A DNA stretch of 64,000 nt, from contig NZ_LT575483.1 of the NCBI RefSeq assembly GCF_900086705.1, positions 435,166 through 499,165 on the forward strand. The letters run 5' to 3'. Position 1 is the first letter of the stretch. Each line of letters opens with the position of its first letter. The DNA comes from Massilibacillus massiliensis. GTDB lineage: Bacteria; Bacillota; Negativicutes; FLKF01. Below are positions 1 through 64,000 of this stretch, one piece after another. The notes under the pieces were generated by a model. The model was given only the letters and a program-made list of their open reading frames with translations. It ran no database searches and was not told the origin of the DNA. A program made the translations under genes and the position numbers.

Positions 1-70
1 TAATTGCAACAGCTATGATAATATCGCTATACTTTTTTATAAAACCAGTAGAAGATGTTTGCGTAGACAA
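1..70 (-). CDS. flhA: Flagellar export gate protein FlhA, N-terminal fragment
   Basis: Only the first 23 codons lie in the window; the gene runs off the left edge. The reading frame starts with TTG at 68-70, about nine bases after an AAGGGG ribosome site, and reads M-S-T-Q-T-S-S-T-G-F-I-K-K-Y-S-D and then a hydrophobic run. A short polar N-terminus ending in KKYSD before the first membrane helix fits FlhA. It directly follows flhB, the usual order. FlhA would form the membrane export gate of the flagellar type III secretion system. The assignment rests mainly on position and this short N-terminus. Confidence 0.72.
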   Translation of the reverse strand, partial: MSTQTSSTGFIKKYSDIIIAVAI

Positions 71-100
71 AATTTTTCGCCCCTTATTACATATTGTTTA

Positions 101-1240
101 TTATGACAATTTCTTTTTAAGCCTATAAACATAGGCCAGCACTTCCGCAACAGACTTATATAATTCATGTGGGACCACGTCACCAACTTCTGTAGTCGCA
201 TACAAAGCCCGTGCAAGTGGTTTATTTTCAACAATGGCAACCTTAGCTTCTTTTGCAATGGATTTGATTCTTTGTGCAATCAAATCTTGCCCTTTTGCAA
301 CAATCACTGGTGCCATCATACCTTTTTCATACTTTAAAGCAACCGCAAAATGTGTTGGATTTGTAATAATAACATCTGCTTTTGGCACTTCTTGCATCAT
401 CCGCTGCATCGCAATTGCTCTTTGCTTTTGCTTAATCTTAGCCTTAAGCTGTGGATTTCCCTCCGACTGCTTTGCTTCATCTTTAATGTCTTGTTTACTC
501 ATTTTAATACTTTCATTGTGCTGCCATTTTTGGTATAAATAATCCAAAACTGCAAGCACCAGCAAAACTTCGCATATCTGAAAAGCTAAGCTAAACAACA
601 TAGTAGAAACCATACGTAAAGCTTCATAAATATCTACGTAGACCAATTTAGGCAAATGCACAATTTCTTTTTTTAAAAATCCAACAATAAAATAACCAAT
701 AATTAAAATCTTAAAAATAGATTTCAGTAATTCAACTAACGAACGTTTTGAAAACATACGTTGCATACCGGAAATAGGATTCAACTTACTCAAACTTGGC
801 ATAATTGGTTCAAAGGTAAAATTAATTCCAACTTGAAATAAATTCACAATTAACGAAACGACTAAAATTGATAACATAATTGGCAACGCAGTTTTCATTA
901 ATAAAATAACAACATCAAAAAAGATATTCATCACAACTTCTGTCGTAATATTCTCAGGTATATTAGAGAAAACAAAAATCATATAATATGCTATTTGGTC
1001 GTAAATATAGCTGCCTAAAATTTTAAGTGAAAAAAACGCCATCAATAAAATAAATGTAGAATTTATCTCTTGACTTTTACCAACTTGTCCTTTTTTCTTT
1101 GCGTCCGCTTTCTTTTTCGGTGTTGCTTCTTCTGTTTTTTCGCCATTAAATAGCTGCAAGTCAAAATCAAAATACCGATTTGCTTTATCTTGACTTTGAG
1201 ATTTATCCCATCGCCCGTAATATAATATAAATATTTCCAT
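101..1240 (-). CDS. flhB: Flagellar export switch protein FlhB
   Basis: FlhB sits in the membrane export gate and switches secretion from rod/hook subunits to filament subunits. The protein has the typical N-terminal EKTEEATPKKKADA stretch, four hydrophobic segments, and the autocleavage motif NPTH at about residue 294 followed by the conserved C-terminal cytoplasmic domain. The open frame extends upstream to 1291, but that part overlaps fliR and is atypical. I chose the ATG at 1238-1240 as a compromise; no strong ribosome site is visible and translation may be coupled to the end of fliR. A later start just before FDLQLFNGEKTEE is also possible. Confidence 0.93.
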   Translation of the reverse strand: MEIFILYYGRWDKSQSQDKANRYFDFDLQLFNGEKTEEATPKKKADAKKKGQVGKSQEINSTFILLMAFFSLKILGSYIYDQIAYYMIFVFSNIPENITTEVVMNIFFDVVILLMKTALPIMLSILVVSLIVNLFQVGINFTFEPIMPSLSKLNPISGMQRMFSKRSLVELLKSIFKILIIGYFIVGFLKKEIVHLPKLVYVDIYEALRMVSTMLFSLAFQICEVLLVLAVLDYLYQKWQHNESIKMSKQDIKDEAKQSEGNPQLKAKIKQKQRAIAMQRMMQEVPKADVIITNPTHFAVALKYEKGMMAPVIVAKGQDLIAQRIKSIAKEAKVAIVENKPLARALYATTEVGDVVPHELYKSVAEVLAYVYRLKKKLS

Positions 1241-1985
1241 ACATTTCATTAAAAGCCACATCCAAAAACAAGATGTAAAAAGGTAATGCAAAAGCTAAAA
1301 CAAATAATCCAATAAAAATTTTTGCAGGAATACCAACAACAAAAATATTCATTTGCGGCATCGTTCTTGCAAGAATGCCTAGCGCTACATCTGTCAAAAT
1401 AATTGCAACTAATACAGGTAAACTAATCTTTATTGCAATCGTAAATGTAGCAGCAACCATATCTATTACTAATTTCGTGATACTTGGAGCGAAAGGATTA
1501 CTTAAAATGGGAACCAACTGAAAACTATCAAATAATCCTGTCAGTAATAAATGATGACTATTCGTAACTAGAAAAATAATAATTGCTAAATTATATTTAA
1601 AACTTCCAATCAAAGGAATTTGCTGTCCAGTCGTTGGATCTAATACATTTACCATCGCAAAGCCAACTTGCATGTCCAAGATCTGCCCAGCCATACGTAT
1701 ACCATGAAAAACCAAGGAAGCAATAAATCCAATCATCCATCCAATAAAAAGTTCTGTACAAATAACAATAATATACCCAATTAATGTTTCTGGAATCACC
1801 ATTCCATTCTGTAAGCTGACCAGTGGAAACAATACAAATGAAATTGCAACTGAAGCACTAATTCTAATCACACCCGGAATATTTGCACTACCTAAAAAAG
1901 GAGAAATAATAAAAATCCCGCTAATCCGTGTCAATACCAATAAAAAAAGGCCCAATTGATTCTCTAATACATTTAATATATCCAA
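1203..1985 (-). CDS. fliR: Flagellar biosynthetic protein FliR
   Basis: FliR is an integral membrane component of the FliPQR export gate. The 260-residue protein is of normal family length, very hydrophobic, and has the typical N-terminus (LENQLGLFLLVLTRISG) and the QILDMQVGFAMVNVLDP region. The start is TTG at 1983-1985, about ten bases after AAGGTGG. The 3' end overlaps the predicted 5' end of flhB, which suggests coupled translation. It lies in the conserved fliO-fliP-fliQ-fliR-flhB-flhA order. Confidence 0.96.
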   Translation of the reverse strand: MDILNVLENQLGLFLLVLTRISGIFIISPFLGSANIPGVIRISASVAISFVLFPLVSLQNGMVIPETLIGYIIVICTELFIGWMIGFIASLVFHGIRMAGQILDMQVGFAMVNVLDPTTGQQIPLIGSFKYNLAIIIFLVTNSHHLLLTGLFDSFQLVPILSNPFAPSITKLVIDMVAATFTIAIKISLPVLVAIILTDVALGILARTMPQMNIFVVGIPAKIFIGLFVLAFALPFYILFLDVAFNEMYGNIYIILRAMG

Positions 1986-2003
1986 TTTAATATATCCACC
2001 TTA

Positions 2004-2273
2004 CTAACCAATAAAACCAGGTAATCCCATAAATAAATTTCTAACATAATCAGTTAATAATCTGAGCATCCAAGGTCCAAAAATCAAAATCGAAACAAAT
2101 ACTGCAATGATCTTTGGAATAAAGGCCAATGTTTGCTCTTGAATCTGCGTAGTTGCTTGAAAAATACTAACTAAAACTCCGACTAACAAACCCAATCCTA
2201 GCATTGGGGCCGACACAAGCATAACCATCATTAGAGCTTCTTGACCCAATTGTATTACTACATCACTAGACAA
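2004..2273 (-). CDS. fliQ: Flagellar biosynthetic protein FliQ
   Basis: FliQ is a small export-gate subunit with two transmembrane helices that stacks with FliP and FliR. The 89-residue product has two hydrophobic hairpin helices and the family features IFQATTQIQEQTLAFIPK and a GPWM turn. It starts at TTG (2271-2273), eight bases after AGGAG. It lies 11 bases from fliP and 18 bases from fliR, so it is surely cotranscribed. Confidence 0.96.
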   Translation of the reverse strand: MSSDVVIQLGQEALMMVMLVSAPMLGLGLLVGVLVSIFQATTQIQEQTLAFIPKIIAVFVSILIFGPWMLRLLTDYVRNLFMGLPGFIG

Positions 2274-2284
2274 AATACCAGCTC

Positions 2285-3043
2285 CTATTTAAATGTACTG
2301 ATCAACGATTGAATTAACAAATGCCAGCCATCCACCATAACAAACAATAAAATTTTAAAAGGCAATGATATCATCGTCGGTGGAAGCATCATCATACCCA
2401 TAGACATCAACGTACTTGCAACAATCATATCAATCACAATAAACGGAATATAGATCATAAATCCGATTTGAAAGGCGGTTTTTAATTCACTAATGATAAA
2501 CGCTGGTATCAAAGTAAAGGTTGATACGTCCGTTTGTGATTCTGGCCTTGGTGCCTGAGACAAATTTACAAATAAAGCCAAATCTGATTCACGCGTTTGC
2601 TTAAACATAAATTCACGAATGGGATTCACGACCTCCGTGATCGCCTTCTCCTGCGTAATCTGACCCGCCAAATATGGTTGCAATCCATTATTATTCGCTA
2701 ATGTAAGGTATGGTGACATAATGAAAAAAGTTAAAAATAAAGCTAATGCAACAACTACTTGGTTGGGCGGCATATTCTGCGTTCCTAATGCATTACGCAA
2801 AAAAGATAAAACAACCATGATTCGTACAAAAGATGTAGTCATGATTAATATGGATGGCGCAAGTGATAAGACAGTCAGTACTCCTAAAACTTGTAAACTA
2901 AGTGCTACATCCTGCGGATTATCTGCGCCATTAATTCCAATATTTACATTTGGAATTAGTGGTGCTGCAGAAACGCCAGCCGGCAGAAAAAATAATACAC
3001 ATAGCACTCCCACTAGCAAAACAACATTTTGTTGTTTAAACAC
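2285..3043 (-). CDS. fliP: Flagellar biosynthetic protein FliP
   Basis: FliP forms the core of the flagellar export gate. The 252-residue product begins with a cleavable-type signal peptide ending near GVSAAP, and carries the family blocks SFVRIMVVLSFLRNALG and MPPNQVVVALALFLTFF and a C-terminal region with two membrane helices (IGFMIYIPFIVIDMIVAS). The start codon is GTG at 3041-3043, eight bases after an AGAGG ribosome site. It lies between fliO and fliQ, as in Bacillus. Confidence 0.97.
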   Translation of the reverse strand: MFKQQNVVLLVGVLCVLFFLPAGVSAAPLIPNVNIGINGADNPQDVALSLQVLGVLTVLSLAPSILIMTTSFVRIMVVLSFLRNALGTQNMPPNQVVVALALFLTFFIMSPYLTLANNNGLQPYLAGQITQEKAITEVVNPIREFMFKQTRESDLALFVNLSQAPRPESQTDVSTFTLIPAFIISELKTAFQIGFMIYIPFIVIDMIVASTLMSMGMMMLPPTMISLPFKILLFVMVDGWHLLIQSLISTFK

Positions 3044-3059
3044 CTACTCTACCTCTTCT

Positions 3060-3626
3060 CTATTTACGATCTTTGTTGTTATTTAAAATATTAGGAAATT
3101 TGCGTGCCATCTGTTCTAAAGATACTAACTGCCTTTCAAACATGGTATTAAAATTTTCATTAGAAAAACCAATACTCTCCTGACTACGAAGCTTTCCTAT
3201 CTCTAATTCATCTGTAATTTTATTTAATAACGTAATATTATGATCTGTTACACCAATTAATAAAACTTCGCCTGCTATTTCGATAACATATAAAGCTCGA
3301 TTGTTCCCCAGTGGTAAACTTTCTAATACTTTTGCCGACTTACTTAAATTTACACTGCCAAATTTCTTACCTAAAAATCGAGAAGCAAAATAAGCAAGTC
3401 CAATAACAAAAGTAAACACCATAAGTAAACTAATAAGATATGCAAACGTAGAAAGCCAAGAGGATTTCGTTGGCTCCGCTACGGTTGTACTATCTTGATA
3501 AGCAGAAAGATAACCACCTGCTTGATTTGTTGCTTCTTGCGCAGCCTGTACCAATGATACAGGCTCTGCGCATAGAAAAAATAATATCGACAAACTGCCT
3601 ATCAATAAATATTTTCTTATCTGCAT
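3060..3626 (-). CDS. fliO: Flagellar biosynthetic protein FliO (FliZ-like)
   Basis: FliO helps assemble the FliP complex. The 188-residue product has an N-terminal signal-like hydrophobic segment, a short polar linker, a second membrane helix around residues 62-84, and then the FliO cytoplasmic domain (VLESLPLGNNRALYVIEIAGEV, then LLIGVTDHNITLL). This layout matches Bacillus FliZ/FliO. It sits directly between cheY and fliP, with only two bases separating it from cheY. Confidence 0.9.
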   Translation of the reverse strand: MQIRKYLLIGSLSILFFLCAEPVSLVQAAQEATNQAGGYLSAYQDSTTVAEPTKSSWLSTFAYLISLLMVFTFVIGLAYFASRFLGKKFGSVNLSKSAKVLESLPLGNNRALYVIEIAGEVLLIGVTDHNITLLNKITDELEIGKLRSQESIGFSNENFNTMFERQLVSLEQMARKFPNILNNNKDRK

Positions 3627-3628
3627 GA

Positions 3629-3991
3629 TTATCCTACAGCTTTACGTACCGCTTCCAAAACACGATCAGGTTGGAATGGTTTTACAATAAAGTCTCTAGC
3701 ACCAGCTTGAATTGCTTCAATAACCATCGCCTGCTGTCCCATCGCGCTACACATAATCACTTTTGCATTTGGATCAATTTTTTTGATCTCCTTTACTGCG
3801 CTAATTCCATCCATTTCTGGCATTGTAATATCCATTGTAGTCAAATCAGGTTTTAATTCTTGGAACTTCTCCAAAGCTTTTAACCCATTCTCTGCTTCTC
3901 CAACAATCTCATAACCATTTTTACTTAAAATATCTTTTACCATCATTCTCATGAATGCTGCATCATCAACAATTAAAACTCTTATTGCCAT
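3629..3991 (-). CDS. cheY: Chemotaxis response regulator CheY
   Basis: This is a single-domain 120-residue receiver protein that, when phosphorylated, binds the flagellar switch and changes rotation. Key residues are visible: the acidic pair D9-D10, the phosphorylation site D54 in TMDITMPEMDG, S82 in the switch position, and K104 in FIVKPF. The start is the ATG at 3989-3991 because a strong AAGGAGAG lies ten bases upstream; the longer open frame to 4012 has no such site. Its place between fliY, the likely CheY-P phosphatase, and fliO is the Bacillus arrangement. Confidence 0.96.
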   Translation of the reverse strand: MAIRVLIVDDAAFMRMMVKDILSKNGYEIVGEAENGLKALEKFQELKPDLTTMDITMPEMDGISAVKEIKKIDPNAKVIMCSAMGQQAMVIEAIQAGARDFIVKPFQPDRVLEAVRKAVG

Positions 3992-4073
3992 GAAACATCT
4001 CTCCTTAAACATAAATTATTTTCACTTGTTAAACTAGGATAGTTAAATACTCTATTTAATATATTAATATAAA

Positions 4074-5261
4074 TTACTGAATATTTCTAGCTCTTTCCAT
4101 AGGACTGATAATATCAGTTATTCTCACGCCAAAATTTTCATCAATAACAACAACTTCGCCTTTTGCTAAAAGCTTTCCATTTACTAAAATATCTACGGGC
4201 TCACCAGCCAGTTTATCTAACTCAATAATAGAACCAGCTGCCAGATCCAAAATATCTTTGATCAGTTTTTTCGTTCTTCCCAATTCTACAGTAACTTGAA
4301 GTGGCACATCCATAATTAAACCAAGATTAGCATCCGATATAGGTGTACCATTCGCAGTTAATGGTGCAAATTGTACTGGTTGTACCGGTACGCCCGGAGC
4401 AACACGTGCTGCTTGCGGAGCAGGACCTGCTGCATACATGGTTTGTTGCTGCATTGGCGCTGCTGTAGCGGCAACTTGCTGAGGAGCTTGTGCGACTGCT
4501 GCCACAGGCTCTTGCACTGACACAGATGCTGGTGAAGTAGTTGCGACTTCAGAAGTTTCACTTGCAGGCGGTGTCATTAAGCTTTCTACCATATCTTTTG
4601 CTATCTTTATCGGTAATATCTGCATAATTTCACTGTCAATTAAACCTTCTACTTCCATTCGAAATGCAACTCTAACGATCGGCTCATCATTCGCTACTAA
4701 CTCACTTACTGGTTCGGCTGATGCTAGATCCACTAACTTTACATTTGGTGGTGAAATATCAATTTTTTTATTAAACATTGTTGACAATGAAGTCGATACC
4801 GACCCCATCATCTGGTTCATTGCTTCACCCACAGCACTCATATAAAGCTCATTTAATTCTGTTGGCGGATTCGTACCATCTCCACCCATCATCAAATCAG
4901 CAATAATCAAAGAATCTTGTTCCCGAATCGCCAAAATATTATTGCCATCAATTCCGATTGTATAACCAACCTCCACTAATAAATACGGCAACGGATAGTG
5001 GTCTTTAATCGAACCTAGAGTATCAACGGAAACACGAGGAGTTGTAATATCAACGCGACGTCCAAGAAGAACTGATAAAGTAGTAGCAGCACTTCCCATA
5101 GAGATGTTACCGATCTCTCCAAGTGCATCTCGTTCCATTTCATTTATCACATCGTCTGCGTTACTTGAATTTTCTGTTGTTGCAGTTTCCTGCGAACCTC
5201 CTTCAGTGTTGCCTTCAAGCAAAGCATTTATTTCATCTTGCGAAAGAAAACCATCATTCAT
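4074..5261 (-). CDS. fliY: Flagellar switch protein / CheY-P phosphatase FliY
   Basis: FliY combines a CheC-type phosphatase with a FliN switch domain. An N-terminal SQDEINALLEG peptide is the expected CheY-P docking motif. Two CheC active-site motifs follow: EIGNISMGSAATTLS near residues 49-63 and EAMNQMMGSVSTSLS near 146-160. A Pro/Gln/Ala-rich linker at about 235-310 leads to a C-terminal SpoA/FliN domain (DVPLQVTVELGRTKKLIKDIL). The start chosen is the second in-frame ATG, nine bases after AAGGGG; the first ATG abuts the ribosome site. It overlaps fliM by eight bases. Confidence 0.95.
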   Translation of the reverse strand: MNDGFLSQDEINALLEGNTEGGSQETATTENSSNADDVINEMERDALGEIGNISMGSAATTLSVLLGRRVDITTPRVSVDTLGSIKDHYPLPYLLVEVGYTIGIDGNNILAIREQDSLIIADLMMGGDGTNPPTELNELYMSAVGEAMNQMMGSVSTSLSTMFNKKIDISPPNVKLVDLASAEPVSELVANDEPIVRVAFRMEVEGLIDSEIMQILPIKIAKDMVESLMTPPASETSEVATTSPASVSVQEPVAAVAQAPQQVAATAAPMQQQTMYAAGPAPQAARVAPGVPVQPVQFAPLTANGTPISDANLGLIMDVPLQVTVELGRTKKLIKDILDLAAGSIIELDKLAGEPVDILVNGKLLAKGEVVVIDENFGVRITDIISPMERARNIQ

Positions 5262-6255
5262 CGTTATCATCCCCTTCTGTATTTACCCTAGATATCTGGA
5301 CAGCTACATTTTTACCTGAAACACCAGGCCTACAGAAAAATTTAGGCCTCGTACCTACAATTAGGTTTAATTCCTCGCCAACTTTTGTTTCCAACTGTAA
5401 TACATCCCCAACCATCAAGTTTAAAAATTCATGTACACTAACCTCAACATTGCCTAACTCAACCGACATCGGAACATACGTCCTTCTAATCTTCCGTTGC
5501 AATATTTCAATCTGTTCCGGATTATCTTCTTTCATAACAGATGAAGCAACCCAAAATGTAGTCGTCAATTTAGCCATAACCGGCTCTAGAACTAAATACG
5601 GAATACAAATATTCATTAGACCTTCCACTTCACCAATTTTCACTTGAAGTGTAATGATTACAACCATATCATTTGGAGGTACAATTTGCGTAAATTGCGG
5701 ATTTGTTTCAATGGCCTCCAAATGTGGTGTTATTTGCACAACATTTTGCCAAGCTTCTTTAAAATTTTCCAAAGCCTTATTCATAATTTTGCGTACAACA
5801 ACTTCTTCGATATCTGTCAATGCCCTAATTTTACTTAAAGCCTCACCAGCACCACCAAATAATCGATCAATAATCGCAAACGTAATATTCGGATTCATTT
5901 CAAATATTACATTTCCTTTTAATGGATCCATATCCAAAATCCCTATAACACTCGGATTTGATAGTGAACGAACAAACTCTTCATAAGTTAACTGTTCAAC
6001 CGATGCAACATCTACATTGATCATCGTCCTAAGATGTGTTGATAAATAGGTATTTAAAAGTCGGGCAAAATTTTCATGCAGCATGTACAATGTACGAATC
6101 TGATCCTTTGAAAATTTATCAGGGCGTTTAAAATCATAGATCTTGATTTTTTTCTGTTTTTCTTCAACTTTCATTTCCTCAGCTGAAACAACACCTGTAG
6201 ACAACGCTGATAATAATTGGTCAATTTCTGACTGCGATAAGACATCCCCTGACAA
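5254..6255 (-). CDS. fliM: Flagellar motor switch protein FliM
   Basis: FliM is the middle switch component that receives CheY-P and contacts FliG. The N-terminal docking motif SQSEIDQLLSAL, the GGAGEALSKIRALTDIE segment and the C-terminal SpoA domain (MSVELGNVEVSVHEFLNL) are clear. The 333-residue length is normal. The best start is TTG at 6253-6255, six bases after AAAGGAGGAGG; the upstream in-frame ATG at 6273 would place the ribosome site inside the coding region and is rejected. The 3' end overlaps fliY. Confidence 0.95.
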   Translation of the reverse strand: MSGDVLSQSEIDQLLSALSTGVVSAEEMKVEEKQKKIKIYDFKRPDKFSKDQIRTLYMLHENFARLLNTYLSTHLRTMINVDVASVEQLTYEEFVRSLSNPSVIGILDMDPLKGNVIFEMNPNITFAIIDRLFGGAGEALSKIRALTDIEEVVVRKIMNKALENFKEAWQNVVQITPHLEAIETNPQFTQIVPPNDMVVIITLQVKIGEVEGLMNICIPYLVLEPVMAKLTTTFWVASSVMKEDNPEQIEILQRKIRRTYVPMSVELGNVEVSVHEFLNLMVGDVLQLETKVGEELNLIVGTRPKFFCRPGVSGKNVAVQISRVNTEGDDNDE

Positions 6256-6302
6256 TATTCCTCCTCCTTTCATACCCTATACTATTAAACCATATAAAAA
6301 TA

Positions 6303-6773
6303 TTATTGCAAAACAAAATTCGTAATATATACTTGATATACAGTGTTTTCACCAAGAATTTTATTTACTTCATCTTTGATTTGTACCTTTAATTCCTCCT
6401 GCTTACTAGGATCAAAATTTTCTATTTTTTGTGCTCTAAGTAATTGCAGTACAGAATCTAAGATTTTCGTTTCTACTGCCGGTGTGATCTTTCCATCTTT
6501 GCTGCCAGCTTTCTCTGGATCTAACTCCAAAACAACGCCAACTTTCAAATAACGTCCGCTTTTCACGCCACCAACATTCACGATTACGCCTTCTTTAGGA
6601 TCACCAAGCTTTACAAAAATCCCTGGATCCCTGGATGGAACTTTCCCAACAGAGTCGGTCATCACTTTCGTAGCGATAAAATAGGACATCCCACCTGCCA
6701 GAATTAACCCCACCACAATCAAACCTACAATCATCAACATTGGACTTTTTTTCTTAGTTCCTTCTTCAGCCAA
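6303..6773 (-). CDS. fliL: Flagellar basal body-associated protein FliL
   Basis: FliL is a single-pass membrane protein that supports the stator around the basal body. The product (156 residues from the chosen start) has a short charged N-terminus, one transmembrane helix (MLMIVGLIVVGLILAGG), and a periplasmic FliL domain ending in NTVYQVYITNFVLQ. The start is TTG at 6771-6773, nine bases after GGAGG; the upstream in-frame ATG codons are too close to or before that site. It precedes fliM, as in Bacillus. No motA or motB is in the window. Confidence 0.92.
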   Translation of the reverse strand: MAEEGTKKKSPMLMIVGLIVVGLILAGGMSYFIATKVMTDSVGKVPSRDPGIFVKLGDPKEGVIVNVGGVKSGRYLKVGVVLELDPEKAGSKDGKITPAVETKILDSVLQLLRAQKIENFDPSKQEELKVQIKDEVNKILGENTVYQVYITNFVLQ

Positions 6774-6899
6774 TATCATCCACCTCCATACAATAAAGGA
6801 CATTCAAATGCTGTCCACATTACATTCATAATCATTCAATATAAATAAAAATGTCACCAGCCTAAACTACAAGCTAATTCCATTGGATATTCAAGATTA

Positions 6900-7106
6900 T
6901 CAACGGAAATTATTGCCACTATATAAAGCACGTTTATATGTCATGACACGTCTAACGACTTCTTCCATTTTTTCTTCTATAATAATTTTTTTCCCATTGG
7001 TCAACGTAACTACAGTGTCAGGAGTTTGCTCAATTGTTTCAATTATTTCGGCATTTAAAATAAATTCGCCCTGTTCACCTGAATTGAATTTTGTTAACTT
7101 AATCAT
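6900..7106 (-). CDS. swrD: Flagellar protein FlbD / SwrD
   Basis: This 68-residue protein starts MIKLTKFN and contains FILNAEIIETIEQTPDT and TLTNGKKIIIEEKMEEV, the hallmark of the FlbD family (SwrD in Bacillus), which raises flagellar motor torque. The start is the ATG at 7104-7106, preceded by AGGAGGAG; the longer frame to 7157 runs into the flgE spacer and is not convincing. It sits between flgE and fliL, the conserved location. A 126-base spacer without a recognisable gene separates it from fliL. Confidence 0.93.
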   Translation of the reverse strand: MIKLTKFNSGEQGEFILNAEIIETIEQTPDTVVTLTNGKKIIIEEKMEEVVRRVMTYKRALYSGNNFR

Positions 7107-7168
7107 ATGTATACTCCTCCTGTATTTTAGAAAAGGGGGAAATTCACTTTCCCCCAATTATTTATTCT

Positions 7169-9094
7169 TTAACGTTTTAAGTTTACCAATGTTTCTAGCA
7201 TTTCATCAGAAACAGTAATAATCTTCGAATTGGATTGGAAACCACGTTGGGTAATAATCATATCACTAAATTGTTCTGATAAATTTACATTTGACATCTC
7301 TAAACTTGATGGAGTCAATGTACCTGCGCCGCCAGTACCTGCTGAACTAATTTGAGGATCACCAGAGTTATTGGAGACACTATATAAACTTGTACCCGAT
7401 TTCGTTAACCCCGCTGGATTATTGAAAGTAGCCAAAGCAACTTGTGCTAAGTTTTTCTTTAAACCATTACTGAAACTACCAACAATTGTACCAGAACTAT
7501 CTAGACTTACGCTCTCCAAACTTCCCGCAGTATTCCCATCTTTATCAACGGCAATGGCACTATCACCCTCATATTGCGTCAAAGATGAGAAATCTAAAGT
7601 TAACGTTGTTGTTGCCCCACCTAAGCCCGCGTCACTTGGCTTAAACGTCAATGCAGAAACTGTGGAAGAAAGATATTTACCATTCTCATCAAAAGTTATT
7701 GTTCCCGTACCACCACTGATTGTACAACCAGTATCTGTTGCTGTTCCTGGTGAAAAAGTCCATTCATTATTGTTTTTTGACTTAGTAAACGTACCTGTAA
7801 TCGTATGTTTCACACCTTGACTATCATACGCCGCAACAGAAGCAACTACCTTTACTGCTGTATCTGCTTTGGCTATCGTCGTATAAGTTTTACCTATTCC
7901 ATCATAAGAAACTTGAGTCATTCCATCACTAAGAGTTATCGTATCCATTCCATCGACAAGTTTATAATCTGAAGATCCTGCACTCAGGCCTAAATTACTC
8001 ATTACCTGTGACTGAGTTAAATTAGACTGAGTTAAAGTATATGTACCACCAGCAAGATATTCTATTACAGACCCATCAGAAAGTGTAATTGAAGGATCTC
8101 CTGGAGTCAAATTGTTGATATTATCAAAATCAGTTCCAGAGCTCAAGCCTAATTTACTCATAACATTTGCATTAGTCAAGTTAGGTGTTGTTACTGTATA
8201 TTTCCCACTAGCTGCATCATAAGCAACTGTTGCACCGTTACTCAAAGTTATACTCTTCGTTAGTGTATCCAAGTTATTAATTATAGCTTCATCTGCGCTC
8301 CCTGTTGCAATTCCCAAATTTTCCAACACATTAGCTTTTGTCAAACCAGTTGTTGCAGTATCTTTCGTATTCACAACAGTCGTCGTATAGTTTGTTCCAT
8401 CGTACGAGACTTTAGTTGTTCCATCGCTGAGAGTTATTGTGCTACCTGATGCTAATCCATCTACAGCCGTATAGTCTGCGGTTCCTGACGCTAAACCTAA
8501 ATTTTTAATTGTTTCTTTTTTCGTCAATCCTGCTGTAATCGTGGTGCCATTGCTAGCATCAGCAGACAAGTTTTTACTATATTTTACTTCAGTAGTTGCC
8601 TTTGCTGCCATAGTTTGACCTACCGGTACAAGAATATCTGTAACTCCAGCATTACTATTAATCGTACCTGTTTCATCGGCCATCCAACCTTGTACCTTCA
8701 AGCCGCCACTATTTACATAGTTACCATTTTCATCAAAGCGGAAAGAACCATCACGTGTATAGAATGTATTTCCTCCATTTGCTACCATAAAAAATCCTGA
8801 TCCAGAAAGGCAAAGATCTGTATTGTAACCTGTAGATTGAACACTACCATCTGTCATATTTGCATCAATGCTAGCGAGTCCAACACCTAGCCCTATTTGT
8901 TTGGCATTTGTTCCACCTAAATTACCTTGTGGTGATGATGCTCCTGTGATCGTTTGGCTTAAAATGTCCTGAAAAGTTGCCCGACTTCCCTTAAATCCTG
9001 TTGTATTTACATTGGCGATATTGTCACCAATCACATCCATACGTGTTTGATGGTTTTTCAACCCGGACACGCCGGAAAATAATGAACGCATCAT
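7169..9094 (-). CDS. flgE: Flagellar hook protein FlgE with repeat insertion
   Basis: FlgE builds the flagellar hook. The N-terminus (SGLKNHQTRMDVIGDNIANVNTTGF) and the C-terminus (NVNLSEQFSDMIITQRGFQSNSKII) are the conserved rod/hook coiled-coil parts. At 641 residues it is much longer than a typical hook protein. The extra length is a Thr/Ser/Gly-rich middle region containing four tandem imperfect repeats (separate entry). The start is the first of two ATG codons at 9092-9094, nine bases after GGAGG. FlgD, which caps the growing hook, is encoded two genes upstream. Confidence 0.95.
   Translation of the reverse strand: MMRSLFSGVSGLKNHQTRMDVIGDNIANVNTTGFKGSRATFQDILSQTITGASSPQGNLGGTNAKQIGLGVGLASIDANMTDGSVQSTGYNTDLCLSGSGFFMVANGGNTFYTRDGSFRFDENGNYVNSGGLKVQGWMADETGTINSNAGVTDILVPVGQTMAAKATTEVKYSKNLSADASNGTTITAGLTKKETIKNLGLASGTADYTAVDGLASGSTITLSDGTTKVSYDGTNYTTTVVNTKDTATTGLTKANVLENLGIATGSADEAIINNLDTLTKSITLSNGATVAYDAASGKYTVTTPNLTNANVMSKLGLSSGTDFDNINNLTPGDPSITLSDGSVIEYLAGGTYTLTQSNLTQSQVMSNLGLSAGSSDYKLVDGMDTITLSDGMTQVSYDGIGKTYTTIAKADTAVKVVASVAAYDSQGVKHTITGTFTKSKNNNEWTFSPGTATDTGCTISGGTGTITFDENGKYLSSTVSALTFKPSDAGLGGATTTLTLDFSSLTQYEGDSAIAVDKDGNTAGSLESVSLDSSGTIVGSFSNGLKKNLAQVALATFNNPAGLTKSGTSLYSVSNNSGDPQISSAGTGGAGTLTPSSLEMSNVNLSEQFSDMIITQRGFQSNSKIITVSDEMLETLVNLKR
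7862..8530 (-). repeat. Four tandem protein repeats inside flgE
   Basis: Four consecutive coding units of about 53-61 residues (8530-8348, 8347-8180, 8179-8021, 8020-7862) share the pattern GLT-x-V-x-x-NLGL-x-SG, then a short Asp/Asn segment, then TITLSDG-x-x-VSYDG-x-YT. They are clearly homologous but diverged at the protein level, and they fill the surface-exposed variable region of the hook protein. Such regions can gain or lose units by recombination. Confidence 0.85.
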
Positions 9095-9170
9095 AAAAAT
9101 CAACCTCCTCAATTATGCAGTGCGTCATATCGATCATTCAATAACGCTAAGCTCCCTGTTAAGGTCCAGC

Positions 9171-9563
9171 TTATAAAATAACTGCACTATCAATATTTGT
9201 AAATATAGTATCTTTTGCACTTTTTCCATCCATGGCTGTAATAACCGTTTTGTTGGTCACACTAACAACTAAAGCTACATCACGCATATAAACTAAGGAC
9301 TCTTTCGCCCCTTTTTGCGCAATTTTCTCTACAGCATCATTTAATTTCATTAAATCATGACTACTAAATTGCAAATTACGAAATTTCATGCGATCTAATG
9401 CATGTTGAGAAAATTTCACTCCAGAAATTTCTTGATCTAATAGCTTAGAAAAACTATCCTTTCCTTCATTTCTTTTGGTGACCGCAGACAAATTTGTTGG
9501 TTTTGTACGGTTATCAAGCGGTAATAATGGCTGTGTTTGATAATAAATAACATTATCAGCCAC
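9171..9563 (-). CDS. Flagellar operon protein (TIGR02530-type)
   Basis: This 130-residue protein belongs to a small family found only in flagellar operons, normally between flgD and flgE, as here. The core GVKFSQHALDRMKFRNLQFS and a C-terminal segment with ALVVSVTNKTVITAMD are typical. There is no signal peptide or membrane segment. Its role is unproven; a chaperone or hook-assembly factor is a guess from location. The ribosome site is AAGGAGG upstream of the ATG. Confidence 0.85.
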   Translation of the reverse strand: MADNVIYYQTQPLLPLDNRTKPTNLSAVTKRNEGKDSFSKLLDQEISGVKFSQHALDRMKFRNLQFSSHDLMKLNDAVEKIAQKGAKESLVYMRDVALVVSVTNKTVITAMDGKSAKDTIFTNIDSAVIL

Positions 9564-9604
9564 GACTCTACCTCCTTAAAAGAAACAGATTTCATTATAA
9601 AAAA

Positions 9605-10222
9605 CTAAGCTACTTCAATGTTAGTCAAACTTGACATCGATACTTCCGTATTTCCTACCATTAATTTTGTTTCTCCATCCACAATTTTAACAGAAGTCAC
9701 TGTACCTGATTGAGATACATTGTCAGAATCTTTCCAAGTAACTTTTTTACCTATAAGCCCACTTGCTTGCAATCGATTCAAATATTGAATTTGCTCTGAC
9801 ACAATATTGTTGGTAGCATCAGCACCTATATAAGAAACTTGCGACAAGTCAACTTCTGTGTTTCCTACCATTAACTTTGCTTCACCATTTGCATATTTTA
9901 CGGAGCTTACAACCCCAGTATACGTATTATTTTTCGCATCTGTCCAAATAATGCCTTTACCTACTACAGAATTTGCTTGAACCGAACTCATTGCTGTATT
10001 CAAATTCGTCATTTGTTCAAGTGCAGAGAATTGCGCCAATTGAGCAACATATTCACTATTATCTTGTGGATCCAAAGGATCTTGATATTGCATCTGTGTA
10101 ACCAACAACTTCAAAAATTGTTCTTTGCCTAATTCATTATTGGCAGTAGTTGCAGTAGTAGTAGTCGCTAAATTAGAAACTGCTGTTCCATTTTTCGTAT
10201 TTAAAACTGTACTATCTGACAT
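9605..10222 (-). CDS. flgD: Hook-capping / scaffolding protein FlgD
   Basis: FlgD caps the growing hook and is needed for FlgE polymerisation. The conserved N-terminal domain is present ([22 protein letters not shown], then [15 protein letters not shown] at about residues 31-73). The C-terminal half holds two copies of one module: the first with [20 protein letters not shown] and [12 protein letters not shown], the second with [19 protein letters not shown] and [12 protein letters not shown]. The length of 205 residues is normal. It lies between fliK and the small flagellar operon protein. Confidence 0.94.
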
Positions 10223-10234
10223 AAGAACCCCTCC

Positions 10235-11650
10235 TTATATTTTATAATCGATTCCTTCCTCAGCTTTATTCACTAAGGAAACTTCATTTACTTTATCAAC
10301 TTCATCCTCAAAATTGGCCAAATCTATTTTACGATTTTTAAAGCGATTGTTCTGTCCTTGCTGTCCCGGTTGACTTTGCCTGCTATCAGAGAAAAATTCG
10401 CCAAGTCCACCATAAACACCAACCGTATCTACTTTAAGCCCTTGGTTCGTCAGTTCTTGCTTTAACTGCACTAAAGTTGTTTCTAAAATATTTCTTACTT
10501 GCGTATTATCACTATGGAAAGAAGCACTTACAACACCATTCTCTACGGTAACTTTTAAGGTTAATTCCCCTAGATGTTCCGGCTTTAACTTAATTACCAT
10601 TTGCGTGTCTTCAGTCCCTTTGATCAAGCGTGCTTGTTCAACGATCTGCCCATGAATTTCAGATGCAGGCACTTGCGGTGCAGAATTTGCGGTAGCAGGC
10701 GTTTCTGCGCTGTGATTGGTTTGATTCGTTGTCATAGTCAAAATTTGTCCAAAAGAATTTGTATTCATTTGTTCCGCATTTTTACCTGTCATATCAAACA
10801 TTCCAGCTTGTTCCTCTGTTGCACTACTTATATTCGTCACTGCATCAATGGTACGTACAGAATCAACTTTTAACTCAGAAGTGTTTTCTTTGCTGATCGT
10901 TAACGGATTAACTATTTCTTCTAAAGAGTCATCAGAAAGCCCCTTATCTACTTGTTTTTCACCTGTTGCATCAGGCAAAAGTCTTCTCATTTGTTGATTT
11001 ACCGTTTGCAACTCAGCCAAAACAGGTTGCTCAACAACTGTTTTTACTACAAGATCACGACTGCCTTCTTCTATCGACTTCAAAGCTTCTGCTTGATTTG
11101 CAAAAACTTCTGCCACATTATTTGCAGTTGCATCACGATTTGTAGGCTGCAAAAATTCTGTTGCCAAATTAGGCTCAACTGCGTCTCCAGAAGATTTCAT
11201 CAATACATTTAAAGGATCAGTGTCTGCGTTCACTGAAGTTAACATAGTATCGATGCTTGTTACTTCAACATTAGAAGTGCTTTGTGTTTGGCTTTTTATC
11301 ACGTCAGCAAAATTAATATTACTTGCTTGCGTTCCAAGTGCACCATTTAGATTTTCATCTTGTACTGCTGGTTTGGTTGTTTGGATTTCTGGTATCGAAG
11401 CCACGGTTAATAAAAAGGCTGCTTGCTGCAAATGCATAGATTGCTTTAAATCATTTGAACCATCCTCTGAATTTTCCACAATCTGATCTTTTTTTGTTCT
11501 AGCATCAGCAAAAATATCAGTGAACTTTTTTTCGCCTTTTTGATCATTCTTTTGCTTCGCATTTTGCGTAGAAGCAGTCTTAGTCGTTGTTTCTTGTAAT
11601 ACACGATTTGTTTCAGGCGCCACGTTTGCAAAATTCATCATCATGTCCAT
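10235..11650 (-). CDS. fliK: Flagellar hook-length control protein FliK
   Basis: FliK is secreted during hook growth and triggers the FlhB substrate switch. Most of the 471-residue protein is a low-complexity Thr/Asn/Gln/Glu-rich region, as usual for the molecular-ruler part. The C-terminal domain is recognisable in MVIKLKPEHLGELTLKVTVE followed by a VRNILETTLVQLKQEL helix (about residues 350-410). The start is the ATG at 11648-11650, eight bases after AAAGGAGG; an in-frame GTG three codons earlier overlaps the ribosome site. Codon use and synteny leave little doubt. Confidence 0.9.
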   Translation of the reverse strand: MDMMMNFANVAPETNRVLQETTTKTASTQNAKQKNDQKGEKKFTDIFADARTKKDQIVENSEDGSNDLKQSMHLQQAAFLLTVASIPEIQTTKPAVQDENLNGALGTQASNINFADVIKSQTQSTSNVEVTSIDTMLTSVNADTDPLNVLMKSSGDAVEPNLATEFLQPTNRDATANNVAEVFANQAEALKSIEEGSRDLVVKTVVEQPVLAELQTVNQQMRRLLPDATGEKQVDKGLSDDSLEEIVNPLTISKENTSELKVDSVRTIDAVTNISSATEEQAGMFDMTGKNAEQMNTNSFGQILTMTTNQTNHSAETPATANSAPQVPASEIHGQIVEQARLIKGTEDTQMVIKLKPEHLGELTLKVTVENGVVSASFHSDNTQVRNILETTLVQLKQELTNQGLKVDTVGVYGGLGEFFSDSRQSQPGQQGQNNRFKNRKIDLANFEDEVDKVNEVSLVNKAEEGIDYKI

Positions 11651-11696
11651 ATTTATCACCTCCTTTCACGGCAAACTAATATATTAAAATCAAGTT

Positions 11697-12401
11697 TCAT
11701 CTAACTTGGTTTACTGCAGGCTTCCCATTATACATCAAACGAGTTAACCTTGCGCTGCGCGAAGCATCAAACTTTGGCAATAATTTAGACACTTGGGATT
11801 CATCCATCTTACCCAGAATACTAATGATCATATCATCATCTAAGCTTTCTAAAATTGGTACTGCTTCTTCAGGTTTCATCGCGCCATATAAACGTGCAAG
11901 TTTAGATATCCGTTTTTTTTCCTCTGCTTGTCTTATTTTAAGTTGTTTATCAATTTCCGCTTTATCTAAAACTAAGGGCTTAGAGGCATCTGGTTTCTTT
12001 TCCTCTTCTGTTAATTTCAAAGGATCATCAGGATTACTTCCATCTTTATTCTTTGAATCCGGAATAATAATTGGCTCACCAGGTTTATCTGAATTATTTG
12101 TCTCTTGGGTTTCTGACTTAGCATTCAGCGGTTTTTCAAAATATTGTCCGATAATCGGATAATTATATAGCCCAAGTTTTTCATTGACTTGGCTTACATC
12201 AAAAACCCTCAAATAAACACCCAAGAAAAAGCCACCAATGATCAAAGCTAAAATTACAAAAAAAGCAACCAGAATCTTAGTTATTCGAAGAAATAGAGAC
12301 TGTTTTTCTTCTTCTTCAAATTCCTCATCATCTTCAAATTCATTTTCAAGCTCTTCTATTTTTTTTGTTGATTCTTCACTTTTTGCTTTGTTTGCCGCCA
12401 T
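11697..12401 (-). CDS. MotE-like flagellar protein (YlxF family, MgtE N-domain)
   Basis: This 234-residue protein has a charged Glu/Asp-rich N-terminus, one transmembrane helix at about residues 42-64, a Pro/Asp-rich linker, a helical segment, and a C-terminal domain resembling the MgtE N-terminal domain (YGAMKPEEAVPILESLDDDM, then ILGKMDESQVSKLLPK). This matches YlxF/MotE proteins, which sit at the same place in Bacillus flagellar operons and act as chaperones or stabilisers of the motor. It is not a magnesium transporter because the transport domain is absent. Confidence 0.85.
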   Translation of the reverse strand: MAANKAKSEESTKKIEELENEFEDDEEFEEEEKQSLFLRITKILVAFFVILALIIGGFFLGVYLRVFDVSQVNEKLGLYNYPIIGQYFEKPLNAKSETQETNNSDKPGEPIIIPDSKNKDGSNPDDPLKLTEEEKKPDASKPLVLDKAEIDKQLKIRQAEEKKRISKLARLYGAMKPEEAVPILESLDDDMIISILGKMDESQVSKLLPKFDASRSARLTRLMYNGKPAVNQVR

Positions 12402-12433
12402 CTCACTACCTACCTTCTAGGATACTTTCCAAA

Positions 12434-13006
12434 TCAGCTATATAGATCAAGAACTTTTCTTACATAGTTTTGAGTTTCAGCATATGGTGGAATCCCATTA
12501 TAGTTTTTTACTGCTTGTGGTCCTGCATTATAAGCGGCTACAGCTTTTGATACATCTCCATCGAAAGTATTTAACAGCTGCTTAATATATTTTACACCGC
12601 CTTCAATATTGTCACGCGGATCGTAAATATTTTTAACACCAAGTGAATCCGCTGTCGCAGGCATAAGCTGCATGATACCAACTGCTCCAGCATCTGAAAC
12701 AGCATCTGCCGTATAATTTGATTCCGTTTTAGCAACAGCGTTTACAAGACTAGGATCTACACCATATTTATGCGCTGCTTGATCAATTAAAGATGCAATA
12801 TCTGCTGAAGCAGTATTCGAAGCAACAGACTTATTTGCCATTGTTGCTGCATTGCCTGTTTTTGCTTTTGAATTAATTTCTCCATTTTTTTGTTTCATCG
12901 CCTGATCAACATAAGCTTGAAATTTATAATTATTAAAATTCTTAGGAGAAAATTTATCTTCAATCGTATGAATCCTTTGTAAAACCTGATTAATTCCTTC
13001 CATCAT
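12434..13006 (-). CDS. Lytic transglycosylase (SLT domain) in the flagellar operon
   Basis: The C-terminal 120 residues are a soluble-lytic-transglycosylase domain: the catalytic glutamate is E95 in VAKTESNYTADAVS, followed by GAVGIMQLMPATA and AVAAYNAGPQAVKNY. It should cleave peptidoglycan strands. The N-terminal 80 residues are Ser/Ala/Lys-rich and contain no signal peptide or membrane helix. The gene lies six bases after fliJ and before motE, so it probably opens the wall for the rod, as FlgJ does elsewhere, and could be exported by the flagellar apparatus itself. That export route is inference. Confidence 0.88.
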   Translation of the reverse strand: MMEGINQVLQRIHTIEDKFSPKNFNNYKFQAYVDQAMKQKNGEINSKAKTGNAATMANKSVASNTASADIASLIDQAAHKYGVDPSLVNAVAKTESNYTADAVSDAGAVGIMQLMPATADSLGVKNIYDPRDNIEGGVKYIKQLLNTFDGDVSKAVAAYNAGPQAVKNYNGIPPYAETQNYVRKVLDLYS

Positions 13007-13012
13007 TTACAT

Positions 13013-13459
13013 TCACCTTGCCATCCGTGTGTATATTTGCAATCCAATTTCATCAAGTTCTTTTTGTTCATCAAGTAACTGCTCTCGTTGAAATTTTTCA
13101 AAACTTTTATCACGTAATTGTTCAACTGTTTTTAATTTACTCATTGCCAGTTGCAAAATTTTAAGTTTTTCTTTCTTCGCCAATTCAGCTTCCACAATAC
13201 ATTGTTTTTGATTTTCAATTTGAAGACGCATCCGATCAAAATAACCGCTATAGCTTGTCAATGTATCAACTGTAATTTTTTGATTCGACATCTTATAATA
13301 TTCTTGCATCCCATGTAAGAGTTCATTTTCATAATCAACTAACTTGTTCTTTTGATCCAGCAAAAATTTTGCTGCCTTCGCGAACTCAATTTCTGCTTGC
13401 TCTTTTTTTATTTGTTCAACTTTAAGTACCGCATTTAACCGAAATTTAAACTTTTTCAA
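13013..13459 (-). CDS. fliJ: Flagellar export chaperone FliJ
   Basis: The 148-residue product is almost entirely coiled coil with heptad Leu/Lys/Glu patterns (FRLNAVLKVEQIKKEQAEIEF at the N-terminus). FliJ acts as the central stalk of the FliH-FliI export ATPase. The start codon is TTG at 13457-13459, about ten bases after AGGGAG. It directly follows fliI, the conserved order. Assignment relies on synteny and the coiled-coil nature because the family is weakly conserved. Confidence 0.9.
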   Translation of the reverse strand: MKKFKFRLNAVLKVEQIKKEQAEIEFAKAAKFLLDQKNKLVDYENELLHGMQEYYKMSNQKITVDTLTSYSGYFDRMRLQIENQKQCIVEAELAKKEKLKILQLAMSKLKTVEQLRDKSFEKFQREQLLDEQKELDEIGLQIYTRMAR

Positions 13460-13491
13460 TTAAAGCATTCTCCCTAATCTATTGATAAATT

Positions 13492-14805
13492 TCAAGAAGA
13501 TAATCCAAGCAATCGTTTTACTGTATCATCAAAAGTATCAACTTCATATACACCTTGTTGCAGAAAACTTTTGATTGCTTCAATCTGCACAATCGCTCTG
13601 TCAATATTTGCATTTGATCCCTTGACATACGCACCAATATTAATGAGGTCTTCTGCTTCACGATAGACTGCCATTAAAGATCGCATTTTTTGCGCTGCAT
13701 CATAATGCGTCTTTTCTACAATTTCAAGCATTACTCGACTTACGCTATTTAAAAGATCAATCGCGGGATAATGGTTTTGAGCTGCGATCGACCTCGAAAG
13801 AACAATATGACCATCCAAGATACTTCTAACCGCATCGGCAATTGGTTCATTCATATCATCCCCATCTACAAGTACAGTGTAAATTCCTGTAATAGAACCA
13901 ATATCATTTGTACCAGCTCTCTCCAATAGTCTTGGCAGCATTGCAAAAACAGACGGCGTATATCCACGAGTCGCGGGAGGTTCACCTACAGTTAAACCAA
14001 CTTCGCGTTGTGCCATAGCAAAACGTGTTACTGAGTCCATCATTAATACGACATTCATACCTTGATCTCGAAAATATTCGGCGATTGCGGTTGCCGTCAT
14101 GGCACCTTTAATTCTCACAAGTGCTGGTTGATCCGATGTAGCTACAATAACAACAGACCGTTTTAAGCCCTCTTCGCCTAAATCACGTTCAATAAATTCT
14201 CTAACCTCACGGCCACGTTCACCAATCAATGCAATTACACTAATATCAGCTTCCGTGTTGCGCGCAATCATCCCAAGCAATGTACTTTTTCCAACACCAC
14301 TACCAGCCATGATGCCGATACGTTGACCGCACCCCATTGTAATCGCGCCATCAATCGCTCTCACGCCAACCGGTAAAACTTCATGTATCCGAGGTCTGGA
14401 AAGCGGATGTGGGGGAATCGCATTCAATGGATACTCTTGTTCTGTATTCAAAGGACCCTTACCATCCATTGGATTACCCAATCCATCCAATACTCGACCC
14501 AATAAATTCCTGCCGACGCCTACTTTTAGTGTTTTTTGTGCCGATATTACCTCACACCCCGGTCCAATGCCCTGCATTTCACCAATTGGCATAAGTAGCA
14601 CGCGCCCTTGACGGAAACCAACAACTTCAGCAGGAATCTGTTCGACCTGTTTTAATCTGGAACAGACATAACATAGCTCCCCAAGACTGACATTAGGCCC
14701 CTGCGATTCGATAACTAAGCCAATGACCTGTGTAATCTTTCCATTCATTTTAATTGGCTCGCAGGAGTTTATCGCATTCATATATTTACTAATATCAATA
14801 TCCAT
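13492..14805 (-). CDS. fliI: Flagellum-specific export ATPase FliI
   Basis: FliI hydrolyses ATP to energise flagellar protein export. The 437-residue protein resembles the F1-ATPase beta subunit. It has the Walker A motif GSGVGKST at residues 168-175, the VALIGERGREVREF block, the Walker B strand VVLMMDSVTRFAMAQREVG, and the signature PSVFAMLPRLLERAG. The start ATG lies two bases after the fliH stop codon, with a CAGGAAG ribosome site. Confidence 0.98.
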   Translation of the reverse strand: MDIDISKYMNAINSCEPIKMNGKITQVIGLVIESQGPNVSLGELCYVCSRLKQVEQIPAEVVGFRQGRVLLMPIGEMQGIGPGCEVISAQKTLKVGVGRNLLGRVLDGLGNPMDGKGPLNTEQEYPLNAIPPHPLSRPRIHEVLPVGVRAIDGAITMGCGQRIGIMAGSGVGKSTLLGMIARNTEADISVIALIGERGREVREFIERDLGEEGLKRSVVIVATSDQPALVRIKGAMTATAIAEYFRDQGMNVVLMMDSVTRFAMAQREVGLTVGEPPATRGYTPSVFAMLPRLLERAGTNDIGSITGIYTVLVDGDDMNEPIADAVRSILDGHIVLSRSIAAQNHYPAIDLLNSVSRVMLEIVEKTHYDAAQKMRSLMAVYREAEDLINIGAYVKGSNANIDRAIVQIEAIKSFLQQGVYEVDTFDDTVKRLLGLSS

Positions 14806-14807
14806 CT

Positions 14808-15599
14808 CTACATAACTTCCTGAATCGCTTTTTTTACTGTTTCAATCTGTGTGCTCAACCTGGCATCAACATTTCCATTTGCACTTTCAACAATACAGTT
14901 TCCATTCGTCAGTGTTGCGTCTGCGGAAATTGTCAGTTGACTATCTGAATCAAGCATCGCTTGAAATTCACTTTTTGCCATTAATACGAGCTCATAATCA
15001 TCAGGAGAAACTTTAATCACAATCTCATTTTGATCACGGACTTTTTCTAAAGCTGTTTTCACCAGCGGTAATACAATCTGAGGTACATCAATCACATGCT
15101 GTGGTATAATTTTGTCCGCGATTGCCATAGAAATTTGAACAATTTTGTTTTCCGCTTTCAGAATACTATTTTTTGCTTCATTTTCAGCTAATCCAAGTAT
15201 GCGTTCTGCCTTTTCAGTTGTTTCTTTTATCGCATCCGTCATTTCATTCTTTGCTGTTTGATATCCATTATCATGTCCTTCATGATAACCTTTTTCTTTA
15301 CCTTCATCGTATGCTGCATTTTTTATTCCTTCTGCTTCTTGCTTAGCATCTATTAAAATAGCTTCTGCCTCTTTTTGTGCATTTGCTATAATGTGATTCC
15401 GCTGCATTTCAGCATCTTCAACAATTTTAGCACCTTTACGTTTTTGTTCTTCCAACATAACAGCATAAGCAGCGGCTGCAGCAATGTCCTCTCGGTCAAA
15501 CTCTATTTCGCCCTGTAATTTTCCAACAAAATTTATCTCTGGATTCTCCAACACTTTAGGACTATCTTGTAATATAGCGCTTTTTATAACCCTAGACAA
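14808..15599 (-). CDS. fliH: Flagellar assembly protein FliH
   Basis: FliH binds FliI and regulates the export ATPase. The 263-residue product has a long Glu/Ala/Lys-rich coiled coil (residues about 40-140) with a glycine-rich repeat segment (YDEGKEKGYHEGHDNGYQTA), typical of FliH, then an ATP-synthase-delta-like C-terminal domain. The start is TTG at 15597-15599, nine bases after AAAGGAG, and it overlaps the fliG end by eight bases. Confidence 0.92.
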   Translation of the reverse strand: MSRVIKSAILQDSPKVLENPEINFVGKLQGEIEFDREDIAAAAAYAVMLEEQKRKGAKIVEDAEMQRNHIIANAQKEAEAILIDAKQEAEGIKNAAYDEGKEKGYHEGHDNGYQTAKNEMTDAIKETTEKAERILGLAENEAKNSILKAENKIVQISMAIADKIIPQHVIDVPQIVLPLVKTALEKVRDQNEIVIKVSPDDYELVLMAKSEFQAMLDSDSQLTISADATLTNGNCIVESANGNVDARLSTQIETVKKAIQEVM

Positions 15600-16602
15600 C
15601 CATTTCGTCTCCTTTACCGCGAGATACTATAATTTCACCAGATTCTTCAAGGCGTCTAATTACGTTTACTACTTTTTGTTGTGATTCTTCTACATCACGT
15701 ATCTTAACAGGACCCATATATTCAATTTCTTCTTTCAACATATCAGCAGCACGCTTAGACATATTTTTATATACTTTTTCACCAACTTCAGGCGCAGTGG
15801 CTTTTAGTGCCAGTGCCAAATCTTTCTGATCTACTTCACGCAATACCAATTGCAGCGACCGATCGTCCAGCATAACAATATCTTCAAATACAAACATAAG
15901 ACGTTTTATTTCTTCAGCAAGTTCTGGATTTTCTACTTCTAAATTTTCAATAATTGTACGTTCTGTTGTCCTATCAACACGATTCAATACTTCGACAATA
16001 GAGCTAACACCACCCGCTGCTGTAAAATCTTGTGTTACAAGAGAAGAAAGCTTTCTTTCCAACACACGTTCAACTTCACGCAAAACATCTGGGGTTGTTC
16101 TATCCATCGTTGCAATTCTTCTAGCTACTTCCACCTGGCGTTCAGGCGGAAGTGCAGAAATAATGGCTGCCGATTGATCAGCTGATAGATACGCCATAAT
16201 CAACGCAATTGTTTGTGGATGTTCGCTTTGGATAAAATTTAAAAGTTGTGCTGGATCTGTTTTTCGGGCAAAATCAAACGGACGAATCTGCAGACTCGAA
16301 GTTAAGCGGTTAATAATATTAACTGCTTCTTCTGAGCCCAGGGCTTTTTCCAGCACTTCACGAGCATATTCCAAGCCACCTGTAGAAATATACTCTTTTG
16401 CCATTGCCATTTGGTAAAACTCACTAATTACTTTGTCTTTTTGTTCTTGTGTTACTTGGCGTTGGTTTGCTATCTCCAAGGTGAGTTTTTCAATTTCATC
16501 TTCATGCAAATGTTTAAAAAGTTGTGCCGAAATTTCTGGACCAAGTGCAATAAAGAGAATTGCCGCCTTCTGTTTATTTGTCAACTCATTAGATTCATAC
16601 AT
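15592..16602 (-). CDS. fliG: Flagellar motor switch protein FliG
   Basis: FliG transmits torque between stator and MS ring. The 336-residue protein has all three armadillo-like domains: N-terminal (NKQKAAILFIALGPEISAQ), middle with the EHPQT motif (SEHPQTIALIMAYL), and C-terminal with the charged torque helix (MLDDRSLQLVLREVDQKDL). The length and organisation are standard. The ribosome site is AGGTGAG before the ATG. It follows fliF and overlaps fliH. Confidence 0.98.
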   Translation of the reverse strand: MYESNELTNKQKAAILFIALGPEISAQLFKHLHEDEIEKLTLEIANQRQVTQEQKDKVISEFYQMAMAKEYISTGGLEYAREVLEKALGSEEAVNIINRLTSSLQIRPFDFARKTDPAQLLNFIQSEHPQTIALIMAYLSADQSAAIISALPPERQVEVARRIATMDRTTPDVLREVERVLERKLSSLVTQDFTAAGGVSSIVEVLNRVDRTTERTIIENLEVENPELAEEIKRLMFVFEDIVMLDDRSLQLVLREVDQKDLALALKATAPEVGEKVYKNMSKRAADMLKEEIEYMGPVKIRDVEESQQKVVNVIRRLEESGEIIVSRGKGDEMVV

Positions 16603-16623
16603 ATGCTCACCTACAATAACTTA

Positions 16624-18198
16624 TTATTCTTCTGACAACCATGTTCTTACCAATTGGGCAACTTCCTCTGGTCGCGTCTTAATTAGCTCTTCCAAAGCTT
16701 GTCTCTCTGTCATGCGATTTTTCTCTTCTGGTGACATTTCATCAAGACTTTCCATAGCAGCTGCTTGCTCATTCGCCTTTGCTTCTTTTTGAGCTTGCTG
16801 CAACGCTTCAAGAGCAGCCCGTTCTTCAGCTTCTTTAGCAAGACGAGCTTTCCGGCGACGCATATAGATAAATGCTCCAATCATCGCGAGAACCAAGACT
16901 CCTAAAGCTACTTTCATCCAGAACATCTGATTTTCTCTGTCAAGACGTGCTTGGTCTTCTCTAGCTTGACGGTCTGCCAACTCAGTGCTGAACGGTACCG
17001 CTTCTACAGAAATTGTGTCTCCACGTCCTGTATCCAAACCAATGGCAGAGGATGCCGCTCTAGAGATACTATCTTGTTGATTTCTCGGCATTTGTTCATC
17101 AACCAAAACCGCCACAGTTAAGCGTTTAATTGAACCTGGTGCCGCAACTACCTTTTCTTTACTCTCATTTATTTCAAAGTTTTTTGTTACTTCTTTTTTA
17201 TCATACTGCGATTGTGTATTATTGGCAGCAACATACCCCGGAATATTCGATGTAGTTCCTGCTGGTCCTCCTGGAGCTGCTGATGTACCATTATAGCTTT
17301 CAGCATTTTCTTGCGAACTACGAACAATTCCCGAATCATCAACTACTGGTTCAAAAACTTGCCGATCCAGTGTACGCTGATCAAAAGTCAGTTCAACATT
17401 GACTCTCGCAACGGCTTTTCCCTCACCTAATACTTGATCCAAAAAAGTCTGCAGATCTTTTTGTAAGCGATCTTGTACTTTTTTCGTCATATCCAATTGT
17501 GTTAGAGTCGCATTACCTACAGATTTTTCATCATCTTCCGGATCGTTCAATATTTTGCCGGCATTATCTACAATCGTAATATTTTGCGCCTGCAATCCCT
17601 GCACACTATGTGCAACTAGGTTCACAATACCTTTTATATGTTGTTTAGATAATTGCTGATTCGGTTTCAACTTCAACATAATAGAAGCTGTTGCCGGTTT
17701 TTCATTTTTCTTATATAAACTATCTTCCGGCAATACAATATGAACCCGCGCTTTTTCAACCTCTTCCAATTGTTCGATTGTCCTCGTTAGTTCACCCTGT
17801 AATGCTTGCAAATAGTTTACTTTGTTCTGAAATTCGGTAACACCAAGTTTACTATCATCAAATATTTCAAAACCTTTTTGCCCACGCGGCAACCCTTGAG
17901 TCGCAAGTTCTAAACGAGCATTATGTACATCTTTTGCTTGCACTAAAATCGCTGTACCACGTGATGATTCTTGCGGTTCATAAGGTATTTTCATTTCTTT
18001 GAGCTTTGCTGCAACTTCGCCCGCATCTTTCGCTTCCATCCCCGTAAACAAAGGTACCATATCCGGTTTACTACCCCACCAATAACTCCAACCAAAAATC
18101 GTTATCATTAATAGTGCAGCAACTCCCATAATCGTATACCGTTGCCTTTTACCAAGTTTATTCCAAACTTGCAGAGACTGCTCCTTCCAGTCTGCCAT
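16624..18198 (-). CDS. fliF: Flagellar MS-ring protein FliF
   Basis: FliF forms the membrane MS ring that carries the rod and the FliG rotor. The 524-residue protein has two transmembrane helices, near residues 22-42 and 430-448. Between them is the YscJ/FliF domain (AAKLKEMKIPYEPQESSRGTA; GFEIFDDSKLGVTEFQNKVN; EVEKARVHIVLPE). The acidic C-terminal tail (TERQALEELIKTRPEEVAQL) is the FliG-binding peptide. The start ATG is preceded by AAAGGATGAG. Confidence 0.98.
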   Translation of the reverse strand: MADWKEQSLQVWNKLGKRQRYTIMGVAALLMITIFGWSYWWGSKPDMVPLFTGMEAKDAGEVAAKLKEMKIPYEPQESSRGTAILVQAKDVHNARLELATQGLPRGQKGFEIFDDSKLGVTEFQNKVNYLQALQGELTRTIEQLEEVEKARVHIVLPEDSLYKKNEKPATASIMLKLKPNQQLSKQHIKGIVNLVAHSVQGLQAQNITIVDNAGKILNDPEDDEKSVGNATLTQLDMTKKVQDRLQKDLQTFLDQVLGEGKAVARVNVELTFDQRTLDRQVFEPVVDDSGIVRSSQENAESYNGTSAAPGGPAGTTSNIPGYVAANNTQSQYDKKEVTKNFEINESKEKVVAAPGSIKRLTVAVLVDEQMPRNQQDSISRAASSAIGLDTGRGDTISVEAVPFSTELADRQAREDQARLDRENQMFWMKVALGVLVLAMIGAFIYMRRRKARLAKEAEERAALEALQQAQKEAKANEQAAAMESLDEMSPEEKNRMTERQALEELIKTRPEEVAQLVRTWLSEE

Positions 18199-18236
18199 CG
18201 TCTCATCCTTTCACCAAAAAAGTATATTACTCTACA

Positions 18237-18536
18237 TCAAACCTGCATGCGCATAACTTCTTGATATGCATCTATCACTTTATTACGTACTTGCATAGTA
18301 AGCTGTAAAGCAATGCTTGCTTTTTCAGTTGCTACAATTACTTGGGATATATCTTTCACCTTTCCCGCCGCCATATCAATATTCGCTTGTTGCCCTTTTA
18401 ATTGAAGTTCATTTACATTATTTAAAGCTTCATTAAAATACTCGCCAAAACTTTTTTGTACTATTTTTTGATTTTCACCAAGATGTGTAGTTGCACTACT
18501 TACAACCGGCGTCAACTTCAATGCTTCAACTTGCAT
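18237..18536 (-). CDS. fliE: Flagellar hook-basal body protein FliE
   Basis: FliE is the small adapter joining the MS ring to the rod. The 99-residue product has the conserved C-terminal half (DVSQV-like KDISQVIVATEKASIALQL, then MQVRNKVIDAYQEVMRMQ) and a SFGEYFNEALNNVNELQ helix. It lies between flgC and fliF, as expected. The ATG follows an AGAGGTG ribosome site. Confidence 0.96.
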   Translation of the reverse strand: MQVEALKLTPVVSSATTHLGENQKIVQKSFGEYFNEALNNVNELQLKGQQANIDMAAGKVKDISQVIVATEKASIALQLTMQVRNKVIDAYQEVMRMQV

Positions 18537-18550
18537 TCAACACACCTCTT

Positions 18551-18994
18551 CTATTTTCCAATATCCAATGTTTTCATCGCCATGCTCTTCGCTGCATTCA
18601 CAGACGTTACATTCGCTTCATAAGCTCTCGAAGCAGTAATCATATCTACCATTTCAGAAACTATGTTTAAATTTGGCATTTCCACATATCCTTCGGCGTT
18701 TGCATCCGGATGACTAGGATCATATATCGTACGTCCAGGTGTATTGTCTGTCGTAATTTGAACAGCTCTCACACCCTCACCAGCTTCATTTTGCATTTCT
18801 TTTGATAAAGTTTTCGAAAACGAGTTCGTTTCTCCATTTCTCGGTTCAAAAATAACCACCCGGCGACGATACGCACCGCCTTCTTCTGTACGCGTAGTAT
18901 TGGCATTCGCTATGTTGTTGGAAATAACATCCATTCGTAAACGTTCAGCTGTCATTCCTGACGCTGCTGCATCTATTGCACCAAACATTCCCAC
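18551..18994 (-). CDS. flgC: Flagellar proximal rod protein FlgC
   Basis: FlgC forms part of the rod. The N-terminal rod signature (AASGMTAERLRMDVISNNIANANTT is split here as AASGMTAERLRMDVIS and NNIANANTT) and the C-terminal EMVDMITASRAYEANV motif are present. The 147-residue length is normal. The start codon is GTG at 18992-18994, eight bases after GGAGG; an ATG two codons later is less well spaced. Confidence 0.97.
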   Translation of the reverse strand: MGMFGAIDAAASGMTAERLRMDVISNNIANANTTRTEEGGAYRRRVVIFEPRNGETNSFSKTLSKEMQNEAGEGVRAVQITTDNTPGRTIYDPSHPDANAEGYVEMPNLNIVSEMVDMITASRAYEANVTSVNAAKSMAMKTLDIGK

Positions 18995-19046
18995 ACAAAG
19001 TTCCTCCTTTAATATTTATGTAAACTCTAACCACTTATAAACGCAT

Positions 19047-19466
19047 TTATTTTTGACCTGCTATAACAGATTTCATACTTGAAAAATAATCACCTAATTG
19101 TCTAACCACTGCGTTATAATAAATTGTATTTTTCGCTAACGCTGCCATTTCTGAATCAATATCAACGTTGTTGCCATCCGTCCGCATTGTTGTAGTACCG
19201 ATGGTCTGAATCTGCGGATTTACAATTCCATTATGCGTTTCATCAATCGGGAGATGCTTATCTTGTGTACGCACCATTTGCAAATGCTTGCCAGTTGGAG
19301 CCAGTTGTTCTGCCAACAAGCTTTCAAAAACAACTTCACTTTTCTTAAATCCAGGCGTATTTACATTTGCAATATTATTACTAATTACACTATGTCTCAT
19401 ATTTGAAGCACTTAATGACTGGCTCAACACATTCACCAATGGCGACTGGGTTATTTTTTCAATCAT
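19047..19466 (-). CDS. flgB: Flagellar proximal rod protein FlgB
   Basis: This 139-residue rod protein is the first gene of the flagellar operon. The signature MRHSVISNNIANVNTPGFKKS lies near the N-terminus as SVISNNIANVNTPGFKKS, and the C-terminal DIDSEMAALAKNTIYYNAVV motif is present. The ATG follows GGAGG by about ten bases. About 330 bases separate it from codY, including the codY terminator and a likely promoter, so the flagellar operon probably starts here. Confidence 0.97.
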   Translation of the reverse strand: MIEKITQSPLVNVLSQSLSASNMRHSVISNNIANVNTPGFKKSEVVFESLLAEQLAPTGKHLQMVRTQDKHLPIDETHNGIVNPQIQTIGTTTMRTDGNNVDIDSEMAALAKNTIYYNAVVRQLGDYFSSMKSVIAGQK

Positions 19467-19560
19467 ATCTTCTTTTCCTCCATTATCACCAAACTGTATT
19501 TAAAATAAGAATAAACATAAGGATTATTAAACGAGTTTATATTTCTACACTTTTCAGCAA

Positions 19561-19594
19561 AATTCCTTTTAAAAATTCGCCAAAACCCTTTATT
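19561..19594 (-). repeat. Copy of dispersed intergenic element (weak copy), upstream of flgB
   Basis: On the minus strand this stretch reads TTTTGGCGAATTTTTAAAAG followed by GAATTT. It shares the TTTTG-NCGAAT core with the copies at 33808-33840, 47174-47207, 62906-62935 and 32737-32760, but lacks the AGCAGGAATTTAT half at the expected place. It lies in the leader between the flgB promoter and flgB. Confidence 0.35.
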
Positions 19595-19663
19595 TTTACC
19601 ATAAACAAGATAATTGAGCATATTGTCCTATCAATAAACTTGAATTTTAAATAATTCTTGTAA

Positions 19664-19672
19664 ATTATATCA
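19664..19672 (-). promoter_or_regulatory. Extended -10 promoter for the flagellar operon
   Basis: The minus strand reads TGATATAAT, a perfect extended -10 (TGN-TATAAT), in the AT-rich space between the codY terminator and flgB. No good -35 box lies at the proper distance, which is common for extended -10 promoters. It would give a leader of about 190 bases before flgB. No sigma-28 type site was seen here. Confidence 0.5.
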
Positions 19673-19751
19673 TAGAAAAATCTATTTATGTATCCTTTTA
19701 AAGAAAAATATGTAAAAATGAGTATTTATATCTATTTTTTTCAGAGAAAAC

Positions 19752-19776
19752 AAAAAAAAATGTCGCTAAAGCGACA
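19752..19776 (-). terminator. Terminator after codY
   Basis: On the minus strand TGTCGC-TTTA-GCGACA forms a short GC-rich hairpin followed directly by nine T residues. It lies 20 bases after the codY stop codon and separates codY from the flagellar operon. Confidence 0.88.
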
Positions 19777-19795
19777 CTTCTTTTTATCCTTATTC

Positions 19796-20575
19796 TTATC
19801 GTTTCAATTTATGAACTTCTTCTAATAAATGCTCATTGAGCACTTTAATATATGTTCCCTTCATGCCGAGTGATTTTGATTCAATCACACCCGCACTTTC
19901 AAATTTTCTCAACGCATTTACAATAACGGATCTTGTAATTCCTACGCGATCTGCAATTTTACTTGCAACCAGTAAACCTTCGTTTCCATCCAATTCACCT
20001 AAAATATTAATCGCTGCTTCCACCTCTGAATAAGATAAAGTTGCCAGAGCGATTTGTACAGTTGCTTTTTTTCGTGCTTCAATCTCAATTTTTTGACTAT
20101 GATCTCTTAGAACTTCCATACCAACAACAGTCGCACCATACTCAGCTAAAATCAAATCTTCATCTGTAAATTTCTCATCAAACTTGGCAACAATTAATGT
20201 TCCTATCCGTTCACCGACACCATAGATCGGTACAATTGTAGTAATCTTGTTATGAAAGAAACACTCTGTTTCTTGGCTGAATGCACACATACCACTTTCT
20301 AACTGCAAATTCGGTGAAGTTTCATCAATTTTTAACAACCAATTTACATAATGTTTCGGAAATTCACCCTGCATGATCACTTTATCAATCATTAGCTCAC
20401 ATTCAAAGTCATCAATAAAAGCATGCCCAAAAACTTCCCCCGTTTTATCGACAATATATACATTGGCTCCAATTACATTACTTAATACACGCGAGATACC
20501 ATCATATTCCACACTTTCGGATTTTTGCAATAATTTATTTATTTTTCTTGTTCTTTCTAATAATGAACCAATCAT
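19796..20575 (-). CDS. codY: Global transcriptional repressor CodY
   Basis: CodY senses branched-chain amino acids and GTP and represses stationary-phase genes. The 259-residue product has the N-terminal GAF-like ligand domain (LLERTRKINKLLQKSE; VNWLLKIDETSPNLQL) and the C-terminal winged helix-turn-helix at about residues 195-250 (GLLVASKIADRVGITRSVIV, NALRKFESAGVIESKSLGMK), which is the most conserved part of the family. The ATG follows AAGGGGAGG. The gene lies after hslV-hslU, as in Bacillus (clpQ-clpY-codY). Confidence 0.97.
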   Translation of the reverse strand: MIGSLLERTRKINKLLQKSESVEYDGISRVLSNVIGANVYIVDKTGEVFGHAFIDDFECELMIDKVIMQGEFPKHYVNWLLKIDETSPNLQLESGMCAFSQETECFFHNKITTIVPIYGVGERIGTLIVAKFDEKFTDEDLILAEYGATVVGMEVLRDHSQKIEIEARKKATVQIALATLSYSEVEAAINILGELDGNEGLLVASKIADRVGITRSVIVNALRKFESAGVIESKSLGMKGTYIKVLNEHLLEEVHKLKR

Positions 20576-20697
20576 AACAGACCTCCCCTTCTAGCCACTC
20601 ACTTTTCATTTTTTTACAAATTCAGCTAATGTAACATAATTATATATTACCACGATAAGAAAAATAATTATAGATCCTTCCTTATTTTTCTTTACAT

Positions 20698-22086
20698 TTA
20701 TAAGATAAAATGACTTAAATCTTGATTTACTACAATATGTCCTAATTTTAAATCAACATATGCTTTATCAATCGTCACATTTTTTTCTTTTATATCTGGA
20801 GCTTCAAAAGCTAAATCTTCTAGTAGTTTTTCTAAAATTGTATGTAAACGCCTCGCACCAATATTTTCTGTTTGCGCATTTACATTACAAGCAATCTCAG
20901 CAAGCTCTTCTATCGCATCATCTGTAAATTTTATCTTCACGCCTTCTGTTTCTAATAAATATATATATTGCTTAATTAAAGCGTTCGCTGGCTCTGTTAA
21001 AATTTGCATGAAATCTGCTTTGGACAGATTCGTAAGCTCTACTCGAATTGGAAACCGACCTTGTAATTCTGGAATCAAATCTGATGGTTTTGCTGTATGG
21101 AAAGCCCCTGCCGCAATAAATAAGATATGATCCGTTTTAATAGGTCCATATTTTGTAACAACTGTCGACCCCTCCACGATGGGAAGTATATCTCTTTGCA
21201 CACCTTCACGCGAAACATCTGGTCCTGATGAATTACCTCGTCCAGCTACTTTGTCAATTTCATCAAGAAAAATAATCCCATTATCTTCTGCTATCTTCAT
21301 CGCACTTGTAACAACTTCATCCATATCAATCAGCTTTTGTGCTTCTTCCTGCGTGAAAATTTTTCTTGCATTTTGAACGGTTACTTTACGTTTCTTTTGT
21401 TTTTTCGGCATTAGACTACCAAGCATATCCTGAATATTGTTTCCCATCTCTTCGATACCCGAGCCAGACAACATTCCAATCATCGGCGTGGCTGTATCTT
21501 CTACGCTGATTTCAATCAATTCGTCTTCCATTTCACCTGCCATCAAACGTTTACGACACCATTCTCTTCCCGCCTGATATTTAGGTTCTTCTTCCTGTAC
21601 CGGTGAATTTTCTTTTGTTTCGTTATTATTAAACAGCATTTCAAATGGATTACGAGAGTTTTCTTTTTTCTGCGTTGGTATAAAGCATTCAATGATCCTT
21701 TCATTGGCAAGTTCTAATGCTTTATCATTTACTTCTAACATTTTTTCTTGCTTCAGCATTCTAATTGAAGTTTCCACTAAATCTCTTACCATAGACTCTA
21801 CATCACGCCCGACATAACCTACTTCAGTAAATTTAGTTGCTTCAACTTTAACAAACGGTGCATTCACCAATTTGGCGAGACGTCTGGCAATTTCGGTCTT
21901 TCCAACACCGGTAGAACCTATCATTAAAATATTTTTGGGAATAATTTCATCTTTTAATGATTCAGGTAATTGTTTGCTTCTCCAACGATTTCGAAGTGCA
22001 ACAGCAACAGATTTTTTGGCCTGTGACTGTCCAACGATATATTTATCTAGCTCATAAACAATTTGCTTTGGGGTTTGTTCTTTCAA
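20698..22086 (-). CDS. hslU: ATP-dependent protease ATPase subunit HslU (ClpY)
   Basis: HslU unfolds substrates for the HslV peptidase. The Walker A motif GSTGVGKTE, Walker [13 protein letters not shown], the inserted I-domain (about residues 110-230, charged and variable), and the C-terminal tail ending in HFIL that docks into HslV are visible. The start is TTG at 22084-22086, seven bases after GGAGGG; the longer frame to 22143 overlaps hslV and lacks a ribosome site. The product is 462 residues, a normal length. Confidence 0.97.
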
Positions 22087-22097
22087 AATCAGCCCTC

Positions 22098-22631
22098 CTA
22101 ATCTAATTCTTCTACGGTAATATGATGATTGGTAAACACACATATATCCGCTGCAATCTTTAGCGCTTCTTCCGCTATTTCGGATGCTGATAAGTTAGAA
22201 TACTTAACCATGCCACGTGCTGCTGCTAAAGCATAAGCACCGCCAGAGCCAATTGCAGTCACACCATCATCTGGCTCTATCACTTCTCCATTACCTGATA
22301 AAATCAACATCTTTTCATGATCCATAATGATCAGCAATGCTTCCAATTTTCTTAATACACGATCGGTACGCCATTCTTTTGCCAATTCCACAGCCGCCCG
22401 CATTAAATTCCCATTAAACTCTTCTAGTTTCGTCTCAAATTTTCCAAACAAAGTAAATGCATCTGCAACCGAGCCTGCAAACCCGGCCAGAACTTTACCA
22501 TGATACAGGCGTCTGACTTTTTTGGCATTATGTTTCATTACCGTATTGCCACCAAAGGTAACTTGCCCATCGCCGGCAATTGCTGTTTTCCCTTTATGCT
22601 TTACAGCCACAATTGTTGTAGCATGAAACAT
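22098..22631 (-). CDS. hslV: ATP-dependent protease peptidase subunit HslV (ClpQ)
   Basis: HslV is a proteasome-like threonine peptidase. The short propeptide MFHA is followed by the catalytic threonine ([20 protein letters not shown]), and the sequences [16 protein letters not shown] and [15 protein letters not shown] match the family. The length of 177 residues is typical. It is transcribed ahead of hslU with 11 bases between. The usual xerC/codV neighbour is missing between trmFO and hslV. Confidence 0.98.
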
Positions 22632-22657
22632 TTCAACACCTCCAAATAGATTTTATG

Positions 22658-23965
22658 TTATATAGTATGTCTAAAAGACGCTAAACTAGCTAGCGCTCTT
22701 TCTGCAATTGTACGATTTTTTAACTTTTTATCCTTAATTCTTTCATTTAACGGCGGCAATAAGCCAAAATTAATATTCATTGGTTGAAATTTCTTTGCAT
22801 CAGCATTTGTAATATACTGACACATTGCACCATGCGCTGTATCGGCAGGGTAAATAAGCGGTTCACATCCATTTGTTATTTTAACGGAATTGATCCCTGC
22901 AACAAGACCACTCGCAGCCGATTCTATATAACCTTCTACCCCCGTCATCTGACCAGCAAATAAAATTTTTGCATTCGTTTGCATTTGAAGTGTAGGTTTC
23001 AACACCATTGGAGAATTGATAAATGTATTACGGTGCATTACACCATAACGAACAAATTCTGCTGTATCCAAACCTGGAATCAGACTAAAAACACGTTTTT
23101 GTTCTGGCCATTTTAAATGCGTTTGAAAGCCTACGATATTATAAAGACTTGCCGCATAATTATCTTGTCTGAGTTGCACAACTGCGTATGGTCTTTCGCC
23201 GGTAACTGGATGTTCAAGCCCAACTGGCTTTAAAGGACCATATCTTAAAGTATCTACCCCACGACTTGCCATCTCTTCAACAGGCATACAGCCTTCAAAA
23301 AAAATCGCTTTTTCAAAATCTTTTGTTGCTGTTTTTTCTGCCTGTACAAGCTCCTGCCAAAAACTTGCGTATTCTTCCTTATTCATTGGACAGTTAATAT
23401 AATCGTCATCACCTTTGCCATAACGAGAAGCTTTATACGCTTTTTCCATATTTAAAGATTCTTTTACAACGATCGGTGCAGCCGCATCGTAAAAATATAA
23501 ATATTCCTGTCCTGTTAATTTCGCTATCGAATTGGAGAATGCTGGTGATGTCAAAGGGCCGCTTGCAATGATAACAACATCGTCTGTTTTTGGAATTTCG
23601 ATAACTTCTTCATGAACAACCTGAATCAATGGATGATTTTTTATTTTATCTGTAATATATTCACTAAAAGCATTGCGGTCTACAGCAAGTGCACCGCCAG
23701 CTGGAATCTTCGTTGCATCAGCAGCTTCCATGATCAGTGAGTGCATTTGGCGCATTTCTTCTTTCATTAAACCAACAGCGTTTTCAAGTCCCGCCCCGCG
23801 AAGAGAATTACTGCAAACCAACTCTGCAAAATTCTCACTATGATGTGCCGGGGTCGACACCTTTGGACGCATTTCATATAGCTCTACATGGATACCCTTT
23901 TGTGCGATCTGCCAAGCAGCTTCACTGCCAGCAAGACCGGCTCCAATTATAATTACTTTAGACAC
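22658..23965 (-). CDS. trmFO: tRNA (uracil-5-)-methyltransferase TrmFO, folate dependent
   Basis: TrmFO makes 5-methyluridine at position 54 of tRNA using methylenetetrahydrofolate and FAD. The N-terminal dinucleotide-binding motif [17 protein letters not shown], the segment [20 protein letters not shown] with a conserved cysteine shortly after, and the C-terminal [20 protein letters not shown] are diagnostic. The start is GTG, overlapping the topA stop as TAGTG and preceded by GGAGG. The length of 435 residues is standard. Confidence 0.98.
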
Positions 23966-26202
23966 TAATTTTCCTCCGCTTGTTTTGTACTACTTTTCTT
24001 TTTACTTCTAGTCTTTGTTGATTTCTTCTTTTTTACCTCTGATGATTTAGTCGAAATTTCTTTTTCTTCCTTTTTATCAGGATTTTCTTCTTTTTTCTTT
24101 AATTTTTCTAATTCTTTGTTAATAGGATGTTCTTTTCTTGTCTCACAGAGAGCATTACTGCAATACGTAATAAATCGCCCATTTTTATAATTATGTTTTA
24201 ACATAAACGCTCCGCAGGTCGGACAATTTTCTTTCAACGGCATATCCCAAGTAACGAAATCACAGTCCGGATAGTTTTTACATCCGTAAAAATTTTTCCC
24301 GCGTTTTGTCCGACGTTCTACAATATTACCGCCGCATTTTCCACATAAGACCCCAGTGTCTTTTAATAAAGGTTTCGTATTTCTACATTCGGGAAATCCT
24401 GGACATGCAAGAAATTTTCCGTATCTCCCTTGTTTTACTACCATCATTCTTCCGCAATGTTCGCATGGAACATCAGAAACTTCCACCGGTAATTCAACAT
24501 GACCAATATCTTCTTCTGCATGTTCAAGTGTTTTTTCAAATGGACCATAAAAATCACTTAATAATTTATTTTTTTCGAATTTCCCCTCTGCAATTTCATC
24601 CAACTTATTTTCAAGTGCAGCGGAAAATTCTGCGTCAACAATATCTTCAAAATATTCTTTTAACATATCAACCACAACGAAACCTAATTCCGTTGGCACA
24701 AATTTTTTATCTGCACGCACAACATAGCCTCTGCCCAAAATGGTTTCAATAATTGGAGAATAAGTACTTGGACGACCAATTCCTTTTTCTTCAAGAATTT
24801 TAACCAAAGAAGCTTCATTATATCTTGGTGGTGGTTCGGTAAAATGTTGTTTAGGTAGTACTTTCTGCAAGTGAACAACTTGTTCAAGCGTCAATTCAGG
24901 TAGATTAACGTCTTTTTCAGTTTCCTTTGTGTCTTTTCCTTCAATATAAACTGCAGTAAACCCAGCAAATTTTAAGATTGAACCAGTTGCTTTAGCTCCG
25001 AATCTGCCTGCTTGAAAATCAATCGTTACGGTATCATAGATCGCCGCTGACATTTGACTGGCAACAAAGCGTTCCCAAATAAGCGTGTATAATTTCAATT
25101 GATCTTTTGACAAATATTTTTGAATACTGTCCGGTGTAAACACAACACTTGTTGGGCGAATTGCTTCATGCGCATCTTGCGATTTTTTAGTCGAATAAAC
25201 AGGTGGTTTTTCCGGCAAGTAATCTTTACCAAATCTTTCACCCACATAGTCTCTTGCTTCTGTCTGCGCAAGTTCAGCGATTCGCGTAGAATCGGTACGC
25301 ATGTAAGTGATTAAACCAACCGGTCCTTTTTTCCCTAATTCTAACCCTTCATATAATTGCTGTGCAAGCATCATCGTCTTACGAGAAGTAAACCCTAATT
25401 TTCGTGAGGCATCCTGCTGTAAACTGCTTGTAATAAAAGGAGGCGCAGGTTTGCGCTGACGCTGACGTTTTTTTATGTCACGTACAGCAAATGTTTGTTG
25501 TTCCAACTCATTTTTTATATTTTCTGCTTCTGTTTCCGTTTTGATGGAAATCTTATTTCCATCAACCGTAACCAATTCCGCATCAAACATTGCAGATTTT
25601 GGTTTTTCTCTTAATTTTAATCCGACAGACCAGTATTCTTCCGACACAAATTTCTGTATCTCTTTTTCTCTGTCACAAATAATTTTAACTGCTACAGACT
25701 GTACACGACCGGCACTAAGACCTTTACGAATTTTACGCCACAAAAGCGGGCTTAATTTATATCCTACAATTCGATCTAACATACGACGTGCCTGTTGCGC
25801 ATCTACTCGATTTAGATCAATAGGATGCGGATTTTTAACAGCCTCTTGAATTGCCGGCTTCGTAATTTCATGAAATACAATTCTACAGGCATCATACGCA
25901 TCAATATTTAATATATGTGCTAGATGCCAAGCAATTGCTTCCCCTTCACGATCCGGGTCAGATGCCAAATATATCTTGTCTGCAGTCTTTGCAGCTGTTT
26001 TCAAAGACTTAATCAGATCACCTTTACCACGAATATTAATATATTTAGGCGTAAAATCATTCTCAATATCTACACCAAATTGGCTTTTAGGTAAATCACG
26101 CAAATGTCCCATTGATGCTTTAACCGTATAATTTTTACCTAAATATTTCTCTATTGTTTTCGCTTTAGCTGGTGATTCTACAACAACCAGTGTTTTACTC
26201 AC
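23965..26202 (-). CDS. topA: DNA topoisomerase I
   Basis: This enzyme relaxes negative supercoils. The Toprim domain begins [18 protein letters not shown], and the [13 protein letters not shown] motif follows. The catalytic tyrosine lies in [13 protein letters not shown]. Three C-terminal four-cysteine zinc fingers (starting CEHCG, CGKCG and CPTCG) precede a Lys/Ser-rich basic tail of about 50 residues. The start is GTG at 26200-26202 after GGAGG; the upstream extension to 26235 overlaps dprA. The product is about 745 residues. Confidence 0.98.
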
Positions 26203-27290
26203 AAAATGTCCTCCTTCATAGCACGAACATAGCAATGCGAGCCACGTTCATGCAGCAGACCACGCAATTCCATTTGTAATAATATAAAATTGATATTTGA
26301 CGCATTACTTCGCGTTTTTAATATAATTTCATCCACTGTCATAGGTTCGTTATAGCTCAATAAATCATAGATTGCCTTTTCTTCCTCTGACAGCATAAAA
26401 TTGCCGCTCTTTTCATTTTTAAAATACGTTACATTATATTCTTCAAGTATGTCAGAAATTGATTCAACCAATTTTGCTCCCTGCTGAATGAGCTTATGAC
26501 ACCCTTTGCTTGTCGCCGAAAAAATACTACCTGGCACAGCAAATACATCTCTACCTTCATTTAATGCATATTCTGCAGTAATCAGTGAACCACTTTTAAG
26601 CGCAGCTTCAACAACCACTGTGCCATCAGTTAATCCACTAATGATTCGATTCCTACTTGGGAAAAAAGCAGGATTAGGCTTCGTACCGGGTGCATATTCG
26701 GAGATAATAAGTCCAACTTCTGCAATCTGCTCTAACAAATTCTTATTTTCCGGCGGATAACTTACATCAACACCGCAACCTAGCACTGCAACCGTGGAGC
26801 CGATCTCTAAGGCACCTTGATGCGCTGCTGTATCAATTCCACGAGCAGCACCACTTACAACACTAAATTTTGCCTTTGTAAGTTCACACCCCAACATGCG
26901 CGCAATGTTTCTGCCATATGTAGACGCCTTTCGAGCACCGACGATCGCTATACTCCGATCAGCAAATGCTAAATTTCCTCGATAAAAAAATATCATCGGC
27001 GGATTATAAATATCTTTTAATTTCTTCGGATATATATCATCTTGATAACTGCATAAATGAATCTTTTGTTTTTCCCATGTAAAAGCGAACTGATCTACAT
27101 CAATTGATTGTTTTTTCAACTCCGTTAATTTATCACAAGTTACCCTATCAATGCAACCACTTGCCTGTAAATCCAGCTTACTTGCATTCCATACATTTTG
27201 TGCATTGCCAAAGTGTTCTATTAGTTTACGTAATCGCATGCTGCCAATCCCAGGCACCATTTGTAATACCGCTAAAAATATTTTTTCCAC
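26199..27290 (-). CDS. dprA: DNA-processing protein DprA
   Basis: DprA loads RecA onto incoming single-stranded DNA during transformation. The 363-residue protein has a helical N-terminus with a helix-hairpin-helix-like LQMVPGIGSMRLRKLI, the Rossmann-like core (IAIVGARKASTYGRN; VVSGAARGIDTAAHQGALE; AVLGCGVDVSYPPEN; ISEYAPGTKPNPAFFPSRNR), and a C-terminal winged-helix domain. The start chosen is GTG at 27288-27290, eight bases after AGGTGG. It precedes topA, as in Bacillus, and overlaps its start by four bases. Confidence 0.96.
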   Translation of the reverse strand: MEKIFLAVLQMVPGIGSMRLRKLIEHFGNAQNVWNASKLDLQASGCIDRVTCDKLTELKKQSIDVDQFAFTWEKQKIHLCSYQDDIYPKKLKDIYNPPMIFFYRGNLAFADRSIAIVGARKASTYGRNIARMLGCELTKAKFSVVSGAARGIDTAAHQGALEIGSTVAVLGCGVDVSYPPENKNLLEQIAEVGLIISEYAPGTKPNPAFFPSRNRIISGLTDGTVVVEAALKSGSLITAEYALNEGRDVFAVPGSIFSATSKGCHKLIQQGAKLVESISDILEEYNVTYFKNEKSGNFMLSEEEKAIYDLLSYNEPMTVDEIILKTRSNASNINFILLQMELRGLLHERGSHCYVRAMKEDIL

Positions 27291-27366
27291 AGCGAACACC
27301 ACCTAATAAAATCAACATTGTATAAACGAATTTTCATTTATGGAAATAATTCTATGCCATTCTCTT

Positions 27367-27394
27367 ATATTACAATAAGAATCATCATTTGCAA
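27367..27394 (-). promoter_or_regulatory. Possible promoter for dprA-topA-trmFO-hslVU-codY
   Basis: On the minus strand TTGCAA (27389-27394) is followed after 16 bases by TAATAT (27367-27372). It lies just downstream of the glycosyltransferase stop codon and about 75 bases before dprA. The fit to the housekeeping consensus is moderate. Confidence 0.4.
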
Positions 27395-28515
27395 AGCTGA
27401 TTTAAAATACAACTTGCTATATCGTTAGCCGCATTAGGTTTTGAAATTTGCCTAGCATTTATTTTCATATTAGTAAGTACATTAGACTCTATTCTAAATA
27501 TTTTGTCAATTACCTTTTTTAAGGTACTAATTTTATTAATTTTTATTGCAACTTTTTTTCTTAATAGAAATTTTGTATTTTCTTCTTCTTGTCCAGGAAT
27601 CGGCTGATATATAATCATGGGTAAAGCTGAACACAGCGCCTCACTCACAGTTACGCCTCCTGCTTTTGATATGAGGATATCAGACACTGCCATAAATTCG
27701 TATATATTATGTACGAAACCAAATATATGCATATCGTGTTTGATTTTTGATTGCATCTTTTGTACTTTACGATATAAATTTTTATTTTCGCCTGTGACAA
27801 CAATTAGCTGCATGGCTGTGGTACAAGAATTTAAACATTGAATAACTTTGAGCATAGGGAAAATTCCAGCACCTCCGCCCATGATTAATACTATTTTAGT
27901 CTTATCACAAAATTTCATACATTTTAAAAGCTTATTTTTATCATAAATTCGTTCATACATAACAGAAACAGGAATTCCCAAAGCATAGCTTCGTTCCTGT
28001 TTAATGTGGCACTTGATTAAATTCTCAATCAAACTATCCTCGGCAACAAAATATTGTTTTGTATCTTGATTTATCCACATTTGATGGACTGTAAAATCCG
28101 TAATGACACTAACACTTGGAATACTCATTTGTGCATGCTCTTTTAGATACTGCATCACATTAGCTGGCGTTGCATGTGTACATACGACAACATCCGGTCT
28201 ATAAGCCATCAAATAAACTTTTAACTTTTTTGCAAAAAAAGCACTTATGATCTTTCGCATCCATAAAGCACCTTGTTTTCTATTTCCCCAAGTATACGCC
28301 TTTTTATATACTTGGGGAATAAAAATTAAACTTTTAAAATAAACGTTTAATAAAGTACAGCGGAAAAATTTATTTACAAAATCCAAAATGTCTATATGCT
28401 CAACTACAATATCATGCTGCAATCTTTTCATAGCTTGTGCAATGGATACAGCAGCTTGTCTATGCCCAGAACCAATCGAGGCACTAAGAAATAAGATTTT
28501 AGGGGATTTCTTCAT
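27385..28515 (-). CDS. Glycolipid-type glycosyltransferase (MGDG synthase / UgtP-like, GT28)
   Basis: The 376-residue protein begins with KILFLSASIGSGHRQAA, the typical N-terminal loop of diacylglycerol glycosyltransferases and MurG relatives. A middle segment (RPDVVVCTHATPANVMQYL; SVITDFTVHQMWINQDTKQY) and a C-terminal nucleotide-sugar site (IVLIMGGGAGIFPMLKVI; DILISKAGGVTVSEALCSAL, then PIPGQEEENT) follow. It should transfer a sugar from UDP-sugar to a membrane lipid. The exact acceptor cannot be read from sequence. It follows folK with a 15-base spacer and may be cotranscribed with the folate genes. Confidence 0.82.
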   Translation of the reverse strand: MKKSPKILFLSASIGSGHRQAAVSIAQAMKRLQHDIVVEHIDILDFVNKFFRCTLLNVYFKSLIFIPQVYKKAYTWGNRKQGALWMRKIISAFFAKKLKVYLMAYRPDVVVCTHATPANVMQYLKEHAQMSIPSVSVITDFTVHQMWINQDTKQYFVAEDSLIENLIKCHIKQERSYALGIPVSVMYERIYDKNKLLKCMKFCDKTKIVLIMGGGAGIFPMLKVIQCLNSCTTAMQLIVVTGENKNLYRKVQKMQSKIKHDMHIFGFVHNIYEFMAVSDILISKAGGVTVSEALCSALPMIIYQPIPGQEEENTKFLLRKKVAIKINKISTLKKVIDKIFRIESNVLTNMKINARQISKPNAANDIASCILNQLCK

Positions 28516-28530
28516 ACGATTTTCTACTCC

Positions 28531-29016
28531 TTAGATCGTTATTTTTCCATAGAAATTAACTTCACCATCATCCGGACAAACCTCCAGTAACTGCTGCACT
28601 GTCAAACCGTTTATCATACTTTCATTCGTAATATCTAACATTGGTACTAATACAAATTTTCGCAATGTCAAATAAGGATGTGGTAATTTTAAATCTTCTG
28701 TAGATCTTACTATCGTATCATACACTAATAAATCAATATCTATACTTCTTGGTCCCCAATGTAAAACTCTCTTTCTACCCAATTGTTTTTCTATAAAAAG
28801 ACAAGCATCTAAAAGCTCTTCCGGTGACAAATCGGTTACAATCCTAATCACTGCATTCAAATAACTCCGCTGCTCTTTTCGTCCAAAAGGCTCTGTTTCA
28901 TAAATTGAAGAACTCTGCATTACAGCTATTTTTTCATGTGCAGCCAATTTATCAACAGCTGCCAATATATACTTTTCTCTATCCCCCATATTAGAACCTA
29001 GCCCTAATAGGATCAT
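28531..29016 (-). CDS. folK: Folate biosynthesis pyrophosphokinase FolK (HPPK)
   Basis: FolK transfers pyrophosphate from ATP to 6-hydroxymethyl-7,8-dihydropterin. The 161-residue product shows ILLGLGSNMGDREKYI at the N-terminus, the SSIYETEPFGRKEQRSYLNAV loop as shorter matching blocks, and the signature HWGPRSIDIDLLVYD. It is encoded one base after the folB stop codon, giving the order folP-folB-folK. Confidence 0.97.
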   Translation of the reverse strand: MILLGLGSNMGDREKYILAAVDKLAAHEKIAVMQSSSIYETEPFGRKEQRSYLNAVIRIVTDLSPEELLDACLFIEKQLGRKRVLHWGPRSIDIDLLVYDTIVRSTEDLKLPHPYLTLRKFVLVPMLDITNESMINGLTVQQLLEVCPDDGEVNFYGKITI

Positions 29017-29017
29017 A

Positions 29018-29380
29018 TTATTTACGACTCCGCACAGATTCTATTTGCACAAAATCAATTGGTCCCGCAATTGGCACAGAAGGTTTACGTACACGGACTG
29101 TAACTTCACCAACCGTAGTATAAAGCGATAGTATCTCATCACCGATATGTGCCGCTAATGCTTCAAGTAAGCAAAAGCGCTTATGTTCAGCAATATCTTT
29201 CACAAGTTGATAGATAGAAACATAATCAACAGCATCATTTAATTCATCTGTCTCTGCAGCTTTATCTGTTACAGTTTTCAGTTCCACATCAAAATAAAAT
29301 CGCTGTCCTTGTTCACGTTCATATTCATATACACCATGAAATCCATAAAACATTACATTACTAATCAAAATCTTCGTCAT
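29018..29380 (-). CDS. folB: Dihydroneopterin aldolase FolB
   Basis: FolB converts dihydroneopterin to 6-hydroxymethyl-dihydropterin. The 120-residue product has FYGFHGVYEYEREQGQRFY near the N-terminus, DYVSIYQLVKDIAE in the middle, and the C-terminal PSVPIAGPIDFVQIE strand. The ATG at 29378-29380 is preceded by GAGGAG; an in-frame GTG three codons earlier is too close to that site. Its start overlaps the end of folP by 20 bases. Confidence 0.96.
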   Translation of the reverse strand: MTKILISNVMFYGFHGVYEYEREQGQRFYFDVELKTVTDKAAETDELNDAVDYVSIYQLVKDIAEHKRFCLLEALAAHIGDEILSLYTTVGEVTVRVRKPSVPIAGPIDFVQIESVRSRK

Positions 29381-30575
29381 TTTCTCCACTCCTCGTCATT
29401 ACATCCATCATTTTTAAAATTCTTTTTACCTGTTTGACATCATGAACACGATGAATTTGAACACCTTTAGTTTTCCCTAAAGCAGCCGTTGCGAGCGTAC
29501 CTTCAACCCTGTCGTGTACAGGCAAGTTTAATACATCTCCGATAAAACGTTTACGCGAAGTCCCTAACAATATAGGACAATCCAATGCTCGGAATGCTTC
29601 CAATTTTGACATGACGTATAAATTTTGTGCCGTTGTTTTAGCAAAACCTATCCCTGGATCAATAATTATATTTTCACGTTTTATACCGTTCTCTCTGCCT
29701 ATATCAATGCTTTTCCTGAAAAAACAATCCATATCATGCATAATACCTTCTGGATAATCGTTCTCATTTTTATTATGCATAACCACAACTGGTACATCAT
29801 ATTTTGCTACAACCTTTGCCATCTCTTCATCATATTGCAACCCCCAAATATCATTGATGATATGAGCACCGTATTGTAATGCGGCTTCCGCTACACTGGC
29901 TTTGTAAGTATCCACTGATACGGGTACCTTACAATATGGTAAAACAGCTTCCAATATTGGAATTAACCGTTCCATTTCTTGGTCAGCAGAAATTTTTTCA
30001 TTCCCGCCATAAGGCCTCGTTGACTCTGCACCTATATCGATCATATCAGCTCCATCGATTTGCAGTTCTTCGACACGACGGATGGCCTGATCTATACAGT
30101 TATATTTATTTCCATCTGAAAATGAATCTGGTGTAACATTTAATATTCCCATTATTAAACTATTTTCGTGATCAATCGTCAAATTCCTGTCTTGCCAATT
30201 ATATTTACGATTAGGTAATTGGTCTACATTTCTTAAGATTTGTTCTATTTTTTCTGCAAGACTTGCAAGTCCCCATGGTTGTACCTTTAATTGTGCTAAG
30301 GCCAACCGATACTGTTTCATCGTTGCGCCAATCAGTACATCTGTATATTCCTCACTTAAATCTGCAGCATGCCTTGACACTGCCACATCTCCGCCTTTAC
30401 CTAAAAACGTCTGTTTTAATATATTTGCAGCTTTTGACCTAATATTTTCCACTTTTATTACTCTAAAAAGCAATTTAGGTTTCAGAATATGAATCCCCAC
30501 TGGATCACAATCGATTTTTGTAAGCTCATTTTGCACTTGTGAAAAATTTTTAATTTCAATAATATTGATATTCAT
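29361..30575 (-). CDS. folP: Dihydropteroate synthase FolP with N-terminal extension
   Basis: FolP condenses p-aminobenzoate with the pterin pyrophosphate. The catalytic TIM barrel occupies residues about 130-400: MGILNVTPDSFSDG at 142-155, DIGAESTRPYGG, PVSVDTYKASVAEAAL, and the ILLGTSRKRFIG substrate loop. Ahead of it is an extra domain of about 130 residues (KPKLLFRVIKVENIRSKAAN) of unknown function, also seen in some clostridial and archaeal DHPS proteins. The ATG follows GGGAGG. It heads the folP-folB-folK group. Confidence 0.95.
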   Translation of the reverse strand: MNINIIEIKNFSQVQNELTKIDCDPVGIHILKPKLLFRVIKVENIRSKAANILKQTFLGKGGDVAVSRHAADLSEEYTDVLIGATMKQYRLALAQLKVQPWGLASLAEKIEQILRNVDQLPNRKYNWQDRNLTIDHENSLIMGILNVTPDSFSDGNKYNCIDQAIRRVEELQIDGADMIDIGAESTRPYGGNEKISADQEMERLIPILEAVLPYCKVPVSVDTYKASVAEAALQYGAHIINDIWGLQYDEEMAKVVAKYDVPVVVMHNKNENDYPEGIMHDMDCFFRKSIDIGRENGIKRENIIIDPGIGFAKTTAQNLYVMSKLEAFRALDCPILLGTSRKRFIGDVLNLPVHDRVEGTLATAALGKTKGVQIHRVHDVKQVKRILKMMDVMTRSGENDEDFD

Positions 30576-30623
30576 AGTTCCTCCCTATTGCGATTCAACA
30601 CATTTTTATTGTATCATAACTAT

Positions 30624-30651
30624 TATACATATTTAAAAATTATATACAAAT
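30624..30651 (-). promoter_or_regulatory. Promoter for folP-folB-folK
   Basis: On the minus strand TTGTAT (30646-30651) is separated by 16 bases from a perfect TATAAT (30624-30629), about 50 bases upstream of folP. The same AT-rich 119-base interval must also hold the divergent pncB promoter, for which I see no clear match. Confidence 0.6.
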
Positions 30652-30694
30652 ATTAAATACTACAGATAGTTCCGTACTATTAGGAGGAAACTTG

Positions 30695-31747
30695 ATGAAA
30701 AAAAGAATTGATCCAAACTCATTTAATATTCCTGTGGAAGAGATAAAAAACGGCTTTTATAGCGATATTTATTTTTTAAGAACACAAGAAATTTTAAACA
30801 AAGCAAATTATCATCCTCATGTTACCATGCAAATTTTTCAACGTACACATGCAACCCTTTGTGGTATTGATGAAGCAATCGCTATAATCAAACGTTGTGC
30901 ACATAATCCTGAAAAAATCAAAATCCATGCCTTGCATGACGGCGATAAAGTCGAACCTTGGGAAACAATCATGACAATTGAAGGAGATCTAGCAGATTTT
31001 TCACATTTAGAAACTGTATATCTTGGCGTAATTGCTCGTCAAACTAAAATTGCCACAAATACAAGCAAAGCAGTATCTGCAGCAAATGGAAAACCAGTAT
31101 TATTCTTTCCTTCTCGATTCGATCATTACAGTGTGCAGCAATCTGATGGTTATGCGGCAAAAATTGGCGGTATGAGTGGTATTTCCACACCCGCAAACGC
31201 AGTTTCCTGGGATGTCGAAGCAGCAGGAACTATTCCTCACGCATTAATTGCAACTTATTTAGGCGACACATTAAAAGCAACTCAGGCATTTGACCAATAT
31301 ATTGACCAAGCTGTAAGCAGAGTTGCACTTGTAGATTTTAATAATGATTGTGTGAACACAAGTTTGGAAATTGCCCGCGCTTTAGGTGATAAACTTTATG
31401 GTGTACGTTTAGATACTTCTGATAAAATGGTGGATGCTTCTTTAATAAATCAAATGGGAGATTTCGCTCCAACAGGTGTAAATGAACAGCTCGTTAAGAA
31501 TGTTCGAAAAGCACTTGATGATAACGGTTTTCATAAAGTCAAAATTATGGTGTCCGGTGGATTTACACCAGAGAGAATCGCTAAATTTGAAGCCAACAAA
31601 GTTCCTGTTGATGTATATGCGGTTGGTAGCAGCATATTTTCCACTAACGTGGACTTTACTTCTGATGTAGTTTTGGTAGATGGAAAACCAAGTGCTAAAA
31701 AAGGACGTAAATTTAATCCAAATCCGCGCTTAGAACTTGTACCTTGA
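30695..31747 (+). CDS. pncB: Nicotinate phosphoribosyltransferase
   Basis: This enzyme salvages nicotinate into NAD by adding phosphoribose from PRPP. The product of about 350 residues has FYSDIYFLRTQEILN at the N-terminus, the VYLGVIARQTKIATN block, FPSRFDHYSVQQSDGYA, GISTPANAVSWD, GVRLDTSDKMVD and the phosphate-binding VSGGFTPERIAKFEA. The ATG at 30695 is seven bases after GGAGG; the in-frame TTG one codon earlier is too close. It is one of very few plus-strand genes and stands alone, bounded by a strong terminator. Confidence 0.9.
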   Translation: MKKRIDPNSFNIPVEEIKNGFYSDIYFLRTQEILNKANYHPHVTMQIFQRTHATLCGIDEAIAIIKRCAHNPEKIKIHALHDGDKVEPWETIMTIEGDLADFSHLETVYLGVIARQTKIATNTSKAVSAANGKPVLFFPSRFDHYSVQQSDGYAAKIGGMSGISTPANAVSWDVEAAGTIPHALIATYLGDTLKATQAFDQYIDQAVSRVALVDFNNDCVNTSLEIARALGDKLYGVRLDTSDKMVDASLINQMGDFAPTGVNEQLVKNVRKALDDNGFHKVKIMVSGGFTPERIAKFEANKVPVDVYAVGSSIFSTNVDFTSDVVLVDGKPSAKKGRKFNPNPRLELVP

Positions 31748-31803
31748 CTACACATCCTATTCAAAACACAATAAAAGCTTAAATTGTGCCTATTATATAC
31801 GTT

Positions 31804-31847
31804 AAAATGCCTTTGGTCATTGCCTCAGTAATGACCAAAGGCATTTT
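31804..31847 (+). terminator. Bidirectional terminator after pncB
   Basis: A long perfect inverted repeat (AAAATGCCTTTGGTCATT, short loop, AATGACCAAAGGCATTTT) ends in T residues on both strands. It lies between the convergent pncB and sigK genes. The remaining about 100 bases up to sigK contain nothing I recognise. Confidence 0.92.
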
Positions 31848-31947
31848 ATGTTGATGTTATCAACTCGCCCTAATTTTATTGTCTGTGGACCTATGCTCTA
31901 AGGGCATCACAAAACGTTTTTGATCATACTAGGTTGACTATGCTATA

Positions 31948-32664
31948 CTAAGATTTAGATCTAATATTTTTTTCTTCTGCATATAAATTTTTGCCGATTT
32001 TAGTAACGGCTTTTTTTTCAATTCTTGATACATAACTACGCGATATACCTAAAATTTTGGCAATATCACGTTGTGTCTTGCGAATACCATCTGGTATTCC
32101 AAATCGCATATTAAGAACAAGCTTTTCGCGATCATTTAATGTATTGATCTGATTGGCTAATCGCTCATTTTCACATTGCGTTTCAACTAGATCGGCCACA
32201 ACATCAGAATCAGTACCAAGAACATCGATCAGCGTTATTTCATTCCCTTCTTTGTCTATACCAATTGGATCATATAAACTAACTTCTGACCGCGCTCTTC
32301 TCGTGCTGCGCAGATGCATTAGTATTTCATTTTCTATACATCTAGCAGCGTATGTAGCAAGACGAATCTTTTTATTCGTATCAAATGTATTAATTGCTTT
32401 GATCAATCCAATTGTACCGATTGAGATTAAATCATCAATATCTTCTCCCGTGTTATCAAACTTCTTTACAATATGCGCTACCAAGCGCAAGTTACGTTCA
32501 ATCAATACACTCTTAGCTGATTCTTTGCCCCCTGCTAATTGCCTTAAATAAGATTCCTCTTCTTTCTCTGATAAAGGTAATGGAAACGTATTTTGTGCCA
32601 CATAGGCAACAAACAGCATTATACTTTTTCCCACTGCACCTAGTAAAGCTAATAAAACAGACAC
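31948..32664 (-). CDS. sigK: Sporulation sigma factor SigK (pro-sigma-K)
   Basis: This 238-residue sigma-70 family protein has the hydrophobic pro-sequence-like N-terminus of SigK (LLALLGAVGKSIMLFVAYVA), then NTFPLPLSEKEEESYL, IERNLRLVAHIVKKFDNTGE, DLISIGTIGLIKAINTFD, ATYAARCIENEILMHLR and the region 4 helix-turn-helix TQRDIAKILGISRSYVSRIE. These blocks match SigK better than SigE. The start is GTG at 32662-32664, seven bases after GGAGG. The gene is intact: no skin-like element interrupts it. It would direct late mother-cell transcription, coat and cortex genes included. Confidence 0.92.
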   Translation of the reverse strand: MSVLLALLGAVGKSIMLFVAYVAQNTFPLPLSEKEEESYLRQLAGGKESAKSVLIERNLRLVAHIVKKFDNTGEDIDDLISIGTIGLIKAINTFDTNKKIRLATYAARCIENEILMHLRSTRRARSEVSLYDPIGIDKEGNEITLIDVLGTDSDVVADLVETQCENERLANQINTLNDREKLVLNMRFGIPDGIRKTQRDIAKILGISRSYVSRIEKKAVTKIGKNLYAEEKNIRSKS

Positions 32665-32694
32665 AGTAACACCTCCGCTCATTCTTCTGTGCTT

Positions 32695-32703
32695 TATCAT
32701 ATG
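32695..32703 (-). promoter_or_regulatory. Sporulation-type -10 element before sigK
   Basis: On the minus strand CATATGATA matches the CATANNNTA -10 pattern of SigK and resembles the SigE -10. It lies about 30 bases upstream of the GTG start. A GCAC sequence lies about 17 bases further upstream, near the place of the SigK -35 AC. This would fit SigE/SigK control of sigK; it is a motif match only. Confidence 0.5.
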
Positions 32704-32736
32704 GCCGCTGAGCAAAGATTGTGCTAAGAAATGATT

Positions 32737-32760
32737 GGAAATTTATTTTTTGTCGAAAGG
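32737..32760 (+). repeat. Copy of dispersed intergenic element, plus orientation
   Basis: The plus strand reads GGAAATTTATTTTTTGTCGA and then AAGG. It matches the AGGAATTTAT...TTTGTCGAA layout of the copies at 33808-33840, 47174-47207 and 62906-62935, and contains a perfect TGTCGAA (Spo0A-box-like). It sits between sigK and the tiny ORF, and its end supplies that ORF's ribosome site. Confidence 0.5.
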
Positions 32761-32770
32761 AAGTGTTTGC

Positions 32771-32860
32771 TTGGAGAACTATTTAGGTGACTCTATGATA
32801 TTTTTATCTATTCTACTTATGATCGTTTATTCTCTTTGGGATAATATTTTTACAGATTAA
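32771..32860 (+). CDS. Candidate 29-residue membrane peptide
   Basis: A short ORF starts with TTG, seven bases after AAAGGAAG, and encodes MENYLGDSMIFLSILLMIVY followed by SLWDNIFTD. It has one hydrophobic helix flanked by acidic residues, and its stop codon abuts a strong terminator. I know no family for it. It lies divergent from sigK, so a sporulation link is possible but unproven. It could also be chance. Confidence 0.35.
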   Translation: MENYLGDSMIFLSILLMIVYSLWDNIFTD

Positions 32861-32905
32861 TTAAAAGACGGGTGCTAAGAGAAGTAATTAGCACCCGTCT
32901 TTTAA
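32861..32905 (+). terminator. Strong bidirectional terminator
   Basis: AAAAGACGGGTGCTAA at 32863-32878 pairs perfectly with TTAGCACCCGTCTTTT at 32888-32903 around a nine-base loop. It immediately follows the tiny plus-strand ORF, implying that a plus-strand transcript ends here. Confidence 0.9.
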
Positions 32906-32940
32906 TATAGTAAATCATATCCGGCAGACTTTTAGATATA

Positions 32941-32966
32941 AAAATAGAGGAGACATCTGTCTCCTC
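32941..32966 (-). terminator. Terminator after the NlpC/P60 gene
   Basis: On the minus strand GAGGAGACA-GA-TGTCTCCTC (32947-32966) is followed by TATTTTTAT, 12 bases after the stop codon. Confidence 0.88.
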
Positions 32967-32978
32967 AAATTAAATAAA

Positions 32979-33635
32979 TTAAAGAACTCTTCGAGCTCCA
33001 ATATAACATGAACCCCAATACCCACTGTATAGGTTATCAACTTTTACACCACTGCTTGAAGTCGCACTGATAAAATTGCCATTGCCGATATAAATACCTG
33101 AATGCGAAGGCCCTGCAGTATATGTAGAAAAAAACACTAAGTCACCAGGTTGTAAATTCGCTACCGAATAGCCAGTCTCATATTGCTCATCTGCGGTTCT
33201 AGGTAACCAAATACCTGCGTTAGCAAAAACATAACGTACAAAACCAGAACAGTCAAAGCCACTTGGTGTTGTACCTCCAAACACATACGGAACACCTATG
33301 TATTGGAAGGATGTTTGTATAATCCGTCTAGCAGCATACGATCCTCCACGACTTACCTCGGGAAGTTCTCTTCCCATTAATGCACGATATGTTGCAGAAC
33401 CAACAAGACCATCCGCTTCCAAACCTCTAGATGTTTGGAATGCAATCACAGCACTTTTGGTCGCTGAACCAAAAACGCCATCAGCAACAATATCATAACC
33501 TAAATTAGCCAAAGCAGTTTGGAGTTGTGTTATTTCTTCACCTTGATCTCCATTTCTAAACGCAGATGCATTTGCAATAGAGAACCAACTCACCATCAAT
33601 AAGGATAGTACTAATACACGTAATACCTTACTCAA
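32979..33635 (-). CDS. Secreted NlpC/P60 peptidoglycan hydrolase with PG-binding domain
   Basis: The 218-residue protein starts with a signal peptide (LRVLVLSLLMVSWFSIANAS, cut near residue 24). A peptidoglycan-binding_1 domain covers residues about 28-87 (EITQLQTALANLGY; ADGVFGSATKSAVIAFQ). The NlpC/P60 domain covers about 103-218, with catalytic C129 in GFDCSGF and H178 in GPSHSGIYIG. The third position, usually His/Asn/Gln, appears to be Ser in NFISATS. It should cut stem peptides in the wall. It stands alone behind a c-di-AMP riboswitch. A sporulation or germination role is possible but not shown. Confidence 0.93.
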   Translation of the reverse strand: MSKVLRVLVLSLLMVSWFSIANASAFRNGDQGEEITQLQTALANLGYDIVADGVFGSATKSAVIAFQTSRGLEADGLVGSATYRALMGRELPEVSRGGSYAARRIIQTSFQYIGVPYVFGGTTPSGFDCSGFVRYVFANAGIWLPRTADEQYETGYSVANLQPGDLVFFSTYTAGPSHSGIYIGNGNFISATSSSGVKVDNLYSGYWGSCYIGARRVL

Positions 33636-33654
33636 AAGGTCACTCCTCTCTCTT

Positions 33655-33795
33655 TTTGCCTACGAGGTTAGCTGACGGGTTTGGGTAGTAGAGTCACCCA
33701 TAATGTACAACTTGCAAACAACATTTTACAAATCGCAACAGAATTCACCCCAAAAAATGGTTCCCCCGCTCTTGAGTTAGATTCGGCTTATTTAT
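33655..33795 (-). promoter_or_regulatory. c-di-AMP (ydaO/yuaA) riboswitch
   Basis: On the minus strand the leader contains, in order, GCCGAATCT, GAGCGGGGGAACCA, TGGGGTGAAT, GGGTGACTCTACTACCC, and AAACCCGTCAGCTAACCTCG followed by TAGGC. These are the conserved blocks of the ydaO class, which binds cyclic di-AMP and normally switches expression off. Its location before a wall hydrolase gene is the classic context. The end of the aptamer is only about 20 bases from the start codon, so the expression platform is short. Confidence 0.95.
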
Positions 33796-33807
33796 ACTCA
33801 ATAATTT

Positions 33808-33840
33808 CCTATATTCGACCAAACTTTATAAATTCCTGCT
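33808..33840 (-). repeat. Copy of dispersed intergenic element upstream of the c-di-AMP riboswitch
   Basis: The minus strand reads AGCAGGAATTTATAAAGTTT then GGTCGAATATAGG. This is one of the two best copies of the element (with 47174-47207). It lies directly upstream of the riboswitch, near where the promoter should be. Confidence 0.55.
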
Positions 33841-33866
33841 AAAATGTACCTTTCTTTCCCTTTGTA

Positions 33867-34826
33867 TTAATTTTTATTACCTATATTTATATTTTTATCT
33901 AAAATATTCGGTTGATTTCGCACAAAATAAAGAGGCCTTTGCTTTACTTCTTCAAAGATTCGGCCTACATATTCACCAATTATTCCAAGTCCAATCAATT
34001 GCATTCCGCCCAAAAATAAAATACTCGCTGATATTGTCGCCCAACCAGGTACAGCCTCTTCAGTAAATAATTTGATATAAATAACATGAGAAGTAACAAT
34101 TAAACTTATAAATCCAAAAACAATACCAATATAAAAAGCAAAGCGAAGCGGAATTTTAGAATAAGCTGTAATTCCATCTAAGGCAAAATGCAACATTTTT
34201 TTTATAGAAAATTTGGAGCTACCGGCATAACGTTTTGGTGCAACGAATTCAATTTGAATTTGCTTATACCCAATTGCGCCAATAATCCCACGAATAAATC
34301 TAGCTCTCTCTTTATAACAACGAAAACTATTCACAACCGATTGATCTAATAATCGAAAATCTGAACCACCTGGTTGAATTTTTACCTTAGACAATAAATT
34401 CATGAGCCGATAAAACAAGGAGGATGTAGCATTCTTAAGCCAAGAAACCCCTTCTGTAGTTTTCCTTATCGTTTGCACAACTTCATACCCTTGCTCCCAT
34501 CTTTCAATCAAATTTGGCAAAAAAGCTGGTGGATGCTGCATATCTCCGTCCATTGTAATAACCGCATCTCCTAGAGCATGATCAAGACCACAGGTCAAAG
34601 CAACCTGATGTCCGAAATTCCGTACTAAATAAAGTGGCTTAACTCTATCATCCTTGCTCGCTAGACGATCAAGGATAAATACACTGCTGTCGCTAGATCC
34701 ATCATCAACAAACACCAATTCAAATGTATATGGCAAGGTAGACATAACTTTACATAGTTCTATATAAAAATATTCGATATTATCTTCTTCATTAAAAACA
34801 GGGACAACAATTGATATGAATTTCAT
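33867..34826 (-). CDS. GtrB/DPM1-type family 2 glycosyltransferase
   Basis: The 319-residue protein has a GT2 domain (ISIVVPVFNEEDNI; LVFVDDGSSDSS; AVITMDGDMQHPP with the metal-binding DGD; PGGSDFRLLDQSVV) and two C-terminal transmembrane helices (about residues 228-250 and 262-285). This layout is typical of enzymes that load a sugar onto undecaprenyl phosphate for modifying surface polymers. The sugar cannot be read from sequence. It stands alone with its own promoter. Confidence 0.9.
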   Translation of the reverse strand: MKFISIVVPVFNEEDNIEYFYIELCKVMSTLPYTFELVFVDDGSSDSSVFILDRLASKDDRVKPLYLVRNFGHQVALTCGLDHALGDAVITMDGDMQHPPAFLPNLIERWEQGYEVVQTIRKTTEGVSWLKNATSSLFYRLMNLLSKVKIQPGGSDFRLLDQSVVNSFRCYKERARFIRGIIGAIGYKQIQIEFVAPKRYAGSSKFSIKKMLHFALDGITAYSKIPLRFAFYIGIVFGFISLIVTSHVIYIKLFTEEAVPGWATISASILFLGGMQLIGLGIIGEYVGRIFEEVKQRPLYFVRNQPNILDKNINIGNKN

Positions 34827-34873
34827 AAATATCCCTCCAATCTATTAGATGACTTTCCTTCTATCTTTTATCA

Positions 34874-34902
34874 TGATCTTATGCGTTAAATATTCACATA
34901 TC
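34874..34902 (-). promoter_or_regulatory. Likely promoter of the GtrB-type gene
   Basis: On the minus strand TTGATA (34897-34902) lies 17 bases before TAAGAT (34874-34879), about 50 bases upstream of the gene. Confidence 0.5.
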
Positions 34903-34981
34903 AAGATACTCGAATTGTTTATTAAATTTGTACCTACACGATTAAGTCAAATGTTCCAAAAAATCAGCGTTCATAAAATAT

Positions 34982-35027
34982 TTATAAAAACAAATGCTCA
35001 AAATGTATTTTACACTTCGAGCATTTG
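34982..35027 (-). terminator. Terminator after the amino-acid ABC transporter
   Basis: On the minus strand CAAATGCTC pairs with GAGCATTTG across a 19-base loop and is followed by TTTTTAT. It begins three bases after the ATPase stop codon. Confidence 0.8.
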
Positions 35028-35029
35028 CT

Positions 35030-35794
35030 TTAATTATTCGTAAATCTTGATAAAAAATCCTTTGTCCGTTGATTTTTCGGGTGAGTAAACAATTCATCTG
35101 GTGAAGTATCTTCAACGACGACTCCATCTGCCATAAATACAACACGTGTAGAAACATCACGAGCAAAAGCCATTTCATGCGTAACAATGATCATGGTAAG
35201 ACCTTCTTTTGCCAATTCACGCATAACGGCAAGTACTTCGCCAACCATTTGCGGATCTAATGCAGATGTCGGTTCATCAAAAAGTAAAACTTCTGGCTCA
35301 ATTGCCAATGCTCTGGCAATTGCAACTCTTTGTTTTTGACCACCGGACAATTGACTTGGTTTTGCGTTCATATACTGCGCCATGCCGACTTTATCTAAAT
35401 ATTTTAATGCAATTTTCTTCGCAAATTCATTTGATTTTTTTAGTACTTTCACCGGACCTACCATACAGTTCTCTAGAACTGTCATATTGTTAAACAAATT
35501 GAACTGTTGGAAAACCATACCAACTTTAGTTCGATAAAGTGTAATTTCTTTATTCGTATCTGTGATATGTTCTCCATGATATAGAATTTCTCCCGAAGTA
35601 GGTATCTCTAACATATTAATGCAACGCAGCATAGTCGATTTACCAGAACCTGATGCTCCAATAATACTGACGACATCGCCTTGCTGAATATTAAGATCAA
35701 TATTTTTTAAAATCTCCCGGTCTCCAAAACACTTTACTAAATGTTTGACTTCTAAGACAGGTTTTACATTATTTCGCATCATAGCTTCTTCCAT
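35030..35794 (-). CDS. Polar amino-acid ABC transporter ATPase (GlnQ/ArtP-like)
   Basis: This 254-residue ATP-binding protein powers uptake of a polar amino acid. Walker A is GASGSGKST, the Q-loop is [15 protein letters not shown], the signature is [15 protein letters not shown], Walker B is [13 protein letters not shown], and the switch histidine is in [10 protein letters not shown]. The ATG lies six bases after the permease stop; a start four codons later (ATG-ATG) is also possible. It is the last gene of a three-gene operon. Confidence 0.95.
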
Positions 35795-35800
35795 ATCCTA

Positions 35801-36601
35801 TTAATTCCTGCCTTTCTTATTTGTCGTATCAAAAGGCCCGCAAGGATCGGCTAACGGATCATATTCTACCAATGAATAATTTTCAGAACCGTCCATTTTC
35901 TTTTCAATCCAGCGCAGTAATCTCGATACGGTAAAAGTCAAAATAAAATAAATTACACACGTAATAAAAAATACCTCAAAGTATTTATAATAAACACCCG
36001 CTGCAGTCTTCGATGCAAAATATAATTCCGTTACTGAGATTACATTTAAAACTGATGTATCTTTAATATTAATAATTAAATTATTGCCAATCTGCGGCAT
36101 AATATTACGAAGCGCCTGCGGCATAATAACATTATACATTGTCTGAAAATGATTCATCCCAATTGCTTTTGCGGCCTCAGTTTGCCCGATATCAATTGAA
36201 TAAATACCACCACGTACAGTTTCTGCCATATATGCACCAGTATTAATCGATACAACCAAAAAACCCGCAAACATTGCCGACATATCAATATTAAACATGC
36301 TCATCGAACCATAATAGACAACCATTGCTTGAACAATCATCGGCGTTCCCCGAAATATTTCAACATAAGCAGATAAAATAAACTGTATTGATTTATAAAA
36401 TCCTTTCGTTACAATACTCGCACGAGGATTTACCGGAACCGTCTGCACAACACCAACAAAAAAACCAATGATACAACCAATCAAGGTTCCAACTAAAGCT
36501 AATAAAAGGGTAATTGCAGCGCCTTTCATTAACATCATTCCGTATTGCTCTAATAAAAAATAAACCCATTCAAAAAAAGTTACTGGCATATCTGATATCA
36601 T
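35801..36601 (-). CDS. Polar amino-acid ABC transporter permease
   Basis: This 266-residue membrane protein has about five transmembrane helices and the HisM-family motif EIFRGTPMIVQAMVVYYG, followed by the EAA loop (EAAKAIGMNHFQTMYNVIMPQ), seen as ETVRGGIYSIDIGQTEAA and KAIGMNHFQTMYNVIMP. It forms a homodimer channel with the ATPase. The ATG follows GGGTGG. A 74-base gap with a hairpin separates it from the binding-protein gene. Confidence 0.94.
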   Translation of the reverse strand: MISDMPVTFFEWVYFLLEQYGMMLMKGAAITLLLALVGTLIGCIIGFFVGVVQTVPVNPRASIVTKGFYKSIQFILSAYVEIFRGTPMIVQAMVVYYGSMSMFNIDMSAMFAGFLVVSINTGAYMAETVRGGIYSIDIGQTEAAKAIGMNHFQTMYNVIMPQALRNIMPQIGNNLIINIKDTSVLNVISVTELYFASKTAAGVYYKYFEVFFITCVIYFILTFTVSRLLRWIEKKMDGSENYSLVEYDPLADPCGPFDTTNKKGRN

Positions 36602-36633
36602 AAAATTCCACCCTGCTATTCATTTAACTTAAA

Positions 36634-36656
36634 AGAAGGGACGGTTATCCCGTCCC
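36634..36656 (-). terminator. Intercistronic hairpin between binding protein and permease
   Basis: On the minus strand GGGACGGGATAACCGTCCC folds into a GC-rich stem followed by TTCTTTT. It probably acts as a partial terminator or mRNA stabiliser so that the binding protein is made in excess over the membrane subunits. Confidence 0.65.
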
Positions 36657-36675
36657 AAAAATAGTTTTCACATAC

Positions 36676-37521
36676 TTACTTCGATAAAGGCTGATTTTTA
36701 ATGGCGTCTTCCATCATTTTATTACGATCATCTTCACTAATCGTAGCAAGTGTTTCATTGATTTTTTTCAACAACTCACTATTTCCTTTTTTCAGCGCGA
36801 TCCCCATTTCAACATCTTCTTTTGAAGCTTCAAACCCTTTACCATCTTTAAAATCTAACATAACCAAATTGGGATTTGCAAAAGACGCTGCCATTGCCGT
36901 TGGTTTATCTAAAACCAAAACCTCAACTTTCCCCGAAGTTAAAGCGACGACCATACCTGGTACATTATCAATTGCAGGCTGAATTTTAGCTTCTGGAATC
37001 TGTTTAATTAAATCATACCAAATCGTATTGAGCTGCGATGTAGCAACTGCTCCTTTTAAGTCCTCTACGTTTTTCGCATTTGCAAAAGGACTACTCTTCT
37101 GCGTAAGTGCAACAATAGATGCATTGTAATAAACAGAAGAAAAATCAACACTTTCTTTTCTCTTGTTTGTAATACTCATGCCAGCAATAACAGCATCGAC
37201 TTTTCCCGTACTTACTGCTGGTGCCAAACCATCCCACTCAATCTTATGTATCTCTAAATCATATCCCATTGATTCTGCAATTTTTTTTGCCATAATAACA
37301 TCATAACCGTAGGCATATTCAGAGGTTCCTGAAATCTTTACTGCACCATTTTCGTTCGTTGTTTGCGTCCAATTAAATGGCGCATACCCACATTCCATGC
37401 CAACACGAAGTACTTTTTTGTCCGCTTCTTTTTTGTCAGAACCACATCCTGCAAGTACCACTAAGCTTGCAAACATTGCAATACAAAGCACTGCAGTAAT
37501 AATTTTTCTAATTTTCTGCAT
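36676..37521 (-). CDS. Amino-acid ABC transporter substrate-binding lipoprotein
   Basis: The 281-residue protein has a lipoprotein signal (lipobox LAGC with C26) and an SBP_bac_3 fold (VLRVGMECGYAPFNW; YGYDVIMAKKIAESMGYDLE; AVSTGKVDAVIAGMSITNKR, then VDFSSVYYNAS). It should capture a polar amino acid. The specificity (Gln, Arg, His, Cys) cannot be settled from sequence. The ATG is about ten bases after GGAGAGG. It is the first and probably most highly expressed gene of the operon. Confidence 0.94.
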   Translation of the reverse strand: MQKIRKIITAVLCIAMFASLVVLAGCGSDKKEADKKVLRVGMECGYAPFNWTQTTNENGAVKISGTSEYAYGYDVIMAKKIAESMGYDLEIHKIEWDGLAPAVSTGKVDAVIAGMSITNKRKESVDFSSVYYNASIVALTQKSSPFANAKNVEDLKGAVATSQLNTIWYDLIKQIPEAKIQPAIDNVPGMVVALTSGKVEVLVLDKPTAMAASFANPNLVMLDFKDGKGFEASKEDVEMGIALKKGNSELLKKINETLATISEDDRNKMMEDAIKNQPLSK

Positions 37522-37559
37522 TTGTCAATAGCCTCTCCTTATCCATTTTGCATTTTTAT

Positions 37560-37583
37560 TCAAGAAAAACAGTAAAAAGACAT
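37560..37583 (-). CDS. Possible seven-residue leader peptide
   Basis: In the 150-base leader between the promoter and the binding-protein gene, the minus strand has AAGGAGGAGATTG directly before ATG and a mini-ORF encoding MSFYCFS. The very strong ribosome site is striking for so short an ORF. It may couple translation to transporter expression, and its single Cys could hint at cysteine sensing. No clear attenuator hairpin follows, so this is speculative. Confidence 0.3.
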   Translation of the reverse strand: MSFYCFS

Positions 37584-37675
37584 CAATCTCCTCCTTGGAA
37601 GTTGACATCTTTGTCGACTCTTAACACTTACTTTTCAAAATAAAACACAATGAAATTTTCTAAAACCCTTGTTTC

Positions 37676-37705
37676 ATTTTAGCAATGAATTACAAAGGTT
37701 GTCAA
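37676..37705 (-). promoter_or_regulatory. Promoter of the amino-acid ABC operon
   Basis: On the minus strand a perfect TTGACA (37700-37705) is followed after 18 bases by TAAAAT (37676-37681). Transcription would begin near 37669 and give a leader of about 150 bases. Confidence 0.75.
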
Positions 37706-37728
37706 GAACATAGTACATTTATGTTTGT

Positions 37729-37764
37729 TAAATAAAAAAAAGACAGCCGATAAAATCAACTGTC
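37729..37764 (-). terminator. Terminator after rnpB
   Basis: On the minus strand GACAGTTGAT-TTT-ATCGGCTGTC (stem with two G-U pairs) is followed by seven or more T residues. It ends the RNase P RNA transcript just upstream of the ABC operon promoter. Confidence 0.82.
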
Positions 37765-37795
37765 CCTTTTGCTTCATTCATATTTCACGCTATAT

Positions 37796-38147
37796 GTGAG
37801 TAATCAATAAGCCGAGTTTTGTTCCGCTCTCGCGGTGATGATCATTTATCTAGATACGTTAGTTACCTAACGATTCAAGCGACACAACCCGGAAGGTTCC
37901 GCGGGCAACATCATCCCTTCCCTATTCGGTCTTGCTCCAAGTGGGGTTTACCAAGCCAATTAGTCACCTAATTGCTGGTGCGCTCTTACCGCACCTTTCC
38001 ATCCTTACCTAATAAAATTAGGCGGTTTAAATTTCTATAGCACTTTCCCTGAGGTCACCCTCGCTGGACGTTATCCAGCACCTTGCCCTATGGAGCCCGG
38101 ACTTTCCTCAAATGCCAATGGCACTCGCGATCATCTTTCATACTCAC
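37796..38147 (-). ncRNA. rnpB: RNase P RNA (rnpB), bacterial type A
   Basis: This RNA is the catalytic part of RNase P, which matures tRNA 5' ends. On the minus strand it contains the hallmark TGAGGAAAGTCCGGGCTC near the 5' end, a CAGGGAAAGTGC segment, and AACAAAACTCGGCTTA near the 3' end. Helix P1 closes the molecule: GTGAGTA at 38141-38147 pairs with TACTCAC at 37796-37802. The length of about 352 bases is normal. It appears to be the ancestral A type rather than the B type of Bacillus. Confidence 0.95.
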
Positions 38148-38174
38148 AACAATATTAAGTTCAAGCAAGATATA

Positions 38175-38203
38175 ATATTATCATTACAATCGACTTATGT
38201 CAA
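38175..38203 (-). promoter_or_regulatory. Promoter of rnpB
   Basis: On the minus strand TTGACA (38198-38203), a 17-base spacer and TAATAT (38175-38180) form a near-perfect housekeeping promoter about 20 bases before the mature 5' end of the RNA. Confidence 0.85.
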
Positions 38204-38231
38204 GCAATTAGAACTAACAATTATATCCAGT

Positions 38232-38879
38232 TCAACTTGACATCTGCTGACGTAATCGACGTACCTTCGCCACGATATCCTCTGCACCAACAATATCTGA
38301 AACTACAGCAATTGTTTTTGCACCTGCATTCGAAACATCCGCAATATTTTCTTCCTTAATCCCACCAATTGCAACGAATGGTAATTTACTATTGTTGGCA
38401 ACGTAACGAACATAATCTAGACCAACCGCGTCACATACATCTTTTTTGGTTTTTGTTGCAAACACTGGTCCTACACCGATATAGTCAACTGCTTCACAAC
38501 ATTCTGCAAGCCGCATTTGCTCTGGATTATGTGTAGAAAGACCAAGAATTAAAGTATTACCAATAAGTTTACGCACGACTTCAGGCGGCAAATCTTCTTG
38601 ACCAATATGAACACCATCTGCCTTTACCGCCATGGCCAGATCTATATGATCATTCACAATAAAAGTAACACCTGCTCTCTGCGTCTTTTCACGAATAATT
38701 CTACATTCCTCATACATTTCTTTTGCTTTTTTTTCTTTTTCTCGATACTGAAAAAAAGTAATTCCTGCCTCAATTAGAGCATCAAGTATTTGAATATTAC
38801 TGCGTCCTTTTGATAAATTTTCCGCTGTTAACGCGTAAATTCCTGATGAAGAAAAATTATCCATCCCTTGTTTTTTCAT
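38232..38879 (-). CDS. thiE: Thiamine phosphate synthase ThiE
   Basis: ThiE joins the thiazole and pyrimidine halves into thiamine phosphate. The 215-residue TIM barrel shows FFQYREKEKKAKEMYEECR, FIVNDHIDLAMAVKADGVHI, GQEDLPPEVVRKLIG, STHNPEQM, DYIGVGPVFATKTKKD and FVAIGGIKEENI. It is the last gene of the thi operon. The ATG follows AAGGGTG. Confidence 0.96.
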   Translation of the reverse strand: MKKQGMDNFSSSGIYALTAENLSKGRSNIQILDALIEAGITFFQYREKEKKAKEMYEECRIIREKTQRAGVTFIVNDHIDLAMAVKADGVHIGQEDLPPEVVRKLIGNTLILGLSTHNPEQMRLAECCEAVDYIGVGPVFATKTKKDVCDAVGLDYVRYVANNSKLPFVAIGGIKEENIADVSNAGAKTIAVVSDIVGAEDIVAKVRRLRQQMSS

Positions 38880-38884
38880 TCATT

Positions 38885-39493
38885 TCACCCTTTACTTAAT
38901 ACAAATTCTAGTACCAAATCAACTTGTTTGGCAGCTGCGATGGTCACGCCAGGGGCAAGCGGCGGCAAGCGATCAATTCCACTTTCCAAATCACCAATCA
39001 CATAAAAATGTGCATTAATTTTACGTGTTTTAATCCGATCACTATTCCCAAATCCAGCCAATCCTGAAACGGTCACTAATAATTTCTTCGTTTCAGCCAT
39101 TGTTTCTACCATCAAAGTTTTACCTTCTGGCGTATCTAAAGCTTCTATTATAATATCACAAGAAAAGAATATATCATGAATATTTTTTTCAGTAATTTTA
39201 TCGTTTACGATTGTCAAATGAAGATCTGGATTGATTGCACGCAAAATATCTGCCAATGCAGAGACTTTTGACGTCCCAACTTGTTTTGTAAAATAATTCT
39301 GTCTGTTTAAATTGCTTACATCTACTTCATCAAAATCCACCAAAGTGATCTTTTTAAAGCCGCTTCTAACCAACATGATCGCACAATTAGACCCCAACCC
39401 TCCAGCACCTGCAATACCAACAGAAGTTTGTTGAATTTTTTCTAATTGCGCTTCATTTAAATAACGCCTAAGCCCGTTTTCAAACAGATTCAT
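38885..39493 (-). CDS. thiF: ThiF-type sulfur-carrier adenylyltransferase
   Basis: ThiF adenylates the C-terminal glycine of ThiS. The 202-residue protein has the nucleotide-binding GIAGAGGLGSNCAIMLVRSG, the LVDFDEVDVSNLNRQ block and an acceptor region with IIIEALDTPEGK. It lacks the zinc-binding cysteine pairs and C-terminal domain of longer ThiF/MoeB proteins, like the short clostridial form. The ATG overlaps the thiH stop as TAATG. Confidence 0.93.
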   Translation of the reverse strand: MNLFENGLRRYLNEAQLEKIQQTSVGIAGAGGLGSNCAIMLVRSGFKKITLVDFDEVDVSNLNRQNYFTKQVGTSKVSALADILRAINPDLHLTIVNDKITEKNIHDIFFSCDIIIEALDTPEGKTLMVETMAETKKLLVTVSGLAGFGNSDRIKTRKINAHFYVIGDLESGIDRLPPLAPGVTIAAAKQVDLVLEFVLSKG

Positions 39494-40596
39494 TATGCTA
39501 ACACCTGCCAATCCTTATAAATTGGTTGATAACCTTCATGATACAACATCGTCGACATCTCCCGAACAGAACGATGATCAGAAATTGAAAACTGTCCTGT
39601 CTCCTCGCCTTTACTATGTCCTCCAACAGCTGTAGTTACCCCAGCCGACATTTTTGTAACTCCCAGACGCACTAAATGATTTCTAAGTTTTACACTTTCT
39701 CTAGAAGATATTGTAATTCCGCTCCGCGGCATAAAAATCCGATATGCAGTAATATATTGTACGAGATTTTTATCACTTACGGTGACGGGTGGTGGGAAAC
39801 CACCTATACTTGGGCGCATACGCGGCATTGAAACCGCGATTTCCACCTCACTATATTTTTTTTGCAAATAATCAGCATGAATTCCTGTTAAAAAAGCCTC
39901 TTTTCGCCAATCATTTAAACCTAAAAGTGCACCAATGTTTACATTGCGCATACCCGCTTTACAGGCGCGCTCCGGTGCATCCAAGCGAAAAGCATAATCA
40001 CTTTTTGGGCCTGCTAAATGAAATCTTTGATACACACTAGGATCGTAAACTTCTTGAAACATTGTCATCCCATCAACACCAGTTTCTACTGCGACTTTGT
40101 ACTCTTCTTCTGTTAAAGAATAAATTTCTATGCTAATACTCGTAAAAAATTCTTTTAAAGATTCTACAGCACTTAAAATATATTGGAGTGAACTATGCGT
40201 TTGCGATTCACCAGTTAAAAGAAGCACATGTTTTAATCCAGTTTCTGCAATACATTTTCCTTCTGTTTGGATTTCTTTTATACTAAGTTTCATTCTCTTT
40301 AATTTATTTTTATGATTAAATCCACAATATACACATTGATTTGTGCAGTAATTTGCAATATACATCGGAGTGAAAAGTTGCATGACCTGTCCAAAATTTC
40401 GGATGGTATCTTGGTTTGCCCTTCTCGCTATAGCTTCTATATGATTTTCCGCTTTTGGTGATAGTAAAGTCAAATAATCTTGCCTATCCAGCGAAGGCTT
40501 GCTTAAAACATATAGAATATCTTCATCGGTAACTTTCCGGAAAAAATCTTCATAATCTAAATTTTTATATTTTTCCAATTCATCTATAAAAAGCAT
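39493..40596 (-). CDS. thiH: 2-iminoacetate synthase ThiH (radical SAM)
   Basis: ThiH cleaves tyrosine to make dehydroglycine for the thiazole ring. The radical SAM cluster motif is NYCTNQCVYCGF (CxxxCxxC). Further family blocks are IAETGLKHVLLLTGES, GMRNVNIGALLGL and AGVTTAVGGH with the C-terminal biotin/thiamine-synthesis-associated region. The 367-residue length is normal. Its presence, rather than a glycine oxidase, suits an anaerobe. Confidence 0.97.
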   Translation of the reverse strand: MLFIDELEKYKNLDYEDFFRKVTDEDILYVLSKPSLDRQDYLTLLSPKAENHIEAIARRANQDTIRNFGQVMQLFTPMYIANYCTNQCVYCGFNHKNKLKRMKLSIKEIQTEGKCIAETGLKHVLLLTGESQTHSSLQYILSAVESLKEFFTSISIEIYSLTEEEYKVAVETGVDGMTMFQEVYDPSVYQRFHLAGPKSDYAFRLDAPERACKAGMRNVNIGALLGLNDWRKEAFLTGIHADYLQKKYSEVEIAVSMPRMRPSIGGFPPPVTVSDKNLVQYITAYRIFMPRSGITISSRESVKLRNHLVRLGVTKMSAGVTTAVGGHSKGEETGQFSISDHRSVREMSTMLYHEGYQPIYKDWQVLA

Positions 40597-40608
40597 GATG
40601 ACTCACTC

Positions 40609-41382
40609 CTATTCACGTAAAAATCCAGTTAAAGGGGAAGATGCACTAGCATGATCTATCACTCTGCCAAGACCAGCTAAATAAGCTTGACGTCCTGCCT
40701 TCACCGCTAAATCAAAGGCCGCCGCCATTGCAATAGGGTCTTTTGCCGTTGCCACTGCAGTATTGACTAAAACGGCCGAAGCTCCCATCTCCATTGCCTC
40801 CGCCGCCTCAGACGGTTTCCCTATCCCCGCATCAACAATGATCGGCAAATCACTTTCTTTTATAAGAATACGAATCATCTCTTTGGTCTGTAACCCACGA
40901 TTACTGCCAATCGGAGCACCAAGAGGCATAATCGCAGCTGCTCCGGCTTCTGCTAAGCGCTTTGCACTCATCAAATCAGGATTCATGTAAGGTAATACAA
41001 TGAATCCTTCTTCAGCTAAAATTTGCGTCGCTTTAATCGTTTCTTGATTATCCGGCAGCAAGTATCGATTATCCGCAATCACTTCAATTTTAATCCAATC
41101 ACCACAGCCTAAGGCTCGAGACATGTGCGCTATCCGCACCGCCTCGTCAGCATTTCTTGCTCCAGAAGTATTCGGCATCAAAACACAGTTTTTAGGAATA
41201 AAATTTAAAATATTTTCCTCTGGATAGGATTGATCTGCACGGCGCAGAGCTACAGTTATCACCTGAGCCTTAGCTGCCTCAATTACTTTTGGCATAATCT
41301 TATTTTCTGAAAACTTTCCTGTGCCCAGAAAAAGTCTACTTGACAACTCCTGTTTACCTATATTTAATGTATCATTCATCAT
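40609..41382 (-). CDS. thiG: Thiazole synthase ThiG
   Basis: ThiG assembles the thiazole phosphate from deoxyxylulose phosphate, dehydroglycine and ThiS-thiocarboxylate. The 257-residue TIM barrel shows [23 protein letters not shown] (with the Schiff-base lysine lying further on, in the [10 protein letters not shown] strand), [17 protein letters not shown] and [19 protein letters not shown]. The ATG is eight bases after GGAGG, which lies inside the last codons of thiS. Confidence 0.96.
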
Positions 41383-41383
41383 T

Positions 41384-41584
41384 TCAACCACCTCCAACAA
41401 ATGTAACGATTTCCAAACGATCATGTGGCTTTAAGACGATCCCATCCCAAGTCTGTGCCTTGACAATGGTTTCATTATATTCAACGACTACTGTCCGTGG
41501 CTTAAAACCACGGTTATGAACAAACTGTCCTAAACTAACACCTTCCTCTATGGTTACAGACTTTCCATTCACCGTTATCTCCAC
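41384..41584 (-). CDS. thiS: Sulfur carrier protein ThiS
   Basis: ThiS is a ubiquitin-like carrier of the thiazole sulfur. The 66-residue product has [19 protein letters not shown] at its start and the characteristic C-terminal Gly-Gly tail (VTFVGGG). The start is GTG at 41582-41584, nine bases after GGAGG. It is the first gene of the thi operon, directly behind the TPP riboswitch. The codons for its glycine tail double as the thiG ribosome site. Confidence 0.95.
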
Positions 41585-41627
41585 TCATCTTCTCCTCCAC
41601 TCTTTTTAAATTTCCTGAAAAGAAAGC

Positions 41628-41662
41628 AAAAAAAATACGCCTCCCCGTATAGGTTTAGGCGC
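41628..41662 (-). terminator. Regulatory terminator of the TPP riboswitch
   Basis: On the minus strand GCGCCTAAACC-TATAC-GGGGAGGCG (41637-41662) is followed by TATTTTTTTT. It overlaps the 3' edge of the TPP aptamer, so ligand-dependent transcription termination is the likely mechanism. Confidence 0.8.
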
Positions 41663-41765
41663 ACTTATCCCAGCTTCCTACGCGGGCATTATCCCGATCA
41701 GGTTTAAAGGTCTGGTACTTACAGTCCACTCTCAGCCCATAACATGAGCTCCCTCGCACATTATT
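41660..41765 (-). promoter_or_regulatory. TPP riboswitch (THI element)
   Basis: On the minus strand the conserved blocks GGGCTGAGAG, ACCTGATC, GGATAATGCC and GCGTAGGAA appear in the canonical order. Binding of thiamine pyrophosphate would lower expression of thiS-thiG-thiH-thiF-thiE. Confidence 0.96.
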
Positions 41766-41785
41766 TTTTTATATAACAATTTCAT

Positions 41786-41813
41786 TCTATACCCACCATC
41801 GTATAACCGTCAA
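41786..41813 (-). promoter_or_regulatory. Promoter of the thi operon
   Basis: On the minus strand TTGACG (41808-41813) lies 16 bases before TATAGA (41786-41791), just upstream of the TPP riboswitch. Confidence 0.6.
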
Positions 41814-41823
41814 CCATTATTTA

Positions 41824-42942
41824 TTAAATCGTCGTAAATACATCTTTACTAAAGGTATCATAAAAAATATCTGTATTCCACTTTCTATCTATACTGCATT
41901 GCTGTAAATATTGAGCAATAGTTTTGACAATAGGTATTTCTGTAGCAAAATGCCCTGCATCTAATAAATGAATCCCAGTTTCCAAAGCTCTTTGTGCTTC
42001 ATGATATTTGACATCACCAGTTACCAAAATATCGGCACCAGCAAAGGCTGCTTTACCAATAAATTCTGCGCCACTACCACTACATAAAGCAACTTTTTTT
42101 ATCATTTTACCCCTTTCGCCAACAAGACGAATACAATCAATATCCAAAGCCTGCTTTACTTTATCGGCAAATTCTTCTGCCTTCATCTTTTCTTCAAGGT
42201 GTCCAATACGCCCAAGACCATATTCTCCCCCTGTATTTTTTATTGGGTAAAGATCATAGGCAACTTCTTCATACGGATGTACACTTAACAGAGATTTTAT
42301 TACTTTCTTGATTATTTTTTTCGGCATGATTGTTTCAATACGAACCTCATCAACATGTTCTAGTGCTCCTTCTTTTCCAATAAACGGATTCGTTCCATGT
42401 AAAGGTAGAAAACTGCCTTTTCCCGTTACTTGAAACGCACAATGACTATAGTTCCCGATATGTCCCGCCCCCGCTTTACCAAGTGAAGCTTGTATTATTT
42501 CAGCATATTCAACTGGTGCAAAAACAGCAAGTTTTACCAGTTCCTCTTGATAAGTAACGGTAAGAGGTTCTATTTTTTGCAAATTGAGTTTGTGTGCTAA
42601 TACATCGTTTACACCGCCATCTGCCGTATCTAAGTTCGTATGTGCAGCATATACAGCAATATTTGCCCTCAATAAATCGGCGAGCAATTTACCTTGCGGC
42701 AAATCCGTTCGCAAATTTTTCAAAGGCTTAAAAATAAGAGGATGATGAGAAATGATCAAATCAACTTGCTGCTGCGTAGCATGCTCAACCACTGCTTCAT
42801 TAACATCAAGACAAACCATGATCTTTTTTATATTTTGCGCCGGGCTCCCAACGAGTAAACCGACGTTATCCCAACTTTCCGCTAAATATCGTGGAGCCAG
42901 AGTTTCAACCGCATCTATAACAACCTGACATTTTACAGACAT
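41824..42942 (-). CDS. Nif3-like dinuclear metal-centre protein (YqfO family)
   Basis: The 372-residue protein has the Nif3/DUF34 fold split by a central insert (about residues 130-230), as in Bacillus YqfO. Metal-binding blocks are visible: LIISHHPLIFKPLKNL with a His pair, AHTNLDTADGGVNDVLA, and near the end ADILVTGDVKYHEA with DAGHFATE. Although often labelled GTP cyclohydrolase type 2, its function is not established. It overlaps trmK by ten bases, the conserved pair trmK-yqfO downstream of sigA. Confidence 0.93.
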   Translation of the reverse strand: MSVKCQVVIDAVETLAPRYLAESWDNVGLLVGSPAQNIKKIMVCLDVNEAVVEHATQQQVDLIISHHPLIFKPLKNLRTDLPQGKLLADLLRANIAVYAAHTNLDTADGGVNDVLAHKLNLQKIEPLTVTYQEELVKLAVFAPVEYAEIIQASLGKAGAGHIGNYSHCAFQVTGKGSFLPLHGTNPFIGKEGALEHVDEVRIETIMPKKIIKKVIKSLLSVHPYEEVAYDLYPIKNTGGEYGLGRIGHLEEKMKAEEFADKVKQALDIDCIRLVGERGKMIKKVALCSGSGAEFIGKAAFAGADILVTGDVKYHEAQRALETGIHLLDAGHFATEIPIVKTIAQYLQQCSIDRKWNTDIFYDTFSKDVFTTI

Positions 42943-43622
42943 GCTAATTTTCCCTCCAAATTTTTGATTTTTTCTTTGAATATTTGATATTTTGGTATCA
43001 AGTTGACCGAATGGCTATTCTCCATTCCATGTAATATACGATTCGTTTGCACAATAAGATTTCCGATATGTTGTCTTAATAATGGGTGTCGCTTTTGCCA
43101 TAAACATGTTCCAATATCAAGCAATACAGGTTCTGGCAAAACAGCATCACCTTGCTCTGCATAAATTATTTCATAAAGTATAGTATCCTCTATAACAAGC
43201 TCTTCATCTATAATATTCCACCCATGCGTAAATAGCCATTCACGCAGGAGCCCGACTGCATTCATCGGTTGTAAAATGAGCCCCCTTAAACTGGCTGTTG
43301 TTTCCGGACGTTTGCTTAATATATCGATCATCGTCGTTCCTCCCATACCAGCAATTACGGCTAGATCGACTTCTCCAGGTTTAAGTATTGTGATTCCATC
43401 ACCAAACCGTACCTCAATCATATCAGCTAAATTGGCATGTAAAATTGCTTGTCTTGCCGCCTGATATGGGCCCTGATGCACATCGCAAGCTAACGCACGT
43501 GAAATCAGTTTTTGTTTCGCTAAGTAAATTGGCAAATATGCGTGATCTGTACCAATATCAGCGATGCGATCACCTTTTTTCACAAAGCTTGCCACTGTTT
43601 TTAATCTTGCTCCTAATCTCAC
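42933..43622 (-). CDS. trmK: tRNA (adenine-22-N1)-methyltransferase TrmK
   Basis: TrmK methylates A22 in certain tRNAs. The 229-residue protein has the SAM-binding motif ADIGTDHAYLPIYLAK, the VAIMGGMGG-like block VIAGMGGTTMIDIL, and LILQPMNAVGLLREWLFTHG. The start is GTG at 43620-43622, five bases after GAGGGG. It follows the tRNA cluster and rpoD. Confidence 0.95.
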   Translation of the reverse strand: MRLGARLKTVASFVKKGDRIADIGTDHAYLPIYLAKQKLISRALACDVHQGPYQAARQAILHANLADMIEVRFGDGITILKPGEVDLAVIAGMGGTTMIDILSKRPETTASLRGLILQPMNAVGLLREWLFTHGWNIIDEELVIEDTILYEIIYAEQGDAVLPEPVLLDIGTCLWQKRHPLLRQHIGNLIVQTNRILHGMENSHSVNLIPKYQIFKEKIKNLEGKLACL

Positions 43623-43707
43623 ATAATCCCCTCTTTATACAAAATCTATTCGTATTATTTCTCTGATCTCTATCTTACTTTTACTTCATTTACTAAAGCA
43701 AAATACT

Positions 43708-43734
43708 AAAAAATGCAAAGCATACGCTTTGCAT
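43708..43734 (-). terminator. Terminator after the tRNA cluster
   Basis: On the minus strand ATGCAAAG-CGTATG-CTTTGCAT is followed by TTTTT. It lies 13 bases after the tRNA-Val gene and should end the tRNA transcript. Confidence 0.85.
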
Positions 43735-43746
43735 TATAATGACTTA

Positions 43747-43822
43747 TGGTGGGCGATAACAGGATCGAACTGCTGACATCCTGCTTGTAAGGCAGGCGCT
43801 CTCCCAGCTGAGCTAATCGCCC
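43747..43822 (-). tRNA. tRNA-Val (anticodon TAC)
   Basis: The minus strand gives a full cloverleaf: acceptor GGGCGAT pairing with ATCGCCC, D-loop AGCTCAGCTGGGAGAGC, anticodon arm CTGCCTTACAAGCAG with TAC, and T-arm GTTCGATC. The CCA end is encoded. Confidence 0.96.
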
Positions 43823-43848
43823 ATTTATTAGATTAAACGATATATACA

Positions 43849-43923
43849 TGGTGGGCCCACCTGGGATCGAACCAGGGACCGACCGGTTATGAGCCGGTTG
43901 CTCTACCGCTGAGCTATAGGCCC
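43849..43923 (-). tRNA. tRNA with CAT anticodon (elongator Met or Ile2)
   Basis: The cloverleaf has acceptor GGGCCTA with TGGGCCC, D-arm AGCTCAGCGGTAGAGC, anticodon arm CCGGCTCATAACCGG, T-arm GGTTCGATCC, and an encoded CCA. The CAT anticodon may read Met or, if C34 is converted to lysidine, Ile ATA codons. It lacks the C1-A72 mismatch of an initiator tRNA. I cannot separate the two options from sequence alone. Confidence 0.9.
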
Positions 43924-43936
43924 TCATTTTTTTAAT

Positions 43937-44012
43937 TGGCTCCTTGAGTAGGACTCGAACCTACGACCGATCGGTTAACAGCCGATTGCTCTACCAACTG
44001 AGCTATCAAGGA
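43937..44012 (-). tRNA. tRNA-Asn (anticodon GTT)
   Basis: The cloverleaf has acceptor TCCTTGA with TCAAGGA, D-arm AGCTCAGTTGGTAGAGC, anticodon arm TCGGCTGTTAACCGA, T-arm GGTTCGAGTCC, and encoded CCA. It is the first tRNA of the three-gene transcript. Confidence 0.96.
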
Positions 44013-44030
44013 ACGTTATCAACAAAAATT

Positions 44031-44059
44031 ATTATATATTATTCTTCCTATTGCGTCAA
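44031..44059 (-). promoter_or_regulatory. Promoter of the tRNA cluster
   Basis: On the minus strand TTGACG (44054-44059) is 17 bases from TATAAT (44031-44036), about 19 bases before tRNA-Asn. Confidence 0.8.
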
Positions 44060-44070
44060 GAAAATTTTCA

Positions 44071-44114
44071 ATTTTTTTAAAAGACTTCTTAGAATTTATT
44101 CTAAGAAGTCTTTT
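44071..44114 (-). terminator. rpoD terminator overlapping the stop codon
   Basis: On the minus strand AAAAGACTTCTTAGAAT pairs perfectly with ATTCTAAGAAGTCTTTT, followed by an AT tail (TAAAAAAATT). The 5' arm is also the last codons of rpoD, so the hairpin contains the stop codon. Confidence 0.82.
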
Positions 44115-45217
44115 AACTTTTTACTTCGACTTGGATGTCTTAATTTTCTTAAAGCCTTAGCTTCAATTTGACGAATACGTTCACGCGTAACCCCAAAATT
44201 TTGTCCTACTTCTTCAAGCGTCCGAGCCCGTCCATCATCCAAACCAAATCTGAGCCTTAAGACTTTTTCCTCACGCGGTGTAAGCGTTTCAAGAACTTCT
44301 TCCAATTGTTCTTTCAATAACATAAAAGAAGCAGCTTCTGCTGGAGCAGGTGCATCCTGATCTTCAATAAAATCGCCTAGATGAGAGTCTTCTTCTTCAC
44401 CAATTGGAGTCTCTAGAGAAACTGGCTCCTGCGCAATCTTCATGATTTCACGAACACGTTCTACATTGATATCCATTTCTTTTGCTATTTCTTCCGGCAA
44501 TGGTTCTCTACCTAGTTCTTGTAACAATTGACGAGAAACACGAATTAATTTATTAATCGTTTCTACCATATGCACTGGAATACGAATCGTTCTGGCTTGA
44601 TCCGCGATTGCTCTCGTAATTGCTTGACGAATCCACCAAGTAGCATAGGTACTAAATTTATACCCTTTATTATAATCAAATTTTTCAACAGCTTTGATTA
44701 AACCTAAATTTCCCTCTTGAATCAAATCCAAAAATAACATCCCGCGACCAACATAACGTTTTGCGATACTAACAACAAGACGCAAATTGGCTTCCGCTAA
44801 ACGCCGTTTCGCCTCTTCATCGCCTTCCTCCATTCGTTTTGCCAGACATATTTCTTCTTCTGCTGTCAAAAGAGGAACACGACCGATTTCTTTTAAATAC
44901 ATTCTAACCGGGTCGTCAATACTAATTCCCTCAGGAATACTTAAATCTATATCAACTTCATCTTGAGAATTACTGTCAAGATCTGTTATATCCGAATCAT
45001 CTAAATTGTCATTTTCAGTGATCTCATCAACAATTTCAATTCCCTTACTCGTAAAAACTTCATACATATCATCAATTTCATCCGGCGATAAATCCTCACT
45101 TTGAAGTGCATCCATAATTTCGCCATACGTAAGAACGCCACCGCGTTTCTTTCCTTTATTCAATAGCTTTTCAACAATCTCGCTACCATGATTAGATAGG
45201 TTCTTTTTTTCAGCCAT
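44096..45217 (-). CDS. rpoD: Primary sigma factor RpoD (SigA)
   Basis: This is the housekeeping sigma factor. The 373-residue protein has region 1.1-like N-terminus, region 1.2 ([21 protein letters not shown]), region 2 ([20 protein letters not shown], then [31 protein letters not shown]), region 3, and region 4 ([39 protein letters not shown]). The ATG is preceded by GGAGGGAAG. It follows dnaG, the classic macromolecular-synthesis pairing. Confidence 0.98.
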
Positions 45218-45278
45218 TTACTTCCCTCCTTTCGCAGCAGTTACAATTTTACTCTCCATGCTTTTCACTAAATCAATT

Positions 45279-47081
45279 TTATTCATAATGCATCTTGTTA
45301 ATTTCATACTTTATTCGTTGACTTTCTGCTAATTCCTGCAAAAAGCCCTCATCCCCCATACGTTCTAATTCATCGGCCTTAAGGCGATGTTGCTCATATA
45401 AATTTTTTAAATACGCCAAATGAACTGATCTTATGCAATCATCAATCAATTGCAAACTATCTTCTTCTTCTATTTCAATCAATAAACAATGCGATAATTC
45501 TATATTACTTTCTTCTTCCAACTTTAAAGAAGCAGTTACTTCATTAATAGGTTCTCCCATACGATAATTTTCTAATAAAAATTTAATAATTGCACGATGT
45601 TCGTTACTCTGGAATTCATCTATTTTTAACTGCGCCTCCAAATAAGGTATAATAGTATTATCATTCCATACCAATCGAATAATATGACGACCAGCACCAA
45701 TTGCAGCACAATCAACCTGTCGCACAAGTGTACTCATCTTTATATTCTGCCCTGTTTTTACATATTTATCCTTTTGTTTTTGTGGAATTATCTTTTTAAT
45801 TTCACTGCGAATTGCACTCTCGTCAATTCCTAGCTTCTGCGCAATGTGCGCAATAAATGCATTTACTTCAACTGCATTCTCTGTGGCTGCTAAGATTGGC
45901 ACTACTTGTGCTACAACAGCTACTTTTCCTTCCAATGTAGAATAATCAAACTCACTTAACGCTCTCTCAACTTGATAATCAAGAAGTGGCTTCGCAGCAT
46001 CGACTAATGCTAAAAATGCTTTTTGCCCGTGTTTACGAATAAACTCATCGGGATCCTTACCATCAGGAATCGCAATCACACGTACCTGTGCCCCACTTTT
46101 TTTCACAATAGAAAGCGCACGTATTGTAGCATTCTGACCCGCTGCATCACTATCATAAGCAAATATGATTTCTGGTGCATATTTTAGAAGTTTTTTACAC
46201 TGTTCGACTGTAAAGGAAGTTCCTAAAGAAGCAACCACATTTTTTACGCCATAATTATGCGCTGTAATCACATCCATATAACCTTCCATTACAATTGCAT
46301 ATCCAGCCGATTTTATATGACTGTATGCAAGATTTAGTCCAAATAGAATATTACGCTTATTAAAAATCGCCGTTTCTGGGGAATTTAGATATTTGGGCTG
46401 ACTATCATCTAAAACTCTCCCACCAAAACCTATCACTTGACCGCGCTCATTTGAAATAGGAAACATCACACGATTGCGAAAACGATCGTAAATACCTTCA
46501 GACTTTCTCTCTACGGCAAGACCTGCCTTTGTTAATACATTTTCACTGAAGCCGCGTTTTTCTAATGCCGTGGATAGTTTATCCCATGCCTCTGGAGCAA
46601 AACCTAATTTAAAATTATTTATTACATCATCATTTACACCACGCCGAGCAAAATATTCTTTTGCCGGTTTGCCATAACTCGTTTTCGTAAGACACGCATA
46701 AAAAAAATCCCTAGCCAAATCTTGAACTTTCCACAGTCTTGCCATCTCATGATCTCTAGCAATTTCTTGTGGTGTTTTTTCTTTTTGCGGCAAAGGTATA
46801 TTTAGCTTACTCGCTAAGATTTTTGCGGCTTCAAAAAAACTAACATTTTCAATCTTCATAATAAAATTGAAAACATTCCCTCCTGTATGACAACCAAAAC
46901 AATAAAAAAAACCTTTATCTGGCGTAACAGAAAAAGATGGTGTTTTTTCGTTGTGAAATGGACAACAACCCCAATAATTCTTTCCATTTTTTTTTAATGA
47001 TACATAGTCAGAAATGGTTGTTACTATATCACTCTCTGAGCGCACGCGTTCAATAAACTCATTGTACATTGTGTCTTTCAT
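45279..47081 (-). CDS. dnaG: DNA primase DnaG
   Basis: DnaG makes RNA primers for replication. The N-terminal CHC2 zinc finger is present (CCPFHNEKTPSF, then FYCFGCHTGGN), followed by the Toprim core (AIVMEGYMDVITAHNYG; APEIIFAYDSDAAGQNATIR) and a variable C-terminal helicase-binding domain. The start is the ATG at 47079-47081, preceded by AAGGGTG; the frame extends upstream to 47111. The product is about 600 residues. It lies 61 bases upstream of rpoD. Confidence 0.97.
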   Translation of the reverse strand: MKDTMYNEFIERVRSESDIVTTISDYVSLKKNGKNYWGCCPFHNEKTPSFSVTPDKGFFYCFGCHTGGNVFNFIMKIENVSFFEAAKILASKLNIPLPQKEKTPQEIARDHEMARLWKVQDLARDFFYACLTKTSYGKPAKEYFARRGVNDDVINNFKLGFAPEAWDKLSTALEKRGFSENVLTKAGLAVERKSEGIYDRFRNRVMFPISNERGQVIGFGGRVLDDSQPKYLNSPETAIFNKRNILFGLNLAYSHIKSAGYAIVMEGYMDVITAHNYGVKNVVASLGTSFTVEQCKKLLKYAPEIIFAYDSDAAGQNATIRALSIVKKSGAQVRVIAIPDGKDPDEFIRKHGQKAFLALVDAAKPLLDYQVERALSEFDYSTLEGKVAVVAQVVPILAATENAVEVNAFIAHIAQKLGIDESAIRSEIKKIIPQKQKDKYVKTGQNIKMSTLVRQVDCAAIGAGRHIIRLVWNDNTIIPYLEAQLKIDEFQSNEHRAIIKFLLENYRMGEPINEVTASLKLEEESNIELSHCLLIEIEEEDSLQLIDDCIRSVHLAYLKNLYEQHRLKADELERMGDEGFLQELAESQRIKYEINKMHYE

Positions 47082-47173
47082 AAGTTCACCCTTCATCGCG
47101 CCCTTATACAATTTACAGGACTTGTTAACTCAACTATATTTTAGACTTTTTAATTTAAAAATATGATATTTTA

Positions 47174-47207
47174 CCTAAAATTCGATAAAATTTTACTTTT
47201 TCCTGCT
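47174..47207 (-). repeat. Copy of dispersed intergenic element upstream of dnaG
   Basis: The minus strand reads AGCAGGAAAAAGTAAAATTT then TATCGAATTTTAGG, close to the copy at 33808-33840. It lies between the dnaG promoter and dnaG, so it would be in the leader RNA or an operator downstream of the start site. The rest of this 240-base spacer is AT-rich with nothing else recognised. Confidence 0.55.
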
Positions 47208-47222
47208 TTCTTGAAAAGTAAC

Positions 47223-47251
47223 TTTATATCATATTATTAAATTATATTCAA
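47223..47251 (-). promoter_or_regulatory. Promoter of dnaG-rpoD
   Basis: On the minus strand TTGAAT (47246-47251) and TATAAA (47223-47228) are separated by 17 bases, about 140 bases upstream of dnaG. Confidence 0.65.
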
Positions 47252-47313
47252 TACAAATTGCAAATATCCTTTTTTCCTATTGACATTAATGAATGAATTT
47301 GCTACATATTTGA

Positions 47314-47346
47314 TAAAAAAAGAGCAATCTGTCAAACGATTGCTCT
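47314..47346 (-). terminator. Terminator after dgt
   Basis: On the minus strand AGAGCAATC pairs with GATTGCTCT over an eight-base loop and is followed by seven T residues, nine bases after the dgt stop codon. Confidence 0.88.
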
Positions 47347-47354
47347 TTTCATCT

Positions 47355-48350
47355 TTATATTTGCACTTTTGTCGAAGGAACAAATATTTTTTCGAATAAT
47401 TGAATTGCATATAAATCAGTAAGTCCGGCTATATAATCTACTGTAGTTGTTTTGAGCCCCCATTTTTCACGACGAAGCAAAAACTCTCTTGGTAATTGTT
47501 CTGGATTGGAAAAAAAATAGTCATAGAGTTTTTCAATTACATACGCCGCTTTCTTTCGCTCTACAGCAAGCTCTCCGGAATAGTAAATTGTTTTAAACAT
47601 AAATGATCTAAACAGATCCATAGCAGATTGAATTTTTTCCGATAAAAAAATATCTTGCTTCTCCATCGAAGAAACAATCATATCAGATACCATTACCGTT
47701 ATCATTGTAGACGGCTTTATCCCCAGAACTCCAGATACTGTTTTAGGCAACATATCCGATGTTAACATTCCCGATCGTATGCCATCATCATAATCATGAC
47801 ACAAATATGCAATTCGGTCGGCAATTCGAACAATTTTCCCTTCTAAGGTGATCGGTAATGTGCTACCCGTGTGATTCACAATTCCATCCTTGACTTCTTT
47901 CGTCAAATTAAGGCCTTCACCGTTACGCTCTAAGTACTCAACGACACGCAAACTTTGCTCATTGTGACAAAAATGACCTAAAAGGTTTTTCATCGCTTCT
48001 TCACCAGCATGCCCGAAAGGCGTATGCCCGACATCATGACCAAGTGCAATTGCCTCTGTTAAATCTTCATTCAACCGCAGTCCCCTAGCGATCGTTCGAG
48101 CAATTTGCGCGACTTCTAAACTATGCGTCATACGCATTCTATAATGATCTCCTGGTGCCGTATACACCTGAGTTTTATGTTTTAAGCGACGAAAAGCTTT
48201 GCTATGAATGATGCGATCTCGATCACGTTGAAAAGCTGTTCTAAATTCACAGGCGTCCTCTTCTTGATCACGCGTGCTTTCAGCACTTTTACTTGCATAG
48301 CCCGATAGGATTGTGTATTCTAGATCTTCAATTCTTTCACGTACATTCAT
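47355..48350 (-). CDS. dgt: Deoxyguanosinetriphosphate triphosphohydrolase-like HD protein
   Basis: This 331-residue HD-domain protein resembles dNTP triphosphohydrolases that remove deoxynucleotides. Key motifs are HSKAFRRLKHKTQVY, HRMRMTHSLEVAQIARTIAR with the metal His, and ALGHDVGHTPFGHAGE with the HD pair; the later NHTGSTLPITLEGKIVRIAD carries the last aspartate. The ATG at 48350 is the natural start. It lies between dnaG and the divergent lptA-like gene. Substrate preference is not readable. Confidence 0.93.
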   Translation of the reverse strand: MNVRERIEDLEYTILSGYASKSAESTRDQEEDACEFRTAFQRDRDRIIHSKAFRRLKHKTQVYTAPGDHYRMRMTHSLEVAQIARTIARGLRLNEDLTEAIALGHDVGHTPFGHAGEEAMKNLLGHFCHNEQSLRVVEYLERNGEGLNLTKEVKDGIVNHTGSTLPITLEGKIVRIADRIAYLCHDYDDGIRSGMLTSDMLPKTVSGVLGIKPSTMITVMVSDMIVSSMEKQDIFLSEKIQSAMDLFRSFMFKTIYYSGELAVERKKAAYVIEKLYDYFFSNPEQLPREFLLRREKWGLKTTTVDYIAGLTDLYAIQLFEKIFVPSTKVQI

Positions 48351-48443
48351 TTTTCATCATCTCCAATCACTCCCATTATATACTGAACTAAAATCAATGC
48401 AAATATATTTCACTTTTTTAACAATGCATTTTTTATGGACTTT

Positions 48444-48452
48444 TGTTATAAT
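48444..48452 (+). promoter_or_regulatory. Extended -10 promoter of the lptA-like gene
   Basis: TGTTATAAT is a perfect extended -10 (TGN-TATAAT), 25 bases upstream of the GTG start. No strong -35 is seen, as expected for this promoter type. Confidence 0.6.
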
Positions 48453-48477
48453 GTTCATAGAAAGGATGGGATATACT

Positions 48478-48954
48478 GTGAAAAAGTTGAAAGTAGTTTT
48501 TTTACTGCTGGCATCATTGCTACTTATGACAGCTTCCGCATTGGCTAAACCAATTATTACTTCTGATATAAATTATTTTGATACCAATACGGGGCAATAT
48601 GTTTTAAAAGGAAATGTTTACATTGAGACTGGCAGTCGTATTATAACAGCAGGTCAAGCAAGAGTCGATATTACCTCCCTCGAAGTTTGGGCACAAGACG
48701 GGGTAACTGTTCAGCAAGATACACTAACCTTTCATGGACAAAGTGTCTATGTTAATGGTACGAACAAGACAGCTACAATCGATGGCGGTGTTGATTTATC
48801 GCGAGATAATTTATCTATTACGGCTGATTCCGTGCAATATAATTGGAGCACTAAAATTGCTGATTTTAACGGAAACGTCAACGTAAATCAAGATGGAAAT
48901 TCTTATACTGCTCCCTCAGTTCGTTATAACATGGAAAACAACGAAATTTTATAA
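48478..48954 (+). CDS. lptA: LptA/OstA-like periplasmic protein
   Basis: The 158-residue product has a signal peptide (VVFLLLASLLLMTASALA, cut near residue 24) and an OstA-like beta-jellyroll: YVLKGNVYIETGSRIITAG, VWAQDGVTVQQDTLTFHG, ATIDGGVDLSRDNLSITAD and IADFNGNVNVNQDGNSY. LptA-type proteins bridge the periplasm for lipopolysaccharide export, so this supports a diderm cell. The start is GTG at 48478 after GGATGGG; the longer open frame from 48313 overlaps dgt and is rejected. It is an orphan: no lptB/C/F/G nearby. A role other than lipid transport is possible. Confidence 0.82.
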   Translation: MKKLKVVFLLLASLLLMTASALAKPIITSDINYFDTNTGQYVLKGNVYIETGSRIITAGQARVDITSLEVWAQDGVTVQQDTLTFHGQSVYVNGTNKTATIDGGVDLSRDNLSITADSVQYNWSTKIADFNGNVNVNQDGNSYTAPSVRYNMENNEIL

Positions 48955-48972
48955 GCATCATCAGACCAGATG

Positions 48973-49006
48973 AAAGGGCGATTGCATTTGATTGCAATCG
49001 CCCTTT
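48973..49006 (+). terminator. Bidirectional terminator between lptA-like gene and glyS
   Basis: GGGCGATTGCA pairs perfectly with TGCAATCGCCC around a six-base loop, flanked by A and T runs, so it can serve both convergent genes. Confidence 0.92.
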
Positions 49007-49024
49007 TTATAGCTGAAACTATGT

Positions 49025-51085
49025 TTATAAAATCACTTTACTAAAGTCAGCAATCTTATCAATACTATTCGTAAGGCTTTTTAACAAGGCCAAACGATTT
49101 GTCTTAATAGATTCATCCTTATCCATAACCATTACTTTTTCAAAAAACGTATGAATTGGAGCAGCCAAATCCATTAGTGCTTCTATTGCACCTTTATAGT
49201 CATGCCCTTCAACCAAACTATCAACAGCACTTGTCGTAGATAGATAGGCTTTATACAAATCCAATTCCTCCGCAGTTTTTAAAAGTTTTTCATCGATTTC
49301 AGTTGATTTAGCCTTACTTGATAAATTCCCAACCCGTACAAAAGCTTGCACAGCATTTTTCATTTCCGGCTTTAGGATTTCCTGTGCAACAACTTTTGCC
49401 CGTAAATAAGTCGCATAGATATCATCCATACCGCTGTTAAGCACAGCGTCTACAATATCATGTGGAATTGCTTCATCCGCCAATACATTTTTCAAACGTA
49501 ACTGAAAGAATTCTTCAATTTGCTGTGTGATTTCCACGCATTTTTTCTCATCTGTAATGTGAAGCAATGCCAAATTCTGCTGTATAAGTTTTTTTAATAA
49601 AAGATTATATTCAGCTTCAATTAGAATATTTACAATACCTAACGCCTGCCGACGAAGTGCATATGGATCTTGAGAACCAGTAGGAATGAGACCTCGACTA
49701 AAAGTTGCAACAATATTATCCATTTTATCAGCAATACTAATCAATCGTCCCGCAATACGCTTCGGTAAAGCATCTCCGGCAAAACGTGGTAAATAGTGCT
49801 CATAAATGGCTTCAGCCACTTCGCTTGTTTCACCATTCAATAAAGCATATTCACGTCCCATAATGCCCTGGAGTTCAGTAAATTCACAAACCATCCCTGT
49901 CACAAGATCAGTTTTCGCCAATTCTGCAGCACGTTCAATTGTTGATAATACAGCGTCCTCTTTGTCTGTATATTTGACTAAAAATCCAGAGATTTTGATC
50001 AACCGATTGGTTTTATCAAAAATACTCCCAAGCCCCTCTTGAAATACAACTGATTTTAATTTTTCCAGTCGATCTACTAATTTTATTTTACAATCTTCTT
50101 CAAAGAAAAATTGTGCATCGGCAAGTCGTGCTCTAAGTACTCTTTCATTACCGTGCTGAACAATTTCAAGATGCTCCGCTCCACCGTTTCGCACTGTAAT
50201 AAACAGCGGCATTAAAGAACTATCTTTTGACATTACCGGGAAATAACGTTGATGTTCACGCATTGGTGTGATAACGGTTTCTGCTGGTAAATTTAAATAT
50301 TTCTCTTCAAAACTTCCACATAAGGCAGTTGGAAATTCAACTAAAAATACAACTTCCTCTAGCAAATCTTCTGTAATATCAGCATATCCGCCTTTTGTAT
50401 CTGCAAGTGTTTCAATCTGAGTACGAATCATCGTCCGGCGTACATCTTGATCCACAATTACAAAATTTTTCTCTAGCGTCATACTGTACTCTGCTGCAGT
50501 ATGAATTACGATATTACCTTTACTTAAAAAACGATGCCCACGTGTTATATTTCCAGTTTTTACGCCAGCGATTGAAAAATCAATGATTTTCGAACCAAAT
50601 AACGCAACCAACCATTTGATCGGTCGCACAAATTTCATATCCAGATCGGCCCAATGCATATTTTTAGGAAAATTTAAACCATGTATTAAATCCGATAAAA
50701 TCGTCTTAAGTAAGGTATCTACTGCTTGTCCTTTTTCATGCACAATTGCATAGACATACTCACCTTTTACAACGAGGTCTTTTACATCTATTTTCTGACC
50801 TTTAGCAAATCCCATACCGGCCTTTGTTGGATTACCCTCCGCATCAAAAGCAACTTTTACCGAAGGACCTTTATTCTCACTAGATATATCAGTTTGTTTT
50901 TCATCGACATCCTTGATTATAAGTGCAATACGACGAGGTGTTCCAACGGCACGAACTGATCCATAGCCAATACGTAATGCAGCAAACTTCTCTTTCGCTG
51001 CAGCTTCTATTTGTGTGAGTATCCCAGGCATAAACCTTGCTGGAATTTCTTCTGTGCCTATTTCTAATAATACATCGTTACGCAT
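49025..51085 (-). CDS. glyS: Glycine-tRNA ligase beta subunit
   Basis: GlyS is the tRNA-binding subunit of the tetrameric glycyl-tRNA synthetase. The 686-residue protein starts [16 protein letters not shown] and carries [34 protein letters not shown], a central HD-like segment, and [20 protein letters not shown] near the end. The ATG overlaps the end of glyQ by eight bases, with GGGAGG upstream. Confidence 0.97.
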
Positions 51086-51962
51086 TCATGTTACCTCCCT
51101 TTAACAACGGATATCCTAATTCCTCACGTTGTTTTAAGTACCCCTGCGCACAGAGTCTTGCCATATTGCGAACTCTGGCAATAAATCCTGTACGCTCGCT
51201 TACACTAATTGCGCCACGAGCATCTAACAAATTAAAAGTGTGTGAACATTTCAGCACATAATCATAAGCGGGAAGTACAAATCCTTTTTCAATAATACGA
51301 ATCGCTTCTTTTTCATATTTATCAAAGAGTTCAAATAAAAGCTCAATATCCGCTAACTCAAAATTATAAGTAGATTGTTCCAGCTCATTGCGTTGGAACA
51401 CATCGCCATAAGTAACACCATTCACCCATTCTAGATCATATACGTTTTCTACTCCTTGAATATACATTGCCAAACGTTCTAACCCATATGTTATTTCCAC
51501 CGATACAGGTTTTACGTCGACACTGCCGACTTGTTGAAAATACGTAAATTGTGTAATTTCCATTCCATCAAGCCACACTTCCCAGCCAAGCCCCCATGCG
51601 CCAAGCGTCGGTGATTCCCAATTGTCTTCAACAAAGCGAATATCGTGCTCTTCTGGTTTAATTCCTAATTTCACTAGACTTTCTAAATACAATTCTTGAA
51701 TATTATCTGGGGAAGGTTTCATAATTACTTGAAATTGATGATGCTGAAATAAACGATTTGGATTCTCACCGTACCGACCATCTGCAGGTCTGCGCGATGG
51801 TTCAACATAAGCAACATGCCAAGGTTCTGGCCCTAATGCGCGCAAGAAAGTAGATGGATTCATTGTCCCTGCACCTTTTTCAACATCATAAGGCTGCGAT
51901 AGAATACAATTTTGTGCAGCCCAGAAGTTTTGTAAGGTCAGGATAATATCCTGAAATGTCAT
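51078..51962 (-). CDS. glyQ: Glycine-tRNA ligase alpha subunit
   Basis: GlyQ is the catalytic subunit. The 294-residue protein shows [65 protein letters not shown] and [18 protein letters not shown]. The start is the ATG at 51960-51962, eight bases after GGAGG; the frame open to 51980 overlaps that site. It is regulated by the T-box leader directly upstream. Confidence 0.98.
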
Positions 51963-52021
51963 AAAAAATTCCTCCTTCAAATTCGTAGATACAATAAACT
52001 AAGCGAGCAGCAAATAAAAAA

Positions 52022-52262
52022 CATCTCGTCCCTGTAACAATACATTTTGTTACAGGGACGAGATGCTAATTCACCCGCGGTTCCACCCTGATTGGCCTTT
52101 GACCCACTTTTATCTCTATCATGAGTTTTACTCGCCCTATTGGACTTTCCTCTCACAGCTTCAGAACGCCTTTCATTTATCTTAATTGCCTGGCTTTCAC
52201 CACTCCCGGCTCGCTGATAACGATAAATTACTCTTTCCTGCATCGCTTTAATTTTACTGCAT
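52022..52262 (-). promoter_or_regulatory. T-box leader of glyQS
   Basis: The minus strand contains the universal T-box sequence AGGGTGGAACCGCGG (52075-52089), which pairs with the free CCA end of uncharged tRNA. A very stable terminator follows (CATCTCGTCCCTGTAACA pairing to its complement, 52022-52066, then TTTTTT). Stem I features (AGCGAG, AAAGCCAGGC, GAAAGGCG) lie upstream, where GGC glycine codons occur. Uncharged tRNA-Gly would prevent termination and raise GlyQS synthesis. Confidence 0.96.
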
Positions 52263-52285
52263 ACTAAACTACAAAATATGATTTT

Positions 52286-52314
52286 AGTTTAGCAAATTGT
52301 CCAAGTAATGTCAA
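52286..52314 (-). promoter_or_regulatory. Promoter of the glyQS T-box transcript
   Basis: On the minus strand TTGACA (52309-52314) and TAAACT (52286-52291) are separated by exactly 17 bases, just upstream of the T-box leader and nine bases past the recO stop codon. Confidence 0.85.
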
Positions 52315-52322
52315 TCTATGAT

Positions 52323-53066
52323 TTACGGCTTAAGCATAGACAACTGTTTAATAAATGACAAAGATTTTAGTGGTTTTTCAATCAAATAGGTTAAATAATT
52401 CAGCAATACATTTTCTGTTTGCATTAAAATAGCCCCATTTATACTAAATGTTTCCGGTTCAATCCAATTCAGATTTAATAGATTTTGAATAAACCCTTGC
52501 ATCTTCATCGGCATATCCATCATTTCGGATGCCTTGCACGCCTTACAAACAACGCCGCCTTTTTCCAAAGAAAAGAACGCATCCGTCTCAATAGTTTCAC
52601 CACAAATTACACATTCTGTATAGATCGGCTGATACCCCGTATACTCCAACATTTGATAAGCTGCAGCTAATGCAACAAGACGCGGATTACGTTTTGACAG
52701 CATTGGAAGCGCAGCCAATAACACATCATATATATGGGGCTCCGGATGCCTTTCCGGGCAAATCTCTACAACAATTTCACTCAAAAAATTTGCATAAGCC
52801 ATAGCAACTAAATCTTCACGTAAAAGTTTAAACGATGTAATCGTCTCACATTGTTTAATTGTATCTAAATGATTTCCCTCTGCAACGTGAAGCTCTAAAT
52901 GGCTAAATGCCTGCATTCCTCCAGCAAGTATAGATCGAGGCCTGCGACAGCCATAAGCAATCGCACTTATCTTACCTAATTCTTTTGAAAAAAAAGTAAT
53001 AATTTTATCTGATTCTCCCCAGTTACGTACTGCTAACAAAATGGCTTCTGTCGAATATTGTGCCAT
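52323..53066 (-). CDS. recO: DNA repair protein RecO
   Basis: RecO promotes RecA loading and strand annealing. The 247-residue product has the N-terminal OB fold (EAILLAVRNWGESDKIITFF, GKISAIAYGCRRPRS), then a helical region and a four-cysteine zinc site (CVICGE and GGVVCKAC). The ATG at 53064-53066 follows AGGTG. It lies between yqzL and the glyQS T-box, as in Bacillus. Confidence 0.95.
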   Translation of the reverse strand: MAQYSTEAILLAVRNWGESDKIITFFSKELGKISAIAYGCRRPRSILAGGMQAFSHLELHVAEGNHLDTIKQCETITSFKLLREDLVAMAYANFLSEIVVEICPERHPEPHIYDVLLAALPMLSKRNPRLVALAAAYQMLEYTGYQPIYTECVICGETIETDAFFSLEKGGVVCKACKASEMMDMPMKMQGFIQNLLNLNWIEPETFSINGAILMQTENVLLNYLTYLIEKPLKSLSFIKQLSMLKP

Positions 53067-53088
53067 CAAAACACCTGACTTATTTTTA

Positions 53089-53241
53089 TTAATGCTCTAA
53101 TTTTTGTGAAAATTCTTTTCCATTCATTTCGTTTATCAATTCATCTGTTTCATGTTCCTCTTCACAATTCCGATAAAATAAATATGCCTCAATCCGCCCT
53201 GTATCTTGGAACATATCCCACATCACATTTTTCAACAACAT
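53089..53241 (-). CDS. YqzL-like small protein
   Basis: This 50-residue ORF begins MLLKNVMWDMFQDTGRIEAY and ends acidic (NCEEEHETDELINEMN). The W-D-x-F-x-x-TG-x-x-x-AYL pattern matches the YqzL family, and it sits between era and recO, exactly where yqzL lies in Bacillus. It has a good ribosome site (AAGGGATG) and is 22 bases from recO. Function is unknown. Confidence 0.82.
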   Translation of the reverse strand: MLLKNVMWDMFQDTGRIEAYLFYRNCEEEHETDELINEMNGKEFSQKLEH

Positions 53242-53433
53242 ATTACATCATCCCTTCGCAAATGCTATGTCAATTCACATTTACTTATAATAATGCTTAA
53301 ATAAAAATGATTTTTAACACTCTTTATTTATCTAGTTGAACATTGAAAACATAACTCTATTAATAGGATAGCCGATTTAAGGAAAAATATAAAGAGGAAA
53401 ACAAAATTTTAATATACTATTTTTAGGAAAATT

Positions 53434-54054
53434 TTATTTTTCATTTTGAACACCTGTTATTTTTTCTGCAATTACATCCTCACCTTCATGCCTAGGCATA
53501 ACGGTCCCAGCCGTAAGTATATACTGCAGGGCCGATTCACTGCTGATGTCAAGCGAAATAACATCTCTGCGAGGTACAATTAAATTTGTTCCCGAAGTCA
53601 TATTTAAACTCCACGGCACAAATACACAAACATAATCCCCATCTAATTTTTCTTTTAATGGCTCTGATAACTCAGACATAATAAAGCCAATGGCTTTTGC
53701 ACCTTCATGTGGATAAGGAACTAAAACTGCCTCATTAAATAAATTATTAGACTCGAACACAGCTGTGGACAAATGCTTAACACTATTATAAATAAATTTG
53801 ACAAAAGGTATTCTATTTAAAAGACTTTCACCAAAACTAATTAAACGTTGTAAAATCCAGTAAGAGGACAACCAACCGACCAGCAAAATCAAGCCTAAAA
53901 CCGTAATAAGTCCAATTCCGGGAAATTGAATCGGTAGATGCCTGCCCAGCAAAGTTTCTGTGAAAGAAAAAATTTCAACAATAACAAAAATCGTAATTGC
54001 AATTGGCACAATCACTATTAATCCATTAAAAAAATACTTAGATATAACTTTCAT
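53434..54054 (-). CDS. DUF502 membrane protein
   Basis: The 206-residue protein has two N-terminal membrane helices (FFNGLIVIVPIAITIFVIVE and GLITVLGLILLVGWL) and a soluble part with LLNRIPFVKFIYNSVKHLST and VFVPWSLNMTSGTNLIVPRR, the hallmark of DUF502. It has no established function; related proteins lie in membrane and envelope contexts. The start ATG follows GAGGTG; the upstream extension to 54129 covers the hairpin after era. A 190-base AT-rich spacer to yqzL shows nothing recognisable. Confidence 0.88.
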   Translation of the reverse strand: MKVISKYFFNGLIVIVPIAITIFVIVEIFSFTETLLGRHLPIQFPGIGLITVLGLILLVGWLSSYWILQRLISFGESLLNRIPFVKFIYNSVKHLSTAVFESNNLFNEAVLVPYPHEGAKAIGFIMSELSEPLKEKLDGDYVCVFVPWSLNMTSGTNLIVPRRDVISLDISSESALQYILTAGTVMPRHEGEDVIAEKITGVQNEK

Positions 54055-54094
54055 TCCTGCACCTCTACATAAAGCTAATTCAATCATAAGGAAT

Positions 54095-54120
54095 AAGCGT
54101 ATGCCAAAATTTGCATACGC
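54095..54120 (-). terminator. Hairpin between era and DUF502
   Basis: On the minus strand AGCGTATGC-AAATTTT-GGCATACGCT begins about ten bases after the era stop. The T tract after it is poor, so it may be a weak terminator, a processing site or a stabiliser. Confidence 0.5.
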
Positions 54121-54129
54121 TCCTATCAT

Positions 54130-55023
54130 TTATTCGTAGCCTAAGCCACGTAAAATTCCATCTCGATTGCGCCAATCTTTTTTTACTTTTACCCATAGAT
54201 CAAGATATACTTTTGAACCAAGTAAATTCTCTACATCTTTTCGTGCCAATGCGCCAATCTCTTTTAGTAATGCACCTTTTGCTCCAATTACGATACCTTT
54301 TTGAGATTCACGTTCTACATAGATCGTCGCTCTAACATAGATATCTTCATTCTTACGCGTAGACATTTCCTCAATGTCTACAGCAATTGCATGCGGAATT
54401 TCTTCTCGCGTTAAATGTAACACTTTCTCACGAATCAGCTCCGCAATAACCAACCGCTCAGGTTGATCTGTTACCATATCGCTTGGATAATATTGTGGCC
54501 CATATTCCAAATATTTTTTTATTTCTACCAGTAAATTATCCAAATTCATTTCTTCTTTTGCAGAAATCGGTACAACACCAGTAAAACTATATCGATCAGA
54601 GTAACGTGATATCGCCGGTAAAACTTGTTGTTTGGAGACTTTATCAATTTTATTGACAACTAGGATAACCGGCTTATCTGTTGATTGAAGACGTTCTAAA
54701 ATATATAATTCACCAGCACCGATGTCCTCACTGGCATCAACAACAAATAAAATAACGTCTACTTCTTTCAACGTAGTTTCAGCTGCATTCACCATATATT
54801 CCCCAAGCTTATGTTTAGGTTTGTGTATCCCCGGTGTATCAATAAACAAAATTTGTGCATCATCCTGCGTCAGTACACATAAAATTTTATTTCGTGTTGT
54901 CTGCGGTTTATCGGACATAATTACAATTTTTTGTCCAATTAACCCATTAATTAATGTTGATTTCCCCACATTTGGTCTGCCGATTACTGCGACAAAGCCA
55001 GATTTATAATTATTATTTTCCAT
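54130..55023 (-). CDS. era: GTPase Era
   Basis: Era is a ribosome-assembly GTPase acting on 16S rRNA. The 297-residue protein has G1 GRPNVGKST, the G3 motif DTPGIHKPKHKLG, G4 NKID, and a C-terminal KH domain (GIVIGAKGALLKEIGALARK). The ATG at 55021-55023 follows AGGAG; the frame to 55041 lacks a better site. It follows dgkA, without the cdd gene that separates them in Bacillus. Confidence 0.98.
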   Translation of the reverse strand: MENNNYKSGFVAVIGRPNVGKSTLINGLIGQKIVIMSDKPQTTRNKILCVLTQDDAQILFIDTPGIHKPKHKLGEYMVNAAETTLKEVDVILFVVDASEDIGAGELYILERLQSTDKPVILVVNKIDKVSKQQVLPAISRYSDRYSFTGVVPISAKEEMNLDNLLVEIKKYLEYGPQYYPSDMVTDQPERLVIAELIREKVLHLTREEIPHAIAVDIEEMSTRKNEDIYVRATIYVERESQKGIVIGAKGALLKEIGALARKDVENLLGSKVYLDLWVKVKKDWRNRDGILRGLGYE

Positions 55024-55050
55024 AAAAATTCTCCTTATCAAAACCTTATA

Positions 55051-55395
55051 CTAATAAAAAAATATTAAAACTCCAATTACAACTGCTGCTATACTTGCGA
55101 TCAATACTGCACCTGCTGTGATATCTTTAATAATTTTAGCCATTGGATGAAACTCTGGTGATATCAGATCTATGATCAATTCAATAGCTGTATTGATCAT
55201 CTCCAAAACTAAAACGCTCATCACTGTAAGCAATAAAATGTACCATTGATAACGCTCCAGTTCATAATACCATGCACAAAGAAAAACAAGCAGTGCTGCA
55301 ATTCCATGAATTTGATAATTACGTTCATTTCGCAGACAATACCAAATTCCACGCAATGCATAACGGAAGGATTCAAAAACATTTGCACTTTTCAT
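55051..55395 (-). CDS. dgkA: Undecaprenol / diacylglycerol kinase
   Basis: This 114-residue protein has three transmembrane helices and the family core RYALRGIWYCLRNERNYQIH with the conserved EMINTAIELIIDLI motif. In Firmicutes this enzyme usually phosphorylates undecaprenol to recycle the wall lipid carrier. The ATG lies four bases after the ybeY stop. Confidence 0.95.
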   Translation of the reverse strand: MKSANVFESFRYALRGIWYCLRNERNYQIHGIAALLVFLCAWYYELERYQWYILLLTVMSVLVLEMINTAIELIIDLISPEFHPMAKIIKDITAGAVLIASIAAVVIGVLIFFY

Positions 55396-55398
55396 CGT

Positions 55399-55863
55399 CT
55401 ATTCTCTAGAAATGCCTAAATGCTGTAATACATATTCTTCCTCTTTGCGCATTTCTTTACGGTCTTCCTCATCAATATGATCATATCCTAACAAATGCAT
55501 CATTCCGTGCACAGTCAAAAATGCTACCTCACGTTCTACACTATGACCATACGCTTCCGCCTGCTCAACTGCCCGCTCAATTGAAATAAGAATATCGCCA
55601 AGCATGTTAATTTCCGGTCCATCAATGATTTGAGGTTCTTCGCCTTCATTTAAAGCGAACGAAATTACATCTGTGGCAGCATCTTTATTTCGATATTCAC
55701 GATTAATTTGTTGTATATGCGTATTATTTGTCAACGTTACACTCACTTCTGCCGTCCCTAAATCATACAACTCTGCAGTTTTATTTATTACTTTCCTCAC
55801 TGTCTCCTCTATCTTCGGCATGACCGTCACTTCCGGTGGAAAGTTGCTTAATATTACTTCCAT
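55399..55863 (-). CDS. ybeY: Endoribonuclease YbeY
   Basis: YbeY is a zinc-dependent RNase for 16S rRNA 3'-end maturation. The 154-residue product has the metal-binding HGMMHLLGYDH motif (three His) and ATDVISFALNEGEEPQI. The ATG follows GAGGAAAAG. It overlaps the 3' end of pgpH by 83 bases, a longer overlap than elsewhere in this window; a later start at 55821 is possible but would trim the family's N-terminal strand. Confidence 0.95.
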   Translation of the reverse strand: MEVILSNFPPEVTVMPKIEETVRKVINKTAELYDLGTAEVSVTLTNNTHIQQINREYRNKDAATDVISFALNEGEEPQIIDGPEINMLGDILISIERAVEQAEAYGHSVEREVAFLTVHGMMHLLGYDHIDEEDRKEMRKEEEYVLQHLGISRE

Positions 55864-57961
55864 TCTTACTTTTCCTCTCTATTTCTTTGATCGAATCTGG
55901 ATATTCTATACGTGAATGAAACATACTGGATAAAATACGAAGATAGACATCGCCGATTTGCGTTAAATCTCGCAACGTCAAATTACATTCATCAAATTGT
56001 CCATCATTCAATCTCTCGCGAATAATTTTACGCACCATAGCTTCAATGCGATTGGCATTCGGTTTACTGATAGAACGAACCGCAGCCTCGCACGCATCCG
56101 CAATCATGATAAGTGCCGCCTCTTTTGTCTGCGGTTTTGGTCCTTCATACCGAAAATCAGACTCAATGATACACTCACTATGATCCCCCTCTGTTGCCCG
56201 CCGATAAAAATATGAAGCAAGTAGAGTGCCATGATGTTGCGCTACAATATCAGATATCACTTTTGGCAGCTTATATTCACGACATAACTCTAATCCATCT
56301 TTCACATGAGAAGTTATAATCAAAGTACTTAAAGTTGGTGCGATTTTATCATGTGGATTTTCTCCGCCAAATTGATTTTCTACAAAAAAGTAGGGTCTCT
56401 TTATTTTACCGATATCATGATAATAAGCACCCACCCGGACTGTCACTGGATCCGCACCAATCACATCAGCCGCTGCCTCTGCAAGATTTCCCAGCAAGAC
56501 ACTATGATGATAAGTTCCCGGTGCTTCAAGCAGCAAACGCTGCATAAGTGGATGATTGGATTGACCAAGCTCCAGCAATTTAATTGGTGTAGTTACATTA
56601 AAAGCATGCTCTAAATAAGGTAAAATTCCTGTAGTGATGATGACAGATCCAATCCCATTCACTACCCCTAGCAAGCATTGCATCGAAAGCTCATAAGAAT
56701 CAACCTGTATCATTAATCCAGTCGCACCAATGACTAAAAAATTGACAATGGCAATCCAAATGCCTGTCATCGTCAAACTATAACCATGTGCCATTTTCGC
56801 CACATTATAAACGCCTACAGTACTGCTCAAAAGCGCTGCTGCTACTGCACGTAAATCATAGTTTACAATCAAGCCAAACAGCATTGCAAGCGCTAAGCTT
56901 ACGACCATACCAACACGTGGATTAATTAAAATTGCTGTCAGTAATGCCCCCGTAGCAATAGGTGCTACAAAATAAGAATAATAATGCACGACTTTAGCCA
57001 AAGCCAGCGCAATAAGAATGATCAAACTAAGTAAAAGCAATAACAGATTTTTCTCATAAACTGCATGTTCAAACTTATAAATAAACAGTAGTAATATCGA
57101 CATAACCACAATAACAAAAACCGTTAAACCAATCATACGCTGTTCATTCAATTGCCCTTTATGCAGCCCAACTTCATCCATCATATTAATTTGAGATGCT
57201 GTGATAATGTCACCCCGTCGAACAATAACTTGTCCCTTCCGAACAGTCTCTCGTACCGGTTCCACACTTGCAACTGCAGCTTGCTTTCGTTTTTCAGTCT
57301 CTTTCACATTTAAGATAACATTTGACACTAAAAATTTATCGACTAAATTTTTTACAATAATTTTTTGATTTTCATCTAAGTCAAGTTCCTTTACCTCAAG
57401 CGCAATATATTTTTTTGCAGTTTCTAGATCATCCCCATGTACACCACGCTGTAAGTATTTTCGCAAAATCGCTAAACTGCTTTCTCGTACTCCTGCAGAC
57501 TCCTTCACTTCAAACTGGACTAAAATATCCAAGGTTTCTTCCGTTAATGATAAATTTTGCAAATTTGCTAAAAATTTTTGTTTTACATCTTCCTTCGAAA
57601 GAGATTCGCCTTCATGTGCACTTTGCAATACGTTAAAAATCGTATTGATTTCATCTTCTGCCTTCACCAACACTGTAACATCCAAATCATACACATCAGC
57701 AACACTCGCTAAAACATTATCCTCTAATTTTTTTGTTTTTACCGTATCAATGTAAGATACAGTACGCGATGCAATAATATCACGATCACTTACTTGTCCC
57801 TCTTCAACAGCTACTTTATCTGATATGATATCAACAGCAATGATCACGACAAATAAAAGCAAAAATACTACACCTAGAAAGATCCGTGTCATCGCACGTC
57901 TAGTTCGTAGTTTCTCTAACTTTAATAAAAACAACCGCAAGTATGAATTTATAAAATGCAA
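55781..57961 (-). CDS. pgpH: Membrane HD-domain c-di-AMP phosphodiesterase PgpH
   Basis: The 726-residue protein has one N-terminal membrane helix, a large extracellular 7TMR-HDED domain (residues about 50-260), seven transmembrane helices (about 270-460) and a cytoplasmic HD domain with H515-D516 in GAYYHDIGKIKRP and a second HH pair in AQHHGTLLASYF. Proteins of this type degrade c-di-AMP. The start is TTG, seven bases after AGGTG. It lies between phoH and ybeY, as Bacillus yqfF. The c-di-AMP riboswitch at 33.7 kb is in the same signalling network. Confidence 0.95.
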   Translation of the reverse strand: MHFINSYLRLFLLKLEKLRTRRAMTRIFLGVVFLLLFVVIIAVDIISDKVAVEEGQVSDRDIIASRTVSYIDTVKTKKLEDNVLASVADVYDLDVTVLVKAEDEINTIFNVLQSAHEGESLSKEDVKQKFLANLQNLSLTEETLDILVQFEVKESAGVRESSLAILRKYLQRGVHGDDLETAKKYIALEVKELDLDENQKIIVKNLVDKFLVSNVILNVKETEKRKQAAVASVEPVRETVRKGQVIVRRGDIITASQINMMDEVGLHKGQLNEQRMIGLTVFVIVVMSILLLFIYKFEHAVYEKNLLLLLLSLIILIALALAKVVHYYSYFVAPIATGALLTAILINPRVGMVVSLALAMLFGLIVNYDLRAVAAALLSSTVGVYNVAKMAHGYSLTMTGIWIAIVNFLVIGATGLMIQVDSYELSMQCLLGVVNGIGSVIITTGILPYLEHAFNVTTPIKLLELGQSNHPLMQRLLLEAPGTYHHSVLLGNLAEAAADVIGADPVTVRVGAYYHDIGKIKRPYFFVENQFGGENPHDKIAPTLSTLIITSHVKDGLELCREYKLPKVISDIVAQHHGTLLASYFYRRATEGDHSECIIESDFRYEGPKPQTKEAALIMIADACEAAVRSISKPNANRIEAMVRKIIRERLNDGQFDECNLTLRDLTQIGDVYLRILSSMFHSRIEYPDSIKEIERKSKNGSNIKQLSTGSDGHAEDRGDSEESNK

Positions 57962-57976
57962 TCAAAATCACCTGCC

Positions 57977-58960
57977 TTACTTTTCTGCTTGCATCGCATT
58001 TTTTCTCTCATATGTATCATAAGCCCGAATAATCCGCCCTACAACTTCATGTCGAATTACATCACTGTCGGTAAGATGAATACAGCCTACCCCATCTATA
58101 TTCGATAAAACCATTTGAGCCTCCGTTAAACCAGATAACATCCCCTTAGGTAAATCCGTTTGCGTCAAATCTCCAGTCACTACCATTTTGGAACCGAACC
58201 CCAACCTTGTCAAAAACATCTTCATCTGCTTCGTCGTCGTATTTTGCGCTTCATCCAGAATAACAAAAGAATCATCAAGCGTTCGTCCGCGCATATACGC
58301 AAGCGGCGCTACCTCGATGATATTTTTAGCCATAAATTTTTGATAAGTTTCAGCTCCTAAAATATCATATAGTGCATCGTATAAAGGTCTTAAATACGGA
58401 TCGACTTTATCTTGTAGATCACCAGGCAAAAAACCAAGTCGCTCACCAGCTTCCACAGCAGGCCTTGTTAGAATAATACGCTGCACTTCTTTATTGCGCA
58501 GTGCAGCTACTGCCATCACTACGGCAAGGTAAGTTTTTCCTGTACCAGCCGGACCTATTCCAAATGTAATATAATTTTGTTTAATCGCATTTAAATAAAC
58601 ACGCTGCCCTAATGTTTTTGCCTTTATCTGCCTGCCTTTAGCGGTAACTAAAATGATATCACGAAATAAATCATGCAAACTACTTTCTTGATTATTTTGC
58701 ACTAAATTAATACTATAGAGGATCTCATGCATAGTAATCGTATTTCCTTGATTATATAGAAACAAAAGCTCCTGTAAGAGCTTTTCTAACTTTAAAACCT
58801 CACTTGCTTCTCCTTTCATGATGACTTCATCACCACGACTCGTTATTTTACAATCAAATTTTTCACAAAACACATGCATATATTCATCATTATGCCCCAA
58901 TAGCGCTAATGCTGTACTTTTATCTTTTAACTGAAAACTTTTCTCCAAAAATTCTTGCAA
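57977..58960 (-). CDS. phoH: PhoH-family ATPase
   Basis: The 327-residue protein has Walker A GPAGTGKTYLAVV, the ALRNKEVQRIILTRPAVEAG block, PLAYMRGRTLDDSFVILDEAQN (Walker B) and the sensor TGDLTQTDLP, with an N-terminal KH-like segment. PhoH proteins are predicted RNA-acting ATPases. The start is TTG, ten bases after GGAGG. It lies between yqfD and pgpH, as in Bacillus. Confidence 0.96.
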   Translation of the reverse strand: MQEFLEKSFQLKDKSTALALLGHNDEYMHVFCEKFDCKITSRGDEVIMKGEASEVLKLEKLLQELLFLYNQGNTITMHEILYSINLVQNNQESSLHDLFRDIILVTAKGRQIKAKTLGQRVYLNAIKQNYITFGIGPAGTGKTYLAVVMAVAALRNKEVQRIILTRPAVEAGERLGFLPGDLQDKVDPYLRPLYDALYDILGAETYQKFMAKNIIEVAPLAYMRGRTLDDSFVILDEAQNTTTKQMKMFLTRLGFGSKMVVTGDLTQTDLPKGMLSGLTEAQMVLSNIDGVGCIHLTDSDVIRHEVVGRIIRAYDTYERKNAMQAEK

Positions 58961-58972
58961 AACTCGTCCTCC

Positions 58973-60148
58973 TTATTCTTCATTATATTGGTTATACATC
59001 CCAATCAGCTCTTCCGTTTCTATTACAAGTTTTACTCGTATTAAATTACGATCTTCTTCTGGCTCCAGCAATGTAACCTTCTGTGCTACTACATAAGCAT
59101 CGCGCGGAATTTGCATACTATTCTCGGTTAAAGCTTCACGCGCAGCAGTATCCTCCGCTTCTATTTCATCCAATACAATCGTATTGGCCTCCAATTCACG
59201 ATAAACATCTATAATAGTTTCGACAACAAAGTCATGATTCCTCCACCAAAGCAGATTTTTACGAATAACCTCATGCTCGTACGCTGCAAAAGTATTTAGA
59301 TTGGCCCGTTTTAAATCAATTACATTGCCACAAAAATTCATTTTAATCCCGAACTCTGAATTTCCTGTTAAGGTATACTGTGTTTCTTCTAATTTAGATT
59401 CTCCAATGCTTTCATATTGAATACGCGCCTTTACAATACCTTTGGCACGGATTACTTCACTATTCTTCCCAATTCCCTTGATTAATACATCACCCACATT
59501 TACATAATCACCTGCAGCGACCTTACTCTCCCCTAATATAGGAATGCACTCACTAATAATTCCTGCTTTACTGGCAATCAAATCCGCCGGTGATTTATCT
59601 TCCTGCTCCGCTGTCACTTTTTCAACGACCTCAACAATAGCTCTTGTACCCGTAAAATGGATGCCAACCCAAGCAACCTCGGGAATAGATAATAAAATTT
59701 CTTTTTCAAGCTCTTTTGTTTTAACTTCTTCTTTTTTATTCCCTACACGCAAGCCCTTTGCTTCTATAATATGCTGAATTCTTTTTGTTGGAATATTTTT
59801 CAAACCCGCAACATCGATAAACCAAATATAACTGCTCAATATATAAATTGCAATCATAAAGACAACTGCACCATAAAGAAATATCCTGCGTTTTTTTAGA
59901 CGTTTTATAAAAAAGGGAAAACCGTAAGAATCTATCACTGTGATTTTTACTTCGGTTTTCCTCACAACATCACGAATGCGAAAAAAATCGCTAAGTGACA
60001 GCCAAATAAATACACATCCGTCTAGCTTTCTTACACCCCATAATTGCATCTGCTTTGTCATACAAAGATTCATAAATCGTTCTTGATTTTCACCTTGTAC
60101 TTTGATCTTCACTGCACCTTGCATATAGCTAGAAATTTTATGTGTCAT
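58973..60148 (-). CDS. yqfD: Sporulation protein YqfD
   Basis: The 391-residue protein has one transmembrane helix near residues 83-105 (FLYGAVVFMIAIYILSSYIW), the N-terminal VQGENQERFMNLCMTKQM-type region, and an outer domain (GLRVGNKKEEVKTKELEKEI; WVGIHFTGTRAIVEVVEKV; VNVGDVLIKG). This is the mother-cell sporulation protein YqfD, related to SpoIV-type proteins. The start is the ATG at 60146-60148, nine bases after GGAGG, overlapping yqfC by 11 bases. Confidence 0.93.
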   Translation of the reverse strand: MTHKISSYMQGAVKIKVQGENQERFMNLCMTKQMQLWGVRKLDGCVFIWLSLSDFFRIRDVVRKTEVKITVIDSYGFPFFIKRLKKRRIFLYGAVVFMIAIYILSSYIWFIDVAGLKNIPTKRIQHIIEAKGLRVGNKKEEVKTKELEKEILLSIPEVAWVGIHFTGTRAIVEVVEKVTAEQEDKSPADLIASKAGIISECIPILGESKVAAGDYVNVGDVLIKGIGKNSEVIRAKGIVKARIQYESIGESKLEETQYTLTGNSEFGIKMNFCGNVIDLKRANLNTFAAYEHEVIRKNLLWWRNHDFVVETIIDVYRELEANTIVLDEIEAEDTAAREALTENSMQIPRDAYVVAQKVTLLEPEEDRNLIRVKLVIETEELIGMYNQYNEE

Positions 60149-60410
60149 ATTTGAGTTCCTCCACACTTCCTTCAATTAAAATCTGTTCCTTCTGTAAATG
60201 CCCTAATGTCAGCTTCTCTCCACGCACACATAAACAACCTTGGCTTAGATTAATTCGGATACAAGAAGAGGTGTATTCAATAATGCCACGATGATTTTCT
60301 ACCAAAAGCTGTTGATTTCCAAGCATGATAATTCGTGGTAAATCAAAAACAATATCGTCTGGCAAATCCAAAGCTTTTGCCAAACGTACCAATTTACTCC
60401 GCCTACGCAT
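60138..60410 (-). CDS. yqfC: Sporulation protein YqfC
   Basis: The 90-residue product shows LVRLAKALDLPDDIVFDLPR, IIMLGNQQLLVENHRGIIEY and INLSQGCLCVRGEKLTLGHL, the YabP/YqfC family core found in spore formers. The ATG at 60408-60410 follows AAGGGG. It starts a new transcript after a terminator and behind a SigE-like promoter, and is followed by yqfD with overlap. Confidence 0.93.
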   Translation of the reverse strand: MRRRSKLVRLAKALDLPDDIVFDLPRIIMLGNQQLLVENHRGIIEYTSSCIRINLSQGCLCVRGEKLTLGHLQKEQILIEGSVEELKYDT

Positions 60411-60431
60411 TTCCCTCACCCCTTCATACTA

Positions 60432-60459
60432 TATGTATGCAAAAATACATAACCTATCA
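60432..60459 (-). promoter_or_regulatory. SigE-like promoter of yqfC-yqfD
   Basis: On the minus strand CATACATA (60432-60439) matches the SigE -10 pattern CATACANT, and TGATAGG (60453-60459) lies 13 bases upstream in the -35 position. The yqfC start is only about 20 bases downstream. In Bacillus yqfC-yqfD is mother-cell expressed, which agrees. Confidence 0.6.
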
Positions 60460-60462
60460 CAC

Positions 60463-60496
60463 AAAAAAGTAGACGCTACAAAATGTAACGTCTACT
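60463..60496 (-). terminator. Terminator after the nfeD-floA cluster
   Basis: On the minus strand AGTAGACG pairs with CGTCTACT around a 13-base segment that itself can extend the stem (TTACA with TGTAG), then TTTTTT. It separates the 147-residue unknown gene from yqfC. Confidence 0.88.
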
Positions 60497-60548
60497 CAAT
60501 TTCCAAATAAACTATGGACAGATAATTTAGGAACAAAGTTCATTGAAG

Positions 60549-60992
60549 CTAGGTGTCCCGCCGCGTACGCGTACGCATATATTGATAAGCCTTTGGGGGC
60601 TGTAATATTTGTGTATAACAAATTGCATTAAAGAGAGCATCCGGACGAAGATCTAGCGGTTTTAGCGTTTTCTCTTTCGTCTCGACAAACGGTGCCTGTA
60701 TTTCCTCGTCCTGCTTTTTAGGATTTTTCAACGCTTCTGAATACTTCATCATGCTCTGCACAGCAGCTGTTGACATCTCTGGCTCACGATACACAACTGG
60801 CGTTTCCGTTTTAGGCGGTGCACTTTTTATCGGCGGAATAAGAATTGGGGACGGTTTTTTCTTTTCCCCGGTTTTCTGCTTGTAATCAGTTTCCCCCGGC
60901 AAATTCGTTTTTTGTTTCTTTTTTTTGCCCTCAACTGCATCTGCGATAAGACTGAAAACAATAAAAGCAGCGATTAAAAAAATAATTTCCAT
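60549..60992 (-). CDS. Unknown membrane-anchored protein at the yqfB position
   Basis: I do not recognise this 147-residue protein. It has one N-terminal hydrophobic helix (MEIIFLIAAFIVFSLIADAV), then a long Lys/Pro/Glu-rich linker (residues 23-105), then a short conserved-looking end (PLDLRPDALFNAICYTQILQ, PPKAYQ) and an Arg-rich tail. It is five bases after floA, so it is probably cotranscribed with nfeD-floA and may act at flotillin membrane domains. That role is inference from location. Confidence 0.75.
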   Translation of the reverse strand: MEIIFLIAAFIVFSLIADAVEGKKKKQKTNLPGETDYKQKTGEKKKPSPILIPPIKSAPPKTETPVVYREPEMSTAAVQSMMKYSEALKNPKKQDEEIQAPFVETKEKTLKPLDLRPDALFNAICYTQILQPPKAYQYMRTRTRRDT

Positions 60993-60997
60993 ATGCG

Positions 60998-61993
60998 TTA
61001 CCGAACAGGAAGGTCATCATTTTGACCCTGCGAACCAGCTTTGCTAATAGCATCCCTCATCTGTGTATCCGCCTTAATATTATTCATATTATAATAATCC
61101 ATCACACCGATTCTGCCTTCACGAAGTGCTTCAGCCATGGCATGAGGAACCTCAGACTGTGCTTCAACAACTTTCGCACTCATTTCTTGTGTATAAGCCT
61201 TCATTTCCTGTTCTTTCGCTACCGCCATTGCGCGACGTTCTTCTGCTTTGGCCTGTGCAATTCGTTTATCAGCTTCCGCTTGATCTGTCATAAGTTCAGC
61301 ACCGATATTCCGTCCTACATCAACATCTGCGATATCAATCGAAAGAATTTCAAAGGCTGTTCCTGCATCTAAGCCTTTCTCCAAAACAGTTCTTGAAATA
61401 TGATCCGGATTTGCCAGTACATCTTTATGATCTCCCGAAGATCCAACAGTTGTTACAATGCCTTCACCAACTCTGGCTATAATAGTAGCCTCGCCAGCAC
61501 CACCAACCAATCGATCAATATTCGCACGAACTGTAACACGTGCTTTAATTTTCAATTCGATCCCATTTTGAGCAACAGCAGAAACTACAGGAGTCTCAAT
61601 CACCTTTGGATTAACACTCATCTGCACTGCCTCCAATACATCTCGACCAGCAAGATCAATCGCTGCAGAACGTTCAAAAGGCAATGGAATCTGTGCCCGA
61701 TGTGCTGCAATTAATGCATCAATCACGCGGTCAACATTACCACCAGCCAAGTAATGCGCTTCTAATTGATTTACAGTGACCTCAATTCCAGCTTTATTCG
61801 CTTTAATAAGCGGCATGACGATATGTCCCGGTGGAACACGACGTAATCTCATTCCCACCAAAGTAAAAATTCCAACTCTCACACCAGCCGCAATTGCGGA
61901 AATCCACAATCCCAATGGAACAAAGTGCAAGAAAACCATAACTGCACAAACGATTAAAATAAGTAAAAACCCTGATCCTACTAAATATTGCAA
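60998..61993 (-). CDS. floA: Flotillin-like protein FloA
   Basis: FloA organises functional membrane microdomains. The 331-residue protein has N-terminal membrane segments ([20 protein letters not shown]), the family region [20 protein letters not shown], and a long Glu/Ala coiled coil ([20 protein letters not shown]). The start is TTG at 61991-61993, seven bases after GGAGGG; the ATG at 62008 overlaps that site. It follows nfeD, its usual partner. Confidence 0.96.
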
Positions 61994-62053
61994 AACCAAT
62001 CCCTCCATTTTAAATTAAATTTATCATAAATTGTCTAAATTAAATCACGTCCA

Positions 62054-62722
62054 TCAGCTTTCCTCTTTTTCTTCCTGTACCATTTCGTGTATTTGTCTTA
62101 CAACAATACGACTCCCATTGATTGCAACCACTTGTACTTTTGCATTCTTTTCAATGTATCGGCCTTCAGACACAACATCCAGTTTTGTATGATTCACCAA
62201 GGCAGTCCCGGCCGGACGAAGTTCCGTAATAACAATACCTTCCTTGCCCAGAAATGCACTATAATCTTTTGCACTGTTATATCCTTTACTCTCTGCTGAC
62301 GTATCTTTTAAAATAATCTTTGTCCATAATTTACTTGAAGGCAATCTTCTCATTAGCAAGGCAAACGCTATAATTGCAATAGCTAAACTAATAAGAAGTA
62401 TATAAATAGCCGAACTACCTCCACCAAGTGCTAATATAAAGCTGTATAACACAGCGACAACGCCAATCCCGGCAAATATGCCAACACTTGGCGTAAGCAG
62501 TTCTATAACAATAAACAAAATGCCAAGCAAAAATACAGCAATTTCAAAAAAACTTACCATGCCCGTCACAAATTGACTAAAAAAGAATAACCCTGCTGCA
62601 ATGACACCAAATAATGCACCAATCCCCATACCAGCAGTTTTTATTTCAACAAGCAGCGATAAAAAGATAATCGTAATTAATAGTATTTTTATCATTGGCA
62701 AGCCCCAAATCTCTGGCGGCAT
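62054..62722 (-). CDS. NfeD-family membrane protein
   Basis: The 222-residue protein has about five transmembrane helices (residues 10-125) and a C-terminal OB-fold NfeD domain (FLGKEGIVITELRPAGTALV, VVSEGRYIEKNAKVQVV, NGSRIVVRQI). The long ClpP-like protease domain of large NfeD proteins is absent. It is encoded directly before floA, the standard pairing. The ATG follows GGGAGG. Confidence 0.92.
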   Translation of the reverse strand: MPPEIWGLPMIKILLITIIFLSLLVEIKTAGMGIGALFGVIAAGLFFFSQFVTGMVSFFEIAVFLLGILFIVIELLTPSVGIFAGIGVVAVLYSFILALGGGSSAIYILLISLAIAIIAFALLMRRLPSSKLWTKIILKDTSAESKGYNSAKDYSAFLGKEGIVITELRPAGTALVNHTKLDVVSEGRYIEKNAKVQVVAINGSRIVVRQIHEMVQEEKEES

Positions 62723-62864
62723 ACGATAAAATCCTCCCTTCGATTAGATATACTTTATAGAGTATACACAAAATACATCTCTTCATCCGACGATAAAAAT
62801 TATTTTAATAAACTTCTTATCCCTAAAAATAAAACTTTTTTAAATCGTCCCTGTAAAACTGTAT

Positions 62865-62899
62865 ACTTTATTAAACTATATCTTGATAAATTCCCTGCT
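62865..62899 (-). repeat. Second, diverged copy of dispersed element upstream of nfeD
   Basis: The minus strand reads AGCAGGGAATTTATCAAGAT then ATAGTTTAATAAAG. It shares the AGCAGG-AATTTATCAA half with the neighbouring copy, but the TCGAAT half is degenerate (TTTAAT). Confidence 0.4.
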
Positions 62900-62905
62900 T
62901 TTATA

Positions 62906-62935
62906 CTATTCCACAAATATTTGATAAATTCCTAC
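62906..62935 (-). repeat. Copy of dispersed element upstream of nfeD
   Basis: The minus strand reads GTAGGAATTTATCAAATATT then TGTGGAATAG. It matches the copies at 33808-33840 and 47174-47207 in layout, with GTGGAAT replacing GTCGAAT. Confidence 0.5.
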
Positions 62936-62940
62936 ATATA

Positions 62941-62975
62941 AAAAATAAAATCCAGCACTTTTAAAGTACTGGATT
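62941..62975 (-). terminator. Terminator after yqeY
   Basis: On the minus strand AATCCAGTACTTT pairs with AAAGTGCTGGATT (one G-U pair) and is followed by TTATTTTTTAT, five bases after the yqeY stop. Confidence 0.88.
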
Positions 62976-62979
62976 CATT

Positions 62980-63432
62980 TTACTGATTTAATATTTCGCG
63001 CACAAGTGTATTTACTAACTTTCCATCTGCACGCCCTTTGACTTTTGGCATCAACACTGCCATTACTTTACCCATATCTTTTGGGGATGTAGCACCACTT
63101 GCAACCACAGCCTCATTAACTAAAGAACGAACTTCGGTTTCAGTTAATTGTTGAGGAAGATATGGCAATAATATTTCAATTTCCTGTTCAAGCTGATCAA
63201 CAAGATCTTGGCGATTCGCCTTCTTAAACTCATCCATTGAATCTCTGCGCATTTTTACTTCTTTAGAGATTATATCAAGAACCTCGTCTTCGGCAAGTTC
63301 TTTTTTATTATTGATCTCAACATTTTTGATAGCAGAACGAACCATACGAATCACAGAAAGACGTAATTTGCCTTCCTCTCTCGCCTTCATTGCCTGCTTC
63401 ATATCTTCAGTTAATTGATCCTTAAGAGACAT
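62980..63432 (-). CDS. yqeY: GatB/YqeY-domain protein
   Basis: The 150-residue protein has the N-terminal helical MSLKDQLTEDMKQAMKAREE and the C-terminal YqeY tail (SPKDMGKVMAVLMPKVKGRA, DGKLVNTLVREIL). This domain is shared with the tRNA amidotransferase subunit GatB, but the free protein's role is unclear. It is 24 bases after rpsU, as in Bacillus. The ATG follows GGAGG. Confidence 0.96.
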   Translation of the reverse strand: MSLKDQLTEDMKQAMKAREEGKLRLSVIRMVRSAIKNVEINNKKELAEDEVLDIISKEVKMRRDSMDEFKKANRQDLVDQLEQEIEILLPYLPQQLTETEVRSLVNEAVVASGATSPKDMGKVMAVLMPKVKGRADGKLVNTLVREILNQ

Positions 63433-63456
63433 ATTTTAATACCTCCGAAACGAAAT

Positions 63457-63636
63457 TTAAGCTTTAAATTTACGTTTACGTGCAGCTTCGGATTTTTTCT
63501 TGCGTTTTACACTAGGTTTTTCATAGTGTTCACGCTTTCTAACCTCAGCAAGAGTACCAGCTTTTTGACAAGTACGTTTAAATCTACGGAGTGCACTATC
63601 GATTGTTTCGTTTTTTCCAACTTTAACTTCTGACAT
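63457..63636 (-). CDS. rpsU: 30S ribosomal protein S21
   Basis: The minus strand encodes 59 residues beginning [20 protein letters not shown] and continuing [20 protein letters not shown], then a Lys/Arg-rich tail ending RKRKFKA. This is S21, which helps initiation by the small subunit. The start ATG follows GGGGGAAGAA. It heads the rpsU-yqeY transcript. Confidence 0.97.
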
Positions 63637-63692
63637 CTATTCTTCCCCCCCTCCACTCGACATGGGAGTGTACTGCTTAACTACACCTAAAC

Positions 63693-63722
63693 ATTATACA
63701 TGAACTATAGTTTTATTGTCAA
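63693..63722 (-). promoter_or_regulatory. Promoter of rpsU-yqeY
   Basis: On the minus strand perfect TTGACA (63717-63722) and TATAAT (63693-63698) boxes are separated by 18 bases, just after the HIT gene stop codon. Confidence 0.85.
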
Positions 63723-63724
63723 CA

Positions 63725-64000
63725 TCAACCTGGTGGCCAAGCCATAGCTCTTGCCCCTAACAGGTGAAAATGCAAATGAGGAACGGTTTGCCCTCCATCC
63801 TCTTTTGTATTTACAACCATTCGGAAGCCATGTTCTGCCAAACCTTGTTCTTTGGCAATCGTAGGAATAACATTGGTCATAATATGTACCATCAATTGAC
63901 TATCTTGATTCGTCAATTCAAGGAGGTTCGCAATATGTTTTTTAGGTATGATTAACACATGGGTCGGTGCTACTGGATTCACATCAGGAAAAGCTGCAAC
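63725..64000 (-). CDS. HIT-family nucleotide hydrolase, C-terminal part
   Basis: The gene is cut by the right edge of the window; 91 codons are visible. The His triad is in PHLHFHLLGAR (HxHxH), preceded by NPVAPTHVLIIPKKHI, and the chain ends MAWPPG, which is typical of HinT-like HIT proteins that hydrolyse purine phosphoramidates. Its place before rpsU-yqeY is common in Firmicutes. Confidence 0.93.
   Translation of the reverse strand, partial: VAAFPDVNPVAPTHVLIIPKKHIANLLELTNQDSQLMVHIMTNVIPTIAKEQGLAEHGFRMVVNTKEDGGQTVPHLHFHLLGARAMAWPPG

Follow-up and report, generated by a model that had tools for sequence, protein, structure and literature searches.

A short two-part sequence recurs between genes in a 64,000-nucleotide stretch of a Massilibacillus massiliensis contig (the whole stretch is called the window here), in front of operons with unrelated functions, and raises the question of what kind of signal it is. 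An earlier note on this DNA had listed six copies sharing one motif, an AGCAGGAATTT half followed by a TCGAAT-like core, and gave the element no name. Our analysis indicates that it is very probably a promoter for RNA polymerase carrying sigma-H (SigH/Spo0H), a class already known. Sigma-H is an alternative sigma factor that turns on gene sets at the end of growth, and in Bacilli and Clostridia it becomes active as cells leave exponential growth. Three of the six copies (listed at 33808-33840, 47174-47207 and 62906-62935, minus strand) do share the motif and are, going by their letters, sigma-H promoters of the ordinary sort; the element is real and had been left unnamed:

33811-33839, minus strand: predicted sigma-H promoter, GCAGGAATT-N11-GTCGAATAT, a conserved block in comparison with the Massilibacillus-like genome G001
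47178-47206, minus strand: predicted proximal sigma-H promoter of dnaG-rpoD, GCAGGAAAA-N11-ATCGAATTT
62906-62935, minus strand: predicted sigma-H promoter of the floA-containing operon, GTAGGAATT-N12-GTGGAATAG, gap 18

Their consensus consists of RNAGGAWWW, 11-12 bases and RNNGAATWW, with 17-18 bases from AGGA to GAAT; the AGCAGGAATTT half corresponds to the -35 element and the TCGAAT half to the end of the -10 element. In the 64 kb window we counted four instances of the strict pattern RNAGGAWWW-N10-13-RNNGAATWW, where a dinucleotide-preserving random model predicts 0.4. Spacing and nearly every base of the solid copies agree with the published SigH consensus, (A/G)(A/C)AGG(A/G)WWW-N11-12-(A/G)(A/G)(A/C)GAAW (PMC4754846): the -35 boxes fit (A/G)(A/C)AGG(A/G)WWW, GAAT follows three bases into the -10 box, where the consensus also permits the GAAA of a further copy ahead of flgB, and the 17-18 bases between AGGA and GAAT are kept. 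Sigma-H promoters of B. subtilis and Listeria, which belong to a different Firmicutes lineage, have the same boxes at the same spacing (PMC4754846). Sporomusa sphaeroides KIAC belongs to the same class as M. massiliensis (Negativicutes), and a dRNA-seq study describes 322 SigH-type starts there with a -35 AGGA, a -10 GAAT and 17-18 nt spacers, hundreds of sites that lie upstream of spo0A and numerous metabolic genes (PMC12456013). This was the one start-site map for Negativicutes that we found; its promoters were mapped by dRNA-seq, whereas those of M. massiliensis are deduced from sequence.

The remaining listed copies did not stand as such. The one at 19561-19594 was read in the wrong register (see flgB below), and two are not copies:

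32737-32760, plus strand: not a copy; an TTTTGTCGAA (Spo0A-box-like) stretch with no -35 at the right distance
62865-62899, minus strand: not a copy; a -35-like half with a broken -10, score 8.8

The plus-strand stretch has a motif score of 2.2, against 17-19.5 for real copies, and the 62865 stretch is lost in the nearest relative, G001, where the adjoining 62906 site is kept. The former had been assigned to a tiny ORF next to sigK, but the AGGA half is absent at the right distance and we recognised no sigma-H-type promoter for this ORF (approximately 32797-32862, plus strand). The ORF itself reads MIFLSILLMIVYSLWDNIFTD, 21 hydrophobic residues divergent from sigK, and is followed by a strong terminator-like hairpin. 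Two sites were missing from the list, namely 47244-47272, a second site ahead of dnaG, and 45311-45339, inside dnaG and before rpoD.

A cognate sigma factor is present, with one SigH encoded in the genome (TIGR02859, 376 bits; cut-off 294.8). The motif stands at gap 17 ahead of two known sigma-H targets in the same genome, spo0A (GAAGGAATT-N11-GTCGAATGA) and spoIIAA (GCAGGAAAA-N11-ATAGAATAA). The textbook target spoVG was looked for in the genome and not found, and no sigma-H site was found upstream of sigH itself. A scan of the genome with AGGAWWW-N-SGAATW at eight spacings gave 124 matches; among the 100 of them listed, 28 have gap 17 and each of the seven other gaps accounts for 8-13. Location relative to genes was measured on 60 matches, and 22 of the 40 at gap 17-18 are intergenic versus 0 of the 20 at other gaps (Fisher p = 9e-6). 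Every one of these 22 faces a gene on its own strand, the orientation that the earlier note had asked to be checked in a genome scan. Its statement that all copies are intergenic fails as a general rule: off-target matches inside genes occur genome-wide, and the window holds a perfect match within dnaG. Downstream genes of the matches include the window's dnaG and NlpC/P60 hydrolase and, outside it, apparent recJ, yggS-type, yicC-type, comEA, yqeK, HU, glnS, parA and cheR genes, names that come from reading the sequences, with no profile matches behind them. In Listeria, comEA is a sigma-H target, and the comEA-like gene preceded by a match in M. massiliensis is likewise named by sequence reading.

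The pattern extends across the class. In a set of 30 genomes we counted 847 matches to the gap-17 pattern and 156 to a reversed control; 29 of the genomes show the excess, and SigH exceeds the cut-off in 28. One relative, G003, has a SigH above the cut-off, yet its motif count shows no excess (4 matches versus 5 in the control), a point against the sigma-H reading.

One rival idea is that the element is a small repeat of mobile or MITE-like origin, dispersed by insertion in spacers. Several copies do lie in spacers, as such a repeat would; against this, information in the middle of the spacer between the boxes is 0.05-0.14 bits per base, the boxes alone being shared, and, throughout the class, orthologous genes have their sites at the same upstream position. 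We saw neither common flanks nor target-site duplications among the copies. We consider the repeat refuted because no sequence is common beyond the two boxes, and its probability is negligible. The other proposal, an operator of a global regulator, survives in half: a global regulator is indicated, in the form of an alternative sigma factor, but the site would be its promoter and not an operator.

The sigma-H promoter reading can be followed most closely at the dnaG-rpoD operon, which includes the following features in addition to the proximal site:

47244-47272, minus strand: predicted distal tandem sigma-H promoter of dnaG-rpoD, AAAGGATAT-N11-ATTGAATAT
45279-47111, minus strand: dnaG (primase), TIGR01391, 484 bits
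44096-45217, minus strand: rpoD/sigA (primary sigma factor), NF006666, 659 bits
45311-45339, minus strand: candidate sigma-H promoter in the 3' end of dnaG, GCAGGAATT-N11-AACGAATAA, approximately 95 bases before rpoD

The two upstream sites (47178-47272, minus strand) are 66 bases apart and represent two sub-consensuses. A significant site lies upstream of dnaG in 27 of the 30 genomes. In a second, named Negativicutes set, a coding-strand site exceeds the score threshold in 69 of 79 dnaG loci and the opposite strand reaches it in 0 of 79, so the conservation at orthologous promoters that the earlier note had proposed to look for is present. An accidental negative control points the same way, with no signal from minus-strand matches in un-oriented loci and a signal in nearly all correctly oriented ones. 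When gaps of 12-24 were scanned upstream of dnaG, 95 of 100 sites had gap 17; at least two sites, in tandem like those of the window, occur in 22 of the 79 loci. The closest named relative of the window's DnaG is from Massilibacillus (87%); Pelosinus and Sporomusa come next.

The 69 best dnaG-upstream sites also speak to the proposal of a Spo0A operator (0A box) in the core, with Spo0A-P acting at these promoters. AGGA is present in 69 of 69, partly by selection, and GAAT is conserved with it, whereas the position just before GAAT shows no conservation (A 0.28, C 0.10, G 0.35, T 0.28). In favour of an 0A box, TCGAA is similar to the last letters of TGTCGAA, the genome has a gene for Spo0A, the box has the letters CGAA in common with some copies, and the weak copies at 32751 (plus strand) and 19576 (minus strand) contain TGNCGAA. 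The solid copies, however, read GGTCGAA, TATCGAA and TGTGGAA, none of them TGNCGAA, and specific Spo0A binding needs G2, C4 and G5 of TGTCGAA (PMC3485338), so that the comparison with Spo0A binding requirements, which the earlier note had recommended, goes against its own likening of the core to that box. Across the window TGNCGAA is barely above expectation (38 versus 29.7), and an 0A box has neither an AGGA half nor a fixed spacing, both of which it would leave unexplained. The lack of conservation just before GAAT excludes the box as the conserved signal; we rejected this reading and regard it as very improbable.

For the sigma-H promoters, B. subtilis offers a counterpart in the same operon, with one promoter reportedly mapped in front of dnaE (= dnaG) and a second in front of sigA. 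The dnaG-sigA operon of that species is documented as having two sigma-H promoters (PMC2824700); yqxD precedes dnaG there, unlike here, and the comparison is at the level of the operon. Sigma-H input into the dnaG-rpoD operon would thus be a conserved trait, common to the B. subtilis operon.

The perfect match at 45311-45339 lies within coding sequence, where GCAGGAATTAGCAGAAAGTCAACGAATAA encodes QELAESQRI. We searched for this peptide, as QELAESQRI or EELAESQRI, and found it in 20 relatives. Its arginine codon is CGA in 17 of the 20, against 12% of dnaG arginine codons (p = 3e-13), and its leucine is TTA or TTG in 19 of the 20, against 50%; the relatives are akin to each other, and the p values therefore overstate the case. 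An Acidaminococcus locus (L255) has a different peptide and yet keeps AGAGGAATT-N11-GACGAATAA. Together, the codon bias and the retention in L255 suggest selection on the DNA, that is, a putative promoter for rpoD.

The site first noticed precedes a riboswitch and a wall hydrolase gene:

33641-33798, minus strand: c-di-AMP (ydaO) riboswitch aptamer, Rfam RF00379, 91.8 bits
32979-33635, minus strand: NlpC/P60 wall hydrolase, NCBIfam matches

The -10 of the 33811 promoter ends approximately 13 bases before the aptamer, which follows directly downstream. Most relatives in which the riboswitch precedes this NlpC/P60 gene likewise have an RNAGGA -35 with a GAA -10 at gap 17, located 8-17 bases before the aptamer (e.g., L163, L166, L169, L173, L177, L178, L182), the -10 being weaker in L170, L175 and L176. 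Riboswitches that precede a different gene family (L154, L156, L157) lack such a promoter. A c-di-AMP riboswitch controls an nlpC gene in Corynebacterium (PMC9960051). Our full-text literature search found no paper on a c-di-AMP riboswitch combined with a sigma-H promoter; it yielded a study in which cdaS, a diadenylate cyclase gene of B. thuringiensis, was shown to depend on sigma-H (PMC4568413), and a structural paper on a riboswitch with no bearing on the question. The available part of the Sporomusa paper discusses neither the NlpC/P60 riboswitch unit nor the site inside dnaG (PMC12456013). We point out this promoter-riboswitch pair for a wall hydrolase: if a sigma-H promoter does feed the c-di-AMP riboswitch, growth phase and c-di-AMP would be combined at one gene.

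Evidence is more mixed at the two remaining operons:

60998-62008, minus strand: floA, downstream of the 62906 promoter, NF010186, 557 bits
19540-19569, minus strand: sigma-H-like promoter of flgB, AAAGGAATT-N12-GTAGAAATA, weak -10

The copy described as preceding nfeD-floA holds up as a predicted promoter upstream of the floA operon, but nfeD (62054-62722) has no NCBIfam match. The 62906 site is conserved in G001 and its flanks are not. Within 1.4 kb upstream of floA, a site with p < 0.05 occurs in 11 of 26 loci, some at unrelated positions, and the presence of this gap-18 site in only some relatives counts against the sigma-H reading.

At flgB, the stretch listed at 19561-19594 has its halves in the opposite order and overlaps only the -35 half of 19540-19569, in which GAAA replaces GAAT. 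When the -10 requirement was relaxed to GAAW, a significant site on the coding strand appeared upstream of flgB in 18 of 23 relatives, and in none of the 23 does the other strand reach the same score. Most of these sites have GTAGAA as their -10 and lie at a distance of 95-145 bases from flgB, the typical form being AAAGGATTT-N11-GTAGAAnTA. A sigma-H-type promoter is plausible here, an assignment made less certain by the variable last base of the -10. Just upstream, at 19576-19582 (minus strand), the DNA reads TTTTGGCGAATTTTT, which is Spo0A-box-like.

The weak flgB -10 could in principle serve another sigma factor, and this leads to a broader alternative, in which the motif belongs to some alternative sigma factor other than sigma-H, or to sigma-A promoters of an overlapping class with an activator. 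The GTAGAAnTA of the flgB sites fits such a view, as does the slightly different sub-consensus of the distal dnaG sites (AAAGGATATTT, ATTGAATA). Both sub-types nevertheless retain AGGA and GAA at gap 17-18, which places them inside the published SigH consensus or near it, and the motif marks the sigma-H targets spo0A and spoIIAA, which leaves this alternative highly unlikely.

Taking the sites as sigma-H promoters, we infer binding, start points and timing as follows. Once sigma-H turns active, polymerase would initiate a few bases downstream of GAAT and yield transcripts of the c-di-AMP riboswitch with the NlpC/P60 hydrolase, of the dnaG-rpoD operon and of the floA operon. The dnaG-rpoD input would come from the two tandem sites plus the one inside dnaG for rpoD, and flgB would also be transcribed by sigma-H, from its weaker -10. 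The chances seem to us evenly balanced that sigma-H acts in Negativicutes as a wide-ranging regulator tied into housekeeping functions, with up to three promoters at dnaG-rpoD (the one inside dnaG being codon-constrained), a conserved sigma-H-like promoter at flgB and a promoter-riboswitch arrangement at a wall hydrolase next to sigK. The checked promoter model (AGGA, gap 17, GAAT) offers a means of annotating the sigma-H regulon of Negativicutes.

The Rfam scan of the window additionally located a class A RNase P RNA (37793-38146, minus strand), a TPP riboswitch (41658-41765, minus strand) and three tRNA genes (43750-44012, minus strand).
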